Assembly: GCA_003480165.1 (NCBI GenBank)
Contig: QUIQ01000007.1
Coordinates: 1 to 64,000, forward strand
DNA from: Firmicutes bacterium AM41-11
Lineage (GTDB): Bacteria > Bacillota_I > Bacilli_A > Erysipelotrichales > Erysipelotrichaceae
Direction: 5' to 3'
Length of the DNA: 64,000 bases
A model generated the notes under the pieces. It had not been told where the DNA came from. It searched no databases and saw only the letters and a program-made list of their open reading frames with translations. A program made the translations under genes and the position numbers. This document shows positions 1 to 64,000 of the stretch, one piece after another (position 1 is the first letter of the stretch; each line of letters opens with the position of its first letter).

Positions 1-44
1 TCATCATGCTCAAAGAATTTTTTGAGTTGGATATCAGGTTTCAT
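1..44 (-). CDS. N-terminal fragment of an unrecognised protein (cut by window edge)
   Basis: An ATG at 44 follows a very strong Shine-Dalgarno (GAGGAGGTGG). The 14 visible residues start MKPDIQLKKFFEHD and run off the window. The start codon overlaps the stop of the small upstream ORF in an ATGA arrangement, which suggests translational coupling. Too little is visible to name it. Confidence 0.6.
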   Translation of the reverse strand, partial: MKPDIQLKKFFEHD

Positions 45-109
45 GTTCCACCTCCTCTTCTAATATCCTTTACCAAATATTTGTTTAATTGCCGTGATTT
101 ACGTTTCAT
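41..109 (-). CDS. 22-residue basic peptide ORF
   Basis: The ORF has a near-perfect ribosome site (AGGAGGTAAAAA then ATG) and encodes 22 residues rich in Lys and Arg, with a Gly run before the C terminus. It ends in TGA that overlaps the next ATG. It lies downstream of the glmS terminator, so it needs its own promoter or read-through. Seen directly: good start signals on both overlapping ORFs. Inferred: a bicistronic unit, possibly a leader peptide controlling the downstream gene. It may be a real small protein or only a coupling device. Confidence 0.45.
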   Translation of the reverse strand: MKRKSRQLNKYLVKDIRRGGGT

Positions 110-173
110 TTTTTACCTCCTATTTGTGTCTATTTATTAATACGATTCTTTTAGAAAAAAGGATAAAATTTCT

Positions 174-205
174 TAAAAAAAGACCAGATTTCTTGAATCT
201 GGTCT
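174..205 (-). terminator. Rho-independent terminator of glmS
   Basis: A perfect 10-bp stem (AGACCAGATT / AATCTGGTCT) with a 5-nt loop is followed on the minus strand by seven U residues. It lies about 30 bases past the glmS stop. Confidence 0.9.
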
Positions 206-233
206 AAACTCTACTTATTTTATTGTCAATTTA

Positions 234-2042
234 TTATTCTACCGTAACAGATTTCGCTAAATTACGTGGTTTATCTACATCGCGTCCTTTATGCACGGCT
301 GCATAATAGGCGAATAACTGCAATAACACCGTAACAGGAATCGTTGCTAAAACAGGATGAATATCTGGAATTCGAATCACATTCTTAAAGCCTGGTGCGT
401 CTTGTTGCTGCGTTGTAATCAAAATCACATTTGCTCCGCGGGCTACTGTTTCTTCGATGTTTGAAATTGTTTTAGCTGCAACACTTGGCTCAGTAGCCAA
501 GGCAACTACAACTGTATCTTTTTCGATTAAAGCAATTGAACCATGCTTCAATTCACCAGCTAAATATGCATCCGCATGAACATAAGAAATCTCTTTTAAT
601 TTCAATGCCCCTTCTACTACACCTACGTAATCCATTTGACGTCCTATAAAGTATGCATCATATTGATTATCTAAGAAATATGCATATTGATCCATCAATG
701 GTGCTTTTTCCAACATTTCTTTAACAATTTCTGGCATTCTTTGTAAGTCTTTTAAAATAGCATCGCCATCAGGAATTTCACGTCCCTCTTTTTTCGCTAA
801 ATCAAATACCATAAGCGTCAACAAAACCAATTGCGTTGTAAATGCTTTAGTAGAAGCAACCGCAATCTCAGGTCCTGCGGAAGTATACAATGTTTGATCT
901 GCATAACGGCTAATACTTGAACCCAATACATTGGTTACCGCAATACACTGTGCCCCTTTTTCCTTTGACATCTTTAGGGCTGCCAAAGTATCTGCTGTTT
1001 CTCCGGATTGCGTTACGAAAACACATAATGTATTTTCATTCACTGGGTAATTTCCATAACGGAATTCACTAGCTGCAACACAAGTTACAATACGTCCTAA
1101 CCACTTTTGAACCAATGCCTGGGCATAGAGACATGCATGATACGCCGTTCCACAAGCTACAAAGTGAACATATTGAATCTTCTGCATATCCACGGCATCC
1201 AATTGTGGCAAGTGAATCTGACCATGATCAATAATACCTCGCATCGTCTCTTTAATCGCAACCGGTTGCTCATAGATTTCTTTTTCCATAAAAGTCGTAT
1301 ATCCACCTTTTTGGGCAGCATTCATATCATATGGAATATGTGTTACTTTTGTTTCTAATGCATTTCCCGCAAAATCAAATACCGCAACACCATTTGGTGT
1401 TAATTTTGCCATTTGTCCATCTTCTAGAATAACTACATCTTTTGTATATTCTAAAATAGCAGGAATATCACTAGCACAATATGATCCATTTTCACTATGA
1501 CCAATAACCATTGGACTACTGTCTTTGGCAACATAGACTTCGTCTGGATGATCTGTTGTGACAACACAGATTGCATAAGAACCATTCAATTGTTGTACCG
1601 TTTTTTGAATGGCTTCCATCATATCCCCTTGATAATAATGATCCAACAAGTGAACAATGACTTCGCTATCTGTATCCGATTGGAAAACATAGCCTAGAGC
1701 AATTAATTTTTCTTTAATACTTTGATAGTTTTCGATAATTCCATTATGAACAATAGAAATTGTTTCCTTTTCATTGGTATGCGGATGGGAATTCAATTGA
1801 CTAGGAACTCCATGGGTAGCCCAACGTGTATGTCCAATTCCTGTAGTTTGCATAAAACTTGGAACATCCATTGAACTCTCTAAATCAGCTAAACGACCTT
1901 TTCTTTTTTGGGTAAACAACGCATCCTCGGTTACTAAAGTAACTCCAGCTGAGTCGTATCCCCGATATTCAAGAGATTCTAATCCCTTCAATAAAATTGG
2001 TAAAGCAGGCACTTTACCGGTAAAACCTGTAATTCCACACAT
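234..2042 (-). CDS. glmS: Glutamine-fructose-6-phosphate aminotransferase (isomerizing)
   Basis: Makes glucosamine-6-phosphate from fructose-6-phosphate and glutamine, the first step towards UDP-GlcNAc and peptidoglycan. The N-terminal class II glutaminase begins MCGITGF, with the catalytic Cys at position 2, followed by RGYDSAG and the HNGIIENY oxyanion loop. Two SIS domains follow, with VACGTAYHA, SQSGETADT and a C-terminal end in SVTVE. I start at 2042, not at the longer open frame, because the nucleophile must be residue 2 after Met removal and AAGGAGG sits just upstream. That gives 602 residues, the usual length. Upstream lies a glmS ribozyme, so the mRNA is probably cleaved when GlcN6P is abundant. 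A terminator follows the gene. Confidence 0.98.
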   Translation of the reverse strand: MCGITGFTGKVPALPILLKGLESLEYRGYDSAGVTLVTEDALFTQKRKGRLADLESSMDVPSFMQTTGIGHTRWATHGVPSQLNSHPHTNEKETISIVHNGIIENYQSIKEKLIALGYVFQSDTDSEVIVHLLDHYYQGDMMEAIQKTVQQLNGSYAICVVTTDHPDEVYVAKDSSPMVIGHSENGSYCASDIPAILEYTKDVVILEDGQMAKLTPNGVAVFDFAGNALETKVTHIPYDMNAAQKGGYTTFMEKEIYEQPVAIKETMRGIIDHGQIHLPQLDAVDMQKIQYVHFVACGTAYHACLYAQALVQKWLGRIVTCVAASEFRYGNYPVNENTLCVFVTQSGETADTLAALKMSKEKGAQCIAVTNVLGSSISRYADQTLYTSAGPEIAVASTKAFTTQLVLLTLMVFDLAKKEGREIPDGDAILKDLQRMPEIVKEMLEKAPLMDQYAYFLDNQYDAYFIGRQMDYVGVVEGALKLKEISYVHADAYLAGELKHGSIALIEKDTVVVALATEPSVAAKTISNIEETVARGANVILITTQQQDAPGFKNVIRIPDIHPVLATIPVTVLLQLFAYYAAVHKGRDVDKPRNLAKSVTVE

Positions 2043-2089
2043 TATAAAAAAATCCTCCTTCTGTGCATAGATCATGGAGGATACTCTAA

Positions 2090-2222
2090 GGAATTTGTTC
2101 AACTCTCACAAGTTGGTTTTGTCCTTATTTAAGGTCGTATCAACCTTCAGGCCACCCGCCGAATTTTTCGATAAGCCTGAACCTCGTCAACTATATCTAA
2201 ATCGATACAGTCCTGGCGCTAT
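2090..2222 (-). ncRNA. glmS ribozyme (GlcN6P-activated self-cleaving riboswitch)
   Basis: On the minus strand the glmS leader contains the diagnostic core: AGCGCCAGGACTG at the 5' edge, then TTGACGAGGTTCAGG, TTATCGAAAAATTCGGCGG and GTGGCCTGAAGG. Helices follow near CCTTAAATAAGG and CAACTTGTGAGAGTTG, ending AACAAA. These match the conserved segments and order of the known ribozyme class. The expected cleavage site is between A (2220) and G (2219). The class cleaves its own mRNA with GlcN6P as cofactor and lowers GlmS. The 3' limit is approximate. Confidence 0.95.
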
Positions 2223-2252
2223 ACTTTTTTACAACTCTCCACGATATAGACC

Positions 2253-2258
2253 ATTATA
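2253..2258 (-). promoter_or_regulatory. -10 element of the glmS promoter
   Basis: TATAAT lies about 33 bases upstream of the ribozyme cleavage site, placing transcription start near 2246. No good -35 hexamer is visible at 16-18 bp. Confidence 0.6.
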
Positions 2259-2287
2259 CATGGATTTTCAAAAATTGCCACTGAGCA

Positions 2288-2320
2288 TAAAAAAATAGAA
2301 GTAGTTTTACCTACTCCTAT
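2288..2320 (-). terminator. Terminator downstream of the HIRAN-domain gene
   Basis: A 10-bp stem (ATAGGAGTAG / CTACTTCTAT, one G-U pair) is followed by seven U residues on the minus strand. It overlaps the last codons of the gene and separates it from glmS. Confidence 0.85.
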
Positions 2321-2616
2321 CCCTTCTTTTCTAATACACAAACGACGCCTTTTTCAAGCACAAAACGAACTCTTCCTTTGGCCTTCTTGCCGATTTTATC
2401 GTACATTCGGCCAGCACTTATACTTTGACCAAGTACGGTATAAGGACTATTGGCCACATAACCAACCTTACCCAATCCTTTCACATATACCGCAATGGCC
2501 TCTTGATCCACTTCGTTTTCTTTATCTTTGCGAAGCGTTACTACCATGTTCTTTTCGAAAAAATCCATTCCATAATAATGCGCCGCCCCTGTAATCGTAA
2601 AATATACTTTTGACAT
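2317..2616 (-). CDS. Small HIRAN-domain-like protein
   Basis: A 99-residue protein that is essentially one small beta domain. The segment from about residue 22 to 58 (VVTLRKDKENEVDQEAIAVY then KGLGKVGYVANSP) matches the HIRAN pattern of a basic strand, an Asp/Gln-rich turn, an AIAVY strand and a GKVGYV strand. HIRAN domains in other proteins bind DNA ends or sit beside helicases and nucleases. As a stand-alone domain its role is unknown. It follows parB at a 62-base gap on the same strand with a strong AAGGAGG site, so it may be co-transcribed with parAB. Confidence 0.65.
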   Translation of the reverse strand: MSKVYFTITGAAHYYGMDFFEKNMVVTLRKDKENEVDQEAIAVYVKGLGKVGYVANSPYTVLGQSISAGRMYDKIGKKAKGRVRFVLEKGVVCVLEKKG

Positions 2617-2678
2617 CTTACTGCCCTCCTTGTACTTTCAACATAAAGCACAAAGAGGCATTATCAATGTCACAATCT

Positions 2679-3548
2679 TTATTCTTCGACTAAATTTAAT
2701 AATTCTAAGATACGATTGAGATCTTCTTCATTCTCATAGTGAATAGAGATATTATGTGTACCAATATGTACAGAGGTTTGGAAATATTCCTCTAATTTAC
2801 GCTTGGCATCTTTGACAAACACACTCTCTTCTTGTTTCGGTTCTTCTTTTTTCTGCGATTGCGCTTTGACCAATTGCTCAACCTTACGCACACTTAAACC
2901 TTGTTGGATCGTCTGTTTGGCAATCTTTTTCATCAATTCTTCATCTTTTAAACCCAATAAAGCACGCGCATGCCCCATACTCAATTGTTTCGAAGTCACC
3001 TTCTCCTGAACTTCTTCAGGCAAACGCAATAAACGCAACGTATTCGTAATATGTTCACGACTCTTTCCAATTCGATGGGCCAATTGTTCCTGGGTATAAT
3101 TCAATCTTTGAATCAATTGCTCATATGCCTTAGCTTCTTCGATCACATTTAAATCTTCACGTTGTACATTCTCCAGTAAGGCAACCTCCATCATCTGTTG
3201 ATCATCAAAATCAACGACAATGGCAGGTATTTCTTCTAAATTAGCCATTTTGGAAGCACGCCAACGACGCTCTCCCGTAATCAATTCATAGCCAGAAATA
3301 CTTTTCTTAACTAAGATAGGTGTAAAAACACCATGTTGTTGGATGGATAAACTTAATTCTTCTAAAGCTTCTTTATTAAAGATCTTTCGTGGTTGATAGG
3401 GATTAGGACGAATTTCACTAACGGGAATCATCAATTGTGAACGTTGATCTTTTCCGTTTTCAATATCCTCTAAAATATCTGTCACATTTTGTTGTCCAAA
3501 TAAGGAATCCAAACCCCTTCCTAAACGAGAACTATCTTTGTTGGCCAT
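2679..3548 (-). CDS. parB: Chromosome partitioning protein ParB (Spo0J family)
   Basis: ParB is a CTP-dependent clamp that loads at parS and spreads, recruiting ParA and SMC. The 289-residue protein begins SRLGRGLDSLFG, the usual ParB/Spo0J opening. The N-terminal domain carries IRPNPYQPRK and the box TGERRWRAS (about residues 107-115). The central helix-turn-helix has RIGKSREHITNTLRLLRLP, and a C-terminal dimerisation segment follows. It starts four bases after parA stops. An exact parS lies 45 kb away inside dnaX, closer to the origin. It could be a Noc paralogue, but pairing with parA and the LGRGLDSLF start favour ParB. Confidence 0.95.
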   Translation of the reverse strand: MANKDSSRLGRGLDSLFGQQNVTDILEDIENGKDQRSQLMIPVSEIRPNPYQPRKIFNKEALEELSLSIQQHGVFTPILVKKSISGYELITGERRWRASKMANLEEIPAIVVDFDDQQMMEVALLENVQREDLNVIEEAKAYEQLIQRLNYTQEQLAHRIGKSREHITNTLRLLRLPEEVQEKVTSKQLSMGHARALLGLKDEELMKKIAKQTIQQGLSVRKVEQLVKAQSQKKEEPKQEESVFVKDAKRKLEEYFQTSVHIGTHNISIHYENEEDLNRILELLNLVEE

Positions 3549-3552
3549 AGCT

Positions 3553-4323
3553 CTATCCCCTTTCGTTTCGTTTAATTAATTCTTCTGTCAACTGCTTATA
3601 GGCTTTTGCGCCATTACATTCTTGATCATATTCAAAAATACTTAAACTACGACTTGGTGCTTCGGATAATTTCACATTGCGTGGTATCGCAATTTGGTAA
3701 ACCTGCTTCACAAAGTTTTTACGAACTTCCTGACTTACTTCAACGCTCAATTTGGTTCGTACATCAAACATTGTCAACAAGATTCCTTCAATACGTAAAT
3801 TCGCATTATAGGTTTTTTGAACCAAACGAATTGTTAAGAACAGCTGCGTAACACCTTCCAAGGCATAGTATTCACACTGTACCGGAATTAATACGCTGTC
3901 TGCAGCCGTTAAGGCATTGGTTGTCAATAAACCAAGTGAAGGTGGACAATCAATAATAATAAAATCGTATTGGTCCCGAATCTGATTCAATTGATTCTTC
4001 AAGAGAGCTTCTTTTCCTTTAGCGATTTTATTCATCTCAATTTCTGCCCCAGCTAAACTGATATGTGAAGGCAAAATATCAATTTTCGGTTCTTGTTTAT
4101 GAATAATCGCTTCATGAATATCCGCCTCCGACATCATGACCGAATATACATTTTCATCAATTTCTTGCAGGCTTAATAAACCATGGGTTGCATTCGCTTG
4201 CGGATCCATATCCACTAATAAAACCCTTTTCCCTGCATAAGATAAGCCACTAGATAAGTTAATGGCTGTTGTTGTTTTTCCTACGCCGCCCTTTTGATTG
4301 GCAATCGCAATGATTTTTCCCAT
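3553..4323 (-). CDS. parA: Chromosome partitioning ATPase ParA (Soj family)
   Basis: A 256-residue Walker-type ATPase. It has the deviant Walker A motif KGGVGKTTT near residue 10, DMDPQAN (about 38-44) and the Walker B-like IIDCPPSLG (about 123-131). It forms ATP-dependent dimers on the nucleoid and partners ParB in origin segregation; Soj also regulates DnaA in Bacillus. It lies between rsmG and parB with near-zero spacing, the standard order. Here the cluster is about 55 kb from dnaA, whereas in many Firmicutes it is near the origin. Confidence 0.95.
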   Translation of the reverse strand: MGKIIAIANQKGGVGKTTTAINLSSGLSYAGKRVLLVDMDPQANATHGLLSLQEIDENVYSVMMSEADIHEAIIHKQEPKIDILPSHISLAGAEIEMNKIAKGKEALLKNQLNQIRDQYDFIIIDCPPSLGLLTTNALTAADSVLIPVQCEYYALEGVTQLFLTIRLVQKTYNANLRIEGILLTMFDVRTKLSVEVSQEVRKNFVKQVYQIAIPRNVKLSEAPSRSLSIFEYDQECNGAKAYKQLTEELIKRNERG

Positions 4324-4324
4324 A

Positions 4325-5020
4325 CTACTCTCCTAACGGTTTTTTCTTAATTTGCCCATAATTTCTCGGATATTTTTTTGGGCAAGTTTTTTCTTTTTGT
4401 AAATAAAAGACAATATGTTGGGCCTCTTGAACCTGTACATGATCTTCCGATTGTAAAGAAACATGTAATGTATCCATAGCCAGTTTAGCCTGTCTAAGTT
4501 CTTCCAGTCCATTTTTTCCTTTCAAAGCAACAAAAGTACCTCCTACTTTCACAAGTGGCGCACACAACTCTAAAAGGATCGTCATCCGGGCCACAGCCCG
4601 TGAAGTCACAATATCAAATTGTTCCCGATGTTCTTGGGCAAAGTCTTCTGCTCTCTGGTTACAAATTGTCACATCCAAATGTAAAGCCGATTTTATCGCT
4701 TCTAGAAAACGACACCGCTTCTGTAATGGCTCGACCAAAGTCACTTTCATATCTGGATAAGCAATCGCAACCGGAATTCCCGGAAAACCAGCACCTGTTC
4801 CTACATCACATAAGCTTACGCCTTTCACATCCTTAAACGGCATCACCGAGTCATAAAAATGTTTTTCCCATATTTCCGTTGCTTCAATAATAGAAGTTAA
4901 ATTCATCTTTTCATTCCATTCTTGCAGTAAACGCAAATACGTTTCAAATTGTTCAATCTGTGTTTGATTTAGTATTAATCCAGCTTTTTCACAAGCTTCT
5001 ATAAATTGTTCTTTTGTCAT
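4325..5020 (-). CDS. rsmG: 16S rRNA (guanine-527-N7)-methyltransferase RsmG
   Basis: Methylates N7 of G527 in 16S rRNA with S-adenosylmethionine. The 231-residue protein has the family segment LQEWNEKMNLTSI and the SAM loop LCDVGTGAGFPGIPVAI (about residues 68-84), followed by VTLVEPLQKRC and VTSRAVARM. The C terminus is basic. The start at 5020 aligns with family N termini, yet there is no ribosome-binding site: an extended -10 promoter ends six bases before the ATG, so the mRNA is probably leaderless. It heads the rsmG-parA-parB unit. Confidence 0.95.
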   Translation of the reverse strand: MTKEQFIEACEKAGLILNQTQIEQFETYLRLLQEWNEKMNLTSIIEATEIWEKHFYDSVMPFKDVKGVSLCDVGTGAGFPGIPVAIAYPDMKVTLVEPLQKRCRFLEAIKSALHLDVTICNQRAEDFAQEHREQFDIVTSRAVARMTILLELCAPLVKVGGTFVALKGKNGLEELRQAKLAMDTLHVSLQSEDHVQVQEAQHIVFYLQKEKTCPKKYPRNYGQIKKKPLGE

Positions 5021-5026
5021 AAGCAG

Positions 5027-5035
5027 ATTATATCA
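5027..5035 (-). promoter_or_regulatory. Extended -10 promoter giving a probably leaderless rsmG mRNA
   Basis: TGATATAAT (TGN plus perfect -10) is followed by exactly six bases and then the rsmG ATG, so the predicted start of transcription is the A of the ATG. No Shine-Dalgarno or good -35 is present. Confidence 0.65.
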
Positions 5036-5116
5036 CAGATCGTTTTTTAGTATGCTTCACATATTGACATCATAGCTGTCAGAAACAAGAATTTCCCGAA
5101 ATACAGAAGGGAAATA

Positions 5117-5125
5117 TGTTAAAAT
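5117..5125 (+). promoter_or_regulatory. Extended -10 promoter of the first alarmone synthetase gene
   Basis: TGTTAAAAT on the plus strand fits an extended -10. It is preceded by the inverted repeat ATTTCCC / GGGAAAT (5091-5097, 5108-5114), a possible operator. Downstream in the transcript is a 7-bp hairpin GATGAAG / CTTCATC (5140-5158) before the ribosome site. Confidence 0.45.
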
Positions 5126-5197
5126 AAAGACAAGAAATAGATGAAGAAAGACTTCATCCAAACCCAAAAATAGACAATCACATAGGAGTGAATTATT

Positions 5198-5875
5198 TTG
5201 AACAATAATGAATTAGAAGAAATGCTACGCGCCTCATTAGATGACGACTATGAAGAAAAATCTCTTCCCTATCGCCAACTAATGACTTACTACCGCTGCG
5301 CCCTTAGAGAAGTTGAAACAAAGTTTCGTGTTTTAGATGAACAGTTTTCTTTGTATTACGATCGCAATCCCATTGAAAGTATTGAAACTCGTATTAAATC
5401 CCAAACCAGTGTTTTAAAAAAGCTAAAAAAAAGAAATCTTCCTCTAACGCTAGAATCCTTACAGGAAAATCTCTTTGACATTGCGGGAATTCGTATCATC
5501 AGTTCCTTTCAAGATGACATCTATATGCTCTCAGAACTACTCTTGCAGCAAGATGATGTCCACTTGATTGAAAGAAAAGATTATATTGAACATCCCAAAC
5601 CTAATGGCTATCGAAGCTTGCACTTGATTATTGAAATTCCCATCTTCTTAGCCAATGAAAAAAGATGGATCAAAGTAGAAGTCCAATTTCGCACCATTGC
5701 CATGGATCTTTGGGCCAGCCTGGAACACAAATTGCGCTACAAAAAAGATTTATCGCAAGATCGTTTAGATGAAATAGCCGAAGACTTATTAGAAGCTGCT
5801 GAAATCTGTAGCCAACTTGATAACAAGATGACCAAATTAAAACTCAGCGAAACCAAACACCCCATCTTGAAATAG
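5198..5875 (+). CDS. Small alarmone synthetase, RelQ/YjbM type (copy 1)
   Basis: A single-domain RelA/SpoT-type GTP pyrophosphokinase of 225 residues that would make (p)ppGpp from ATP and GDP/GTP; no hydrolase domain. Synthetase motifs are intact: the basic segment RIKSQTSVLKKLKKR, DIAGIRI (about 92-98), HPKPNGYRSLH and VEVQFRTIAMDLWASLEHKL. The C terminus is helical, as in RelQ tetramers. The start is TTG at 5198, nine bases after AGGAG; the first in-frame ATG is residue 9. It is divergent from rsmG and precedes hup. A paralogue lies at 12.4-13.1 kb. Confidence 0.92.
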   Translation: MNNNELEEMLRASLDDDYEEKSLPYRQLMTYYRCALREVETKFRVLDEQFSLYYDRNPIESIETRIKSQTSVLKKLKKRNLPLTLESLQENLFDIAGIRIISSFQDDIYMLSELLLQQDDVHLIERKDYIEHPKPNGYRSLHLIIEIPIFLANEKRWIKVEVQFRTIAMDLWASLEHKLRYKKDLSQDRLDEIAEDLLEAAEICSQLDNKMTKLKLSETKHPILK

Positions 5876-5960
5876 CCTGAATCAACAAATCAATTGAATC
5901 TGTCGTAAAACATGATAATATTAAGGCATGAAATACATATTTGTATAAAAGGAGTTACTT

Positions 5961-6248
5961 ATGGAAAAATTAACAAAAAAAGATATTGTCAACAACATTG
6001 CTGAAGAAACTGGATTCACAAAAAAAGAAATCACAGAAATCGTTAACTCTGCTTTAAACCAAATCAACGATGCTTTAGTTGATGGACAAGAAGTTGACTT
6101 AGCAGGATTCGGAAAATTCTCTATTGCAGAACGTGCTGCTCGTCAAGGAATCAACCCTTTAACAAAAGAGAAAATCACAATTTCTGCAAGCAAGAATGTA
6201 AAGTTCAAAGTCGCAAAAGCATTAAAAGAAGCTGTAAACAGAAAGTAA
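5961..6248 (+). CDS. hup: HU-family DNA-binding protein
   Basis: A 95-residue histone-like dimer that bends and compacts DNA. The sequence shows the HU fold: helical N terminus MEKLTKKDIVNNIAE, the LAGFGKFSI hinge (about residues 45-53), the beta arm with RQGINPLTKEKITI including the conserved Asn-Pro, and the ending FKVAKALKEAVN. AAAGGAG lies seven bases before ATG. A likely promoter is TTGAAT (5894-5899) and TAATAT (5916-5921) at 16 bp. A strong terminator follows at once, so it is monocistronic. Confidence 0.97.
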   Translation: MEKLTKKDIVNNIAEETGFTKKEITEIVNSALNQINDALVDGQEVDLAGFGKFSIAERAARQGINPLTKEKITISASKNVKFKVAKALKEAVNRK

Positions 6249-6259
6249 GCCCAATTCGC

Positions 6260-6286
6260 ACCCTGGTTCATCCAGGGTTTTTTTTT
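6260..6286 (+). terminator. Terminator of hup
   Basis: Stem ACCCTGG / CCAGGGT, 5-base loop, then nine T residues on the plus strand. Confidence 0.92.
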
Positions 6287-6290
6287 GCCC

Positions 6291-6316
6291 AAAAGAAAAG
6301 CCCCTTCAAAAGGGGC
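6291..6316 (-). terminator. Terminator of the membrane acetyltransferase-like gene
   Basis: Minus-strand stem GCCCCTT / AAGGGGC followed by a U-rich run. It faces the hup terminator. Confidence 0.85.
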
Positions 6317-6324
6317 AATAAAAT

Positions 6325-7179
6325 CTATTTTCCAATAATTTTTCGAATGATACAAAGCAATGCACCAATTCCCGCAATATATGGAACATACATCAATGGT
6401 GTAATGAAATGTGGAATCCATTGATAAACACCCGTCTTACCAAATGTTCCAAATGCGAACAATGCTGCAAAATAAGCCACTAAAATTAAGATAAAGGCAA
6501 TCATTCCTCGACCAGAATCAATATAATCTACTTCATCTTCCGTTTTAATCTTTTTGCGTGTCATAATCCAAATTAATTCAATAACACAGAAAAGAACAAA
6601 GGCAACCATTCCACCTAAGAAAATCTTATGATCAGTTCCAGCTGAAGTAATCATCACTTGAATAAAGCCAAGATTAGCCACCGCATTGGTCACAAAGAAA
6701 TAAATAATGGCAACCATACAGATCACACAGACAAGTTGCAACAAGCGAGCAATACCACGGAAGACCTTATGTCCGCCTTTCTTTACCACTTTTTTCACTT
6801 CTTCTTGACTTGGTGCAAGTGAAGCAGGTTCTTGTTGTTTCACGGTTAATTTAATATCATCTTCCGCTTGTGCAGGTGCAGTAGATTGCGAAATATAACT
6901 ATCCGCTCCTTCTGCCATTAAATCACGATCTTCAGGATGGTTATTAAACCAAGTTTGCGCAAAAGCTGTTGTAGGAACAACCTTTTGACCATTCTTTCTT
7001 ACTTTTTGTAAAGCCAAAGACATCATTTTGTTTTCTACCTTTGGACTGATTTCTGTTTCCTTAATAACATCCCCTATGCGACAAACACCCTCTTCGTTGG
7101 CAACAAATTCAACTCTTGCCATCAATTTGTCTTCGTCATCTTTCAATTGCACTTGATTCGTATAAACTTTTAAAATCAT
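6325..7179 (-). CDS. YidJ-like degenerate GNAT domain fused to a four-helix membrane domain
   Basis: Residues 1-90 follow the pattern of YidJ-type GCN5-related N-acetyltransferases: an alternating strand region, then TEISPKVENKM in the cofactor-loop position, and the family ending NGQKVVPTTAFAQTWFNNHP. The usual Gly-rich acetyl-CoA loop is absent, so catalysis is doubtful. A linker (about 95-150) leads to four hydrophobic segments, including LVCVICMVAIIYFFV, MVAFVLFCVIELIWI and AFILILVAYFAALFAF. I place the start at 7179: GGGGG is eight bases before that ATG but only two before the ATG at 7185. Function unknown; a membrane-anchored ligand or acyl-CoA sensor is only a guess. Confidence 0.6.
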   Translation of the reverse strand: MILKVYTNQVQLKDDEDKLMARVEFVANEEGVCRIGDVIKETEISPKVENKMMSLALQKVRKNGQKVVPTTAFAQTWFNNHPEDRDLMAEGADSYISQSTAPAQAEDDIKLTVKQQEPASLAPSQEEVKKVVKKGGHKVFRGIARLLQLVCVICMVAIIYFFVTNAVANLGFIQVMITSAGTDHKIFLGGMVAFVLFCVIELIWIMTRKKIKTEDEVDYIDSGRGMIAFILILVAYFAALFAFGTFGKTGVYQWIPHFITPLMYVPYIAGIGALLCIIRKIIGK

Positions 7180-7232
7180 ATTCATTACCCCCTTACTGTC
7201 TCGTACTGATTAGAAATATTATACAAGAAAAA

Positions 7233-8237
7233 TCACTCAGTTTCCATCTGGTCCAACAATTCCTTTGCTTCTGGAGCCGCCGTTAAATCATAGGCAATCG
7301 TCAAAAAGTACTTTGCCCCATCTTTTACGCCTTCTTCAAAGCACTGTTTTCCATAGCCATAAGCTAAACCAACAACCTGTTGATCTGGACCAATCGGAAA
7401 TTCATATTTTTTCGCAAACTCACGCATTTCATCCATACTTGGTTGACTAAACCAGTCTTGTTCATTCAAAGCATTCATATAATTTACCGATTCTTCACTT
7501 GCTTCATATTGCAAGCTGATTCCATGGCAACCATAGGCAATCCGTTGTAAATTCTTTTGATCAAAATAATATGCCAAATTGCGATACGCCTTCGCTAAAT
7601 CTGGTCTATGGAAAATAATTTGAAAAGCGAATTTCGTAAACGCAAAGAAGCGTTCCAAATCTTCTTTCATCGATTCCATGTACAATAGTTGAACCTTAGA
7701 ACTCATTGGATTCCAATCAATGGCTTTCTTTAAAGCCTCTTGGGCCTTCTGTTGTTCACCCAGTTCTAAACAAACTCTGGCATAATCATAGTATGCATCC
7801 GAATAAGGAATCGAAGCTCTTTGCACATTCTGTTCTGTTTTTTCTAAATACTCATATAAAACATTTTCAAATGGTTCATTAAAAGAGTAAAAAACATTCT
7901 TTGAATCATTTTTAAACATCGTTTCCTGCGACATGCTTTTAATAATCGGCTCAATCACTTCATTGGCTTTCGATGCATCTTTTTTAGATAGAAAATACTC
8001 TACTTCCTTTAAAGCCGAACGAATATGTTCTGTATCTTGTTCAATACTCCGGACAAATTTTTCTTTTTGTGCATCATCTAATAAATCATAGAGCATACGA
8101 CCACATTCCCGAACAATTTCATGATTGTATCTATGATCTTTATATTCTTCCATTTGTTGCTTCAAATATGCTTGGTCTTGTTGTTTATCTCCCGATAAAC
8201 CCGCTTGAATTTTCTTTATAATTTCTTCATATGTCAT
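7233..8237 (-). CDS. TPR-like helical repeat protein
   Basis: A 334-residue soluble, charged, all-helical protein. The clearest repeat is around residues 147-180 (DAYYDYARVCLELGEQQKA then ALKKAIDWNP), the TPR pattern of a helix pair closing with a Pro; similar pairs occur near 215-240 and 295-320. TPR proteins are scaffolds, so no specific role can be given. It starts ten bases after the SseB-like gene stops, with GTAGGA upstream, and is surely in the same transcript. Confidence 0.65.
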   Translation of the reverse strand: MTYEEIIKKIQAGLSGDKQQDQAYLKQQMEEYKDHRYNHEIVRECGRMLYDLLDDAQKEKFVRSIEQDTEHIRSALKEVEYFLSKKDASKANEVIEPIIKSMSQETMFKNDSKNVFYSFNEPFENVLYEYLEKTEQNVQRASIPYSDAYYDYARVCLELGEQQKAQEALKKAIDWNPMSSKVQLLYMESMKEDLERFFAFTKFAFQIIFHRPDLAKAYRNLAYYFDQKNLQRIAYGCHGISLQYEASEESVNYMNALNEQDWFSQPSMDEMREFAKKYEFPIGPDQQVVGLAYGYGKQCFEEGVKDGAKYFLTIAYDLTAAPEAKELLDQMETE

Positions 8238-8246
8238 ATAACTATC

Positions 8247-8594
8247 CTACTTCCTACAACTTAAAACAACTTTAAGTAATTCTTCTTCTAATATTAAATT
8301 CTGCGTAAATGGATTCACCGCAATCCGATCTGTATCCAAATGATCCAAGACCTCTAAAAATGGTTTTTTAGCCAGAAAAAACTTACGTTTATATTTTTCT
8401 GGAACCTGCGATTCATCAGTAAACACAGGAAAATACGTAATTGAATCCTTTACTAGAACATCGTGTTTTCTTTCAAGTTTTTCGATAAACATCGGCACAT
8501 AAACATCTTCTTGTACTAAACAAACCACAACTTCTACCAATTGTTCTTTGGAAGGATGTTTAGCCATTTTTTCTACTTCATTCGTTAAACTCAT
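8247..8594 (-). CDS. SseB-like domain protein
   Basis: About 115 residues, with the SseB N-terminal domain pattern: an acidic strand, the segment TYFPVFTDESQVP, a Leu-rich helix and DRIAVNPFTQNLILEEELL, where Asn-Pro is typical. SseB-type domains occur in many bacterial proteins of unclear function. The open frame extends seven codons further, but at 8594 the ATG lies six bases after an extended -10 (TGT then TACTAT), and a terminator occupies 8620-8653, so I choose 8594. It appears leaderless. It is followed by the TPR gene. Confidence 0.6.
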   Translation of the reverse strand: MSLTNEVEKMAKHPSKEQLVEVVVCLVQEDVYVPMFIEKLERKHDVLVKDSITYFPVFTDESQVPEKYKRKFFLAKKPFLEVLDHLDTDRIAVNPFTQNLILEEELLKVVLSCRK

Positions 8595-8600
8595 ACCTAT

Positions 8601-8609
8601 ATAGTAACA
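8601..8609 (-). promoter_or_regulatory. Extended -10 promoter giving a probably leaderless SseB-like mRNA
   Basis: TGT plus TACTAT, then ATAGGT, then ATG. Only about 25 bases separate the upstream terminator from the start codon, so the promoter has to be here. Confidence 0.55.
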
Positions 8610-8619
8610 GACCATGGAA

Positions 8620-8653
8620 CAAAAAAGAAGAAATCTGCGTCCAGACTTCTTCT
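8620..8653 (-). terminator. Terminator of the exoA / zinc-ribbon / HAD operon
   Basis: Twelve-position minus-strand stem (AGAAGAAGTCTG / CAGATTTCTTCT, one G-U pair) with a 4-base loop and six U residues. Confidence 0.88.
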
Positions 8654-8712
8654 ACATGGCATCCAGCTATAGGGATTTTTTGAAGTTTTATACAATTAGA
8701 TGCCGATTTGCA

Positions 8713-9450
8713 TTATAACATAGCCTTTTTTACTTGTCTTGAGATTTTATGTTTCTTTGCGGCCTCACCAGCATCCAAATGTTCCAATAAGTCAATCAAT
8801 TCTGCTTCCGAATACACAACATAATCACTAGCAGGACCTTCTTTTCCCTTATGGCGATTCAAATGAATCGTTCGAAAGCCTAATTGTTTCGCACCTTCCA
8901 TGTCATTAATATAATTATCACCAATATAAAACCATTCCGTTGGATTGGTATGCATGCGTCGACAAATTTCTTCATAGGCTTTTTTATCCAGCTTCGAATA
9001 GCCAATTTGATCACTTGTGAATACTTTATTTTCATCAAAGTAATCAAAAAGCTGTAAATTCGCAAATTTCATTCTTTGCCGCGTATCATCGCCATTAGAA
9101 AAGACAGCTAATTCTGCATTGGTATGCGCAAAATAGTCCCGATAGATCTGACTCAAAGAAATCTTCTGTAAATAATGCACATACGCCTCTTGAAAATCCG
9201 CCGCTTGTTCCAAACTAAAGGGAATCTCATATGCCGCAAAAGCCCGATACGCGCGAAGGATTCCATGATCTTCTACCGTAATAATTCCTCGAGCCATCAC
9301 ATCATAAATCGATTCTCCAATCGCCGTATAATCTTTATAAAATTGATCCATATCCATAATGGGTGCATCCGGAACAACTTCCTGCATAGCCATCAAAAAC
9401 GGCCATTCTTGATCATATAAAGTATCATCACAATCAAAACAATATTTCAT
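8713..9450 (-). CDS. HAD-superfamily hydrolase
   Basis: A 245-residue phosphatase-type protein. Motif I is FDCDDTLYD near the N terminus, with the nucleophile and acid Asp residues; motif II is AVFSNGDD; motif III lysine is in KLDKKAYEEI; and motif IV is WFYIGDNYINDMEGAKQLG. A helical cap lies between motifs I and II, as in subfamily I HAD phosphatases. I start at 9450; the longer open frame upstream is only read-through of the zinc-ribbon gene in another frame. Substrate unknown. It is the last gene of the exoA unit. Confidence 0.85.
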   Translation of the reverse strand: MKYCFDCDDTLYDQEWPFLMAMQEVVPDAPIMDMDQFYKDYTAIGESIYDVMARGIITVEDHGILRAYRAFAAYEIPFSLEQAADFQEAYVHYLQKISLSQIYRDYFAHTNAELAVFSNGDDTRQRMKFANLQLFDYFDENKVFTSDQIGYSKLDKKAYEEICRRMHTNPTEWFYIGDNYINDMEGAKQLGFRTIHLNRHKGKEGPASDYVVYSEAELIDLLEHLDAGEAAKKHKISRQVKKAML

Positions 9451-9470
9451 TTCTACTTTCCATCCACCTA

Positions 9471-9806
9471 CTACATTCTTTCTTTTACTTCCTTGCCACA
9501 ATGTGGACAGTATTGATAAGAAGCATCTATCTCCGCCAAACAATACGGACAATATTTTTTCCTGTCTCCCGATTTCAACAAATGAAGCTTTTCCAAGGAA
9601 GCATCTTCCGCTTCGTACAAAGAGCCACAATCTTCCATCTTCACCAAATATCGTTTGTTCCATTTGAATACCGGAATAAAGAACAAAATCAAAACCTGGT
9701 ACGTTAAATAGATATGCGCTCGCTCTTTTTTCTGACAATGACTGCATTCCAACCACTGTATTCCCAAATCTTCTTGTCGATTGGTCAGGGCAATAAAGAA
9801 AAACAT
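9471..9806 (-). CDS. Zinc-ribbon protein
   Basis: A 111-residue protein with two metal-binding parts. An N-terminal CSHC pair (residues 21-24) is next to a hydrophobic stretch, LTYQVLILFFIPVFKW, that could be a membrane segment. A C-terminal ribbon, CPYC then CPHCGKEVK, follows. This layout resembles small 'zinc ribbon domain' membrane-associated proteins of Firmicutes with no known role. Its ATG is one base after the exoA stop, so the two are co-transcribed. Confidence 0.7.
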   Translation of the reverse strand: MFFFIALTNRQEDLGIQWLECSHCQKKERAHIYLTYQVLILFFIPVFKWNKRYLVKMEDCGSLYEAEDASLEKLHLLKSGDRKKYCPYCLAEIDASYQYCPHCGKEVKERM

Positions 9807-9807
9807 C

Positions 9808-10554
9808 TTAGTTCAAATCCAATTCTATCGGGCAATGGTCACTGCCATACACATCAGTTAAAATTTTTGAATCTTCTACCCGATCCCATAAGGCCTTTGA
9901 AACTAACCAGTAATCAATTCTCCAACCTGCATTTCTTTCTCTGGCCTTGGTACGATAACTCCACCAGGAATATTCTTCTTTTTCCGGATACAAAGTTCGA
10001 TAGCTATCCATGTAGTACTTTAGTAGATTGGCTTTAAAACTCTCTCTTTCTTGATCCGAAAAACCTGGATTATTATGGTTGGCATCAGGATTCTTTAAAT
10101 CGATTTCTTCATTCGCTACATTTAAATCGCCACAAATAACTACCGGTTTATCTAAGGAAGTCACATAAGCACTAAAGGCTTGATCCCATGCCAAACGATA
10201 ATCAATACGCTTTAAATTTGGTTGTGCATTTGGGGTATAGACCGTCACAAGATAAAAGTCTTCGTATTCAATTGTGATAACACGACCTTCTTTGTCGTGT
10301 TCTTCCTTTCCAATTCCATAATGGATCGATAAGGGTTCTTTTTTACACAGAATCATCGTTCCACTATATCCTTTCTTTTCTGCACTATTGATATATTGAT
10401 ACGGATAAATCTCACAATCAATTTCAATTTGTTCCGGTTGTGCTTTGGTTTCTTGAATACAGAACACATCCGCATCCAAGGCATATAAGATCTCAATAAA
10501 GTCTTTTTTTAATACAGCACGAATGCCATTCACATTCCATGAAATACACTTCAT
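9808..10554 (-). CDS. exoA: Exodeoxyribonuclease III / AP endonuclease
   Basis: Cleaves DNA 5' of abasic sites and degrades 3' ends in base excision repair. The 248-residue protein shows the exonuclease III fold signatures in order: ISWNVNGIRA, DVFCIQETKAQ with the catalytic Glu, GYSGTMIL, VTVYTPNA, ICGDLNVANEEID, RIDYWLVSK and the C-terminal GSDHCPIELDL with the catalytic His. First gene of a three-gene unit with the zinc-ribbon and HAD genes. Confidence 0.97.
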   Translation of the reverse strand: MKCISWNVNGIRAVLKKDFIEILYALDADVFCIQETKAQPEQIEIDCEIYPYQYINSAEKKGYSGTMILCKKEPLSIHYGIGKEEHDKEGRVITIEYEDFYLVTVYTPNAQPNLKRIDYRLAWDQAFSAYVTSLDKPVVICGDLNVANEEIDLKNPDANHNNPGFSDQERESFKANLLKYYMDSYRTLYPEKEEYSWWSYRTKARERNAGWRIDYWLVSKALWDRVEDSKILTDVYGSDHCPIELDLN

Positions 10555-10594
10555 ATTCTTTCCTCATTTCTTTTCTATTCTACCGCAATTCACA

Positions 10595-10619
10595 CAAAAA
10601 AAGCAGCCATAAGCTGCTT
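10595..10619 (-). terminator. Terminator of degV
   Basis: Minus-strand stem AAGCAGC / GCTGCTT followed by seven U residues. It lies about 110 bases past the degV stop. Confidence 0.88.
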
Positions 10620-10677
10620 GGATTGACACAATTTATCATAGGAACATAGAGGGAAATTTATTGGAAATACGTCAATC
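10620..10677. repeat. Inverted repeat in the degV 3' untranslated region
   Basis: GGATTGAC (10620-10627) and GTCAATCC (10670-10677) could close a 58-base structure. A second hairpin, CAAGAA / TTCTTG, lies beside it at 10681-10696. They sit between the degV stop and its terminator. No convincing ORF is present. Confidence 0.4.
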
Positions 10678-10727
10678 CACCAAGAATCTCTTCTTGATAT
10701 ACATAAAATACATTCCCCGGTTTAACT

Positions 10728-11585
10728 CTACTTTAACTTTTTAATATATTGAATTCCAATTGACTGCATACCCGTATGACAATTGATAACTGGACACAAA
10801 TCATTACGATCAATTTGCATGCCGGGATATTTTTCGAGCAATAATTTCTCGACATAATCCGCATTCTTCTTCGCTCTTGAATCCATCAAGACAATCAGAT
10901 AATCCTCCGCATTAACATTTGGATCTTCTCCGATGACTTCTACAGCTCGTTTTAAGGCTTTTTTCATCGTGTGCACTTTTTCAAATACATCCACTTTTCC
11001 TGCCGTATCTTTGGACACCTTTAAAATCGGTTTGATTCTCAACATACCCGCAAGCTTTGCAGCCATTGGCGTTAATCGACCACCTTTTGCCAAATGATCC
11101 AAGTCTTCGACAATCAAATAACCACAAGAAGCATCGACACTTTCCTGTAAACGACTGATGATCTGTTCAGGATCCATGCCTTCATCAACCATTTGTTTGG
11201 CATAGATGGCCATATATTTTTCCATACCCAAAGTTGAACAAATATCCAAGGTATGCATAGAAAGATTATGTTGCTGCCCAAATAACATCACTTTCTCATT
11301 GGTCGAAGATAAACCCTTAGATAAAGTAATCAAAAGAACATCCGTAATACCTTCTTTCTCATACTCGCTAAATAAATCATCTACCATTCCCATTGGAGGT
11401 AAACTCGTTTGGGGAAAAGCCCCTTTTTCCATTTGATCATATAAATACGATGTACTCAGATTCATTCCATCTAAATACGTTTGTTCATCTATCGTTACCT
11501 GCAAAGGCAAATAATCAATCCCCAGCGCATTGGCTTCTAAGCGGGTCATTAAAGCTCCACTATCTGTTACTACTTTTACTTTCAT
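10728..11585 (-). CDS. DegV-family fatty-acid-binding protein
   Basis: A 285-residue DegV protein. Members (FakB in Staphylococcus) hold a fatty acid for phosphorylation by FakA. Seen: the N-terminal VVTDSGA, the TSLPPMG segment (about residues 60-66), the ITLSKGLSST loop that contacts the carboxylate, and the C-terminal CHTGMQSIGIQY. The cognate kinase is not in the window. It is transcribed away from a TetR gene, with a shared 130-base promoter region carrying an inverted repeat, so regulation by that TetR is likely. Confidence 0.9.
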   Translation of the reverse strand: MKVKVVTDSGALMTRLEANALGIDYLPLQVTIDEQTYLDGMNLSTSYLYDQMEKGAFPQTSLPPMGMVDDLFSEYEKEGITDVLLITLSKGLSSTNEKVMLFGQQHNLSMHTLDICSTLGMEKYMAIYAKQMVDEGMDPEQIISRLQESVDASCGYLIVEDLDHLAKGGRLTPMAAKLAGMLRIKPILKVSKDTAGKVDVFEKVHTMKKALKRAVEVIGEDPNVNAEDYLIVLMDSRAKKNADYVEKLLLEKYPGMQIDRNDLCPVINCHTGMQSIGIQYIKKLK

Positions 11586-11653
11586 AATCTATTCTCCTTG
11601 TTTGGACAATTATTGCTTTTTCCTCACATGGGTATTATCATTACTTCATTACA

Positions 11654-11691
11654 ATTATTCAATGGGCAATTCTTTATACTTGTTGAATAAT
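11654..11691. promoter_or_regulatory. Candidate TetR operator in the degV / tetR divergent region
   Basis: Perfect inverted repeat ATTATTCAA (11654-11662) and TTGAATAAT (11683-11691) with a 20-base spacer. It covers the probable promoter of the TetR gene just before its AGGAG site. Confidence 0.45.
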
Positions 11692-11717
11692 CCACAATTT
11701 AGGAGAATTTGTTGCAT

Positions 11718-12284
11718 ATGGACCGTCGCATCACAAAAACCAAAGAAGCCATTCAAAACGCTTTCTTTCAATTGATTGAAGAAAATCAAACCACAAAAAT
11801 CACGATTACCAAAATTGCCAAAACGGCAAACATTGATCGAAAAACTTTCTATACCCACTATAATTCACCAACCAACATCATTGTCGAATTCTGTGAACAA
11901 AAGACCAAAGAATTCTTTGCCCACTTAGAAAAAGAAAACTTCTTTGATCAACCCCTTAATTCTCAAAATGTCTTTTCAGCTATCTATGAACTGTTAGAAA
12001 AAGATTTATCTTTGTATCAAAATTTTGCCAGTCATTCCGTCTACGATTCATTCTGGGAAAAATTCAAAGAAATCTGTGTCCAAAACGCCACAGAAGCCTA
12101 TGCCAAAAAATTAGATATCTCTCCTTTATCCCTCGATATCTATGTCAACTATGTCTTTTCAGGCGTAATTTCTGTCTATCGCCGTTACCTGCAAAAAGAC
12201 AACCCTTACAACTTGGAAGAAGTCAGTCAAATTCTAAATGATGTAACTTTCTATGGTCTAACCCCCATCTTAGAAAAAAAATAA
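11718..12284 (+). CDS. TetR/AcrR-family transcriptional regulator
   Basis: About 188 residues. The N-terminal helix-turn-helix is typical: TKEAIQNAFFQLIEE, then KITITKIAKTANIDRKTFY with YTHY at the end of the recognition helix. The C-terminal half is the helical ligand and dimer domain and ends with YVFSGVISVYRRYL, as in the TetR group of DhaS-like regulators. In-frame TTG codons at 11709 and 11712 are alternative starts; the ATG at 11718 is 12 bases after AGGAG, so TTG at 11712 is possible. Divergent from degV, which it may control. Confidence 0.85.
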   Translation: MDRRITKTKEAIQNAFFQLIEENQTTKITITKIAKTANIDRKTFYTHYNSPTNIIVEFCEQKTKEFFAHLEKENFFDQPLNSQNVFSAIYELLEKDLSLYQNFASHSVYDSFWEKFKEICVQNATEAYAKKLDISPLSLDIYVNYVFSGVISVYRRYLQKDNPYNLEEVSQILNDVTFYGLTPILEKK

Positions 12285-12302
12285 GATGACCGAAGTCATC
12301 TT
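12275..12302 (-). terminator. Hairpin terminator between the tetR and alarmone synthetase 2 genes
   Basis: Stem AAGATGAC / GTCATCTT with a UUCG loop on the minus strand, followed by a long U run. On the plus strand the T-run is missing, so it acts mainly on transcripts coming from alarmone synthetase 2. Confidence 0.75.
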
Positions 12303-12310
12303 GTGTGCAC

Positions 12311-12395
12311 GTTTACCAGTAAAAAAGATTAAGTAATAAGATTAGAGAGAAAGGGATTGCTGGTAAACTCATTTTCATCAAGTATTTACTTGATG
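12311..12395. repeat. Two further inverted repeats in the 144-base tetR / synthetase intergenic region
   Basis: GTTTACCAG (12311-12319) pairs with CTGGTAAAC (12360-12368). CATCAAGTA (12376-12384) pairs with TACTTGATG (12387-12395); the latter is followed on the plus strand by a T-rich stretch and could end tetR transcripts. No ORF is convincing here. Confidence 0.45.
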
Positions 12396-12428
12396 GTTTT
12401 ACTTTACTTTTCGTACTTTAAATAAAAC

Positions 12429-13097
12429 TTAAATTTCATTAAAATGTCCAATTTGATTTTTCATCTTCTGCATTTCCGTATCCGCGTCCATGACCGCCTG
12501 GGCACAATGTTGCAACTGCGCACTAATATGATCATATCCCGGAATTTCTTCAATGCCTTTTTTGTAACGAAGCTGGTGTTCTAACGTAGCCCAAAAATCC
12601 ATTCCATTGGTCCGAATCTGCAATTCCACCTTCATCGGTGTCTTCCCTTTTGAGAAAAAGACCGGAATCTCTACCACCATGTGATAACTGCGATAGCCAC
12701 TTGGTTTAGGATTCTTGATATAATCCTTCACCTTTAAGACCTTAATATCATCTTGTTGGGTAATCAAATCTACAATCCAGTAAATATCATCGACAAACGC
12801 ACAAACCACACGAATTCCAGCTACATCGTTTAAATACTTTTGGATGTTCTCAATAGAAAACTCCAAACCCATTCTTTGCAGCTTATCAAAAATACTTTGG
12901 GGTTTTTTGATTCGCGTTTTAATAAAGGAAATCGGATTTCGCTTATACTCTACCGAAAATTCATCATCTAATACTTCCAATTTCGTCTGTACTTCCCGAA
13001 TGGCACAACGATACTGCATAATCAAGTCTTGGAAATTCTTTGCGTTTTCAATAAACTCTGCTGGCGCAACATCTTTTGTCCATGATTTTTCATTCAT
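12429..13097 (-). CDS. Small alarmone synthetase, RelQ/YjbM type (copy 2)
   Basis: A second single-domain (p)ppGpp synthetase, 222 residues. Motifs are intact: RIKKPQSIFDKLQRM, DVAGIRVVCAF, KNPKPSGYRSYH, and VELQIRTNGMDFWATLEHQLRYKK. It parallels copy 1 (5.2 kb) along its length but is clearly diverged. The start at 13097 has GGCGGT upstream; the open frame continues 17 codons further into the purH terminator, which I discount. It is followed by a UUCG-loop terminator. Possibly the two copies respond to different stresses, as with YjbM and YwaC in Bacillus. Confidence 0.92.
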   Translation of the reverse strand: MNEKSWTKDVAPAEFIENAKNFQDLIMQYRCAIREVQTKLEVLDDEFSVEYKRNPISFIKTRIKKPQSIFDKLQRMGLEFSIENIQKYLNDVAGIRVVCAFVDDIYWIVDLITQQDDIKVLKVKDYIKNPKPSGYRSYHMVVEIPVFFSKGKTPMKVELQIRTNGMDFWATLEHQLRYKKGIEEIPGYDHISAQLQHCAQAVMDADTEMQKMKNQIGHFNEI

Positions 13098-13125
13098 ACT
13101 ACTTACCGCCTTTAGTACTATTCTA

Positions 13126-13156
13126 TAAGAAAAGACAGGGAAAACCAATCCCTGTC
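13126..13156 (-). terminator. Terminator of the purine operon
   Basis: Minus-strand stem GACAGGGA / TCCCTGTC with a U-rich tail, just after the purH stop. Confidence 0.88.
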
Positions 13157-13165
13157 TAAATTTCC

Positions 13166-14698
13166 TTAATGTTTAAAATGGCGAACACCCGTATAAACCA
13201 TCGCAATGTTATGTGCATTACACTCATCTACAGATTCTTGATCACGAATAGATCCACCAGGTTGAATGATAGCAGTTACGCCAGCTGCAGCGGCAGCTTC
13301 TACTGTATCCTTATAAGGGAAGAAGGCATCACTCGATAAAACCGATCCTTTCGATTTTTCTCCCGCTTGTTCAATCGCAATTTTTGCCGAACCTACTCGA
13401 TTCATCTGACCAGCTCCAACCCCAACAGTCATATTATCTTTAAAGAGAACAATCGCATTGGATTTTACATGTTTGACAACTTTCCAAGCCATCAATAATT
13501 GTTCCATTTCTTCATCCGTTGGTTTGCGGTTTGTTACGCAACGAACATCTTCTTTACTAATTTGTTTCTGATCTAATTCTTGCACAAGTAAGCCATCATT
13601 GACATTGGTATATTTGAAGATATCATGAACCTTTTGCGTTACATCCAAAGTCATCAAACGAATATTTTTCTTACGCGTTAAGATTTCCAAAGCCCCTTCT
13701 TCAAAACCTGGTGCAATAATAATCTCTAAGAAGATCTTCGATAATTTTTCTGCAGTAGATACATTTACGACATCATTAAAGGCAACAATACCACCAAAGA
13801 TAGAAACTGGATCCGCTTCAAAACACTTATCCCACGCTTCATCAATGGATGCACCAATCCCCACACCACATGGATTCATATGTTTTAAACCAATTGCAGC
13901 ATGTTGGCCTTCAAAATCTTTTAAGATTTCAATAGCGGCATTGCCATCTTGGATATTGTTGTAAGAAAGCTCTTTTCCATGAAGTTGTTTCGCATTAGCC
14001 AAAGAATATTGGGGCTGCATATTCTTATAGAAAGCCGCCTTTTGATGCGGATTTTCTCCATAACGTAAATCTTGTACCTTATCAAAGGTAATCGTCATCT
14101 TTTCTGGGAATTCTTCTCCCGTTTTCTTCGTTAAGTAATCGGCAATCATCGCATCATATTGAGCTGTAGTACGGAAGACTTTCGCTGCCAGTTTTTCTCG
14201 AGTTTCCAGTGTTGTATCACCATTCGCTTGGATTTCCTCTAAAACTCGTTCATAATCAGCAGGATCCGTTACAACTGTTACCGATTGGTAATTCTTAGAA
14301 GCACTTCGCAACATGGAAGGTCCGCCAATATCGATATTTTCAATAATCTCTTCATGGGAAACGCCATCCTTTTGTACCGTTTCTTTAAAAGGATATAAGT
14401 TCACAACAACCATATCAATACATTCGATACCCAACTCTTTAATCTGTCGCATATGATCAGGATTTGAACGCACCGACAACAAGCCTCCATGAACTTTTGG
14501 ATGCAACGTCTTTACCCGACCATCTAAGATTTCTGGAAAACCCGTCACTTCACTAATGCCAATCGGTTTTAAACCCGCTTGTTCCAAAGCCTTTTTCGTT
14601 CCTCCGGTAGAAATGATTTCATACCCATTTTCTACCAAACCTGATACAAATTCGACCAAACCACTCTTATCTGAAACACTTACCAATGCTCGCTTCAT
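13166..14698 (-). CDS. purH: Bifunctional AICAR transformylase / IMP cyclohydrolase
   Basis: Carries out the last two steps of IMP synthesis. The 510-residue protein starts with the cyclohydrolase (MGS-like) domain: ALVSVSDKSGL, EIISTGGTKKAL, TGFPEILDGRVKTLHP. The transformylase domain follows, with LRYGENPHQKAA, HGKELSYNN, KHMNPCGVG with the catalytic Lys-His, and FFPYKDTVEAAA. The C terminus VYTGVRHFKH is standard. Its ATG overlaps the purN stop (ATGA). Confidence 0.98.
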   Translation of the reverse strand: MKRALVSVSDKSGLVEFVSGLVENGYEIISTGGTKKALEQAGLKPIGISEVTGFPEILDGRVKTLHPKVHGGLLSVRSNPDHMRQIKELGIECIDMVVVNLYPFKETVQKDGVSHEEIIENIDIGGPSMLRSASKNYQSVTVVTDPADYERVLEEIQANGDTTLETREKLAAKVFRTTAQYDAMIADYLTKKTGEEFPEKMTITFDKVQDLRYGENPHQKAAFYKNMQPQYSLANAKQLHGKELSYNNIQDGNAAIEILKDFEGQHAAIGLKHMNPCGVGIGASIDEAWDKCFEADPVSIFGGIVAFNDVVNVSTAEKLSKIFLEIIIAPGFEEGALEILTRKKNIRLMTLDVTQKVHDIFKYTNVNDGLLVQELDQKQISKEDVRCVTNRKPTDEEMEQLLMAWKVVKHVKSNAIVLFKDNMTVGVGAGQMNRVGSAKIAIEQAGEKSKGSVLSSDAFFPYKDTVEAAAAAGVTAIIQPGGSIRDQESVDECNAHNIAMVYTGVRHFKH

Positions 14699-15282
14699 GC
14701 TTTTTTCTCCTCTTCTATCTTTTGCGCAACCGCTTTAATCACTTGCCAGAACAAATCATATTCCACCGCATGAACATGCGTTTCTAAATCCGCTAAAGTC
14801 CAATTTGGATCAATCGGAATCCGGCGTTGTTGGATAATCGGACCAGAATCCACCCCTTCATCCACATAATGAACTGTGACACCCGTTTGGCTGACTTTTG
14901 CCTCATAGGCATCTAAAATACTATGTGCACCAGGGAATTCTGGTAAATAAGCGGGATGTAAATTAATAATTCGCATCGGATACGCCTCCAACAAAACCTG
15001 ACCAATAAAGCGCATATACCCACTTAAGACAATCAATTCCACACCTTTTTCTTTGAGAATTCCTAAAATTTCTGTCTCATATTCCGCTTTATTCGCATAT
15101 TTTTTAGGATTCACAAAATAGGCAGAAACATGATGATTTTCAGCTCTTTTTAAGGCAAACGCATCTTGTTTATCCACAATTAAACAAGCACATTCACAAA
15201 GCAAAGAACCATCTTCGATATGCTCCATAATCGCTTCAAAATTGGTTCCTGATCCCGATGCAAAAATCGCAATCTTTGTCAT
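14695..15282 (-). CDS. purN: Phosphoribosylglycinamide formyltransferase
   Basis: Transfers a formyl group from 10-formyl-THF to GAR. The 195-residue protein has the phosphate loop FASGSGTNFEAI near the N terminus, LSGYMRFIG, the formyl-folate motif INLHPAYLPEFPGAHS with catalytic Asn-His, and TVHYVDEGVDSGPIIQQ with the catalytic Asp. It overlaps both purM and purH by four bases (ATGA junctions). Confidence 0.98.
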   Translation of the reverse strand: MTKIAIFASGSGTNFEAIMEHIEDGSLLCECACLIVDKQDAFALKRAENHHVSAYFVNPKKYANKAEYETEILGILKEKGVELIVLSGYMRFIGQVLLEAYPMRIINLHPAYLPEFPGAHSILDAYEAKVSQTGVTVHYVDEGVDSGPIIQQRRIPIDPNWTLADLETHVHAVEYDLFWQVIKAVAQKIEEEKKA

Positions 15283-16307
15283 TTTAAAACAACCTCTTTT
15301 GAATCTGTAACTTTTCCTACTACATACGATACTTCATTGATTTCTTTTAAAGCTGCTTGGACCCTTTCTACATCACTTGGATCAACAGCCATCACAAAAC
15401 CAAGTCCCATATTAAAGACATTGTACATTTCATGGTCCGTAATCTTGCCTTCTTTTTGAATCAAATCAAAAATCTTTGGTTTTGGGAAAGAAGCAAGCTC
15501 AATTTCCACACCCATGCCATCTTTTAACATTCTAGGGATATTCTCATAGAATCCTCCACCAGTAATATGGCTGCAAGCTTTTAAAGTAATACCTGCACGT
15601 TTAATTTGTTTCAATGCTTTAACATAGATTTTAGTTGGAGCTAATAAAGCTTTTCCTAAAGTTGTACCCAATTCCTCATAGTAAGTATCCAAAGATTCTT
15701 TTGTTATATCAAAGACACTGCGAACCAAAGAGAAACCATTGCTGTGAACACCAGTGGAAGGAAGGCCAATCAAAACATCACCTACGTTTAAATTTTGTCC
15801 GGTAATCATATCTTTTTTATCGCAAACCCCAACCGCAAATCCGGCTAAGTCGTATTCATCTTCTGGCATTAATCCAGGATGTTCCGCTGTTTCTCCACCA
15901 ATCAAGCTGGCTTCAGATTGTAGACAACCTTCCGCAACGCCTTTGACAATATCGGCAATCTTTTCCGGTTGGTTTTTACCACACGCAATATAATCTAAAA
16001 AGAACAGAGGTTCACCACCTGCACAGGCAATATCATTCACACACATTGCGACCGCATCAATGCCAATTGTATCGTGTTGGTCCATCACCATCGCAAGTTT
16101 TACCTTCGTACCACATCCATCAGTTCCCGATAAAAGTACAGGTTCTTCCATTTCTTTGATTTTTGCTAAAGAGAAAGCTCCAGAAAAACCACCTAAACCT
16201 CCAAGTACTTCTGGACGCATGGTCTTCTTTACATGTTCTTTCATCAATTCTACGGATCTGTAGCCAGCTTCCAGGCTTACACCCGCCTTCGCATATTTTT
16301 CTGCCAT
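15279..16307 (-). CDS. purM: Phosphoribosylformylglycinamidine cyclo-ligase (AIR synthetase)
   Basis: ATP-dependent closure of the imidazole ring, 342 residues. Seen: YAKAGVSLEAGY at the N terminus, GLGGFSG, LLSGTDGCGTKVKLA, the IGIDAVAMCVNDI segment, GGETAEHPG, and the C-terminal HITGGGFYENIPR and FNMGLGFVMAV. One base follows the purF stop. Confidence 0.98.
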   Translation of the reverse strand: MAEKYAKAGVSLEAGYRSVELMKEHVKKTMRPEVLGGLGGFSGAFSLAKIKEMEEPVLLSGTDGCGTKVKLAMVMDQHDTIGIDAVAMCVNDIACAGGEPLFFLDYIACGKNQPEKIADIVKGVAEGCLQSEASLIGGETAEHPGLMPEDEYDLAGFAVGVCDKKDMITGQNLNVGDVLIGLPSTGVHSNGFSLVRSVFDITKESLDTYYEELGTTLGKALLAPTKIYVKALKQIKRAGITLKACSHITGGGFYENIPRMLKDGMGVEIELASFPKPKIFDLIQKEGKITDHEMYNVFNMGLGFVMAVDPSDVERVQAALKEINEVSYVVGKVTDSKEVVLK

Positions 16308-16308
16308 C

Positions 16309-17688
16309 TTATTTCTTTACCTTTCCAGCATAATCTGCTAAATCTATTGGATAGTTTCCATCAAAACAAGCTAAACAACTTGTTTCAGGAACACACTTTT
16401 TAAAGTCTTCGATATCTAAGAAGCGTAAAGATTCAATATGGAAAAGCTCCACCATTTCTTCCACTGAATAGTTAAAAGCTACCAACTTATCTTGTTCCGT
16501 TCTTTCATAGCCACAGAAACAAGGAAATTGAATCTTAGGACTTGCGACGCGCATATGGACTTCCTTCGCACCAGCTTCTTTCAACAATTGACTTAAACGG
16601 CGCGCGGTTGAACCCATGACAATACTGTCATCTACTAAGAAAACCGACTTCCCTTTGACCACCGAACTAATCGCATTCAAGCGCACGCGCATTCCTTGTT
16701 TACGCTGTTCCTGGGTTGGACGTACAAAGGTCGAACCAATATAACGGTTTTTAATCAAACCCACTTCATATGGAATCCCTAAAGTCTGGGCAAAACTGGC
16801 TGCCGCAGAATTCGCCGAATCCGGTACACTAATGACAATATCCGCTTTCATCGTCTCTTTTTTCGCTAAGTAATAGCCAAATTTCTTACGCATTTCATGC
16901 ACATTCACTTGATTGATGATGCTATCTACCCGGGAAAAATACACATATTCCATCGCACAGACCGCTTTTTGATCTTGCGACAATAACTTGGTATGAATCC
17001 CACGATCATCCAAACGAATCATTTCCCCTGGTTCAACTTCACGAATCACTTTGGCATTCAACAAGCCAAAACTACAAGTTTCACTAGAGAAAATATACGT
17101 TTTATCGTTTGATCCCATAAATAAGGAATGAACACCATGACGATCCCGAACCACAAACAAGCAGTCTTTGGTCGCAATCATAAAAGAACATGCCCCTTCA
17201 ATGGCTTGATAGGTCTGCATAATCTTTGCTTCAAACGAACCTTTAAAACGTTGAATCAAATGACACAACAATTCACTATCGCTGGTTCCCTGGAAGATCA
17301 AGCCTTCGTCTTCCATCTGTTCGCGCAAAGAAATCGCATTGGTAATCATACCCGTTGAGACAACCGCAAAACTTCCTTGATGGGCACGAACCGTACTCGG
17401 TTGCACATTTTCTAAACGCATATCCCCAAAGGTAGCCATACGTACTTGACCAATTGAAATATGCCCTTGTAAAGTATCAAGGATTTCGCTAGTCGCAATT
17501 TCACTTAATAGACCCAGACCCTTTCGGCAAGTCACATTTTGACCATCACTGGACGCAATTCCAATCGCATCTTGACCTCGATGTTGAATCGCATGCAGTG
17601 CATAATAGACCGATTGTGCAGCGTGTTTTTGTTCAAACACGCCCACAATTCCGGAAGAATCTTGTACAATTTTTGTTTGATCTAACAT
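16309..17688 (-). CDS. purF: PurF-type amidophosphoribosyltransferase with a degenerate glutaminase domain
   Basis: By position and C-terminal half this is PurF: the PRPP site VFLVDDSIVMGSTARR, GLIKNRYIGSTFVRPTQEQR, and cysteines near the C terminus (PCFCGYE, CLACFDGNYPID) that match the iron-sulfur ligands of Bacillus-type PurF. The N-terminal glutaminase is odd. Where the family has a propeptide followed by the nucleophile in ECG-(V/I), this protein reads DSSGIVG, so Ser12 replaces Cys (codon TCC). The oxyanion loop HNGN is replaced by S111-T-G-M. HRGQ, the VR-AT Arg and SDSE remain. The enzyme may use free ammonia, or be fed by a partner. It overlaps the purL end by seven bases. Confidence 0.88.
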   Translation of the reverse strand: MLDQTKIVQDSSGIVGVFEQKHAAQSVYYALHAIQHRGQDAIGIASSDGQNVTCRKGLGLLSEIATSEILDTLQGHISIGQVRMATFGDMRLENVQPSTVRAHQGSFAVVSTGMITNAISLREQMEDEGLIFQGTSDSELLCHLIQRFKGSFEAKIMQTYQAIEGACSFMIATKDCLFVVRDRHGVHSLFMGSNDKTYIFSSETCSFGLLNAKVIREVEPGEMIRLDDRGIHTKLLSQDQKAVCAMEYVYFSRVDSIINQVNVHEMRKKFGYYLAKKETMKADIVISVPDSANSAAASFAQTLGIPYEVGLIKNRYIGSTFVRPTQEQRKQGMRVRLNAISSVVKGKSVFLVDDSIVMGSTARRLSQLLKEAGAKEVHMRVASPKIQFPCFCGYERTEQDKLVAFNYSVEEMVELFHIESLRFLDIEDFKKCVPETSCLACFDGNYPIDLADYAGKVKK

Positions 17689-20600
17689 GATTTATGCGTA
17701 AAGAATCGCACACCATTCGCAAAGATGTCTTGATCCTTATCTCCTGCAATATTTTGGAATAATCCGTCTTCATAACGTTCACTATGACCCATCTTACCGA
17801 GAATCATTCCATCTTCACTACAAATACCTTCAATAGCCATGGTCGAGCCATTGATATTATCTAAACCATTCATTGTCGGATGACCAAATTCATTGACATA
17901 TTGCGTCACAACCTGACCATTGGCAATCAACTTCTCTACCACTTCTTGAGAAGCCGTAAATTTACCTTCCCCATGTGACATCGCAATCGAATACATCGAA
18001 CCAGGAACTAAGCCTTGTAACCAAGGTGATTTATTCGAAGTAATACGCGTACGTGCTATATGGGATACGTGGCGGTTAATATTATTTCTAAATAAAGTCG
18101 GATTGTTCTCATCTAACTTCGTAACATCTCCATAAGGCAATAAGCCTGATTTAATCAAAGCCTGGAATCCGTTACAAATACCTAAAATCAAACCTTCGTT
18201 AGCACGCATCTTTTGAATAGCCGCATTGACTTTCGGATTCTTTAAGACCGTCGCAATAAATTTACCTGAGCCATCTGGTTCATCTCCACTACTAAAGCCA
18301 CCAACCAACATTAAGATCTGTGCAGATTCAATTTCTTGCGCTAAACGATCAATGCTGGTTTGAATATCTTCTACACTCATATTGTTGAAGACAACTTGAC
18401 TTACTTTAGCCCCAGCTCTTTCAAATTTAGCCGTTGTGTCATATTCACAGTTTTGTCCTGGGAAAATAGGAATTACCACTTTTGGTACTTCGACAATTTT
18501 CTTAGATTGTGGTAAGTCTACATTCATTAAAGGTGTCTGTAATGCTTTTCCATCTTCATCGACAATAGCTGGATAAATTTCATGATAACGCGCTTGCCAT
18601 TTTGCCAGTGCTTCTTTGATCAAAGTCTTTTCACCATTTAAGATGATTTCTGGTTCTACCTTAGTCATTCCCAACAAAGTAAAGTGTTCATCTTGAATGG
18701 TTTCTGTCGTTTCCACAACAAAGGAACCAATATTAAAGCCAAAGAGATCTTCACTAGTTTGAACGGCAACCCCAATCTTATTTCCAAAAGCCATACGGGC
18801 TAAAGTTGCCCCTAAGCCACCAAATTTAATTGTCGCCGCACTGACAATCTTGCCATTATGCATGTATTTATGCACCGCATCAAAATTCTCTTTTAACTGC
18901 GCATAGTTTGGGCAATGATTAGCCTTTGGATCATGTTTAACTAAGTAGACATAATTATTTGCCTTTTTAAATTCCGCACTCACAATTTGTTCCGTTTTAG
19001 CCGTTGTGACCGCAAAAGTGATCAGTGTAGGTGGAACATGAATATCTTTATAGGTTCCTGACATACTGTCTTTACCACCAATGGCTGGCGTTTCAAATTC
19101 CAATTGCGCCTCAATCAAACCCAATAAAGCTTGGAAAGGATTTCCCCACTTATGTGCATCTTTACCTAAGTGTTCAAAATATTCCTGGTTGCTTAAACGC
19201 GCTGTTTTATAGTCAGCCCCTAAAGCCGTTAGACGTGCTAAAGCTTCTACAACACTATAAGATGCCCCTAGATAAGGAGAGTATTTACTTAACGTTGGAT
19301 CATATCCATAGGTCATTAAAGAACAAGTATTGGTAAAACCATGAACCGGCAATTTTTGCACCGATCCTTCTTCTTGGGTTAATTGGTATTTTCCACCCCA
19401 AGGCATCAAAACGGTACTCTTACCAATCGAAGCATCAAACATCTCACTCAAGCCAATCTGGCTGGCTACATTAGGTTGTGCTAAGACATCCAATAAATTA
19501 GTCTCGGTTTGGGCAAATGGTTGTACATCGTATTCACTGTTTACGACTTCTACATTTTGGTGTTGGGCAACCCCATTGGTATTTAAGAAAGCTCGTGACA
19601 TATCGACAATTGTCTTACCACGCCATTTCATAACCAAACGTTTCGTATCCGTTACATCAGCTACTTTTACAGCCCCTAAGTTTTCTTCATGGGCTAAGCG
19701 TACAAAATGGTCAAAGTCTTTGGCTTCAATACAAACAGCCATACGTTCTTGAGATTCTGAAATCGCTAATTCGGTTCCATCTAAGCCCAGGTATTTTACC
19801 GGAACGGCATCCAAGTTAATATCCAAACTTTCGGCTAATTCACCAACCGCAACCGAAACACCACCGGCACCAAAATCATTACAGATCTTAATTAAACGCG
19901 TACATTCTGGATTACGGAATAAACGTTGTAATTTACGTTCTGTTAGGGCATTTCCTTTTTGTACTTCACTGGCACATTTATTGAGGGATGTTTCATTATG
20001 TTCTTTACTCGAACCAGTTGCGCCACCAATTCCATCACGACCAGTAGCCCCACCTAATAAGACAATAATGTCACCAGGTTCAGCATGTTCACGAATAACA
20101 TGGTCTTTAGGTGCTGCCCCAACAACACCACCAACTTCTAAACGTTTGGCAACATAGCCTTCATCATAAATTTCTTCAACATATGTTGTAGCTAAACCAA
20201 TTTGGTTTCCATAGCTGGAATAGCCATGAGCTGCTTCGGTAGAAATTTTAGATTGTGGCAACTTATGTTCCATTGTTTCACTGATTGGTTTGGTAATATC
20301 ACCAGCACCAGTAATACGCATCGCTTGATAAATATAACTACGTCCACTTAGCGGATCACGAATAGCTCCTCCAATACAAGTAGCTGCTCCACCAAATGGT
20401 TCAATTTCGGTTGGATGGTTATGCGTTTCGTTTTTAAACATCAATAACCAGTCTTGATCTTGTCCATCGACATCCACTTTTACTTCAATCGAACAAGCGT
20501 TGATTTCATCACTGACTTCCAAATCTTCAAGTTTTCCATGTTTCCGTAAATACTTTCCGGCAATAGTAGCCATATCCATTAAAGTTTGATTGCGATTGCT

Positions 20601-21377
20601 GCGGCCAAGTTCTTCACGCATAGCTAAATAGCGTTGGTAACATGCTTGAAGTTGTTCGGCAAACGTATCTAATTTAAAATCAACCGATTCTAAAATAGTT
20701 TCGAAAGTTGTATGACGACAATGGTCAGACCAATATGTATCCAAAACTCGAATCTCGGTCATCGTTGGTTGTCTTTTTTCTTCATCTCTAAAATAGCTTT
20801 GCACGAATTCAATATCTTCCTGGCTCATCGCTAAACCAAGTTCCTCGCGCAAATCGGATAAAGCCGCTACATCTAGAGTTGTGAATCCTTCCATGACAGG
20901 AACATCTTCTACGGTAATATCCAGTTCATCTTCTAAAACGGCTAAATCTTTGACTCTTGCTTCTACGGGATTGATTAAGTATTTTTCGATTTTTGGCAAT
21001 TGATCTTCCGTAACATTTTCAAAGACCAATAAAGTTCCAGAATGAATTCGCACGCTTTGTTTATTGTTTAGAAGCATTAAACACTGCATAGCGCTATCGG
21101 CTCTTTGATCATATTGTCCTGGCAAGTATTCATAAGCTAAATAGCTTTTTCCATTTAGGTCAACTGTATCATAGACCGTATCCGTTACCACTTCGCTACA
21201 TACATCTTTTTTCAATAAGGCAATATCGTTTTCATCGGCATTGAATACATCATAAATATTGTAACGATGTAAAGAAAAGTCTTGCGCTAAGCCCAAAGAA
21301 GTACGAAGTTCATTTTCCAACGATTTTCCTTCGGTACGAAAAGCTTCTTTTTTCTGCACAAAAAATCTAGTATCCAT
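17682..21377 (-). CDS. purL: Phosphoribosylformylglycinamidine synthase, single-chain type
   Basis: Converts FGAR to FGAM using ATP and glutamine. At 1231 residues it is the large fused form, with the synthetase and glutaminase in one chain and no separate purS or purQ. Seen: TYWSDHCRHTTFET, the NETHNHPTEIEPFGGAAT motif, GGATGRDGIGGATGSS, GAGGVSVAVGE, PAIGGKDSMSGTY, and the C-terminal glutaminase with FPGQNCEYDT, LGICNGFQ with the nucleophile Cys, and a late GHSER carrying the His and Glu. Its glutaminase therefore looks intact, unlike that of the neighbouring PurF. Confidence 0.98.
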   Translation of the reverse strand: MDTRFFVQKKEAFRTEGKSLENELRTSLGLAQDFSLHRYNIYDVFNADENDIALLKKDVCSEVVTDTVYDTVDLNGKSYLAYEYLPGQYDQRADSAMQCLMLLNNKQSVRIHSGTLLVFENVTEDQLPKIEKYLINPVEARVKDLAVLEDELDITVEDVPVMEGFTTLDVAALSDLREELGLAMSQEDIEFVQSYFRDEEKRQPTMTEIRVLDTYWSDHCRHTTFETILESVDFKLDTFAEQLQACYQRYLAMREELGRSNRNQTLMDMATIAGKYLRKHGKLEDLEVSDEINACSIEVKVDVDGQDQDWLLMFKNETHNHPTEIEPFGGAATCIGGAIRDPLSGRSYIYQAMRITGAGDITKPISETMEHKLPQSKISTEAAHGYSSYGNQIGLATTYVEEIYDEGYVAKRLEVGGVVGAAPKDHVIREHAEPGDIIVLLGGATGRDGIGGATGSSKEHNETSLNKCASEVQKGNALTERKLQRLFRNPECTRLIKICNDFGAGGVSVAVGELAESLDINLDAVPVKYLGLDGTELAISESQERMAVCIEAKDFDHFVRLAHEENLGAVKVADVTDTKRLVMKWRGKTIVDMSRAFLNTNGVAQHQNVEVVNSEYDVQPFAQTETNLLDVLAQPNVASQIGLSEMFDASIGKSTVLMPWGGKYQLTQEEGSVQKLPVHGFTNTCSLMTYGYDPTLSKYSPYLGASYSVVEALARLTALGADYKTARLSNQEYFEHLGKDAHKWGNPFQALLGLIEAQLEFETPAIGGKDSMSGTYKDIHVPPTLITFAVTTAKTEQIVSAEFKKANNYVYLVKHDPKANHCPNYAQLKENFDAVHKYMHNGKIVSAATIKFGGLGATLARMAFGNKIGVAVQTSEDLFGFNIGSFVVETTETIQDEHFTLLGMTKVEPEIILNGEKTLIKEALAKWQARYHEIYPAIVDEDGKALQTPLMNVDLPQSKKIVEVPKVVIPIFPGQNCEYDTTAKFERAGAKVSQVVFNNMSVEDIQTSIDRLAQEIESAQILMLVGGFSSGDEPDGSGKFIATVLKNPKVNAAIQKMRANEGLILGICNGFQALIKSGLLPYGDVTKLDENNPTLFRNNINRHVSHIARTRITSNKSPWLQGLVPGSMYSIAMSHGEGKFTASQEVVEKLIANGQVVTQYVNEFGHPTMNGLDNINGSTMAIEGICSEDGMILGKMGHSERYEDGLFQNIAGDKDQDIFANGVRFFTHKSC

Positions 21378-21390
21378 GTATTTGTTCTCC

Positions 21391-21879
21391 TTATTCTACA
21401 ATTGAATCTGCTAAAACTTTTTCGGCTTGTTCTTTTTTGAAATCAATCATTTTTTGTTGGATGGAAGCATCCGTTAAGCCAATCATCTGCACAGCTAATA
21501 ATGCAGCATTCTTAGGACCCGCTTTTCCAATCGCAACGGTCGCAACCGGTACCCCACTTGGCATTTGTACAGTAGATAGTAAAGAATCCATACCACCTAA
21601 AGCGGAAGTTTGAATCGGAATTCCAATCACAGGAAGTGGTGTCGAACTAGCAATTACCCCAGCTAAGTGTGCTGCTCCACCAGCAGCCGCAATAATCACT
21701 TGAATACCACGGTCTCTGGCTTGCGCCGATAATTGAAGTACGGCTTCTGGCGTACGATGAGCACTCAAAACACGAACTTCATACCCAATATCAAAGGCAT
21801 CGAGTTGTTGCATGCATCCTTCCATTGCAGGCAAATCTGAGCGTGAACCCATTACAATCAAAACTTGTTTTTTTGTCAT
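21391..21879 (-). CDS. purE: N5-carboxyaminoimidazole ribonucleotide mutase (class I PurE)
   Basis: Converts N5-CAIR to CAIR. Class I signatures are present: VMGSRSDLPAMEGC, VLSAHRTPE with the catalytic His, AAAGGAAHLAGVIAS, PVIGIPIQTSALGGMDSLLS and the AGPKNAALLAVQ helix. Class I needs PurK, which is not in the window. I start at 21879 (GGAAAGGAAACAGAAT before ATG); the open frame runs eight codons further into the attenuator. First structural gene of the purine operon, placed directly behind the terminator. Confidence 0.97.
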   Translation of the reverse strand: MTKKQVLIVMGSRSDLPAMEGCMQQLDAFDIGYEVRVLSAHRTPEAVLQLSAQARDRGIQVIIAAAGGAAHLAGVIASSTPLPVIGIPIQTSALGGMDSLLSTVQMPSGVPVATVAIGKAGPKNAALLAVQMIGLTDASIQQKMIDFKKEQAEKVLADSIVE

Positions 21880-21901
21880 ATTCTGTTTCCTTTCCACCAA
21901 C

Positions 21902-21932
21902 AAAAAAAGCGCACCAAAAAAACTGGTGCACT
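21902..21932 (-). terminator. Attenuator in the purE leader
   Basis: An 8-bp stem (GTGCACCA / TGGTGCGC, one G-U pair) with a U-rich loop and a seven-U tail lies between the leader peptide and the purE ribosome site. It would block the operon unless prevented. The stem begins at the stop codon of the leader ORF. Confidence 0.85.
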
Positions 21933-21978
21933 ACAAGAGCATTTCACTATAAATTTTCGTAAATCTTCTTAAGACCAT
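21931..21978 (-). CDS. 15-residue leader peptide of the purine operon (candidate)
   Basis: ATG at 21978 sits eight bases after a perfect GGAGG and encodes MVLRRFTKIYSEMLL then TAG. The stop codon overlaps the attenuator stem. Seen: a strong start and a stop abutting the terminator. Inferred: ribosome position on this ORF influences the fold of the leader. The peptide has no clear amino-acid run apart from two AGA (Arg) codons. Confidence 0.45.
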   Translation of the reverse strand: MVLRRFTKIYSEMLL

Positions 21979-22038
21979 AAGTAAGACCTCCAAAATTCAT
22001 CATGCAAAAACATCATACATGATAGAAGTCTTATTTAC
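21959..22038 (-). promoter_or_regulatory. Structured purE leader (riboswitch- or attenuation-like)
   Basis: In the minus-strand RNA, GTAAAT (22033-22038) can pair with ATTTAC (21959-21964). Inside, AAGACTTC can pair with GGAGGTCTT, or alternatively AAGAC with the second GTCTT, and CATGTATGATG with CATGATG. The alternatives would hide or expose the GGAGG of the leader ORF. It does not match the purine (guanine), ZTP, THF or ykkC/PRPP consensus sequences as I know them. Leader structure supported; ligand unknown. Confidence 0.5.
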
Positions 22039-22070
22039 AATGAAAAAAATAATATCGAAAAGAATTCTTT

Positions 22071-25000
22071 TTATATCGAAAATAATTCTTTGATATCTTC
22101 GGCAGTCATACGGGAAATCTTCGGTCCATTATTTTCCACAAAAATATCACTCATCTTCTGTTTACGTGCCTGCATTTGATAGATCTTCTCTTCAATCGAA
22201 TTCTTCATCAACAATTGATAGACAATCACATTCTGATTTTGCCCAATTCGATATGCCCGGTCTGTCGCTTGCGATTGAGCCGAAGAGTTCCACCATGGAT
22301 CAAAATGAATCACGGCACTGGCCTTCGTTAAGTTCAATCCGGTTCCTCCTGCTTTTAGAGAAATCAAGAAAACATCACTATCGTCGTTTTGGAAAGCTTC
22401 CACTTCTTCTTTCCGCTTTTCTTTGGATGTGGCCCCAGTTAATTTATGATACTTGATGCCTTTTTCATGGAATTCTGCTTCCAGCCAATCAAAGATTCGT
22501 GTAAATGTTGAAAATAATAATACTTTCTTATTGTTTTCTTTTAACGTCTGGACCAAATCAACACATACTTCCAATTTCGTACTTGGCTTTGTGATGTTTG
22601 AATACAACATTCTTGGTTCACAACAGATTTGGCGTAATTTGGTCAACATCGAAAGAATTAAGATGGAATCCACATTATCCATTTTTAATTGTGCTTGGAG
22701 CTCTTCGTTGACCAAAGCTAGATTCGCTAAGTAAAGCTTTCGCTCTTCCTTATCAAAATCTAACCATAAATCTTTTTCTACTTTATCCGGCAAATCTTTC
22801 AATACTTCTTTTTTCGTACGCCGCAAGATAAAAGGCGAAACCATTTTCTTCAATTGCGCTTGTTTCGCTTCATCGCCTTCGATTTCAATCGGTTTTCCAA
22901 ATGTATGAGTAAAATATTCCAGAGAGTAAAGATATCCTGGCAATAAGAAATCAAAAATGCTCCATAATTCACTTAAGCCATTTTCAATAGGTGTTCCAGT
23001 GAGGGCTAAACGATGCTTACAAGTCAAAGATTTTACACTCTTCGCATTTTTTGTTTTCGGATTCTTAATATATTGTGCTTCATCCAAAATCACATACATA
23101 AATTCTTTTGACGCATATAATTCCAAATCCCGTTTTAGATAATCATAGGTTGTAATATACAAGTTATGGCTTTGGTTGATTTTCTGTTTCCGTTCTTTTT
23201 GTGTACCATAGACACAAACCGCATCCAAAGCCACTTGGAACTTCTCAATTTCGCTTTCCCAATTGAACATCAAACTCGATGGACAAACAATCAAAGAAGG
23301 GAGTTCTTTGGGAATAAAACATTCCAGTAAACAGAGAACCTGTAAGGTTTTTCCTAATCCCATGTCATCGGCTAAGATTCCATTCAAGCCAATATCATAG
23401 AGATGCTTCATCCAGCGCACCCCTTCTTTTTGGTAATCGCGTAATAAAGTGGCATATTTCTCTGGAAATTCAATAACTTCGTTTTTACTCCGATTCAATT
23501 GATCCATATACGCTTGAACCGTTTCATCTTTACGAATACATAAAGAAGGATCATCCTTTAAAGCCTGGTAAGCCGGTCTTTGGATCACATCTTTTTCAAA
23601 ATCTGCTTGGGATAGACCATATTCTTGCACCAAGTGATCCAATTGTTCCAAATCATCGGATTGCAGATTGACAAGTTCTCCGTTTTTTAAACGGTGGAAT
23701 AATTTACGCCGCCGATAGGAACGCAAGATACCCATCAATTCATTCTTATTGATGTCGCTGTCCATATCAATTTCTAAAAGATTATTATTGATGGAAAAAC
23801 CGACATTTAAATTCACACTCTTGCGATATTTCAGCCTCATCAAATCTTCGGAAATATAGACTTCAGCTAAGCTTTGAATCTTAGGAATTCCTTCATCCAA
23901 AAAGTTAAATAACGCAATTCCTTTGGTCTTAAAGACCGCCTTATGATCGACAATTGAATCCGCATAACGCTGAATGATCGCTTCAATAAAAGGAATCGGG
24001 CGCAATCCTTCCCCATGGAATAAATCACGTTCTACGTCATCTAAGTAATATTTTCCCCATACAAATACCCGACCATCTTCAATATCCGCATAAATGCGAA
24101 CATTTTGGATAGTTTCATGGAATTTTTCTAAATCTACCTCAGTTTCAAATTCAACTTCCGAGCGAATGGGTTCTAAGACTTCCTGATAAAATTTTGGGAA
24201 CGCCTCTTTTTTAATCTTTAAACCTTCGCCATCACTAGCTCGTAAAAACATCGTCGTTTGGGCAGACAAAGAAAGGTGAGAAAAGCCGTCTGGTTCATTC
24301 GCATAGATATCTTGATTTCCTGGTATCAAACGATTTCGACTTTTCGAGCGCCAATGAATGACATACATATCTTCTTTCTCTTCAATCGATACGATAATCA
24401 TTTCTTTGGCTTCCGGGATTTCAATTTCACAAATACCTCTTGGCAGTTGTTGTATCAGACGATAAAAATCATCAATCGAAGTGGAATTCAACCTTCCATC
24501 ACGACTCCAGTTATTAGCCAGTGCATGACGATACAAGAAATCAAAAATCAACTGCCCCGATGCATCCAAACCTTCGCGTTTTAAAGGCAGGTATGTACTC
24601 TTTCCAAAACGCATTTCTTTTCCATCTAAGAAACCATACACAAGTTCCTCTAAGTTAGAAACCGCATAAAAGCGATCGGTCCCGATCTTTAAGCGAAAGA
24701 TCGGATAAGTATTGTAAGAACCCCATTTATGTGCGTCTACAATATAAAAGTGCAAAGGTTTTACTTCTGATTCAAACAATTGATCTAAACTCTTCTTATG
24801 AATCACATCCAATAGATCCATAGCCTCTTGCGTCGAAGCTTTCAGCTCTATTTCTCTACGACGTTTTTCTTCTTTACGGCGTTTTTCTTCTTGATACGCT
24901 TCATAATCAATATGAATTGGTACATGATTTAAATCGATATCCATTTCATTGATGGCATTGACCGCCGCAATCAAATGCACACAACCTTTCTTTTTGCACG

Positions 25001-25235
25001 TGCACTTGGTTTCTATAATTGTGCCATATTCGTTAATTAAAAAAGTGACCCGATAATTTTTTTGTTTCGTATAATCATAAAATTCGCAAATAAATTGATA
25101 AAAAAGATAATGTTTCTTTCTAACCAAACTAATATCAATGGTCGATAAGTTACCCGTATATCGCACATCATCCGCTGTGTAAAACATCCATTGATCACGG
25201 ATAAATCGAGATAAAGAACTTTGGTCAATCAACAT
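22071..25235 (-). CDS. SNF2-family DEAD/DEAH helicase with SWIM zinc finger
   Basis: A 1054-residue Swi2/Snf2 ATPase of the bacterial RapA/HepA-like SWIM subgroup. The SWIM motif is C78-x-C80, C85-x-H87. A helicase-associated middle region follows, with a basic coiled segment near residues 110-128. The two RecA lobes carry ADDMGLGKTLQVL (Walker A), VILDEAQYIKNP, LTGTPIENGLSELWSIFDFL, STFTRIFDWLE, LISLKAGGTGLNL and DRAYRIGQNQ. It probably moves or remodels protein-DNA complexes, including RNA polymerase. It is downstream of rsmI with three bases between. Confidence 0.95.
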   Translation of the reverse strand: MLIDQSSLSRFIRDQWMFYTADDVRYTGNLSTIDISLVRKKHYLFYQFICEFYDYTKQKNYRVTFLINEYGTIIETKCTCKKKGCVHLIAAVNAINEMDIDLNHVPIHIDYEAYQEEKRRKEEKRRREIELKASTQEAMDLLDVIHKKSLDQLFESEVKPLHFYIVDAHKWGSYNTYPIFRLKIGTDRFYAVSNLEELVYGFLDGKEMRFGKSTYLPLKREGLDASGQLIFDFLYRHALANNWSRDGRLNSTSIDDFYRLIQQLPRGICEIEIPEAKEMIIVSIEEKEDMYVIHWRSKSRNRLIPGNQDIYANEPDGFSHLSLSAQTTMFLRASDGEGLKIKKEAFPKFYQEVLEPIRSEVEFETEVDLEKFHETIQNVRIYADIEDGRVFVWGKYYLDDVERDLFHGEGLRPIPFIEAIIQRYADSIVDHKAVFKTKGIALFNFLDEGIPKIQSLAEVYISEDLMRLKYRKSVNLNVGFSINNNLLEIDMDSDINKNELMGILRSYRRRKLFHRLKNGELVNLQSDDLEQLDHLVQEYGLSQADFEKDVIQRPAYQALKDDPSLCIRKDETVQAYMDQLNRSKNEVIEFPEKYATLLRDYQKEGVRWMKHLYDIGLNGILADDMGLGKTLQVLCLLECFIPKELPSLIVCPSSLMFNWESEIEKFQVALDAVCVYGTQKERKQKINQSHNLYITTYDYLKRDLELYASKEFMYVILDEAQYIKNPKTKNAKSVKSLTCKHRLALTGTPIENGLSELWSIFDFLLPGYLYSLEYFTHTFGKPIEIEGDEAKQAQLKKMVSPFILRRTKKEVLKDLPDKVEKDLWLDFDKEERKLYLANLALVNEELQAQLKMDNVDSILILSMLTKLRQICCEPRMLYSNITKPSTKLEVCVDLVQTLKENNKKVLLFSTFTRIFDWLEAEFHEKGIKYHKLTGATSKEKRKEEVEAFQNDDSDVFLISLKAGGTGLNLTKASAVIHFDPWWNSSAQSQATDRAYRIGQNQNVIVYQLLMKNSIEEKIYQMQARKQKMSDIFVENNGPKISRMTAEDIKELFSI

Positions 25236-25238
25236 AAT

Positions 25239-26084
25239 TTATCCCCTTCTTTTTAGTGCTTCTTGATACAATTCATTTTTCGAAGCATGGTATTCTTGCG
25301 CTACTTGTTTACAGGCTTCTTTTAATTTCATCGTTTCAGATAAAGCCAGAACTTTTGTGATGGCTGCATCCATATCAAAAACATTTTCTTCCTTGTTTCC
25401 TTCTACGATTAAAACCATTTCACCCTTTAAAGAATCACAAACCGAAAGGATTTCCGAAATGGTACCACGAATATACTCTTCATGAAGTTTCGTTAATTCG
25501 CGGGCTAAAACCATTTGTCGATCACCAAAAACCGTCAATAAATCTTGACAGGTTGCCGCAATACGATGCGGTGCTTCATAGAAAATCAAAGTATACGGAA
25601 AGGCTTTTAAACCTTCCAGTTCCTTTTTACGTTTCGAAGATTTACTGTCAAGAAAGCCATAGAATAAATAGTGATAACACGATAAGCCACTGGCTACTAA
25701 GGCATTGATGGCCGCATTGGCTCCCGATACCGAAATCACTGGTACTTCTTGAGCAATCAGTTGTTCTACAAGATGTTGCCCAGGATCAGAAACCAAAGGA
25801 TAGCCAGCATCGGATACAACCGCAATGGACTTTCCCTGTGCAACTAGATCACAAAGCATGGGAATACTCTTTTCTTGGTTGTGTTCATGTGCGGACAATA
25901 AGGGCGTATTGATTTGATAGTGCATCAATAATTTCTTGGTGTTGCGCGTATCTTCAGCAGCAATATAATCCACTTTGGCAAGAATCTCTAAAGCTCTCGA
26001 TGTCATTTCATTCAGATTTCCAATCGGAGTAGGAACTAAATAGACTTTTGCCGCGTCACTATCAAAACTCTTTTGTCTAATCAT
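25239..26084 (-). CDS. rsmI: 16S rRNA (cytidine-1402-2'-O)-methyltransferase RsmI
   Basis: A tetrapyrrole-methylase-fold enzyme that 2'-O-methylates C1402 of 16S rRNA. Motifs: YLVPTPIGNLNEMTSRA, AAEDTRNTKKLL, VSDAGYPLVSDPG, LPVS-like segment PVISVSGANAAI and YEAPHRI. I start at 26084 (281 residues, AAGGAT upstream); the frame is open for 30 more codons inside ricT. The start overlaps the ricT stop by eight bases. Last gene of the tmk operon before the SNF2 gene. Confidence 0.96.
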   Translation of the reverse strand: MIRQKSFDSDAAKVYLVPTPIGNLNEMTSRALEILAKVDYIAAEDTRNTKKLLMHYQINTPLLSAHEHNQEKSIPMLCDLVAQGKSIAVVSDAGYPLVSDPGQHLVEQLIAQEVPVISVSGANAAINALVASGLSCYHYLFYGFLDSKSSKRKKELEGLKAFPYTLIFYEAPHRIAATCQDLLTVFGDRQMVLARELTKLHEEYIRGTISEILSVCDSLKGEMVLIVEGNKEENVFDMDAAITKVLALSETMKLKEACKQVAQEYHASKNELYQEALKRRG

Positions 26085-26925
26085 CGTTAAAATCCTTGTC
26101 GGGCCATAGATCTTCAAATGGAACAAAAAGAACTTCTTCCCGGTTTTCAATTTTGGCAACTTTTTGCAGCACATTCATACTGGTGATTTTAAATGTATTT
26201 CCCTGGTATTGAATCTTGGAATTCAACTTTGGAAGACCTTCTCTTAAGCGGGTATATTCATCATTTTCAAAACGCAGACAGCACATCAACTTTCCACATT
26301 GTCCACTTAACTTAGAAATATTTAATGCCAATAACTGATTTTTCGCCATATTGATAGAAATCGTTTGGAAATCATTTAAGAAACGCGAACAACAAGTCTC
26401 CATACCACAATTTCCTAATCCACCAATCATCTTGGCTTTGTTACGTGGTCCTACCTGCCGTAATTCAATACGACAATGCAGGCGACTAGCAAGATCTTTC
26501 AACAATTGTCGGAAATCGACTCTTTGTTCTGCTACATAGGTAAAGATTACTTTAGCGCAGTCCAAGGTATATTCTCCATTGATCAAATGCATATCCAAAT
26601 TTAAATTTTCAATACATTCACGACAAATCTTAATTGCTTCTTCGGCTTTCTTTTCATTTTCCTTTTTTTGAATCTCATCGTATTTTGTAGCTAAACGAAT
26701 TACAGGTTTACATTCCCCTTTGATTTTTTCTTTGTCAAAAGGAACGCTGGCTTCACAAACTGTACCAAGTTCTTTTCCCCGAATCGTTTCAACTACAACC
26801 TTTTGACCCGCATGATATTGGGTATTTGAACCAAAACTATATTGTTTCGTAGAATTTTCAAATTGAATATAAACTAAATAATCATACTGTCTTTGAACAG
26901 TCTTTTCTTCTTTATCTCTTTTCAT
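26077..26925 (-). CDS. ricT: PSP1-domain protein RicT (YaaT)
   Basis: RicT is part of the Y-complex (RicA, RicF, RicT), which binds Fe-S clusters and assists RNase Y in Bacillus. The 282-residue protein shows the PSP1 domain with many conserved cysteines: GGLGNCGMETCCSRFL and SGQCGKLMCCLRFE (about residues 167-220). Its place between holB and rsmI in the tmk operon is the standard Firmicutes order. No yabA-like gene is present here. Confidence 0.95.
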   Translation of the reverse strand: MKRDKEEKTVQRQYDYLVYIQFENSTKQYSFGSNTQYHAGQKVVVETIRGKELGTVCEASVPFDKEKIKGECKPVIRLATKYDEIQKKENEKKAEEAIKICRECIENLNLDMHLINGEYTLDCAKVIFTYVAEQRVDFRQLLKDLASRLHCRIELRQVGPRNKAKMIGGLGNCGMETCCSRFLNDFQTISINMAKNQLLALNISKLSGQCGKLMCCLRFENDEYTRLREGLPKLNSKIQYQGNTFKITSMNVLQKVAKIENREEVLFVPFEDLWPDKDFNDD

Positions 26926-27910
26926 CTAAAACAACCTTTCGTATTTGGGTATATAACTTATCTAAAAATAACGCTAAATCAACCGGAGCTCGCAATATAT
27001 CAAAAGCTTCAACCAGAATCCTTTGTAGGGATACTTCGGTTTCAAAAGCAATCGGTAACTTATGATTCTTTATCCGATATAATAACCATTCCATCCATAG
27101 ACGGATCCATTTTTTATCCATCAACGTGCTTTTCGGAATAAAGATTTTGGTCTGCATGCGACTAATTTCGGCATAGCTATCCCAATTTCTTGAATAATCG
27201 ATTGCCGCTTGTTTAATAATGGGAAAAGCTTCCTGGTCAATCAATTCTTTCGCCTGGGCTAAAGTATAGCCACTTTCTACGAACATTTCTGCACTATCCC
27301 TATCTGTCACTTCCGTTAAAGCTTGAATCATACTCGCTTTAGAAGGCGGTCGAAATATCACCGTCTGACAACGAGATTGGATTGTCGGCAATATCATATT
27401 CTTATCATCCGCAATCAAAATACCATAGATACCCGGTTGCGGTTCTTCCAAAAATTTCAACAAACTATTTGAAGCTTCTTGGGTTGCCTGGTCATAATCT
27501 TCCAAGATATACACACGGGCATTGGCCTTTTCTGCCGAAGTTGCTTCAAAGAACGCTTGTAGATTGACAATATCTTGTTTCTTTAATCGTTCCGTTTTCT
27601 TGGCCTTGGTATGAGTGAAGGTCGTATTCTTTTCTGGAATGGTTCCAATCGCATGTTTCCAAAAGAAATCCAAAGATTCTTCTTGTTCCACCCGTTTACA
27701 TTGATCACATTGCCCACACGCAAAACCATCGGCATCGGGATGTTGGCACATCATACTTTGTGCCAGTAAAAGTGCCGTCTCGGCTTTTGGTGATCCTTTA
27801 GGTCCGGTAAATAAATACGCATGCGCTAAACGTTTATTCTTTAAAGCATTGGATAAGGTATGATAAACAATCGGCTGTTCTTGCCGCAAAATTTCTTTAT
27901 TCATAGGCAT
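26912..27910 (-). CDS. holB: DNA polymerase III delta' subunit
   Basis: A clamp-loader subunit, about 332 residues. The N-terminal AAA+ domain has LAHAYLFTGPKGSPKAETA; the Walker A Gly-Lys-Thr is replaced, which is usual for non-hydrolysing delta'. A four-cysteine zinc module (CQHPDADGFACGQCDQCK) and ILEDYDQATQEASNSLLKFLEEP with TIQSRCQ follow. I choose ATG at 27910, six bases after AAAGG; another in-frame ATG lies two codons later. It overlaps the tmk end and the ricT start. Confidence 0.95.
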   Translation of the reverse strand: MPMNKEILRQEQPIVYHTLSNALKNKRLAHAYLFTGPKGSPKAETALLLAQSMMCQHPDADGFACGQCDQCKRVEQEESLDFFWKHAIGTIPEKNTTFTHTKAKKTERLKKQDIVNLQAFFEATSAEKANARVYILEDYDQATQEASNSLLKFLEEPQPGIYGILIADDKNMILPTIQSRCQTVIFRPPSKASMIQALTEVTDRDSAEMFVESGYTLAQAKELIDQEAFPIIKQAAIDYSRNWDSYAEISRMQTKIFIPKSTLMDKKWIRLWMEWLLYRIKNHKLPIAFETEVSLQRILVEAFDILRAPVDLALFLDKLYTQIRKVVLDEKR

Positions 27911-28529
27911 GCACAACCTTTAATATTTCTTGAAGGCTTTGATCGACAACGGTTTGCACGTCCGCCTCTGCATCAATAACTGTAATTCGTTCCGGATAGT
28001 CTTGGCATAAAGTCTGGTATCCTTTACGAACCCGGGCATGAAAAGCACTCGCTTCTAAATCCAAACGGTTCTTATCCCCACGCAGATCCATGCGCTTCTT
28101 TCCCGTTTCTACCGAAACCGATAAGAAAAGCGTTTTATCTGGCATATGGCCATCAATCGCAAATTGATTGATATCCCAAATTTCTGGAGCACCAATCTGA
28201 CGCGCATAACCCTGGTAGGCTAGACTTGAATCAATAAATCGATCACACAAAACAATTTTATTGGCATTTAAAGCAGGCAATACTACTTCCACTAAATGTT
28301 GACGCCGACTGGCCGCATACAACAATGCTTCGGTACGAGCATCCATTTCCGTATTCTCTACATCTAATAGAACTTGTCGAATCGCTTCCGCAATACGAGA
28401 TCCTCCGGGTTCTCTAGTATAAAGTACAGAATATCCCATTTCGCTTAATCTTTTTTCTACGGCCTTACAGACAGTTGTCTTTCCGGCTCCATCATTGCCT
28501 TCAAATGTAATAAAAACGCCTTGTTTCAT
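27897..28529 (-). CDS. tmk: Thymidylate kinase
   Basis: Phosphorylates dTMP to dTDP. The 210-residue protein has the P-loop FEGNDGAGKTT (about residues 7-17), TREPGGS, the DR motif in LCDRFIDSSLAYQG, and PDKTLFL before the lid. GGAGG is five bases before the ATG at 28529. It heads the tmk-holB-ricT-rsmI operon, driven by an extended -10 promoter. Confidence 0.97.
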   Translation of the reverse strand: MKQGVFITFEGNDGAGKTTVCKAVEKRLSEMGYSVLYTREPGGSRIAEAIRQVLLDVENTEMDARTEALLYAASRRQHLVEVVLPALNANKIVLCDRFIDSSLAYQGYARQIGAPEIWDINQFAIDGHMPDKTLFLSVSVETGKKRMDLRGDKNRLDLEASAFHARVRKGYQTLCQDYPERITVIDAEADVQTVVDQSLQEILKVVHAYE

Positions 28530-28549
28530 AGTATCCTCCAATTCACAGT

Positions 28550-28558
28550 ATTATACCA
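28550..28558 (-). promoter_or_regulatory. Extended -10 promoter of the tmk operon
   Basis: TGGTATAAT on the minus strand, about 20 bases before the tmk start codon. An imperfect hairpin-forming element (CTTGTCT / AGACAAG) lies upstream near 28573-28590. Confidence 0.65.
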
Positions 28559-28633
28559 AAAGATGCCAGTCTTGTCTGTAAAGACAAGGTGAAAAAAACT
28601 TCGAACGCCTTTTTCATTCACTCTAAAACCAAT

Positions 28634-28661
28634 AAAAAAGATTGAGAAATTCTCAATCTTT
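28634..28661 (-). terminator. Terminator of the AAA/DUF4143-type ATPase gene
   Basis: Perfect 11-bp stem AAAGATTGAGA / TCTCAATCTTT with a 3-base loop; U-run on the minus strand. It lies just beyond repeat copy A. Confidence 0.85.
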
Positions 28662-28670
28662 ATCACAAGT

Positions 28671-28709
28671 CATTGAATATTTTTTCCGTTTGAGTACATT
28701 TTATTCAAT
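28671..28709. repeat. 40-bp repeat, copy A (3' side of ATPase gene)
   Basis: Diverged copy of a 40-bp element that starts CATTGAATATTTTTTCCG and ends ACATTTTATTCAAT. It ends one base before the stop codon of the ATPase gene. It has the same orientation as copies B and C; its ends are partly complementary, so the RNA could form a short stem. Confidence 0.75.
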
Positions 28710-28710
28710 T

Positions 28711-29964
28711 TTAAAAATCCAAGCTGTTTTCATTCAATAAGAAATCGTATACACTCATCGTTACAATACCATCTTCATCATGCGATACTTTCATTACATC
28801 TTTCACTAAAATAATCTTCTTAAAAGAATCCTTTACATTCACTAAAGAAGCTTTTTCTTGTATACGTTTCTGTTCGGTTGGCATAGAAAAAGCTGACTGT
28901 ATATAGTAGCGATTACTTCCCAAATTCGCAATAAAATCGATCTCTAATTGTTTTTTGATTTCTTTTCCTCGTTCATCTCTTTCTCTTTTTTCAACCACAC
29001 CTACATCTACCGAATAGCCGCGACTCCTTAATTCGTTATAGATAATATTTTCCATCAAGTGCGTTTCTTCTACCTGCTTAAATCCCAGTCGAGCATTTCT
29101 TAAACCCACATCTTCAAAATAATACTTCAAAGGTGTACCAATATATTTTCGTCCTTTAACGTTATAGCGATACGCTTTATGAATGAGGAATGCATCTTCT
29201 AAATACGCTAAATACTGACGAATCGTATTCATACTAATGTTTGAGTGAATGGTGCTTTTAAAGGTTGCCTCTATCTTTGGGGGATTGGTTAAAGAACCAA
29301 CAGAAGAAGCTAACACATTCAATAAGTCATCCATCTCTTGAATTTTATCAATATGATAACGTTCGATAATATCTTTCAAATAGGTTTCCGTGAATAGATT
29401 TGTCAAGTAATGGATTTTTTGTTCATCGGTTCGCATTGTCGCAACCAAAGGTAAGCCACCATACACAACATATTCCGACCATCCATGATAAACATCCCCT
29501 TCATATACTTGCATAAACTCTTTAAAAGTAAGTGGAAATACATGGATTTCATCGCCTCTGCCCCGAAATTGTGTCATTACATCTTTAGACAAAAACTTCG
29601 AATTGCTTCCTGTGACATATATATCTAGAGAATCATTATGCATCAAAGAATTTAGCACTTCTTCAAAGTCAGAAAGCATTTGGACTTCATCCATTAATAA
29701 ATAATACATTCCTTCTTCTTTTATACAGGAATGGATATATTCTAAAACAACATCTGGATCCCGGAATGCGCGATTTTCATATCGATCGAATTCTATGGAT
29801 ATAATATGAGATTGTGCAACACCTTGCGCAATTAATGTTTTTTTAAATAAGTTGAATAGTAAATAACTTTTACCTGATCTTCGCATACCGGTTATTACTT
29901 TAATCATTTTGTTATGCATTCGATTCAACAATAAGTCTATATATTGCGTTCTTTGTATTTCCAT
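28711..29964 (-). CDS. AAA-family ATP-binding protein with C-terminal DUF4143-like nuclease-fold domain
   Basis: A 417-residue protein. The P-loop is ITGMRRSGKSYLL (about residues 24-36), Walker B is YYLLMDEVQML, sensor-like YVTGSNSKFLS and FRGRGDEIHVFPLTFKEFM follow, then a winged-helix-like middle (SMNTIRQYLAYLEDAFLIH) and a C-terminal domain with QLEIDFIANLGSNRYYIQ, reminiscent of a nuclease fold (Glu-Asp...Gln). These ATPases are common, often in many copies and horizontally moved; function not known. Its promoter lies in an upstream copy of a 40-bp repeat, and another copy touches its 3' end. Confidence 0.85.
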   Translation of the reverse strand: MEIQRTQYIDLLLNRMHNKMIKVITGMRRSGKSYLLFNLFKKTLIAQGVAQSHIISIEFDRYENRAFRDPDVVLEYIHSCIKEEGMYYLLMDEVQMLSDFEEVLNSLMHNDSLDIYVTGSNSKFLSKDVMTQFRGRGDEIHVFPLTFKEFMQVYEGDVYHGWSEYVVYGGLPLVATMRTDEQKIHYLTNLFTETYLKDIIERYHIDKIQEMDDLLNVLASSVGSLTNPPKIEATFKSTIHSNISMNTIRQYLAYLEDAFLIHKAYRYNVKGRKYIGTPLKYYFEDVGLRNARLGFKQVEETHLMENIIYNELRSRGYSVDVGVVEKRERDERGKEIKKQLEIDFIANLGSNRYYIQSAFSMPTEQKRIQEKASLVNVKDSFKKIILVKDVMKVSHDEDGIVTMSVYDFLLNENSLDF

Positions 29965-29974
29965 ATCCTCACCT

Positions 29975-30014
29975 CATTGCATATTTTTTCCATTTGCGGA
30001 CATTTTGTTCAATG
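29975..30014. repeat. 40-bp repeat, copy B (5' leader of ATPase gene)
   Basis: Begins CATTGCATATTTTTTCCATT and ends ACATTTTGTTCAATG. It lies at the 5' end of the predicted ATPase transcript, since the extended -10 at 30017-30025 puts transcription start about at its edge. Confidence 0.85.
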
Positions 30015-30016
30015 AC

Positions 30017-30025
30017 ATTATAACA
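30017..30025 (-). promoter_or_regulatory. Extended -10 promoter of the ATPase gene
   Basis: TGTTATAAT on the minus strand between repeat copies B and C. Confidence 0.6.
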
Positions 30026-30049
30026 AGTCCTTCCTTTCGCAACAATTCT

Positions 30050-30089
30050 CATTGCATATTTTTTCCGTTTGCGGACATTTTATGCAATG
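30050..30089. repeat. 40-bp repeat, copy C
   Basis: Begins CATTGCATATTTTTTCCGTT and ends GCGGACATTTTATGCAATG. It is nearly identical to copy B, 75 bases away. The ends CATTGCAT and ATGCAATG form a perfect inverted repeat. It lies directly after the DUF3793 terminator. Confidence 0.85.
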
Positions 30090-30091
30090 AA

Positions 30092-30127
30092 CAAAAAAAC
30101 ACCAGAGTGGGTGATTTCTCTAGTGTT
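30092..30127 (-). terminator. Terminator of the flavodoxin / DUF3793 operon
   Basis: Minus-strand stem AACACTAGAG / CTCTGGTGTT followed by seven U residues, just after the DUF3793 stop. Confidence 0.85.
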
Positions 30128-30130
30128 TCT

Positions 30131-30712
30131 TTAGTGTGTAAGTTCATTGCATTTTTTAAGGATTTGAACAAATGTTTCACCCTGGTTCAAACAAGCTACA
30201 AATGTTTTGGTGCAACAATCATAGCGATAAAATACTTTTTGGAATTTCTTAACATTTCCATATACTTTCCAGTAACCAACTAACTTGCATTTTTTTTGAG
30301 GTGTGATAAATGCTTGGACATCTTGTAAAGGAAAACCAAGAAAGATTCCAATTTCATGAGGGAATTCAGATTGTTCATGGAGCCTTTGTTTAAGGCGCTG
30401 GAGAGCTTTGTCTACATCAAATACATCATATCCAAAATCCGAGAGGAATATTTGAATGGAAGGTTCTGATAAAATGTATTCTAATTTGTGTGCATTATAG
30501 ACATAAACCAAACAGCCCTCTTTATTTTCTTGTAAGACACATATATGGTACCCAAAAGGAGAACATTGTTTATCGAAGTAACACATACATTCTTCACTAT
30601 TGGGAATATCTTTCCGTAAGATGCGGAAAAGACTTCCCGTTTTCATTCGGCCAAAGGTACAAGCTCCATATTCAATCAATTGTTTTTGAAATAATTCGCC
30701 ATGATCTGGCAT
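30131..30712 (-). CDS. DUF3793-family protein
   Basis: A 193-residue protein that fits DUF3793: an N-terminal half with YGACTFGRMKTGSLFRI, a run of CxxYF / HICVLQ strand segments, the charged middle helix ALQRLKQRL and PHEIGIFLGFPLQDVQAFI near the centre, ending in a Cys-rich segment YDCCTKTFVACLNQG. The family is known mainly from gut and rumen Firmicutes and often lies beside a flavodoxin, as here (four bases after it). A role in iron or heme-linked redox has been supposed, but none is visible in the sequence. Confidence 0.75.
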   Translation of the reverse strand: MPDHGELFQKQLIEYGACTFGRMKTGSLFRILRKDIPNSEECMCYFDKQCSPFGYHICVLQENKEGCLVYVYNAHKLEYILSEPSIQIFLSDFGYDVFDVDKALQRLKQRLHEQSEFPHEIGIFLGFPLQDVQAFITPQKKCKLVGYWKVYGNVKKFQKVFYRYDCCTKTFVACLNQGETFVQILKKCNELTH

Positions 30713-30716
30713 GAGC

Positions 30717-31067
30717 CTAAATATTACATACAGCTTTAATCGCAGCTACATCTTCATCTGTCCCATCGTTTTCCATTTTGTATAAACAAGGTACATCATA
30801 AGTTTCAGAAATTTTATCTCCAGCTTGACAATAGGCATCTCCATAATCTTTCGATCCGGAACAAACTACGCCTTGAAGATTCATGGAATTAGCCATTAAG
30901 AATGTATCTACTTCCATTGGAATATCCCCGTAGCCATCGGTATAAGTGAATAAAATGTAATCTTCATCACAACTTTCGCTACCATCATCAATGCGCATAG
31001 CATCAATACCTAATTTTCCAATCAATGCTTCTACATTTCCTGTTCTAGACGCATATACATATTTCAT
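30717..31067 (-). CDS. Flavodoxin-like (NrdI-type fold) protein
   Basis: About 116 residues. The FMN phosphate loop is YASRTGNVEAL near the N terminus, and an ILFTYTDGYGDIP loop and VVCSGSKDYGDAYCQAGDKI follow, as in NrdI and short flavodoxins. No nrdE/nrdF genes are here, so I call it a flavodoxin. I start at 31067: AGGAGG is seven bases before that ATG, whereas the ATG at 31073 is too close. The promoter region carries two GTTAG-N6-CTAAC palindromes. Iron-limited flavodoxin induction is a plausible role. Confidence 0.8.
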   Translation of the reverse strand: MKYVYASRTGNVEALIGKLGIDAMRIDDGSESCDEDYILFTYTDGYGDIPMEVDTFLMANSMNLQGVVCSGSKDYGDAYCQAGDKISETYDVPCLYKMENDGTDEDVAAIKAVCNI

Positions 31068-31080
31068 ATTCATTCCTCCT

Positions 31081-31121
31081 GTTAGACTTGACTAACTGTC
31101 TATAAGTTAGCATAGTCTAAC
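31081..31121. promoter_or_regulatory. Twin operators GTTAG-N6-CTAAC upstream of the flavodoxin gene
   Basis: Two perfect inverted repeats, GTTAGACTTGACTAAC (31081-31096) and GTTAGCATAGTCTAAC (31106-31121), 25 bases centre to centre, between the promoter and the ribosome site. A -35-like TTGACA lies at 31127-31132 on the minus strand. The half-site resembles DtxR/IdeR-type metal repressor sites; this is only a resemblance. Confidence 0.65.
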
Positions 31122-31163
31122 TCGCCTGTCAACGAAAAGAATTCTTTTTTTGTTGCGATGCAG

Positions 31164-31169
31164 TATAAT
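31164..31169 (+). promoter_or_regulatory. -10 element of the asparaginase promoter
   Basis: TATAAT 24 bases before the asparaginase start codon. It lies within a 125-base divergent region shared with the flavodoxin gene. Confidence 0.6.
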
Positions 31170-31192
31170 GTTTGTATTTTGAGGACTATTTT

Positions 31193-32203
31193 ATGAAAAA
31201 GAAAATTTTAATTGTTTATACCGGTGGAACCATCGGAATGACACGCAGTGAAAATGGATACGTTCCCCAACTCGATTCTTTTATTGAACAACTCCATACC
31301 ATTCACGAATTAAAAGATGAAAAAATGCCAAAATGGGATTTCTATGCCATGGATCCCTTACTGGATTCTTCCAACATCTCCGTTGATGAATGGAATAAAA
31401 TTGGAGAAATTGTTGCCAAACATTATGCCAATTACGATGGCTTTGTGATCTTACATGGAACCGATACAATGGCCTATACAGCTTCTGCACTATCTTTTAT
31501 GTTAGAAAATTTAAACAAACCCGTTGTGTTTACAGGCTCGCAAATTCCCTTATGCGAAATTCGTAACGATGCCAGAGATAATTTAATTACCGCTTTAATG
31601 ATTGCTTCCAACAGCCACTTACATGAAGTCTGTTTATATTTTGGTGGCAAGTTACTTCGAGGAAATCGTTCCATCAAGTTTTCCGCAAATGATTTAATTG
31701 CCTTTATGTCCCCAAACTATCCAACCCTGGCTGATGTCGGCATTGATATCAATTACCATACCGCTGCTTTTATGCAGCCAAGTAAAGAGCCCTTTACCTT
31801 CCAGCGCTTAAAAAGAATTCCCATTGGCGTATTGAAAATCTTTCCTGGCATCCAATTCGATCTTTTTAAATCCCTACTCAGTCAACCTTTAAAAGGGATT
31901 GTGATTGAAACCTTTGGAGCCGGAAATATTCCCCAAGATGGCAAAGAATTATTACCCATGATTCAACGCGCCTTTGAGCAAGGAACCATTGTGACCGTCA
32001 CTTCTCAATGTGTACATGGTACGGTTAGTTTAGGAACCTATGAGGCAAGCAGTGGTTTAAAACAAGCTGGTGCAGTCAGTGGATATGACATCACAACCGA
32101 AGCTTGTGTCGCAAAATTATATTATCTTTTCTCGAAAGGCTATGATTCCAATAAAATCAAAGAACTCATGGAAACCGATTTACGCGGTGAATGCACCTTA
32201 TAA
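31193..32203 (+). CDS. ansA: L-asparaginase, type I (cytoplasmic)
   Basis: Hydrolyses asparagine to aspartate and ammonia. The 336-residue protein has the two threonine motifs: YTGGTIGMTRS (about residues 8-18) and LHGTDTMAYTASAL (about 87-100). Length and absence of a signal peptide fit type I. I start at 31193, seven bases after GAGGA; the open frame has seven more codons upstream that cover the -10 region. Bidirectional terminator after the stop. Confidence 0.95.
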   Translation: MKKKILIVYTGGTIGMTRSENGYVPQLDSFIEQLHTIHELKDEKMPKWDFYAMDPLLDSSNISVDEWNKIGEIVAKHYANYDGFVILHGTDTMAYTASALSFMLENLNKPVVFTGSQIPLCEIRNDARDNLITALMIASNSHLHEVCLYFGGKLLRGNRSIKFSANDLIAFMSPNYPTLADVGIDINYHTAAFMQPSKEPFTFQRLKRIPIGVLKIFPGIQFDLFKSLLSQPLKGIVIETFGAGNIPQDGKELLPMIQRAFEQGTIVTVTSQCVHGTVSLGTYEASSGLKQAGAVSGYDITTEACVAKLYYLFSKGYDSNKIKELMETDLRGECTL

Positions 32204-32240
32204 AAAACCCAATGAAAATTCATTCATTGGGTTTTTCTTT
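32203..32240. terminator. Bidirectional terminator between ansA and the XRE regulator gene
   Basis: 13-bp stem AAAAACCCAATGA / TCATTGGGTTTTT with T-runs on both strands. The ansA and XRE stops lie at its edges. Confidence 0.9.
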
Positions 32241-33207
32241 AAATATGCCGAATAAAGATTTTCAACAAGCCTTGAACCGCACCAAATAAAACACCCGCTA
32301 CAGGCCATATAACCCAGGTTCGATCCCAGCTGCCCGTCCAAAAACTCAAAGCCAAATACAAAGCTGTAATCAAACACCAATAAACACTGGAAAAAGCACT
32401 GGTTTTCTTACGCAATTGTTTTTCTTGATAGCTGTATTCGCCTTCTTGCAGCAATGTATCAAAGCTACCTTTTACTACACTGACCCGAATCATGCAGTTT
32501 ACCCCAACAGCTAGTATAGCCAAGAGGATTCCCACGGAAATACCAGCCATAGTATCCATACCATCTAATACACCTGCCAACAGTACCGGAATGGCAGAGA
32601 CAATACAAAGTACCACACCAATCGAAAAACTTCTAGAATAGGTTGGCATATACGCTGCTCTCTTATATCGAATCATTTCTTTAACGCTATTTTCGATCCG
32701 AAAATTCTCTTGTTCCAAGTATTCCATTGGTTTTGTATACATGCCATTACTCACAAACATATATACGGCAATAGAAACTAATACAAGAATCGCAATGATT
32801 CCGATTCCAGCCGCACCATCTTGCGATAAACCATGGTTCTCATCTGCCAAAGTACTTAGTACAATCAATAAAATCGGACTTAAGATACATAAACTTGTGG
32901 CATTGGCTACCAGTGTGGAGCTCTTTTCTTTTAGCGATAAGAATTCTTTCACATCATCCATAGTAACCAAACGGATACTTTCTCTTCCTTCCTGGTCAGC
33001 ATCCGATTCCGCTTCATCTTTTAACAAATAATCCGTACTTACACCAAATACATCCGATAATTGAAGAATCCGTTGCAGATCCGGTGTAGATCCAGCACTT
33101 TCCCATTTAGAAACAGCTTGTCTAGAGACACCTAATTGATTAGCTAGTTCTTCTTGGGACCAACCTTTCTTCTTTCTTTCTGCCATAATTTTATCTGCTA
33201 AATTCAT
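32239..33207 (-). CDS. XRE-family regulator with membrane domain
   Basis: A 322-residue protein. Residues 5-62 are a Cro/CI helix-turn-helix (IMAERKKKGWSQEELANQLG then VSRQAVSKWESAGSTPDL, ending DYLL). A charged linker and several hydrophobic segments follow (for example ILIVLSTLAD, IIAILVLVSIAVYMFV, SIGVVLCIVSAIPVLLAGV, ISVGILLAILAVGV, and two at the C terminus). This is a common Firmicutes architecture of membrane-bound HTH proteins with unknown signals. The promoter probably uses TATACT about 25 bases before the ATG. Next to a CPBP protease gene on the same strand. Confidence 0.85.
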   Translation of the reverse strand: MNLADKIMAERKKKGWSQEELANQLGVSRQAVSKWESAGSTPDLQRILQLSDVFGVSTDYLLKDEAESDADQEGRESIRLVTMDDVKEFLSLKEKSSTLVANATSLCILSPILLIVLSTLADENHGLSQDGAAGIGIIAILVLVSIAVYMFVSNGMYTKPMEYLEQENFRIENSVKEMIRYKRAAYMPTYSRSFSIGVVLCIVSAIPVLLAGVLDGMDTMAGISVGILLAILAVGVNCMIRVSVVKGSFDTLLQEGEYSYQEKQLRKKTSAFSSVYWCLITALYLALSFWTGSWDRTWVIWPVAGVLFGAVQGLLKIFIRHI

Positions 33208-33301
33208 TGTTTTTTCCTCTCATTCTTTACCCAAAGTATACGTTCTGCAGCCATTACTCACTACCATTTCAAGCTGTAATTCTGTCAACCAGTGGTTGCA
33301 T

Positions 33302-33982
33302 TCACGCTTTTTCTTCCAAAAAAGGTACAATACTTGAAAAACCAAGGAATAAATACACCAATAAGATGATTGCCCCAGCCCAAGCCGGATAACTGTTTTG
33401 ATTTGAAAATAAAAAGAGAATCGTTGCCCAATCCGCTATCGCATGAACCAAAGCCACAAATAAGATGTTTTTGGTTTCTACATATAAACTGCCCATATAC
33501 AGTCCAAAACCAATGCTCCAAAAAATCCGCATCAATACAAGTATCGGTACTTGTCCAAAAATCGAAGGTATATGAAAAAGACCATACAATAGCGATGATA
33601 AAACAATCGCAAAAAAGGGTCGTTTTGACCAGCGTAAAAAAGCTTCTAATAGTAAACCCCGGCACATCAATTCTTCAACACATCCCACAAGAAAATAATA
33701 GAAGAAACCATCTCGCCATATCTCTATACCACTAGGTCGCAAAGTAAAAGGATATAATGCGATAAATAAAGTAATAAAAGGAATGCCAAAAACCAATAAA
33801 ATAGAAACCCAATGTTCTTTTAATGCACTTTTAAAATTCTTCCAAGTATAGGTATAACCACAAATAAAATGCGCAAATAAAAAACTAAAGAGCAGTAAAA
33901 CCAACATAGTTTTTCCCTGAATATGCAAAGTTGCCAGAACAAAGGCTCCTATACATGCCAAAACATTCCTAAGATCTTTCAT
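33302..33982 (-). CDS. CPBP-family intramembrane metalloprotease (CAAX/Abi type)
   Basis: A 226-residue multi-spanning protein with the three CPBP motifs: EELMCRGLL (motif 1, EExxxR, about residue 117), YGLFHIPS (motif 2, FxxxH) and a C-terminal HAIADW (motif 3). About seven hydrophobic stretches. Such proteins are often involved in bacteriocin self-immunity; no bacteriocin gene is visible nearby. The start at 33982 has AGGA at seven bases; an extended -10-like TGATAGGAT six bases before the ATG leaves open whether the mRNA is leaderless. Confidence 0.85.
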   Translation of the reverse strand: MKDLRNVLACIGAFVLATLHIQGKTMLVLLLFSFLFAHFICGYTYTWKNFKSALKEHWVSILLVFGIPFITLFIALYPFTLRPSGIEIWRDGFFYYFLVGCVEELMCRGLLLEAFLRWSKRPFFAIVLSSLLYGLFHIPSIFGQVPILVLMRIFWSIGFGLYMGSLYVETKNILFVALVHAIADWATILFLFSNQNSYPAWAGAIILLVYLFLGFSSIVPFLEEKA

Positions 33983-34013
33983 AAACTCATCCTATCACAT
34001 GGACGTCAAATAT

Positions 34014-34042
34014 TTGTAAGGTTTCTTTTTTCGTACTATAAT
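34014..34042 (+). promoter_or_regulatory. Promoter of yggS
   Basis: TTGTAA (34014-34019) and TATAAT (34037-34042) with a 17-base spacer, 25 bases before the ATG. Confidence 0.75.
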
Positions 34043-34067
34043 TTTCAAAAAAACAGGAGGAATCATC

Positions 34068-34691
34068 ATGAACGAAGCTTTAATCAAAGAAATTCAAGAT
34101 AAACATATTAACTTAGTTGCGGTCACAAAAAAACATACAAAAGAAGAGGTTGACCAACTTCATGCCCTCGGTCTTTCCGTTTTTGGCGAAAACCGGGTGC
34201 AAGAATTCTTAACCAAATACGATCCTGCCTATACTTGGCATATTATCGGACATCTACAAACCAACAAAGTGAAATACATCATTGGGAAAGTGGATGTCAT
34301 TGAAAGTCTAGACTCCATTAAACTTGCCAAAGAAATTGAAAAACAAGCCAAAAAACAAGATCTTGTCCAAAAAGTTTTTGTCGAACTAAAAGTTTCCCAA
34401 ACCGATGAGAACAAAACCGGCTATCCGTATCAAGACGCAATGAACTTTTTAGCTGAGTTACAACAATTTCCTCATATCAAAGTAAAAGGTTTAATGTGTA
34501 TTGCCACCCATACCGATGACCAAGCCGTAAACATCAAAGAATTTGATACCATGAAACAAATCTTCGATGAGGCCAAAGAAAAATATCCCGAAATTGAAAC
34601 TCTTTCTATGGGAATGTCCCATGATTGGCGTCTTGCCTTAGAACACGGTTCGACCCAAGTTCGTATTGGTACCGCTTTATTTACAGATTAA
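34068..34691 (+). CDS. yggS: PLP-binding protein of the YggS/PLPHP family
   Basis: A 207-residue single-domain PLP protein (fold-type III barrel). The PLP lysine lies in LVAVTKKHT (about residues 18-26), followed by FGENRVQEF, WHIIGHLQTNKVK, VFVELKVSQTDENKTGY, GLMCIA, LSMGMSHDWRLALEHGST and QVRIGTALF. Family members manage PLP homeostasis. In many Firmicutes it sits beside sepF and the division cluster; here it precedes an amidase gene. AGGAGG before ATG. Confidence 0.95.
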   Translation: MNEALIKEIQDKHINLVAVTKKHTKEEVDQLHALGLSVFGENRVQEFLTKYDPAYTWHIIGHLQTNKVKYIIGKVDVIESLDSIKLAKEIEKQAKKQDLVQKVFVELKVSQTDENKTGYPYQDAMNFLAELQQFPHIKVKGLMCIATHTDDQAVNIKEFDTMKQIFDEAKEKYPEIETLSMGMSHDWRLALEHGSTQVRIGTALFTD

Positions 34692-34722
34692 TCATTTTAC
34701 CCATTTTCTTATCGAAAATATT

Positions 34723-34731
34723 TGTTATGAT
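34723..34731 (+). promoter_or_regulatory. Extended -10 promoter of the amidase gene
   Basis: TGTTATGAT followed by AGGTAC and then the ATG at 34738. No Shine-Dalgarno at a useful distance. Same spacing as at rsmG. Confidence 0.55.
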
Positions 34732-34737
34732 AGGTAC

Positions 34738-35562
34738 ATGCAATCGCAGAAAAAAATAAAAAAGGCTCACAAAAAGCCTTCCAATAAAAAAAATCAGTCC
34801 CGGTATAAACAGCCAAAGAAGAAAAGCCATTTTACCCGTCGCCAAAGAAGACATTTTCAACTTGCAGCCGGAGGCGTTGTTCTTCTATTTATCTTAGCTT
34901 TGCTGGTGCATTTGCTCTTTCCCAGCCAACCTGCACCAACGACCAAAAAAACTGTAGATACCAGCCAATATCCACATGTAACCATCTGCATTGATGCCGG
35001 ACACGGTGGATACGATGGCGGAAACGTCGGCGTAAATGGAAGCATTGAAAAAGACTATACCATTCAATATGCCAAATATTTTGGCAAATACCTGAAAGCC
35101 ATGAATCCCAACATTCGCCTAGTTTATACGCGTGAAGATGACAATGTTTCTTGGGATTCTAATGAAGACAGCGATCTAAAAGCCCGCGTCAAAATAGCTA
35201 ATGAAGCCAAAGCGGATTACTTCATCAGCTTCCACTTATATTCGAGTGAACAAAATCCAAAATTGGATGATTATGGATTCTTCTATCGGGGAAATGATCA
35301 AGTCAGTTACGACATTGCCCAAAGTATTGCCAAAAATCTAAAACAAGCCGGATGGAACTATAACTACACTATGACTGATGTAGCTACCTATCCGCTATAT
35401 GTGATCTCGGATCAAAAAGAACGCCCATCTTTATTATTTGAAGTAGGCTATTCATCCAATGCCAAACAAGAAAAGGCCATCACAAACACAAAGAATATAA
35501 AAAAAATTGCCAAAGCTTCTGCTAAGGCATATCACAATTACATTCTAAAACACAACAAATAG
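34738..35562 (+). CDS. N-acetylmuramoyl-L-alanine amidase (Amidase_3), membrane-anchored
   Basis: Cleaves the lactyl-amide bond between muramic acid and stem peptide. The 274-residue protein has a Lys/Arg-rich cytoplasmic head (residues 1-40), one membrane helix (AAGGVVLLFILALLVHLLF, about 42-62), and an extracellular catalytic domain. Zinc-site motifs: CIDAGHGGYDGGNVG (His and Glu-equivalent), KADYFISFHLYSS (His) and LLFEVGYSSN (Glu). The basic-tail-plus-anchor layout suggests a cell-bound division or growth amidase. I start at 34738; the open frame runs 24 codons further, but that would overlap yggS. Confidence 0.92.
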   Translation: MQSQKKIKKAHKKPSNKKNQSRYKQPKKKSHFTRRQRRHFQLAAGGVVLLFILALLVHLLFPSQPAPTTKKTVDTSQYPHVTICIDAGHGGYDGGNVGVNGSIEKDYTIQYAKYFGKYLKAMNPNIRLVYTREDDNVSWDSNEDSDLKARVKIANEAKADYFISFHLYSSEQNPKLDDYGFFYRGNDQVSYDIAQSIAKNLKQAGWNYNYTMTDVATYPLYVISDQKERPSLLFEVGYSSNAKQEKAITNTKNIKKIAKASAKAYHNYILKHNK

Positions 35563-35590
35563 GACCGACTACTCAGTCGATCCTGTTTTA
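35561..35590. terminator. Terminator between the amidase and CorC-type genes
   Basis: Stem AGGACCGACT / AGTCGATCCT separated by 4 bases, with a T-rich tract on the plus side. The inner bases overlap the CorC stop codon. It may serve both strands. Confidence 0.7.
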
Positions 35591-36843
35591 GTCTTATTCG
35601 GAAGGGAAATCCGCACTTCTTCAATTCTTTGTTTCTGCAGTTTGATAACCTGAATTCGTGTTCCATCTTCTAAGAAAATATAATCATTGATTTCTGGAAG
35701 CCTTTGTAGTTTGTCAATCACAAGACCACCAATGGAATCATAATTCTCACTATCTAAAGACAAATGCAAGGTATCATTTAAATCATGCAGACTGATATAG
35801 CCTTTCACATCGTAGACTCTTTCCGAAACCCGACGAATGTTGGCATTTTCATGCGCATCGTATTCATCCTGAACTTCACCGACAATTTCTTCAATGATAT
35901 CTTCTAACGTAATAATACCCGCTAACTCCCCATATTCATCTAAGACAATCGATAAGTTGACTGTTGATTTTCGCATTTCCAACAATAAATCTGAAATCGG
36001 TTTATTTTCATACGTATAAAAAGCTTTTCGTAAAATCTTATGAATTTCAAAATGTTCCAAGTCTTTGTACAACAATAAATCTTTCATGTTGACTAAACCA
36101 ATCACATTATCAATCGAATCTTTATAAATTGGAATACGAGTAAACATCTCTTCCCGGAATAAGTTCAATAAATCCTCATACGTACTATCTACTTCTGCCA
36201 TCACAACGTGGACTCTTGGAACCATGACATCTTTTGCTTTTACATCCCCAAAATCAAAGACATTGTTGATTAGTTCCTTTTCATCTTTTTCAATCACGCC
36301 TTCTTCATGACTCACATCGACAATCGTACGTAATTCACTAGTTGTCATTGAAGGGTTGTTCTTATCTTTCTCGATGCCTAGGCAACGTAATAGAATCGAA
36401 CAAATCGAATTGATCAAGAAAATAATTGGCGTTAAGACAATCATTAAAAATCGAATAATCGGAACATAGGCCAAAGCCATTTCATCTTTCTTTTGCGTAG
36501 CTAGAGTCTTTGGGGTAATTTCTCCAAAAATTAGAATTAGAATCGTAATCAAAAACGTCGCAATACTGACAGCTGCCCCACCAAAAGAATACGCAATCGT
36601 TGCCGCAATACTGGCAGAAAAAGTATTCACCAAATTGTTTCCAATCAAAATGGCACTGAGCATCTTGCCTTGGTCTTCGGTAATATCCAATACCATCTTG
36701 GCACGTTTATGTCCTTGATCCGCTAAGGTACGCATACGAATTTTATTACATGACACTAAAGCTGTCTCTGCACTGGAAAAAAATCCCGAAAGAAACAACA
36801 ACACGAGTAAAAGTATAATTTGTATTTTTATATCTGATTCCAT
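35569..36843 (-). CDS. HlyC/CorC-family (CNNM-like) membrane protein with CBS domains
   Basis: A 424-residue protein. The N-terminal DUF21/CNNM membrane domain spans about residues 1-190, with GFFSSAETALVSCNKIRM and FGEITPKTLATQKKDEMA. Two CBS domains follow (VMVPRVHVVMAEVDSTYED to VIGLVNMKDLL, and LRKAFYTYENKPISDLLLEM). The C-terminal CorC/HlyC domain includes DEYGELAGIITLEDIIEEIVGEV. Members are thought to move or sense Mg2+ or Na+; substrate not shown by sequence. Its start overlaps the dagK end, so it belongs to the mutS operon. Confidence 0.9.
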   Translation of the reverse strand: MESDIKIQIILLLVLLFLSGFFSSAETALVSCNKIRMRTLADQGHKRAKMVLDITEDQGKMLSAILIGNNLVNTFSASIAATIAYSFGGAAVSIATFLITILILIFGEITPKTLATQKKDEMALAYVPIIRFLMIVLTPIIFLINSICSILLRCLGIEKDKNNPSMTTSELRTIVDVSHEEGVIEKDEKELINNVFDFGDVKAKDVMVPRVHVVMAEVDSTYEDLLNLFREEMFTRIPIYKDSIDNVIGLVNMKDLLLYKDLEHFEIHKILRKAFYTYENKPISDLLLEMRKSTVNLSIVLDEYGELAGIITLEDIIEEIVGEVQDEYDAHENANIRRVSERVYDVKGYISLHDLNDTLHLSLDSENYDSIGGLVIDKLQRLPEINDYIFLEDGTRIQVIKLQKQRIEEVRISLPNKTKTGSTE

Positions 36844-37754
36844 ACGGACTCTCCTATATTTGGTAATAGTAAATGAATATGATTTTCACATATTTCAAGC
36901 GTTGGATTTTTCATTTTGCGAACTTCCCCATCTAAATTCGCAAAAATATCTTGATTGTTGGTATCAATATGTACAGTCTTTGCACGAAATAAAGAAACCA
37001 AATCGGTAAATTGAGTATGTTGGCCTTTGTGATACAATTGGGCAAGCGTTAATATCTGCCTGCGTGAAACCGGCGAAATCAAACACCCATCGATCCATCC
37101 ATCATCCAACTTTGCTTCCGGGCATGGATTATAGCCCCCTCCATAGTATTTTCCATTACAGAAAACTACAAACATATAATCATTCCAGGGCAGTTTTTTC
37201 GTATCCATCTGGATAGCTACATTTTCTTTGGGAGATTCAATCAAAGTCCCTAACATGCCCATATAATACGGAACAATGCCTTTTAAAGGAAACTTCTTTT
37301 TTAACTGGTTTGCCAGTTTCGCAACTTTTACATCAAAGCCAAAAGAAACGGTATTAATCACCCTTTCTCCATTCACCTTCATACAATCAATCGTATGTTC
37401 GATTGGATCTTGATAGTTTCTCAAATCTAAGAAATCTTCCAAAGTATATTGAGGAAAACTCTTCACAAAATCATTTCCGGTTCCCATCGGTAAAATAGAA
37501 AGATAGACATTGGGCGTATCGCCAATTCCATTCACAATTTCATGCAGGATGCCATCTCCGCCACAAGAAAAAATATGCACCGGTTCGTTTTGCGCTTCAA
37601 GCGCATATTTTTGGGCAATATTTTGGGCATATCCACTTCCCTTGGTCTTTTCAATCAGAATATCTTCCCCTTGAAAAGCCGATTTGATACTTTTCATCCA
37701 TTGGACTTGTTTCTTCCAGTGAATCTTTGGATTGATAATAAATACTTTTTTCAT
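36828..37754 (-). CDS. Diacylglycerol/lipid kinase family protein (DagK/YegS type)
   Basis: A 308-residue kinase of the DAGK catalytic fold. The ATP site reads FSCGGDGILHEIVNGI, followed by ILPMGTGNDFVKSFPQY. Mid-chain, NTVSFGFDVKVAKL and GYNPCPEAKLDDGWIDGCLISP are typical. It probably phosphorylates membrane diacylglycerol released by lipoteichoic acid synthesis, or a related lipid. The start at 37754 overlaps the miaA stop in ATGA. The open frame has four more codons upstream, which I discount. Confidence 0.9.
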   Translation of the reverse strand: MKKVFIINPKIHWKKQVQWMKSIKSAFQGEDILIEKTKGSGYAQNIAQKYALEAQNEPVHIFSCGGDGILHEIVNGIGDTPNVYLSILPMGTGNDFVKSFPQYTLEDFLDLRNYQDPIEHTIDCMKVNGERVINTVSFGFDVKVAKLANQLKKKFPLKGIVPYYMGMLGTLIESPKENVAIQMDTKKLPWNDYMFVVFCNGKYYGGGYNPCPEAKLDDGWIDGCLISPVSRRQILTLAQLYHKGQHTQFTDLVSLFRAKTVHIDTNNQDIFANLDGEVRKMKNPTLEICENHIHLLLPNIGESVWNQI

Positions 37755-38647
37755 TGTTCTAACCATCGCTTAATTTCATTTTCAATAGCTGCATCGGTAT
37801 AGGTAAACCAATGTACATCCATTTGATTTTTAAACCACGTATATTGCCGTTTGGCATAACGGCGGGAATTCGTCTTTATTTTTTCTTTCACTTGTTCCAA
37901 ACTCGCCTCATTGAGAAAATAGCTTTTAAATTCTTTATAGCCAATTCCTTGAAAACTCGTATAATTCCAAGTTTCTGGATTGGTAAATAAAGTCTCTACT
38001 TCTTGCACGAGGCCATCGGCAAACATTTGATCAACCCGCGCATTGATTTTCTCATGTAAGGCATCCCGATCGAGGGTCAAGCCAAGAAAATATACATCAT
38101 ACAGTGGCTTATGTTCTTGTTGGGCTTCGCGTTGGGATTTATTTAAACCATTATGCGCAATCTGCAAGGCCCGAATAATACGTTTCCGATTATTGGGATG
38201 AATCTTTTCTAAGCTTTGCGGATCAATAGCTTTTAACTGAGCATACAGATCCTCCGTACTTTGAGCCTTTAAACTTTCGGTAAAGGCTTGATCTTCAGGC
38301 TCATCTTCAAACACATAATCGTATAAAGCCGCTTTTAAATACAAGCCAGTCCCTCCACAAATAATCGGTAGTTTTCCTTTTGCTTGAATCGTTTGAATGG
38401 CCTGGCGACACCGTTCTTGAAAGATTTTCACATTATATGGTTCGGAATAATCTTGCACATCCACTAAATAATGGGGAACGCCACCTTTTTCTTCTTCGGT
38501 TACTTTTGCGGTACCAATATCCATATGACGATAGACTTGCATACTATCCGCAGAAATAATTTCCCCATTGAAAAGCTTCGCCAACGCAATAGAACATTTC
38601 GTTTTTCCTACCCCGGTAGGACCAACAATTGCCAATACTTTATCCAC
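37751..38647 (-). CDS. miaA: tRNA dimethylallyltransferase
   Basis: Adds a dimethylallyl group to A37 of tRNAs reading UNN codons. The 298-residue protein has the P-loop IVGPTGVGKTKCSIALA near the N terminus, ISADSMQVYRHMDIGTAK, GGVPHYLVDV, ICGGTGLYLKAALY, RKRIIRALQI, and the RRYAKRQYTWFKNQ motif at the C terminus. I choose GTG at 38647, seven bases after AAAGGAG, rather than the more distant ATG. It overlaps mutL. Confidence 0.96.
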   Translation of the reverse strand: MDKVLAIVGPTGVGKTKCSIALAKLFNGEIISADSMQVYRHMDIGTAKVTEEEKGGVPHYLVDVQDYSEPYNVKIFQERCRQAIQTIQAKGKLPIICGGTGLYLKAALYDYVFEDEPEDQAFTESLKAQSTEDLYAQLKAIDPQSLEKIHPNNRKRIIRALQIAHNGLNKSQREAQQEHKPLYDVYFLGLTLDRDALHEKINARVDQMFADGLVQEVETLFTNPETWNYTSFQGIGYKEFKSYFLNEASLEQVKEKIKTNSRRYAKRQYTWFKNQMDVHWFTYTDAAIENEIKRWLEQ

Positions 38648-40442
38648 GTTCAAACTCCTTTCGTAAATCACTGTCACTTAAGGTAATAACGGTTGGGCGA
38701 CCATGAGGACAATGATACGGTTGTTTACACTTCTTTAAATCTTCGATAACTTGTTGCATCTCATCCATCGACAAAGGACGATTAAAACGAATCGAACTAT
38801 GACACGCCATTGTTGCCAGAACCTTATGCCGTAAAGTCATCATATCCACTTGTTGGTGGGCCATAAAGTAATCCAGCAAATCTTGTAAAAAATCTTTTTG
38901 ATGCACATCTTGAAACCATAGCGGAATTTCTCGAATAATCAATTGATCCGTGCCAAAGGGTTCGAAACATAACCCAAAATAATCCGTTTTTTCATTGATA
39001 GTATCTACTTGGGCCATCACATCTGGACTGACATCCAATTGTAAAGGAACCATTAATGGTTGTTTCGTCGTCACCTTTGTATCAAAAGCCGCTTTAATTT
39101 GTTCATAATGATAACGCTCTTGAGCAGCATGTTGGTCAATAATAACTAAACCTTCTTCATTGCTGCAAAGAATATAGGAATCATGCAACTGGGCTAATAC
39201 TTGTAAATGATCAAAAAAAGCATATCCATGATCGGATTCCGCTGGTTCTTCCGCAACGATTGGCTCATTCACCACAACTTCCTTTTCCGGCATAGAAGGC
39301 ATTTTTACTTTGGTGTAATTGGCAAAACTTTCTTGAATCTTCTGTGTGGTGTCTTCTCGTTTAGGCTGCAATTGTTCTTGTACAACGGGATAAGGAAAAG
39401 AAAGCTGAGGTTGTTCATACACCACTTCTTTTTGTTTCTGTTTTACTTCCACTGTCTTTAAAGAAGCTTGCAGAGTTTCCCTTAACGTCGTATGAATCAG
39501 TTCTACCAATTGATTTTGTTTAGAAAGCCGGACTTCCCATTTATTCGGATGTACATTGACATCGACTAACTGGGTATCGGAATCAATTTGCAGTACAACA
39601 ATCGGATACCGATTCTTTGGCATATAGTCTTCATATACATCCAAAATAGCTTTTTGTAGAACATTGGAGCGAATCAAACGCGTATTTAACGATAAAAACA
39701 TAAAATATTTCGTAGCTCGCGAAATCTTTGGTTGAACGGCATATCCATGAATATGAAAATCTTCACTTTTCGCATCAAAGGCAATGGCATTGGTTGCGAC
39801 ATCTCTTCCATACATCTGATATAAGATTTCTTGAATTTTGCCATTTCCGGAAGTTTGGAAAACGACCCGATCTTCATGGGATAGGGTAAAACGAATTTCT
39901 GGATGACTTAAAGCTAAACGATTCAGTAAATTGGCAATGATAGAAAATTCATAATTTACACTTTTTAAATGTTTAAAACGCGCTGGCGTTTTAATAAATA
40001 AACCCGATACATCAAACTTTGTCCCTTTCGGGCAGTTGGTTTTTTCTTCACAAACCAACTTGCCATAATCGTAAGTAATATGAGTACACTCTTGTCCATT
40101 ATTGGTTTCTAGATCCACATGGGCTACAGAAGCAATACTGGGAATCGCTTCGCCACGAAATCCCATGGTCTGAATATTAAATAAGTCAGACTCATCTTGC
40201 ATCTTGGAAGTGGCATGGCGCATAAAAGCCAAGTGCGCATCTTCATAATCCATTCCATCGCCATCATCGGTGATAATAATGCGCTCAATACCCCCTTGGT
40301 ATACTTCTATGTTAATGACTTTGGCATGGGCATCCATCGCATTTTCCACACATTCTTTCACAATATTCGCTGGCCGGTCAACGACCTCACCAGCCGCAAT
40401 CATATTGGTTAAGTGTTCACTTAAAACATGTATTTTGGACAA
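38640..40442 (-). CDS. mutL: DNA mismatch repair protein MutL
   Basis: A 600-residue GHKL ATPase that links MutS to strand removal. N-terminal motifs: IAAGEVVDRPANIVKECVEN, DDGDGMDYED, HATSKM, MGFRGEAIPSIASV. A long linker (about 330-410) leads to the C-terminal domain. There DQHAAQERYHYE fits the DQHA-x2-E-x4-E endonuclease motif, and ACHSSIRF and CPHGRP support a metal-dependent nicking MutL, as expected for a bacterium with no mutH. Confidence 0.97.
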   Translation of the reverse strand: MSKIHVLSEHLTNMIAAGEVVDRPANIVKECVENAMDAHAKVINIEVYQGGIERIIITDDGDGMDYEDAHLAFMRHATSKMQDESDLFNIQTMGFRGEAIPSIASVAHVDLETNNGQECTHITYDYGKLVCEEKTNCPKGTKFDVSGLFIKTPARFKHLKSVNYEFSIIANLLNRLALSHPEIRFTLSHEDRVVFQTSGNGKIQEILYQMYGRDVATNAIAFDAKSEDFHIHGYAVQPKISRATKYFMFLSLNTRLIRSNVLQKAILDVYEDYMPKNRYPIVVLQIDSDTQLVDVNVHPNKWEVRLSKQNQLVELIHTTLRETLQASLKTVEVKQKQKEVVYEQPQLSFPYPVVQEQLQPKREDTTQKIQESFANYTKVKMPSMPEKEVVVNEPIVAEEPAESDHGYAFFDHLQVLAQLHDSYILCSNEEGLVIIDQHAAQERYHYEQIKAAFDTKVTTKQPLMVPLQLDVSPDVMAQVDTINEKTDYFGLCFEPFGTDQLIIREIPLWFQDVHQKDFLQDLLDYFMAHQQVDMMTLRHKVLATMACHSSIRFNRPLSMDEMQQVIEDLKKCKQPYHCPHGRPTVITLSDSDLRKEFERG

Positions 40443-40453
40443 AAGAAATCCTC

Positions 40454-42973
40454 CTATTCAATATCATCTGATAATTTCTTCATTTCATATAAGAATTCTA
40501 AAGCTTCTCTTGGACTAAGCGCATCAATATCTAAATTTTTAATACGCTCCACAAGTTCCGATTTTTCTGGTTGCACAGTATCCATCACAAAAAGATTAGG
40601 CTGGTATTGGTTGGAATCATTCATGCCTTCAAATTCTTGAAGCAATTGGCTGGCTCGATCTAAGACAACTTTAGGTAAGTGTGCCAGTCTAGCTACATTG
40701 ATTCCATAACTCTTATCGGCTTTTCCCTCAATAACACGATAACGGAATTCAATCGTCTCTTTCTTTTCCCGGACATCGACATGGACATTATGAATTGATG
40801 CCGATTCTTTTTCCATGTTTGTCAATTCATGGTAATGGGTAGAAAAAAGCGTTTTGGCTTGAATAGCCGAATTAATGTATTCAATCATCGCCTGGGCTAG
40901 CGCCATACCATCATAGGTTGCGGTTCCTCGACCAATTTCATCAAATAAAATCAAAGAATTCTTGCTGGCATAATGCAAAGCAATATTAGCTTCCATCATT
41001 TCGGTCATAAAAGTAGATTTGCCCGTTAAAATATCATCGCTGGCTCCAATTCGGGTGAAAATGCGATCAAAAATAGGTAAACTTGCTTCTTTGGCCGGAA
41101 TAAAACTTCCCATTTGCGCCATAATTACTAATAGAGCATTTTGTCGCATGTAGGTCGATTTACCACCCATATTCGGACCAGTAATAATTTCCACATGGGT
41201 ATCTTCTTGCATAATCCAATTGTTCGAAACATATTTTTGTTGCTTCATACGATCATCTAGAATTGGGTGTTTTCCTTCGATAATTGAAACACTGGATTCA
41301 GGATGAAAACTTGGACAAATATAGCCTTTCTCATTGGCCAGATTGGCTAACGCAACTAATACATCAATGGTCGCCAAAGCTTTGGAACAAGCGTGTAAAT
41401 CAAATAACTGGCTTTTAATTTTACCTAAGAGTTCTTTAAATAATTCTTGTTCTAATTTCACTTTCTGCTCTTGGGCATGCAGAATTTGTTCTTCTTTTTC
41501 TTTTAATTCACTAGTAATAAAACGCGTGGAATTCGCAAGGGTTTGTTTAGGATGATAGCCAAATTCATCGCGAATGGCTTTAAGATTGCCATTTCTTACT
41601 TCAATATAATAACCAAAGACTCGGTTATACCCGATTTTTAACGATTTTACCCCGGTACGTTCACGCTCTTTGGCTTCTAATTCTAAAATAAAATCACTGC
41701 CTTTTTTGGCAATTTGACGTAATTGATCTAATTCTTCACTGTATCCATCGCTAAAAACGCCACCTTCTTTTAGACTCAATGGTGGATTTTCCACAATGGC
41801 ACCTTTGATTTCTTGATACAATGCCTGACAGTCTGGAGTCGTTTTGAATTCAGGATAAGAACTGAGTTGTTGGGCAAGCTCCAGTAATGGTTTGGCATGT
41901 TCCAAAGAAATCGTTAATTGTAAAACATCTCTCGGACTGGCATTGCCATAGGCCATACGACTAGCCAAGCGTTCCATATCATAAATATATACCAAATGTT
42001 CTTTGCATTGATCCCGCAAAAGAAAATCTTCTTTTAAAGTCAGTACAGCTTGTTGGCGTTTGGCAATTTTATCGACTTGAATCAAAGGTCGTTCAATCCA
42101 GTTTCGCAACATACGACTGCCCATTGCACTTTGGCAACGGTCCATAAAAGACCAAAGACTCATGCCTTTGCTACGATCAATTAGATCTAAGTGATTTTTT
42201 GTTTCATAGTCCATGATTAAAACTTGTTTGGCATCCATGGATTCCATAGGCATGAAATGATCAATATGTTGTTTTTGGGTATCTTTTAAATAAGCCATTA
42301 ACTGCGAACAATTTTGTTTCAACAAATCCGAAGCATCACTTGGACATAGTTTTTCATCTTCGGCTTGTAAAGCGGTTTTCTTTTGGCGAGAAACTAAAAA
42401 GTTTTCTTCTAAAGCCGCCATCCACTTTTTATCTAAAGTCTTGGCAACAACGACTTCTTGAATATATTGTTCTTTTAAAGCTTTTTGTAAAGCAACTAAA
42501 GAATGTTCACAAGTTTGATACTTCAATTCTCCCGTACTTAATTCACAATAGATAATAGATATTTCCCAAGCTGATAAAACAACCGAAGCTAAGTAGTTAT
42601 TCATTTTGGCATCTAAGGTCTCATCCATAAACGTACCTGGTGTAATGGTACGAATAATACCTCGCTCAACAATGCCTTTGGCTTCACTGGGATCCGTTAA
42701 TTGTTCACAAATAGAAACTTTATAGCCTTTTTTAATTAATCTTTGAACATAGGAACTAGCTGCATGATGCGGAATTCCACACATGGGAACTTTTTCTTCT
42801 ACACCAGCATTTTTTCCGGTAAGCACAAGGTCGAGTTCTCGACTGGCGATTTTTGCATCATCAAAAAACATTTCATAAAAATCCCCAATACGATAAAACA
42901 AGATGGAACCAGGATTCGCATTCTTGACTTGGAGATATTGTTGCATCATCGGTGTATATTTTTTTTCTTTCAT
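40454..42973 (-). CDS. mutS: DNA mismatch repair protein MutS
   Basis: The mismatch sensor, about 839 residues. The N-terminal mismatch domain has LFYRIGDFYEMFFDDA with the Phe-x-Glu reader; the P-loop is ITGPNMGGKSTYMRQNALLVIMAQ and Walker B is ILFDEIGRGTATYDGMALAQA. Two in-frame ATGs (42982, 42973) are possible. I prefer 42973 because the MKEKKYTPMMQQY start fits the family. TGCTATAAT ends seven bases before it, with no ribosome site, so this mRNA may be leaderless. Followed by mutL, miaA, dagK and corC. Confidence 0.96.
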   Translation of the reverse strand: MKEKKYTPMMQQYLQVKNANPGSILFYRIGDFYEMFFDDAKIASRELDLVLTGKNAGVEEKVPMCGIPHHAASSYVQRLIKKGYKVSICEQLTDPSEAKGIVERGIIRTITPGTFMDETLDAKMNNYLASVVLSAWEISIIYCELSTGELKYQTCEHSLVALQKALKEQYIQEVVVAKTLDKKWMAALEENFLVSRQKKTALQAEDEKLCPSDASDLLKQNCSQLMAYLKDTQKQHIDHFMPMESMDAKQVLIMDYETKNHLDLIDRSKGMSLWSFMDRCQSAMGSRMLRNWIERPLIQVDKIAKRQQAVLTLKEDFLLRDQCKEHLVYIYDMERLASRMAYGNASPRDVLQLTISLEHAKPLLELAQQLSSYPEFKTTPDCQALYQEIKGAIVENPPLSLKEGGVFSDGYSEELDQLRQIAKKGSDFILELEAKERERTGVKSLKIGYNRVFGYYIEVRNGNLKAIRDEFGYHPKQTLANSTRFITSELKEKEEQILHAQEQKVKLEQELFKELLGKIKSQLFDLHACSKALATIDVLVALANLANEKGYICPSFHPESSVSIIEGKHPILDDRMKQQKYVSNNWIMQEDTHVEIITGPNMGGKSTYMRQNALLVIMAQMGSFIPAKEASLPIFDRIFTRIGASDDILTGKSTFMTEMMEANIALHYASKNSLILFDEIGRGTATYDGMALAQAMIEYINSAIQAKTLFSTHYHELTNMEKESASIHNVHVDVREKKETIEFRYRVIEGKADKSYGINVARLAHLPKVVLDRASQLLQEFEGMNDSNQYQPNLFVMDTVQPEKSELVERIKNLDIDALSPREALEFLYEMKKLSDDIE

Positions 42974-42980
42974 AGGATTC

Positions 42981-42989
42981 ATTATAGCA
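42981..42989 (-). promoter_or_regulatory. Extended -10 promoter of mutS
   Basis: TGCTATAAT followed by seven bases and the ATG at 42973. No Shine-Dalgarno. Confidence 0.6.
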
Positions 42990-43015
42990 AATTTTCTAAG
43001 CAACGATTAGAAATA

Positions 43016-43024
43016 TGATATACT
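43016..43024 (+). promoter_or_regulatory. Extended -10 promoter of the SEDS gene
   Basis: TGATATACT, about 28 bases before the SEDS start codon, with GGGGG before the ATG. The mutS and SEDS promoters are back to back. Confidence 0.6.
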
Positions 43025-43052
43025 AAGGTCACGTTTTAGGGGGCTTTTTTCT

Positions 43053-44273
43053 ATGAAAAGAACAGTAATCATTGGAAAACGATCATTTCAAATAGATCTA
43101 GGTTTCATTGGGATTCTCTGTCTATTATGTTTTGTCAGTTGTTTTTCTTTATATAATGCCTTCAATTTAGTCAAGACCGGAACTGGTTTTGGGTACTTGC
43201 TGAGACAGATTTTCTGGTATGGCATAGGCTTTACAACCATGTATTTACTCACTTCACTACAAAATGAAGTAATCTATAAAGCCATGAAAATCGCTTATAA
43301 ATATTTGATGTATGCCCTCATCTATTTATTTATTTCCCGCATCTTAGCAAGTGTCATCGGTCATACATTACCTTTAGCACCTGCTATCAATGGTGCTGTT
43401 TCCTGGTTTCAAATTCCCTTGATGGGAAGTTTCCAACCCAGTGAATTTATGAAAATTGTCCTTATCTGTTTAGTCAGTGATACCATTCAAAAACATCAGA
43501 AAAAATATCCAGATCCAACTGTCAAACAGGATTGGACTTTGATTAAACAAATTCTTAAGATTTGTCTACCGCCGATGATTTTAATCTTTATGCAACCAGA
43601 TACTGGAGTATTCATTATTATTGGCTTTACCATTTTTGTTCTATTGGCTTGTTCGGGGATTCGTAAAGAATACGTCATGGCCATTATTGGTGTCATTGTC
43701 TTTGCGGTTGCTTTATTCTTCTATTTGTATTTTTATCAACAAGACTTTCTTTCTTCTCTATTTGATGCCTATCGTCTACAGAGAATTGAGTCTTGGTTGA
43801 ATCCAGACAGTTATATCCAAGGTAGTTCCAACCAGCTATATACCGCTTTATTGTCATTGGGTAGTGCTGGTTTAACTGGATATGGCTTGCAAGCAAAAAT
43901 CATTTCCATTCCAGAAGCCCATACCGATTTTATCTTTGCGGCAATTGGCCAATGTTTTGGTTTAGTTGGGACAACAATTATCGTATGTATTTGTATGGTG
44001 TTAGATCTATATCTTTGTAAAATTGCGTATAACACCAAAAGCACTAAAAATCGTTTAATTGTGATTGGGGTCGTTGCCATGCTTTTCTACCAACAGATTC
44101 AAAACCTAGGTATGATTATCGGTTTATTACCAATTACCGGAATCACCTTGCCTTTGATTTCTTATGGAGGAAGTAGTATCTTATCGTATTTTATTTCCTT
44201 TGCGATTATTATGAACATTTCTCCATCGAAAAAAAAGACGATTCATTTGAAACGTCCTTTACGACACAATTAA
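43053..44273 (+). CDS. rodA: SEDS-family peptidoglycan polymerase (RodA/FtsW-like)
   Basis: A 406-residue multi-span protein (about ten hydrophobic segments). SEDS motifs: NGAVSWFQIPLMGSFQPSEFMK (about residues 117-138) with the conserved Pro-Ser-Glu, QPDTGVFIIIGFTIFVLLACSG with the catalytic-loop Asp, HTDFIFAAIGQCFG, and LPLISYGGSSIL. It polymerises lipid II glycan chains with a class B PBP. RodA and FtsW cannot be told apart firmly here; no mreB or PBP neighbour is present. No terminator between it and nadK; one is found inside nadK. Confidence 0.88.
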   Translation: MKRTVIIGKRSFQIDLGFIGILCLLCFVSCFSLYNAFNLVKTGTGFGYLLRQIFWYGIGFTTMYLLTSLQNEVIYKAMKIAYKYLMYALIYLFISRILASVIGHTLPLAPAINGAVSWFQIPLMGSFQPSEFMKIVLICLVSDTIQKHQKKYPDPTVKQDWTLIKQILKICLPPMILIFMQPDTGVFIIIGFTIFVLLACSGIRKEYVMAIIGVIVFAVALFFYLYFYQQDFLSSLFDAYRLQRIESWLNPDSYIQGSSNQLYTALLSLGSAGLTGYGLQAKIISIPEAHTDFIFAAIGQCFGLVGTTIIVCICMVLDLYLCKIAYNTKSTKNRLIVIGVVAMLFYQQIQNLGMIIGLLPITGITLPLISYGGSSILSYFISFAIIMNISPSKKKTIHLKRPLRHN

Positions 44274-45043
44274 TACAATTCTTTTAATCTTCGTAAATAA
44301 GAATAGGTACGGTAACGCGCGAACCGTACTTTTTTTTGTGATGTACGAATTAAGATTTGATTCACATCTTGGAAAGTGCGGGATAAATGATCATAGCAGC
44401 CCATTGTATAGCGAATCGTATCGCCTTGCACCATAATTTCTCGATCTTTACGCATAATATATGGATTCTTTAGCGAATGATGATGATTATGAACAATCGG
44501 CATAATTTCCGATAACTGCATTACTTGTAAACCTGAATCCACTACAGCTCCAGAAAGTGCTCGATTGATTGCGGTGGAACCATTTTGGGTACTGATACAA
44601 ATACCAGAACCAGTTGTTTTCTCAAAGAATTCCCCATCGATATAAATATTTAAATGGACTGTTTTGGCAATACTCTCGATACGAATCTCGTTAAAAGCAT
44701 AAAAGGTTTCCTTTTTCTCCGGTAAAGTAATCTCTAAAAGAGGAAATTCTTCTAATTGCGGTTTCTTATTAAATAAACCATGTAAGAATAGATGAATTTC
44801 TTGTTTTGTATAATCGGTTAAAAAACCCAGCGTTCCGGTATGAATGCCCACAAAACAGACGGAATCCAATTGATCTAGATATTCATGGATGGAACGAAGC
44901 ATTGTCCCATCACCACCAATACTGATTATTAGATCAGGATTGGATTTATGGTATTGCCAACCTTCCTGCTGGCATCTCTCTTTTATATAATCGGCCAATT
45001 CTTTGGAATACGCATCGCCTCGTTCAACAATCGCAAATTTCAT
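44270..45043 (-). CDS. nadK: NAD kinase
   Basis: Phosphorylates NAD to NADP. The 257-residue protein has the GGDGTMLRSIHEY motif (about residues 47-59), GIHTGTLGFLTDY and TTGSGICISTQNGSTAINRALSGA for the NAD site. ATG at 45043 has AAGGA ten bases upstream; GTG three codons earlier is less likely. It ends four bases inside rodA's stop region; the two genes converge. It is divergent from the CYTH gene. Confidence 0.95.
   Translation of the reverse strand: MKFAIVERGDAYSKELADYIKERCQQEGWQYHKSNPDLIISIGGDGTMLRSIHEYLDQLDSVCFVGIHTGTLGFLTDYTKQEIHLFLHGLFNKKPQLEEFPLLEITLPEKKETFYAFNEIRIESIAKTVHLNIYIDGEFFEKTTGSGICISTQNGSTAINRALSGAVVDSGLQVMQLSEIMPIVHNHHHSLKNPYIMRKDREIMVQGDTIRYTMGCYDHLSRTFQDVNQILIRTSQKKVRFARYRTYSYLRRLKELY
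44307..44337 (+). terminator. Terminator for rodA located inside the nadK coding end
   Basis: Stem GTACGGT / ACCGTAC with a 9-base loop, then eight T residues on the plus strand, about 35-60 bases past the rodA stop but within nadK codons. Confidence 0.75.
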
Positions 45044-45099
45044 ACTATTCACATCCTTGCGCTCATTGTATCATACTATTGTGAGTGAGGTAGTAAGAG

Positions 45100-45639
45100 A
45101 TGTATGATCAAATCGAAAGAGAATTAAAAATTCTCATCACAAAAGAAATTTATGAAAAAATGCGAAATTCCTATGAATTTTCCGATGCATGGGCACAAAC
45201 GAATACCTATTATGATACAAAAGATGGACAAATAAAAAAGCGCCATGGTGCTTTACGTATTCGTAAAATTGGGAATAAACATATTTTTACCTTAAAGATT
45301 CGCAGAGATGCGATTACCCATATTGAGCTAGAAAAGGAAATCAATGTCGATTCGATTCAAGCCATTACGGATAGTGAGATTTTAGCTTGGCTGAAAGAAT
45401 ATGAAATTCCGAAAGAAGTAGAAGCAATTGTTTCCTTTACAACTATTCGACAAACCTATGATTTAGAAAACGGACAGTTATGCCTGGATCAAACCGAATA
45501 TGAAAATCATATAGATTATGAATGTGAATATGAATATACAAAGGATCATGATGGTATCAAAGTATTTAATGAAATACTAAAACCTTATGGAATGACCTAT
45601 ACAAAAAACTGCCCCAGCAAGATTGCCAGAGCATTATAA
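45100..45639 (+). CDS. CYTH-domain (triphosphate tunnel) protein
   Basis: A 179-residue single CYTH domain. It starts with the ExExK motif (E6, E8, K10 in IERELKI), followed by YYDTKDGQIKKRHGALRIRKIG and YTLKIRR-like segment FTLKIRRDAITHIELEKEI, the basic and acidic strands lining the tunnel. Members bind triphosphates and divalent metal; known activities include tripolyphosphatase and thiamine triphosphatase. No partner CHAD domain. GAGGTAG ribosome site. Converges on the wHTH gene with a 6-base overlap. Confidence 0.88.
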   Translation: MYDQIERELKILITKEIYEKMRNSYEFSDAWAQTNTYYDTKDGQIKKRHGALRIRKIGNKHIFTLKIRRDAITHIELEKEINVDSIQAITDSEILAWLKEYEIPKEVEAIVSFTTIRQTYDLENGQLCLDQTEYENHIDYECEYEYTKDHDGIKVFNEILKPYGMTYTKNCPSKIARAL

Positions 45640-46362
45640 TTTGTGAAACATGCGATAGAAGAAGGATTTAGAATTATATTCTTCTTCTCTTTTTTTATAA
45701 TCTTCTAATTCCTGTTGCATCTGATCTGCAGCAGAAACTTTTTCTTTTAACACTTCATTTTCCGATTCTAAATCTGCTTTTTTATTCGATACTTCGGCTA
45801 ATTCCGTCTCTTTTTCGGAAAGTTGTGTGCTTTTCCTATCTAATTCCGATTTCTTTTCCGATAATTCCGCTTGCGATTTTTTGATTTCTTGATCTTTTGA
45901 TGCGATATCTTCGGATAACTGCGTAATTCTTAGGTCTTTCGAAGAAGATTCTTCCGTCAACATCTGAATTTTTTCATCCTTTGATTGATTCTCTAATAAG
46001 AATGTCTGATGCGCCTTTTCTAATTCAGAAGCCAAACGATCTTTATATAATTGTTCAATCTGTTTTTCCGTTTTCTCTTTTTCCTCAAGAATGGCTTTCA
46101 GTTTCTCATTTTCATACCGTAATTCAACTTCTACCGTAGAAATTTCATTCTTTTTTTTACGGAAATACTTCGATAATTTTTCTACACCTTCTGCCTTAAT
46201 CGTGATCCGTCGCGTCTCTGGATTCTTATATTTATAACCAGCATCTGGATAATCTTTGACAAGCTTAGCAACCGCTTTATCTACCGTATTTCGTGATTTA
46301 GAAAAATGCTGACAAATATCCGCAATCTCCATATCATAATAAACATCAACTGCTTCTTCCAT
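45634..46362 (-). CDS. Winged-helix / long coiled-coil protein with amphipathic tail
   Basis: About 242 residues. Residues 1-65 look like a winged-helix DNA-binding domain (MEIADICQHFSKSRNTVDKAV then YKYKNPETRRITIKAEGVEKL). A continuous coiled coil of about 150 residues follows, rich in Glu, Lys and Ser heptads. The C terminus is SKSFFYRMFHKL, amphipathic and basic, like membrane-targeting tails. The layout resembles plasmid DUF536 and KfrA-type proteins. I start at 46362 (AAGGGG eight bases upstream). The gene faces an array of TTCATAYGAA palindromes upstream. Role unknown; a DNA-binding, membrane-linked organiser is an inference. Confidence 0.65.
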   Translation of the reverse strand: MEEAVDVYYDMEIADICQHFSKSRNTVDKAVAKLVKDYPDAGYKYKNPETRRITIKAEGVEKLSKYFRKKKNEISTVEVELRYENEKLKAILEEKEKTEKQIEQLYKDRLASELEKAHQTFLLENQSKDEKIQMLTEESSSKDLRITQLSEDIASKDQEIKKSQAELSEKKSELDRKSTQLSEKETELAEVSNKKADLESENEVLKEKVSAADQMQQELEDYKKREEEYNSKSFFYRMFHKL

Positions 46363-46381
46363 ATTCCCAACCCCTTTTGTT

Positions 46382-46740
46382 TTCATATGAACCTACTTAT
46401 GATATTTCATATAGTCATATCATTTGCTGAACACGCACAAAATCTATTCCTATTCCATTCATACGAATGGCACTAGAACACTTTTATCATATTTATGTAA
46501 AATTATCAAGTCCCACTCTATTCATATGAATAAATATTTATGTGAATTTTTATTTATTAATTTCATATGAATTATATTATTGGTGATTTTTCAATTTTCT
46601 ATTCATATTTTATTCACATGAAAGAGAAGAAATTTAAAATTTGAAGAAAATGAAAAAATTTTAATTATTATATGAATAAATATGAATATCATATATGTAT
46701 TTCATATGGAAATAGGAATGAAATAATAAAATCATACGAA
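46382..46740. repeat. Array of TTCATAYGAA palindromes in an AT-rich intergenic region
   Basis: Exact TTCATATGAA occurs at 46382-46391, 46521-46530 and 46562-46571; TTCATACGAA at 46458-46467 (inside CCATTCATACGAATGG); one-mismatch forms at 46613-46622, 46701-46710 and 46731-46740. The region from 46363 to 46900 (about 540 bases) has no convincing gene. The sites lie upstream of the winged-helix gene and downstream of recR. Possible operator or centromere-like site. Confidence 0.75.
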
Positions 46741-46742
46741 TA

Positions 46743-46771
46743 AAAAAGATGGAGAAAATTTCTTTCTCCAT
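46743..46771 (-). terminator. Terminator downstream of recR
   Basis: Minus-strand stem ATGGAGAAA / TTTCTCCAT and a U-run, 130 bases past the recR stop at the edge of the palindrome region. Confidence 0.8.
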
Positions 46772-46900
46772 TTATAGGAAAATCAGATGATAGAAGAAAA
46801 ATAACTAAATAGTATATGATTTAGTATATGAAAACAGGAAATAAGGATAAATAAATGAAATTATTCGTCATTATTTCCTATCTCGTTCGTATGATTGGTC

Positions 46901-47485
46901 CTATTTACGTCCTTCAAAGGCTCTTAGTAGGGTTAAGGCATCGGTATAGTCTAAATGACCACCAATAGGAATACCATATGCCAATCGGGTAGTTTTAACC
47001 TTATCCTTTAAGATTTTTTCGAGATATAAAGAAGTTGTCTCACCTTCTACCGTAGGATCTAAAGCCAATATGACTTCCTCTATATCTTCTTTTTGTATAC
47101 GTTCTAATAGAGAAGCAATATTCAAAGAGTCTGGCAATATGCCTTTTTGCATATTAATCACACCATGTAAGACATGATATAAGCCATTGTATTCCTGAAT
47201 AGATTCAATGGCTGCAATATCTTTTGGACTTTGAACTACACAAATCATATGCGTATTCCTATTCAAATCCATACAATATTCACAATATTCTCCTTCACTC
47301 ATATTCCCACATTTCTTACAGTAATGAACGCCTTCTTTCATATGATTAATCGCATTTTGAAATTCTGTGAATTCTTCCTCATTCCATCCAAGTACAGTAT
47401 AAGCATATCTTTCTGCTGTCTTTTGACCTACACCAGGTAGCTTTCGGAATGCCTGAATTAAATCATTAAACTTTTTTGGATACAT
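46901..47485 (-). CDS. recR: Recombination protein RecR
   Basis: Works with RecF/RecO to load RecA on gaps. The 194-residue protein has the N-terminal helix-hairpin-helix (LPGVGQKTAERYA), a C4 zinc finger CKKCGNMSEGEYCEYC (about residues 57-72), the Toprim segment with ICVVQSPKDIAAIE, and EVILALDPTVEGETTSLYL. GAGAGGA ribosome site, one base after the dnaX stop. Confidence 0.97.
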   Translation of the reverse strand: MYPKKFNDLIQAFRKLPGVGQKTAERYAYTVLGWNEEEFTEFQNAINHMKEGVHYCKKCGNMSEGEYCEYCMDLNRNTHMICVVQSPKDIAAIESIQEYNGLYHVLHGVINMQKGILPDSLNIASLLERIQKEDIEEVILALDPTVEGETTSLYLEKILKDKVKTTRLAYGIPIGGHLDYTDALTLLRAFEGRK

Positions 47486-47486
47486 A

Positions 47487-49238
47487 TTAATCCTCTCTTA
47501 CTTCTACATTCGAGAATATGCTTTGAATTGGATTTTCTTCCTTCATCTGATCTGAATCATCCGCTTTCTTTTCACATACAATTTCTGCTGGATCAGGGAG
47601 AGTATGATTATTCATACGAACTTTAAAGTCTTGAATCACACGATTGCATTGTTCAACATCCATTGAAAAAACTTTCTTCTCTTTACCCAATAACTTCTCG
47701 GTAAAATTCTGAAATCCAATCGTATTTTCATATTCATTAATTTCTTTAGACGCTACATCACTTCTTGCAGCTACTAATAGATAAGTATCACCACTTGCAA
47801 TAATCTGCGTATGATTTAATAAATTTGCGGGACGCATATACGTTAGATCTGATGTGAATTGATTTATCTGTTCATACTTTTTATTATCATTAGCTCTTTC
47901 TTGTTTATTTGCTCCGACAAGAAGTTGTAACAAAAACATATCTTCTAATATGATTTTACTATCTTTGATTTCTGATTGTTTTGATGTTTCACGTGAAACA
48001 TCAGATGGTAAATCAGGGGCTTTTTCCCTTTGTTTATAGGAAATTGTATGGTTTTCGTCTGATTTTACCTGCTTTTCAGATGGAGAATCATAGGACTGTT
48101 CCGATTTTTCACTCGTTTTCATTTCAGATATTTCTTGTTTCACAGGCGACTTTTCTTCATATGATTGAGAAATCGTCTTTAATAATCCTGTTTCAATATA
48201 ATCTAATACATTTGAAGCATATTGGAACTTATTATACGTGTCCATTAAACTATCTAATACAGCTAATCTGAAATTCATAGGAGCTTCGACAAAGTATTTC
48301 TGAATCAATTCCTTTGTCGAATCATCCATTAATGTTGTAGTAGGGGAGTAATCATAAATCACACTATTCTTTAATATGGATATAAAATCTGAAGTAAAAC
48401 GAACAAGATCCATACCTTGGTCAGAGATATGTTGGAGCTCTGTCATAAGCTTCTCAATATCTTTATGATATAAGTTTGCGAATAACTGACCAATATCATC
48501 TAACGTTAAAACACCATATATTTTTCTTACATCCGCTATATGAATTTCCGATGAACAATAAGCTACACATTGATCAAGAATTGATAGGGCATCACGCATA
48601 CCTCCATCAGCTAAGGAAGCAATTAGGCCAATTGCCTCTGCATCAATCTGAATCTTTTCTTGTTCACATACAATAGATAAACGTTGCACAATATCTTTGG
48701 CAGATACTTTGCTGAAATCAAATCTCTGACAACGCGAAATAATAGTTGGTAATACTTTGTTAGGTTCGGTTGTCGCAAAAATAAATACGATGTGTTTAGG
48801 TGGTTCTTCAATTGTTTTTAGTAGGGCATTGAAGGCACTCTTTGTCATCATATGAACTTCATCAATAATATAAATTTTATATTGTCCTTGCATCGGTGCA
48901 TATTTCACTCGATCAATTAAATTACGAACTTCTTCAACCCCATTATTGGAAGCAGCATCGATTTCTATAATATCTGGATGACTGCCATTTAAAGCCATCT
49001 TACAGTTCTCACATTCTCCACATGGTTGATTATCTTCCGTACTCGTACAATTTAACATACGCGCAAAAATCTTTGCGATGGTTGTCTTGCCTGTTCCTCG
49101 AGGACCACAAAATAAATATGCATGTGCAACACGATCTTGTGCTTTCGCATTCTTCAAGGTTTGAATGATTGTTTCTTGTCCTACAACCTCATTAAATGTA
49201 GTAGGCCGATACTTTCTATATAACGCTTGATAAGCCAT
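47487..49238 (-). CDS. dnaX: DNA polymerase III subunit gamma/tau
   Basis: The clamp-loader ATPase, 583 residues. It has AYLFCGPRGTGKTTIAK (Walker A, about residues 40-56), a zinc module with CTSTEDNQPCGECENC, YIIDEVHMMTKSAFNALLKTIEEPP and ATTEPNKVLPTIISRCQ. The linker (residues 370-430) is charged and ends in a segment with VSRETSK, which encodes the parS sequence. The C-terminal part probably has tau-like contacts with PolC. Ribosome site AGGTG; extended -10 TGATATAAT at 49264-49272. In an operon with recR. Confidence 0.96.
   Translation of the reverse strand: MAYQALYRKYRPTTFNEVVGQETIIQTLKNAKAQDRVAHAYLFCGPRGTGKTTIAKIFARMLNCTSTEDNQPCGECENCKMALNGSHPDIIEIDAASNNGVEEVRNLIDRVKYAPMQGQYKIYIIDEVHMMTKSAFNALLKTIEEPPKHIVFIFATTEPNKVLPTIISRCQRFDFSKVSAKDIVQRLSIVCEQEKIQIDAEAIGLIASLADGGMRDALSILDQCVAYCSSEIHIADVRKIYGVLTLDDIGQLFANLYHKDIEKLMTELQHISDQGMDLVRFTSDFISILKNSVIYDYSPTTTLMDDSTKELIQKYFVEAPMNFRLAVLDSLMDTYNKFQYASNVLDYIETGLLKTISQSYEEKSPVKQEISEMKTSEKSEQSYDSPSEKQVKSDENHTISYKQREKAPDLPSDVSRETSKQSEIKDSKIILEDMFLLQLLVGANKQERANDNKKYEQINQFTSDLTYMRPANLLNHTQIIASGDTYLLVAARSDVASKEINEYENTIGFQNFTEKLLGKEKKVFSMDVEQCNRVIQDFKVRMNNHTLPDPAEIVCEKKADDSDQMKEENPIQSIFSNVEVRED
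47985..48000. promoter_or_regulatory. parS site (ParB binding) inside dnaX
   Basis: TGTTTCACGTGAAACA, the exact 16-bp palindrome known as parS in Bacillus. It is translated as part of Asp-Val-Ser-Arg-Glu-Thr in the DnaX linker. It lies about 12 kb from dnaA. parB itself is at 2.7 kb. No second copy was seen by eye in this window. Confidence 0.95.
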
Positions 49239-49292
49239 AGAACACCTGCTTTCTAATGGCTCTATTATATCATGTATAGGAAAATCATATAG

Positions 49293-49769
<477 letters not shown>

Positions 49770-49777
49770 CTATAAAA

Positions 49778-49858
49778 AAACTACTACACATGATGGAGCT
49801 CCCTTATGGCTGCTTCGTTCCCGACCTGACCAATTTCAGAAGATATCATTGTAGTAGC
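49778..49858 (-). ncRNA. ffs: Small signal recognition particle RNA
   Basis: Minus-strand RNA with the SRP apical loop GGTCAGGTCGGGAACGAAGC then AGCC, flanked by a long stem (CTACTACAATGAT with ATCATGTGTAGTAG). A -10 TATACT at 49865-49870 and a seven-U tail define the ends. It binds Ffh and targets ribosomes to the membrane. About 80 nt, the short type without an Alu domain. Location beside tadA/dnaX is typical. Confidence 0.95.
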
Positions 49859-49917
49859 TCACTTAGTATAACATAGAAGCTATCGCCTAAGCAATATGAA
49901 TTCACTACACTATTCCT

Positions 49918-49948
49918 ATAAAAAGACTGTCTATAAAATTATAGACAG
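49918..49948 (-). terminator. Terminator of serS
   Basis: Perfect 10-bp stem CTGTCTATAA / TTATAGACAG with a 2-base loop; U-run on the minus strand. Confidence 0.88.
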
Positions 49949-49957
49949 CTTTTTAAA

Positions 49958-51238
49958 CTATTTAATGACTTTTTGTCCACCCATGTAAGGTTGTAAGGCT
50001 TCTGGAATTAATACAGAACCATCTTCTTGTAAGTTGTTTTCTAAGAAGGCAATCAACATACGAGGTGGAGCAACACAAGTATTATTTAAAGTATGGGCAA
50101 AATACTTATTTCCATTCTCATCACGTACACGAATCTTTAAACGACGTGCTTGGGCATCCGTTAAGTTTGAACAAGATCCAACTTCAAAGTATTTCTTTTG
50201 ACGAGGAGACCATGCTTCTACATCTACAGATTTAGATTTTAAGTCAGCTAAGTCACCAGAGCAACATTCCAAAGTACGAACAGGAATATCCAAAGTACGG
50301 AAGAAATCTACTGTATTCGTATATAATTTCACAAACCATTCTTTACTTTCTTCTGGTTTACATACAACTATCATTTCTTGTTTTTCAAATTGATGGATAC
50401 GATATACACCACGTTCTTCAATACCATGTGCACCTTTTTCTTTACGGAAACAAGGAGAGTAAGAAGTTAAGGTATAAGGTAAATCTTTTTCATCAATAAT
50501 AGAATCAATGAAACGACCAATCATAGAGTGTTCACTTGTACCAATTAAATACAAATCTTCTCCTTCGATTTTATACATCATTCCATCCATCTCTTCAAAT
50601 GACATAACGCCATCTACAACATTGGAACGAATCATATAAGGTGGAATTACATACGTAAAGCCTCGACCAATCATAAAGTCACGAGCATAAGACAAAATAG
50701 CTGAATGAAGACGAGCAATATCACCTGTTAAATAGTAGAAACCATTCCCCGCTACTTTTCTAGCAGAATCTAAATCAATTCCATTCAAACGTTCCATAAT
50801 ATCAGTATGATAAGGAATTTCAAAATCAGGAACTTTTGGTTCACCAAATTTTTGAAGTTCAACATTTTCGGAATCATCTTTTCCAATAGGAACTGTATCT
50901 TCAATCATATTTGGAATCATCATCATTTTATGACGAACAGATTCACGTAAGCTTTCTTCTTTTTCTTCCAAAGCCTCCAATTCATCCGCCATATTGCGAA
51001 CTTGATTCTTTACTTCTTCCGCTTCTTCTTTTTTACCTTGTCCCATCAAGGTACCAATTTCTTTAGAGATTTTCTTTCTTTGGGCACGTAAATCATCGGC
51101 ATGTTGTTGAACTTGACGAAGTTCTTTGTCTTCCAATAAGACTTCATTCACCAAAGGAATCTTTTTGTCTTGGAATTTTTTCTTCATGTTTTCTTTTACT
51201 TCATCAGCATGTTCACGAACAAATTTGATATCTAGCAT
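49958..51238 (-). CDS. serS: Seryl-tRNA synthetase
   Basis: Charges tRNA-Ser. The 426-residue protein has an N-terminal antiparallel coiled-coil arm (about 30-100), then class II motifs: LIGTSEHS, CFRKEKGAHGIEERGVYRIHQFEKQE with the motif 2 Arg, and the motif 3 C-terminal region NNTCVAPPRMLIAFLENN. I start at 51238 (MLDIKFVRE), nine bases after GGAGG; the upstream open frame would run into the T-box. It is under T-box control. Confidence 0.98.
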   Translation of the reverse strand: MLDIKFVREHADEVKENMKKKFQDKKIPLVNEVLLEDKELRQVQQHADDLRAQRKKISKEIGTLMGQGKKEEAEEVKNQVRNMADELEALEEKEESLRESVRHKMMMIPNMIEDTVPIGKDDSENVELQKFGEPKVPDFEIPYHTDIMERLNGIDLDSARKVAGNGFYYLTGDIARLHSAILSYARDFMIGRGFTYVIPPYMIRSNVVDGVMSFEEMDGMMYKIEGEDLYLIGTSEHSMIGRFIDSIIDEKDLPYTLTSYSPCFRKEKGAHGIEERGVYRIHQFEKQEMIVVCKPEESKEWFVKLYTNTVDFFRTLDIPVRTLECCSGDLADLKSKSVDVEAWSPRQKKYFEVGSCSNLTDAQARRLKIRVRDENGNKYFAHTLNNTCVAPPRMLIAFLENNLQEDGSVLIPEALQPYMGGQKVIK

Positions 51239-51259
51239 CTTTTCTTTTCCTCCATTCAA

Positions 51260-51482
51260 TAAAAAAAGACATTGCACCCATAAAGGGACGATGTCTCGCG
51301 TTGCCACCCTTCTTATCTTATTGCTAAGATCTCTTGACATGATAACGGTATGTACCGAATTTAACTACTTCATTCATTAAATTGCTCTAAGGTGCTTTTC
51401 ATTTTTCCTACCTTGATATTTTCACCAAACCATATCATCTCTAGAAAATAGAAAAAATTACTCTTCCTTATCTTCGCTTTCT
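51260..51482 (-). promoter_or_regulatory. T-box leader of serS
   Basis: The minus-strand leader contains the T-box sequence AGGGTGGCAACGCG (51297-51310) that pairs with uncharged tRNA ends, followed by the terminator stem GACATCGTCCC / GGGTGCAATGTC and a U-run (51260-51295). Upstream is the stem I region AGAGATGATATGG with a possible Ser AGC specifier near 51384-51386. Uncharged tRNA-Ser should allow read-through into serS. Confidence 0.92.
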
Positions 51483-51487
51483 TTATT

Positions 51488-51516
51488 TTTATATCATTAT
51501 TTCAAGCATTTCTCAA
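51488..51516 (-). promoter_or_regulatory. Promoter of the serS T-box
   Basis: TTGAGA (51511-51516) and TATAAA (51488-51493) spaced by 17 bases on the minus strand, with TGN before the -10. Confidence 0.7.
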
Positions 51517-51605
51517 CCTATTTCCACGTTAATTTTACAAATCTTTTACCTATTTCATATGAAACTTTATTCTCTTTTTCCTATACTGAAAAAAAGGAGA
51601 ATCCT

Positions 51606-51764
51606 ATAAACTATCAATGCGTCATCATCAATAAAGATCTAACCGAAAATGTTGATGAAAGAATCATTTTAGAAAATGAAAAGATGGTCCAAAAAGGGTA
51701 TACACTCGTTACCACTACCTTCCAGGAACCATCTAAAATTCTAATGATTTACAAATCAGAATAA
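51606..51764 (+). CDS. 52-residue DUF4177-like small protein with an apparent ATA start codon
   Basis: Frame reads (ATA)-NYQCVIINKDL... with a QKGYTLVTTTF segment and a strand end ILMIYKSE, a pattern like DUF4177 small proteins. A -10 (TATACT, 51582-51587) precedes it and a good GGAG lies six bases before the ATA; a terminator follows at once. No ATG, GTG or TTG occurs in frame upstream for about 30 codons. So either AUA is used as start, or the start codon was lost and this is a young pseudogene. Position and signals make chance unlikely. Confidence 0.55.
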   Translation: MNYQCVIINKDLTENVDERIILENEKMVQKGYTLVTTTFQEPSKILMIYKSE

Positions 51765-51786
51765 AAGCTCCGATTTCGGAGCTTTT
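51763..51786. terminator. Bidirectional terminator between the small gene and gyrA
   Basis: Stem AAAAGCTCCGA / TCGGAGCTTTT with a 2-base centre, T-runs on both strands. Confidence 0.88.
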
Positions 51787-54256
51787 ATGCATTTTCTATA
51801 TTCTCTTCTTCAGGTTCTTCATGATCAACTAAAGTTAAACGCATAACTTTGGCATCATCTGTTAAGTTGATCAAACGAACCCCTTGGGTATTTCGTGAAT
51901 AAATTCCAATATCCGCAACCGAAATACGAATCATAATACCACTACTTGAAACAATCATCGCATCTTCATCCCCACGTACCGCTTTTACTAATTTAAGGGC
52001 ACCGGTCTTCTCAGTTACATTCATTGTCGCAACCCCTTTGGAACCACGAGAAGTTAAACGATAATCTTCTACCTTGCTACGTTTTCCATATCCATTTTCA
52101 GAAATAGATAATAAGGTATCTCCTTCATAATCCATAGCTGCACCAACAATACTTCCACCATCGGTATTCATACCACGTACACCACTAGCACTACGTCCCA
52201 TTTGACGAATATCCTTTTCATCAAAGCGGGCAACTTTACCATTGGAACAAGCCAACATTACTTGATCATGGCCACTAGTAGGTTTCACAAATAATAAGAT
52301 ATCGTCTTCTTTTAAACTAATCGCAATCTTACCATTTCGGTTGATCCGATCAAATTCCGATAATTGGGTACGTTTTACAACTCCATCTTTTGTGACAAAG
52401 AGCAGATTTTCATATGAATGATCCTGTGGAATACCTAATAAGGCCGTCACATGTTCATTTTCTTCCAATTGAATTAAATTCACAATTGGTAAACCTTTTG
52501 AAGTACGTGAACCACTTGGCACATTGTATCCCTTTAAACGATAGACCCGACCAAGATCCGTAAACAACATCAAATGATCATGGGTATTCAAAGAAATCAT
52601 CGTATCGATATCATCTTCCGCATTTAACGTCAGTGACTTGATACCACGACCACCACGATTTTGCGCATGGTAGGTATCAACTGGCATACGTTTGATATAA
52701 CCAGACATCGTCAACATGACAATCACATCTTCCTTTGGAATCAGATCTTCGTCTTCCATATTCACATAAGAATCCGTGATTTCGGTACGACGTTCATCCC
52801 CGTATTTCTCATTGATTTCCGTTAAATCATCACGAATGATTTGAAGAACACGACTGTGTTTTGACAAAATATCTTTATAGTCGGCAATCTTTAACAACAA
52901 GTCTTGGTATTCATTTTCGACTTTGTCGCGTTCCAAACCAGATAGACGACGCAACTGCATAGCTAAAATAGCACGTGCCTGAATTTCATCAAAACCAAAC
53001 TTTTCACATAACTCAGCATTTAGGCCAGCTTCATCCGAATGGGATTGACGAATCGTCTGAATCACTTCATCCAAACGGTCCAAGGCAATTCTAAATCCTT
53101 CTAAGATATGTGCACGATCTTCCGCTTTCTTTAAATCAAAACGGGTTTTTCTTTCTACAACTTCCACTTGGAAATCAATATAGTCATTAATAATATCTTT
53201 GATTGGCAATTGGCGTGGACGACCATTTTCCAAAGCCAGCATATTAATACCATAACTAGACTGCAAAGGTGTTAAACGGAACAATTGATTTAAGATGACA
53301 TCTTCTTGAACATCTTTTTTCAATTCCATCACAATACGAATACCTTCACGATTCGATTCATCATTCAAATAGGTAACCCCTTGAATGTCTTTTTCACGAA
53401 CCAGCGAAGCCATCTTCGTAATTAAGTTTGCCTTATTTACGCCAAAAGGAATTTCATAGAAAATAATCTGTTTCTTTCCATTTGACAATTCTTCAATACG
53501 GTATTTAGAACGAATATAAATCGTACCACGACCCGTTTCATAAGCCTGGCGAATTCCTTTACGGCCCAAAATAATACCACCAGTAGGAAAGTCTGGTCCC
53601 TTTAGATGATTCATCAATTCAGGTACCGAGATATCTGGATCATCCATGACCGCAAAAATGGCATCAATCGTTTCACCTAAGTTATGCGTTGGCATATTGG
53701 TTGCCATACCAACCGCAATACCCATCGAACCATTGACAAGAATATTCGGAAAACGACTCGGTAAAACCAAAGGTTCGGTTTCTTCTCCATCGTAGTTTTC
53801 AACAAAATCAACCGTATTTTTATTAATATCACGAACCATTTCCATGGCAATTTTAGACATACGCGCTTCGGTATAACGCATGGCAGCAGCACCATCGCCA
53901 TCCAAACTACCAAAGTTTCCATGACCATCTACAAGCGGATAACGATAAGAGAAATCTTGAGCCATACGAACCATGGCATCATAAACCGCCGTATCTCCAT
54001 GTGGGTGATACTTACCAATAACTTCACCGACAATACGCGCACTCTTCTTATGGGCTACCCCAGAAGACATACCTAATTGATTCATCGCATGTAAAATACG
54101 TCGATGTACTGGTTTCATACCATCACGAACATCAGGAAGGGCACGCTGTACAATAACCGACATGGAATAATCTAGAAAGTCTTCACGGACCTCACGCGAA
54201 ATCTCGACTTCTTCGACTACATCATATTGTTCTTCTGGATTGTTGTTTTCTGACAT
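51785..54256 (-). CDS. gyrA: DNA gyrase subunit A
   Basis: The DNA-cleaving gyrase subunit, 823 residues. The winged-helix core has [41 protein letters not shown] (the quinolone-pocket positions are Thr and Asp) and [13 protein letters not shown] with the catalytic Tyr. Six-blade C-terminal domain starts near 500, with the GyrA-box [10 protein letters not shown]. Natural Thr at the Ser83-equivalent position; not evidence of resistance. Ten bases after gyrB. Confidence 0.98.
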
Positions 54257-54266
54257 AGCATTCCTC

Positions 54267-57318
<3,052 letters not shown>

Positions 57319-57322
<4 letters not shown>

Positions 57323-57522
57323 TCAATGTCAATCCTATTACCTTCTACTTCAACCGTATCGCCTGCATATAATTTGCGACCACGACGATTTTCTTTTTGC
57401 CCATTCACTAAACAATAGTTTTCTGCCAAATAGGCTTTAATCAATCCACCGCTGTCAATCACATTACAAGCTTTTAATAATTGCGATAAGGTAATATATT
57501 CATTTTTTAGTTTAAAATGCAT
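57319..57522 (-). CDS. yaaA: S4-domain RNA-binding protein YaaA (RlbA)
   Basis: A 67-residue S4 domain: ITLSQLLKACNVIDSGGLIKAYLAE, then VNGQKENRRGRKLYAGDTVEV. It lies in its usual place between dnaN and recF. In Bacillus the protein is linked to the 50S subunit. I start at 57522 with AAGGGG at seven bases. Confidence 0.95.
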
Positions 57523-57547
57523 GGACAGACCCCTTTTCACCCCTAAA

Positions 57548-57556
57548 TTATATCAT
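57548..57556 (-). promoter_or_regulatory. Extended -10 promoter of yaaA-recF-gyrB-gyrA
   Basis: TGATATAAT on the minus strand, 25 bases before the yaaA start codon. Confidence 0.65.
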
Positions 57557-57597
57557 AAATTGGGATTTATTACTATATGTAGGTACCTATACAAAAA

Positions 57598-57620
57598 TAA
57601 AAAAAGGCCTATAAGGCCTT
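57598..57620 (-). terminator. Terminator of dnaN
   Basis: Minus-strand AAGGCCT / AGGCCTT stem plus U-run, just past the dnaN stop. Confidence 0.85.
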
Positions 57621-57630
57621 AAAATGTCGA

Positions 57631-58752
57631 TTAATCAAAGCTTCGTACCGGAACAATAACCATCACAACCGATGAATCTTCAGGATTTAAAATACGAATC
57701 GGATGTTTTGGTCCCGAAAATTCTAAATTTACTTCTTCACAATTTAAAGCTCGAATGGCATCTAAAATAAAGCTACCATTACAAGTTAGTGTAAGAGCTT
57801 CCCCTTGATACGAGCAATTGGTCAGAACTTCATCACTGTTTCCAATTTCGGAAGAATACGTTTTAATACGTACTACATCATCGGAACAAACAAGTTTTAC
57901 TAAATGAATCTTATCGTTACGAATAAAGTTGGTACGATCGATAACACTGCTTAATTCATGGGATGATACATGCATACTGGCAACCGAAGTTGTAGGAATA
58001 ATGGTTTCAATATTTGGAAAACTTCCATCCAATAAACGCGTTTGGAAAATTGTTTGACCAAAGATAAACTGGGCTTTCTTGCTGTCGACATATAAATCAA
58101 CTTTTTCGTTATCTTCAGAAAGTGAACGCACCACTTCAACTAAAGATTTATTGGGAATCGTAACATTAAAGTTTGTCCCTTGATCTAATTGAATCGTTTT
58201 ACGAGCCAAACGATACGAATCTGTTCCCGAACAATATAAAGTTGTATCCTTTACATTAAAATTCACACCATTTAATACCGGACGTTGTTCATTTTCACTA
58301 CAAGCGTAAGCGGTTTGATTCACAATATCCTTTAAGGTATTACTATCTAAAGAAATACAAGACTCTGGTTGGGTAAAGTCAATATTTGGATATTGACCAG
58401 CTTCCATACCATTTAAGTTAAATTCACCATTTTGGCTGACAATATGAACCAGTTCAAAATCCTTTAATTCAATATCAATCATAGTAGAATCGATTTTTCG
58501 AACAATTTCTAGTAAGAATTTAGATTCCATAATAATTGATCCAGTAGAAATAATTTGCAGTTGGTTCAATTCACCAGGATAGATAATCGTTTGAATAGAA
58601 ACAGTAGAATTACTTCCGGTTAGAACAATTTGATCTTCTTTTACATCAATACAGATACCAGATAAAGCTGGTAAGGGTGAAAAGACACTAATAGCTCGAG
58701 CAACAATAGATAATTTGTTGAAAAAATATTTTCGATCAATCGTAAATTTCAT
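57631..58752 (-). CDS. dnaN: DNA polymerase III beta sliding clamp
   Basis: A 373-residue three-domain clamp that rings DNA and tethers polymerase. It opens with MKFTIDRKYFFNKLSIVARAIS and closes with the conserved MVIVPVRSF (matching the M-P-x-R/MPMRL ending). AAAGGAG lies upstream. It follows dnaA at a 136-base gap that carries extra DnaA-like boxes. Confidence 0.97.
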   Translation of the reverse strand: MKFTIDRKYFFNKLSIVARAISVFSPLPALSGICIDVKEDQIVLTGSNSTVSIQTIIYPGELNQLQIISTGSIIMESKFLLEIVRKIDSTMIDIELKDFELVHIVSQNGEFNLNGMEAGQYPNIDFTQPESCISLDSNTLKDIVNQTAYACSENEQRPVLNGVNFNVKDTTLYCSGTDSYRLARKTIQLDQGTNFNVTIPNKSLVEVVRSLSEDNEKVDLYVDSKKAQFIFGQTIFQTRLLDGSFPNIETIIPTTSVASMHVSSHELSSVIDRTNFIRNDKIHLVKLVCSDDVVRIKTYSSEIGNSDEVLTNCSYQGEALTLTCNGSFILDAIRALNCEEVNLEFSGPKHPIRILNPEDSSVVMVIVPVRSFD

Positions 58753-58794
58753 AAGTGGTTTCTCCTTTATTTTTTATTTGTAACAACAATAACC

Positions 58795-58878
58795 TGGGGA
58801 AAACGGGGAAAAAGTCGTCGTTTTCCGCATAGGTATTGGTTAAAACGCGATTTATGGACAGGGGATATCTGGGGATAA
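58795..58878. other. oriC part 2: DnaA boxes between dnaA and dnaN
   Basis: TGGGGAAAA (58795-58803), CGGGGAAAA (58804-58812) and TGGGGATAA (58870-58878) lie in the 136-base dnaA-dnaN gap, next to an AT-rich stretch (58764-58790). The boxes are of the TTWTCCCCA type seen upstream of dnaA. Confidence 0.7.
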
Positions 58879-58888
58879 ATGCGGATAT

Positions 58889-60244
58889 CTATTCCAGTCC
58901 TTCTTTAATTTGGTTCATAGCCAGGGCAAACGCTTTATCCGTCTTTAAGAGTTTAACCGCGCGCTCATAGCTGGATTTAATCGTAGAATGATCTCTTTTT
59001 CCTAATTCATAGCCAATCTGCGTCCAAGATGTATCTGATAATTCATGGGATAAATAGACAATCATATGTCGCGCTGTCGTTAATTTACGCTGCCGGGCAT
59101 GGCCTTCGACATCTTTATACGATAAACCATAATAGACCGTAACCGCCTTTTTTATATCTTTTACCGATAAATGATCCGATGGCGTAGAAAGAATAATCGT
59201 ATCTGATAAGACTTTTTGGGCAAATTCGAGATCAATCACATCCGGATTTTCAAGTGTCGCATTAAAAATCAAACGATTTAAATTGCCTTCCAGACTTCTT
59301 ACATCATCTGAAAATTTATGGGCTAAAAAGTCAACAACTTCATCACTGATTGGACAGGTTTCTTCATAGCCTTCCAGCTTTTTACGCAAAATAGCTCGAC
59401 TGGTATCAAATTCAGGTCGCTGAATATTTACCACCAAGCCTTTGGTGAAACGCGAAACTAAACGATCTTGAATACCCGTTAATTGGCTAGGATGCATGTC
59501 ACTGGTGATAATGATCTGCGCTCCTTTAGATATTAAGGAATTATATACTTTAAAGAAGACTTCCTGGCTGCTTGATTGCGTTAAGTTTTGGATATCATCA
59601 ATCAAGAAATAATCGTTATCAATGAGTTGAGCCTGCACTTGTTCAACCGTATTTCCATGGACGTTTTTGGTCTTCATAGCATCCAGTAAGATAGAAACTA
59701 AATCTCCACTATAGGAATAAAAGACCTTGAGTTCTGGCCGTTCAGTTTGTAGATAGTTTCCGATGGCATGGAGTAAGTGGGTTTTACCTAAACCAGAATT
59801 TCCATAAATCATAATCGGATTAAAGTAATGTTTACTTTGGGTACAACTAGCCAAACAAGCCGCATATGCTTCTTGGTTCGATTTTCCTTCGACAAAGTTT
59901 TCAAAAGTATAATCGGGATTAAATTCCGCTTTTAATAGTTCAACCGTTCGTTGTTGCACGATTTCTTCCGGCATTAACTTCTGCATTTCTCTAAATTCCA
60001 TGAATTGAATGGATACCGGTTCACCCCAAACGAAGTTCAAAGTTTCTTCAAAAAGCTGCTTTTCTTTACTGATTAAAGAAAAAGTGATTTTGGAACGGTA
60101 GGAAACGTACGCAATTTGATTTTCAATCTTGAAAAGATTGGTTTTGCGAATCCAGTTTTTAAAAGTATCTTCTGAAAAGTACTGGGATTCTTCAATTTTA
60201 TCTAAGACTTCTTTCCAGATTGTATCAAAATCAAATGTTGCCAT
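58889..60244 (-). CDS. dnaA: Chromosomal replication initiator protein DnaA
   Basis: A 451-residue initiator. Domain I (about 1-85), a short linker, the AAA+ domain with YGNSGLGKTHLLHAIGN (148-155 for the P-loop core) and FLIDDIQNLTQ, and domain IV. In domain IV the minor-groove Arg is kept (HARQR) and RDHSTIKSS takes the place of the usual RDHTTVLHA; L422/P423 of E. coli correspond to Trp/Thr here (SWTQIG). These are base-contact positions, and the local boxes also differ from TTATCCACA. -10 TATAAT at 60274-60279; CGGAGG ribosome site. Confidence 0.98.
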   Translation of the reverse strand: MATFDFDTIWKEVLDKIEESQYFSEDTFKNWIRKTNLFKIENQIAYVSYRSKITFSLISKEKQLFEETLNFVWGEPVSIQFMEFREMQKLMPEEIVQQRTVELLKAEFNPDYTFENFVEGKSNQEAYAACLASCTQSKHYFNPIMIYGNSGLGKTHLLHAIGNYLQTERPELKVFYSYSGDLVSILLDAMKTKNVHGNTVEQVQAQLIDNDYFLIDDIQNLTQSSSQEVFFKVYNSLISKGAQIIITSDMHPSQLTGIQDRLVSRFTKGLVVNIQRPEFDTSRAILRKKLEGYEETCPISDEVVDFLAHKFSDDVRSLEGNLNRLIFNATLENPDVIDLEFAQKVLSDTIILSTPSDHLSVKDIKKAVTVYYGLSYKDVEGHARQRKLTTARHMIVYLSHELSDTSWTQIGYELGKRDHSTIKSSYERAVKLLKTDKAFALAMNQIKEGLE

Positions 60245-60309
60245 TAAAACCTCCGTGTTATGAATCTTTTTCTATTATACACGAATTGTTTGAAACTTCA
60301 TTAAAGAAG

Positions 60310-60517
60310 TTATCCCCAAATAAATGGGGATAACCTTCAAGCATACTGGGGAAAACTTTTTCCCCGATGGGGATAAAGTGGGAAATTGGGGAAAACGACT
60401 GGGGAAAACTTTTCTTTTTCCCCAGAAAAATAATCCTTTTCTTTCCTTATTATATATAAGGGCGTTTTCCCCGTTATCCCCAGGGGTCTTTCTTGCAGGC
60501 AAATCTAGTGGGGAAAA
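60310..60517. other. Origin of replication (oriC), DnaA-box cluster upstream of dnaA
   Basis: Eleven 9-mers of the form TTWTCCCCA (or one base off) lie in 208 bases: 60310-60318, 60325-60333, 60347-60355, 60358-60366, 60368-60376, 60387-60395, 60400-60408, 60416-60424, 60465-60473, 60474-60482 and 60509-60517. An AT-rich stretch at 60425-60460 could be the unwinding element. The standard TTATCCACA is absent. The region from 60245 to 60594 holds no gene. Confidence 0.9.
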
Positions 60518-60540
60518 TGCGGATAGAAATGTGGATTGAA

Positions 60541-60569
60541 TTGATTCAATACTTTGAATGAGATACAAT
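60541..60569 (+). promoter_or_regulatory. Promoter of the FemX-like gene
   Basis: TTGATT (60541-60546) and TACAAT (60564-60569) with a 17-base spacer, directly after the oriC box cluster. Confidence 0.75.
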
Positions 60570-60594
60570 ATCCCCGGACCCAGGAGGGAAAAAC

Positions 60595-61824
60595 ATGAGT
60601 GTTTATCAATTTGAAACGAATGTTCCAGAAGAAGAATTTGATGCATTTGTCAAAAAGAGTCGTTATTGTAACTTGTTGCAGAGTTATCATTGGGCAAATG
60701 TAAAAGAAAACTGGGATCATTTATATACCGGAATTTATGATGAAAATCGCAAGTTAGTAGCTACGGGTTTGGTTTTAATCAAACATCTACCGGCAAAATT
60801 TACGATGTTCTATCTACCTCGCGGACCCATTCTTGATTTTGAGAATACCCGCTTATTGGAATTCTATTTCTCGGAATTGAAACAAATTGCGAAGAAAAGA
60901 CATTGTTTATTTATTAAAGTGGATCCCGGAATCACCTATGCCGATTACCACTATGAGGAAAAAGATGATGTCACGGCTTATCCCAAAGCCAAAGCCATCA
61001 TTGCAGAGCTAGAAAAAATCGGGGGAAAGTACAAAGGTTTAAACAGAGATTTTCATACGACCGTACAACCTCGTTATCATATGACTTGTCATAAAGAAGA
61101 ATTTGATAGTAAGAATTTCACAAAGAAGGGCAAGAAAAATATTAAAATTGCCCAAAAGTCTTTCTTGGAAGTACGAATCGGACAAGAAGAACTCTTGGAT
61201 GACTTTGCGAAAGTTATGAATAAAACCGAAGAGCGAAAAGGTATCGCTTTGCGCGATAAAGCGTATTATCAATTGTTGTTGGAACAATATGGCAAAGATT
61301 GTTTTATTACGTTGGGCTACTTTAATATCAAAAAAGCGTATCAAGAAACTTTAGAGCGTTATCAAAAGTGTTTAAGTGATTTAGAGAATTGTCCCGAAAA
61401 TGCCAAAAAGAAGCGTTTTACGCTTGAGGAATTAAAAACTTCTCTGGAACGGAAAAAAACAGAGTACAAAGAAGAATTAGAGGCATCGGGCGATGAAGTT
61501 TGCGTGTGTGGAACTTGTACAGTTATCTATGGACCAACTTCAGAAATTCTTTATGCCGGTATGGATGAGACATATAAACGTTTAATGGCACCTTATTTAG
61601 TTTGGTATGAAACGATGCAACATTGCTTTGATTGCGGATGTGAGATGAGCAATATGGGTGGTATTGAAGGTGAACTAGTCGGTGGTTTATCCGATTTTAA
61701 GAAAATCTATAATCCAGTCATTCATGAATTTATTGGTGAATTTGATATTCCGGTGAATAAATTATTGTTTAAAGCTAGTGAAAAAGCGTATCAAATCCGA
61801 AAAAATAAAAATAATCATGAATAA
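60595..61824 (+). CDS. FemABX-family peptidoglycan bridge aminoacyltransferase
   Basis: A 409-residue protein of the FemA/FemX/MurM fold, with two GNAT-like lobes. Seen: LQSYHWANVKENWD, YLPRGPILDF, LFIKVDPG, HTTVQPRYHMT, KKGKKNIKIAQK before the central coiled-coil arm (residues about 245-300, with ETLERYQKCLSDLENC and LKTSLERKKTEYKEEL), and GGIEGELVGGLSDFKKIYNP at the end. It adds amino acids from aminoacyl-tRNA to lipid-linked muropeptide. Its place between oriC and rpmH is unusual. Confidence 0.92.
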   Translation: MSVYQFETNVPEEEFDAFVKKSRYCNLLQSYHWANVKENWDHLYTGIYDENRKLVATGLVLIKHLPAKFTMFYLPRGPILDFENTRLLEFYFSELKQIAKKRHCLFIKVDPGITYADYHYEEKDDVTAYPKAKAIIAELEKIGGKYKGLNRDFHTTVQPRYHMTCHKEEFDSKNFTKKGKKNIKIAQKSFLEVRIGQEELLDDFAKVMNKTEERKGIALRDKAYYQLLLEQYGKDCFITLGYFNIKKAYQETLERYQKCLSDLENCPENAKKKRFTLEELKTSLERKKTEYKEELEASGDEVCVCGTCTVIYGPTSEILYAGMDETYKRLMAPYLVWYETMQHCFDCGCEMSNMGGIEGELVGGLSDFKKIYNPVIHEFIGEFDIPVNKLLFKASEKAYQIRKNKNNHE

Positions 61825-61828
61825 GCGA

Positions 61829-61858
61829 TTGACTTTTATTTTTTCTTGTGATTATAAT
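61829..61858 (+). promoter_or_regulatory. Promoter of rpmH
   Basis: TTGACT (61829-61834) and TATAAT (61853-61858), 18-base spacer: the strongest classical promoter I can see in the window. Confidence 0.85.
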
Positions 61859-61906
61859 GATTAGGCAATCTAAATATGTATAAAAGACTGAGGGGTGTGG
61901 AAAGAA

Positions 61907-62041
61907 ATGAAAAGAACATATCAGCCAAGTAAGAAGAGACGTCAAAGAACGCATGGTTTCCGTGCTAGAATGGCAACCAAAGGTGGTCGCAACGTTCTTT
62001 CTAGAAGAAGAGCGAAAGGCAGAAAGGTATTATCCGCATAG
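61907..62041 (+). CDS. rpmH: 50S ribosomal protein L34
   Basis: A 44-residue ribosomal protein with the classic pattern [20 protein letters not shown] followed by [19 protein letters not shown]. Too short for a typical ORF filter but unmistakable. GGAAAG ribosome site. It heads the rpmH-rnpA-yidC-jag cluster. Confidence 0.98.
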
Positions 62042-62066
62042 AAATCACCTATTAGGTGATTTTTTT
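62042..62066 (+). terminator. Attenuator between rpmH and rnpA
   Basis: Stem AAATCACC / GGTGATTT with a T-run, directly after the rpmH stop and 20 bases before rnpA. Partial termination would give more L34 than RNase P protein. Confidence 0.85.
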
Positions 62067-62085
62067 GTCTGGATAGGAGTGTATT

Positions 62086-62421
62086 GTGAAAAAAGCAAAA
62101 CGTGTTTGTAAGAACTATGAATTCACATCGATTATCCAGCATAGGACATTCGTTAAATCATCTTCTTTTGTTTGTTACTTTGAAGCGCGAAAATGTGAAC
62201 ATGCGCGAGTTGGAATTTCAGTAGGAAAAAAGCTAGGCAATGCGGTTGTTCGTAACAAAATCAAACGTCAAGTTCGAAGTATGGTAGATGATTGTTTTGA
62301 TTTTAACGAAGCCTTTGACACAATTATTATTGTGCGACCTCGTTATCATCAGCAATCCTTTGAAGAAAATCTCAATGAATTAAAGAATGATCGAAAACGG
62401 ATTCTTAAGAGAATAAAGTAG
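62086..62421 (+). CDS. rnpA: Ribonuclease P protein component
   Basis: A 111-residue basic protein that binds the RNase P RNA. Signatures: KAKRVCKNYEF, GISVGKKLGNAVVRNKIKRQVRSM with the RNR-like motif, and IIIVRPRYH. GTG start with AGGAG upstream. Confidence 0.97.
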   Translation: MKKAKRVCKNYEFTSIIQHRTFVKSSSFVCYFEARKCEHARVGISVGKKLGNAVVRNKIKRQVRSMVDDCFDFNEAFDTIIIVRPRYHQQSFEENLNELKNDRKRILKRIK

Positions 62422-62431
62422 AGGAAAAATT

Positions 62432-63424
62432 ATGAGCAACTTTTTACGTAAAAAAGCAAAGATTCTATTCGTATGTTTCTTTGTATTGTTGACTTGTACA
62501 GCTTGTTCTAGTCCACGAGGAAAAGATGGAAAAACGAAAGTTGACCAAATTATCTCGAATGAAGAATTTAAAGTAAAAAGATCTGACGTAAGCATCGAAA
62601 ATATGAAAGATGCGAAGTTGGAAAAAGAGTACAAGAAATTAGACAAAGATGATGAAATCACAATTAAACCAACAACATTCAAACAAGCTTGGTCTTCTGG
62701 TTGGTTTGATGGCTTAATTGTATGGCCTTTAGCTACTTTGATTAATAAAGTCAGTGCGGCAACGGATGCTGGTATTGGAATTATTGTTACAACAGTTATC
62801 TTGCAGGTGGTTTTATTTGCGTTTACCGCAAAATCACAAATGTCGAACCAAAAGATGCAAGAAATTCAACCAGAAATTCAAAAGATTCAAAACAAATACA
62901 AAGGTAAAACGGATCAACAATCGCAAATGCGTATGTATCAAGAAACCCAGGCTTTGTATCAAAAGTATGATATTCATCCATTTGGTACAATGTTGGTAAC
63001 TTTTATTCAATTACCAATCATGATGGGAATGTACTATGCGACAATGCGTGCTAGTTCAGTTATCTATGGATCTTTCTTAGGCATGAAGTTATTTAATACA
63101 CCAATGTATGCGATTCGTCATTTAATGGTAGGATCAATTGTTGTATATATCTTGATGGTTGTTTGCCAATTGGTATCAATGATGCTTCCACAATGGCAAA
63201 AGAAATGGCAAGATAAGAAAGATCATGTGAAAAAACATAGTTATCGTGAAGAAAATCAAACCGCTAACGCAATGAACATGTATATGTATGCAATGTGTAT
63301 CATGTTTGCGTTCATCTATGTTTCTTGGCCATTAGCCATGTCATTCTACTGGATGGTTACATCTATTATTCGTATTATTCAACAACTTGTATTGCATAAA
63401 CATATGAATGCAAACAAAAAGTAG
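62432..63424 (+). CDS. yidC: Membrane protein insertase YidC/OxaA (lipoprotein form)
   Basis: Inserts membrane proteins with or without SecYEG. The N terminus has a lipoprotein signal (FFVLLTCTAC) with lipobox Cys about residue 25. The 60KD_IMP domain follows, with ATDAGIGIIVTTVILQVVLFAF, KSQMSNQKMQEIQPEIQKIQ, HPFGTMLVTFIQLPIMMGMYYA and a C-terminal SFYWMVTSIIRIIQQLVLHK, then a short basic tail. 330 residues; ten bases before jag starts. Confidence 0.97.
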   Translation: MSNFLRKKAKILFVCFFVLLTCTACSSPRGKDGKTKVDQIISNEEFKVKRSDVSIENMKDAKLEKEYKKLDKDDEITIKPTTFKQAWSSGWFDGLIVWPLATLINKVSAATDAGIGIIVTTVILQVVLFAFTAKSQMSNQKMQEIQPEIQKIQNKYKGKTDQQSQMRMYQETQALYQKYDIHPFGTMLVTFIQLPIMMGMYYATMRASSVIYGSFLGMKLFNTPMYAIRHLMVGSIVVYILMVVCQLVSMMLPQWQKKWQDKKDHVKKHSYREENQTANAMNMYMYAMCIMFAFIYVSWPLAMSFYWMVTSIIRIIQQLVLHKHMNANKK

Positions 63425-63433
63425 GGGGATATT

Positions 63434-64000
63434 ATGGCTTTTGAAAAATTTTCGGGAAAAACTTTAGAAGAAGCATTAAATTTAGCTTGTCAAAGTAAAG
63501 GCGTAAGCCAAGATGAATTGCATTATACGGTTTTAGAAGAAAAAAGTGGTTTTCTTGGCATTGGTAAACAAGTAGATATTGAAGTCTATTGTGAAAAAGA
63601 TGTAGAAGCATTTATTAAAGATTATATACAAAACTACTTCGACAATGCCGAATTAGATGGAACGGTTGAAATTCAAAATGACCATGGTTTTTATCGCGTC
63701 AGCGTAAATACCAACAACAATGCCATCTTAATTGGAAAAGCCGGTCGTTCACTACAAGCGTTTAACCGTTTGGTGAAAGTAGCGGCAAGTGCGGAATTCA
63801 AGAAAAAAATTGGCTTGTTGATTGATGTCAATGGATATAAAGAAGAGCGTTACGAAAAGTTATGTCGTATGGCGGTTCGCGTTGCCAAAGATGTACGTCG
63901 TACCAAGATTGATGCCTCTCTTGATCCAATGACAGCGGATGAAAGAAAAGCCGTTCATAACGCTTTAGCGGATTTAGACAACATCTCTACGCATTCTGAA
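63434..64000 (+). CDS. jag: RNA-binding protein Jag/KhpB (N-terminal part, cut by window end)
   Basis: 189 codons are present. Residues 1-50 are the Jag_N domain (EKFSGKTLEEALNLACQSKG and SGFLGIGKQVDIEV). A KH domain follows with ILIGKAGRSLQAFNRLVKVA, then the start of the R3H domain (EERYEKLCRMAVRVAKDVRR). Partner of YidC in gene order and in several Firmicutes a regulator of growth; it binds RNA. The 3' end lies beyond the window. Confidence 0.95.
   Translation, partial: MAFEKFSGKTLEEALNLACQSKGVSQDELHYTVLEEKSGFLGIGKQVDIEVYCEKDVEAFIKDYIQNYFDNAELDGTVEIQNDHGFYRVSVNTNNNAILIGKAGRSLQAFNRLVKVAASAEFKKKIGLLIDVNGYKEERYEKLCRMAVRVAKDVRRTKIDASLDPMTADERKAVHNALADLDNISTHSE

What the first reader, a model, noticed from the sequence alone, without database searches (positions are those of the whole stretch)
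45634..46740. Winged-helix/coiled-coil protein facing an array of TTCATAYGAA palindromes: candidate membrane-linked DNA-organising system
The 540-base gap upstream of this gene has no gene but carries at least seven copies or near copies of a 10-bp palindrome, three of them exact TTCATATGAA. The protein has a DNA-binding head, about 150 residues of coiled coil and an amphipathic tail (FFYRMFHKL). This combination of palindromic sites, DNA-binding domain, long rod and membrane tail is like Noc or KfrA in design but matches neither in sequence. By simple base-frequency reasoning a 10-mer of this composition should occur well under once per 64 kb.
Basis: partly seen in the sequence, partly recalled or inferred. 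Interest (0 to 1): 0.8.

Follow-up and report, generated by a model that had tools for sequence, protein, structure and literature searches.

The report
Origin-region DNA anchor replacing Noc
A clade of gut bacteria appears to have swapped the usual Noc protein for an undescribed rod-shaped DNA-binding protein whose likely binding sites are crowded near the chromosome's replication origin and lined up on one face of the DNA helix, as expected of a chromosome anchor.

Summary
The gene (true start 46362, 242 aa) belongs to a family found only in one clade of Erysipelotrichaceae. It has a winged-helix head of RacA / pSK1-Par type, a coiled coil of variable length and a near-invariant basic, aromatic tail. 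Around the gene, the palindrome core TCATATGA is the most locally enriched 8-mer in 14 loci: about 90x the genomic rate within 1 kb, falling to 1.8x at 50-100 kb. Sites inside the flanking genes dnaX and CYTH exceed synonymous shuffles; intergenic sites are frequent out to 10 kb. Upstream of the gene the sites are spaced in multiples of 10.5 bp, so they lie on one helix face. The cluster includes a parS in dnaX, 14-19 kb from dnaA. Relatives without the gene lack the cluster. None of 23 carrier genomes shows a full-length Noc; 71 of 74 non-carriers do. Carriers form one clade, so gain of this system and loss of noc map to one branch. Best reading: a single-protein tether marking the origin/parS region and probably holding it at the membrane, working like RocS, RacA or Noc but belonging to none. 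DNA and membrane binding are inferred.

The parts
45634..46362 (-). Winged-helix head (residues ~14-80 of the 250-aa ORF), long helix (84-248), tail SFFYRMFHKL
46382..46391 (.). Exact TTCATATGAA, about 20 bp upstream of the true start
46458..46467 (.). TTCATACGAA, near-palindrome
46521..46530 (.). Exact TTCATATGAA; overlaps a promoter-like -35 hexamer (TTCATA-17-GATAAT; such matches are no more frequent than in shuffles)
46562..46571 (.). Exact TTCATATGAA, 41 bp from the previous site
46613..46622 (.). TTCACATGAA, one mismatch
46701..46710 (.). TTCATATGGA, one mismatch
46731..46740 (.). ATCATACGAA, one mismatch
46749..46771 (-). Terminator-like hairpin after recR, which would separate recR from the tether gene's own upstream region
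46886..46895 (.). ATCATACGAA on the minus strand, one mismatch
47337..47346 (.). TCATATGA core inside recR
47611..47620 (.). TTCATACGAA inside dnaX
47985..48000 (.). parS, exact TGTTTCACGTGAAACA (consensus recalled), inside dnaX
   Evidence: its 14-bp core lies 1.4-2.8 kb from the gene in 14 of 14 loci
48156..48165 (.). TCATATGA core inside dnaX, 165 bp from parS
48847..48856 (.). TCATATGA core inside dnaX
51554..51563 (.). Exact TTCATATGAA between serS and gyrA
52409..52418 (.). Exact TTCATATGAA inside gyrA
58889..60244 (-). dnaA: places the array in the replication-origin region

Best explanation
The gene encodes a dimeric, single-protein anchor for the origin region. The winged-helix head binds the palindrome TCATATGA (mostly A/T on both sides), which is densest just upstream of the gene, frequent within about 3 kb (including inside the flanking genes dnaX and CYTH, around parS) and thins out over about 10 kb on either side, all close to oriC. 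Upstream of the gene the sites are spaced by whole helical turns, so bound dimers stand on one face of the DNA and can assemble side by side through their coiled coils. The conserved basic, aromatic tail then attaches this comb to the membrane, or to a membrane protein, holding or positioning the origin/parS domain next to ParB. It took over at least part of Noc's role when noc was lost in the ancestor of this clade, and it probably represses its own gene. Shown: the conserved array, its centring on the gene, helical phasing, the association with the gene, and the absence of Noc. Inferred: that this protein binds the sites, that the tail binds membrane, and what it does for the cell.
Confidence: 0.6

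Rival explanations
1. The array is a plain operator: the protein is an autorepressor, the upstream sites regulate its own gene, and distant sites are hitch-hiking or regulate neighbours.
For: Density peaks just upstream of the gene; a TCATAGGA, one base off the core, overlaps the ribosome-binding region in 10 of 20 loci; some promoter-like -35 hexamers overlap palindromes, though such matches are not above chance; in-gene excess is clear only in the two neighbouring genes.
Against: Sites inside dnaX and CYTH exceed synonymous shuffles (0 of 300 each) and intergenic sites stay frequent at 3-10 kb, which an operator does not need; the protein has a long rod and a near-invariant tail; 5-13 sites within 5 kb in 19 of 23 carrier loci.
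Confidence: 0.17
2. True Noc analogue: it blocks division over the nucleoid by carrying DNA to the membrane, as Noc does, from many chromosomal sites.
For: Full-length Noc is missing where this gene is present; the architecture has a DNA-binding part and a membrane-type helix.
Against: Sites are not enriched away from the origin (7 in genes against 12.4 expected at 50-200 kb; 0.5x at 100-200 kb), whereas Noc sites are spread over the chromosome (recalled). So whole-nucleoid occlusion is less likely than origin anchoring.
Confidence: 0.25
3. The palindromes are bound by ParB (or another ParB-like protein), not by this protein: TTCATATGAA shares the TTC....GAA frame of parS (TTCACGTGAA) and differs only in the core.
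For: Shared frame; in 15 of 20 loci at least one TCATATGA lies within 190 bp of parS.
Against: Non-carriers have ParB and Noc but no array near recR; an ordinary parS core is kept in every carrier locus examined (14 of 14), so ParB specificity looks unchanged; density peaks at this gene's upstream region, not at parS.
Confidence: 0.08

Closest known systems
RocS (Streptococcus pneumoniae)
   Same: N-terminal MerR-like winged helix, coiled coil, short C-terminal membrane helix of MinD type; partner of ParB (PMC11500499: abstract, sections 5 and 10 and passages read; PMC13042908: passages and part 1 of section 6 read)
   Different: No DUF536 module (0 of 40 genomes); here a defined palindrome array surrounds the gene, for which I saw no counterpart in the passages read; RocS works in a genome without ParA (PMC11500499), whereas a soj/ParA-like gene stands before parB in the 9 carrier loci read
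Par of staphylococcal plasmid pSK1
   Same: Head fits the Par-centromere structure 8csh at 1.6 A over 53 residues; repeats lie upstream of the protein's own gene (recalled)
   Different: Chromosomal, next to the origin; sites extend into neighbouring genes and over several kb; no DUF536
RacA (Bacillus subtilis)
   Same: DNA-binding domain is Foldseek's best match; binds repeated centromere-like sequences and anchors the chromosome (PMC11500499), sites around the origin (recalled)
   Different: RacA serves sporulation and binds other, GC-rich sites (recalled); no sequence match found
Noc
   Same: Couples DNA to membrane through an amphipathic helix (recalled); this protein occurs where noc is missing
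   Different: No ParB/Noc domain; the membrane-type helix is C-terminal; sites confined to the origin region
KfrA (plasmids)
   Same: DNA-binding head, long coiled coil, autoregulation likely (recalled)
   Different: No Pfam KfrA match; chromosomal, same locus next to recR in relatives; conserved tail

Membership tests
RocS / pSK1 Par (DUF536 proteins) | MerR-like winged-helix head (fold) | tested here: met
RocS / pSK1 Par (DUF536 proteins) | DUF536 module (PF04394) | tested here: not met
   0 of 40 genomes including 22 carriers (the same search does find it in the Lactococcus control); no DUF536 match on the window protein up to E 1
RocS / pSK1 Par (DUF536 proteins) | C-terminal membrane-binding amphipathic helix | tested here: inconclusive
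   Tail conserved in 59 of 61 rows, hydrophobic moment 0.55 for the last 11 residues; binding not testable here
RacA | RacA-type DNA-binding domain (fold) | tested here: inconclusive
   Foldseek rank 1, prob 1.00, E 0.068, TM 0.51/0.66; no sequence match in the PDB search
RacA | DivIVA-dependent polar anchoring in sporulation | not testable with these tools
   -
Noc (TIGR04285) | ParB/Noc domain | tested here: not met
   NCBIfam scan up to E 1 lists 16 families, mostly coiled-coil proteins, none of ParB/Noc
Noc (TIGR04285) | Binding sites over much of the chromosome (recalled) | tested here: not met
   Enrichment fades beyond 50-100 kb; far DNA was read in few genomes
KfrA | KfrA N-terminal domain in Pfam | tested here: not met
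   No such match up to E 1; remote relation not excluded

The most novel reading that the evidence does not exclude
A chromosomal centromere-like comb: one protein and a helically phased, one-sided array of palindromes near oriC/parS that displaced Noc in a whole clade of gut bacteria and tethers the origin to the membrane without an NTPase of its own, a design not described for a chromosome in the papers found by the searches.
Probability: 0.45. Interest if true: 0.9.

Novelty: new variant of a known kind. Interest (0 to 1): 0.82.

Why it matters
It suggests that Noc, part of the usual Firmicutes chromosome-division kit, can be lost and replaced, and it names the likely replacement and its sites. 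The 10.5-bp phasing gives a physical prediction (rods on one side of the DNA) that can be tested with half-turn inserts. It opens chromosome segregation to study in Erysipelotrichaceae: a search for 'Erysipelotrich' with 'nucleoid occlusion' found no paper in the held library. It also supports RocS/RacA/Par-like single-protein tethers as a recurrent solution.

Full report
What is there. The window is chromosomal. NCBIfam names recR, dnaX, serS and gyrA and gyrB, recF, dnaN, dnaA, rnpA, yidC and a rodA/ftsW-like gene; mutL, mutS, NAD kinase (ppnK), the CYTH-like gene and tadA are my reading of the ORFs. The nearest named rows in the RecR tree are Catenisphaera adipataccumulans and Absicoccus porci. 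The annotated ORF start at 46386 lies inside a palindrome; homologues and an AAAAGGGG motif put the start at 46362.

The array. Exact TTCATATGAA occurs 5 times in the window against 0.23 expected. It recurs upstream of the same gene in related loci: TCATATGA occurs 82 times in 20.1 kb of upstream DNA (about 0.8 kb per locus) from 25 loci, against 5.8 expected from the density in the rest of those loci, in 23 of 25 loci. Exact 10-mers are rare genome-wide (2-17 per genome in 13 genomes). Over 13 genomes with whole-genome totals, density falls steadily with distance from the gene: 54 sites at 0-1 kb (90x), 42 at 1-3 kb (35x), 44 at 3-10 kb (10.5x), 23 at 10-20 kb (4.4x), 31 at 20-50 kb (2.9x), 16 at 50-100 kb (1.8x), 4 at 100-200 kb (0.5x) (some genome sizes are rounded, and the fetched stretches differ in length: ±200 kb in three genomes, more than 100 kb on one side in two others). 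Among all 8-mers, TCATATGA scores highest for local enrichment (172 against 8, runs of N aside); that comparison takes its far DNA mainly from a few genomes, so the per-genome rates are the better control.

Sites inside genes. With genes defined by homology to the window's genes and the tether gene left out, 89 sites stand against 40.9 +/- 4.6 in 300 synonymous shuffles (maximum 56). The excess is in dnaX (42 against 17.5, 0 of 300 reach it; 21 loci) and CYTH (20 against 7.3, 0 of 300; 17 loci), weaker in gyrA (6 against 2.7, 2 of 300); recR (6 against 4.2), serS, ppnK, mutS and mutL are not significant, and tadA, gyrB and ftsW have none. Orthologous sites count once per genome. Intergenic sites: 59 in 14.2 kb at 0-3 kb, 21 in 17.4 kb at 3-10 kb, 2 in 31 kb at 10-20 kb, 5 in 69 kb at 20-50 kb, 5 in 178 kb at 50-200 kb (intergenic by mechanical ORFs).

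Helical phasing. Spacings between upstream sites fall near 31, 42, 53, 63, 73, 84, 94, 104, 115, 125 and 136 bp. For 42 adjacent spacings in 17 representatives the best period of all scanned (6-16 bp) is 10.5 with R 0.79; none of 20,000 sets of uniform random spacings reached this. Related genomes share some spacings, so the sets are not fully independent, but the classes are many.

Position. The gene lies 13.9-19.0 kb from dnaA in the 12 of 14 loci whose contigs reach dnaA, and a parS core lies 1.4-2.8 kb upstream in 14 of 14. In 15 of 20 loci at least one TCATATGA lies within 190 bp of parS, at differing offsets, which suggests turnover of sites rather than simple inheritance.

Controls. In 30 loci around recR from order members without the gene there are 7 TCATATGA against 5.6 expected; in 23 carrier loci 177 against 10.0 (L021 dropped because its stretch lacks recR). 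The stretch examined is 3.6 kb in non-carriers and 7-10 kb in carriers. Five further non-carriers of the family have 2 sites in 5 such stretches.

Distribution and Noc. The family was found in 20 of 294 genomes of the order and 23 of 272 of the family; of 392 genomes drawn from the phylum only two, already known, have it. With the Noc model, a match reaching the model's end (255) was found in 0 of 23 carriers and in 71 of 74 non-carriers; the model's curated cut-off is passed by fewer, so 'Noc' here rests on length, score and pairing with ParB. One carrier (G268) gave no ParB or Noc match at all, and one (G003) has a broken frame of the tether gene in its assembly. Of three non-carriers without Noc, G245 lacks a recR match as well, G054 gave no match, and G055 is unexplained. 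In 9 of 9 carrier loci read, a gidB-like gene is followed directly by soj-like and parB genes, with no noc between; in G003 the gidB and parB frames are fragmented. HMMs confirm gidB and parB in G008; its soj gives ParA-family matches below their cut-offs; the others are by eye. The RecR tree of 59 rows makes the 24 carriers one clade (100/99); its sister in this sample, G023, has Noc and no array near recR. Gain of the tether and loss of noc thus fall on one branch: suggestive, but a single event.

Mechanism. Dimers bound to phased sites would project their rods from one face of the DNA, and the tails, if they bind membrane as RocS's does only when paired (PMC11500499, section 5), would attach the origin region at many points. 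Confinement of sites to the origin region argues for anchoring or positioning rather than whole-nucleoid occlusion. Autorepression is likely from the sites near the start codon.

Known relatives. RocS, pSK1 Par, RacA, Noc and KfrA were compared. Membership fails for the DUF536 group and Noc on tested features, is untestable for RacA's function, and is not supported for KfrA. PMC11500499 was read in abstract, sections 5 and 10 and passages; PMC13042908 in passages and part 1 of section 6; other papers only as search listings. Searches for the motif (10 of 129 listed), for Erysipelotrich with nucleoid occlusion (none), for Noc and its phylogeny or loss, for RacA and for Erysipelotrichaceae with ParB/parS listed no earlier description.

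Weak points. No experiment; a thinned array in the Allobaculum-type subclade (L004, L005, L008, L023 with 1, 2, 5 and 4 sites within 5 kb); tail membrane binding only predicted; in-gene conservation clear only for two neighbours; the window's own genome could not be searched.

Noticed in passing
window 47985-48000: A single exact parS inside dnaX; no second exact parS was found in the 400 kb fetched around the gene in each of three genomes, so parS seems reduced to about one site near the origin in this clade.
   Followed up: partly
L023 10001-10676 (Allobaculum sp. Allo2): The tether gene is split over reading frames with stops in a record titled complete genome; parB and gidB of the same genome look fragmented too, so sequencing errors are possible. 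Described only.
   Followed up: partly
L004, L005 upstream of the gene: No TCATATGA within 1 kb upstream although the protein is conserved; the array seems secondarily thinned in this subclade.
   Followed up: partly
RBS region of relatives (10 of 20 loci): A TCATAGGA, one base off the palindrome core, overlaps the Shine-Dalgarno region, suggesting autoregulation at the RBS or promoter.
   Followed up: no
within 20 kb of the gene, 14 loci: Another palindrome, TTGATCAA, is also locally raised (63 seen, 14 expected); this could be base composition.
   Followed up: no
G055: A non-carrier with recR and ParB but no Noc match; its Noc substitute, if any, is unknown.
   Followed up: no
L018: A metagenome assembly titled Erysipelothrix rhusiopathiae carries the gene and lies inside the carrier clade in the RecR tree; the species label may be wrong.
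   Followed up: no
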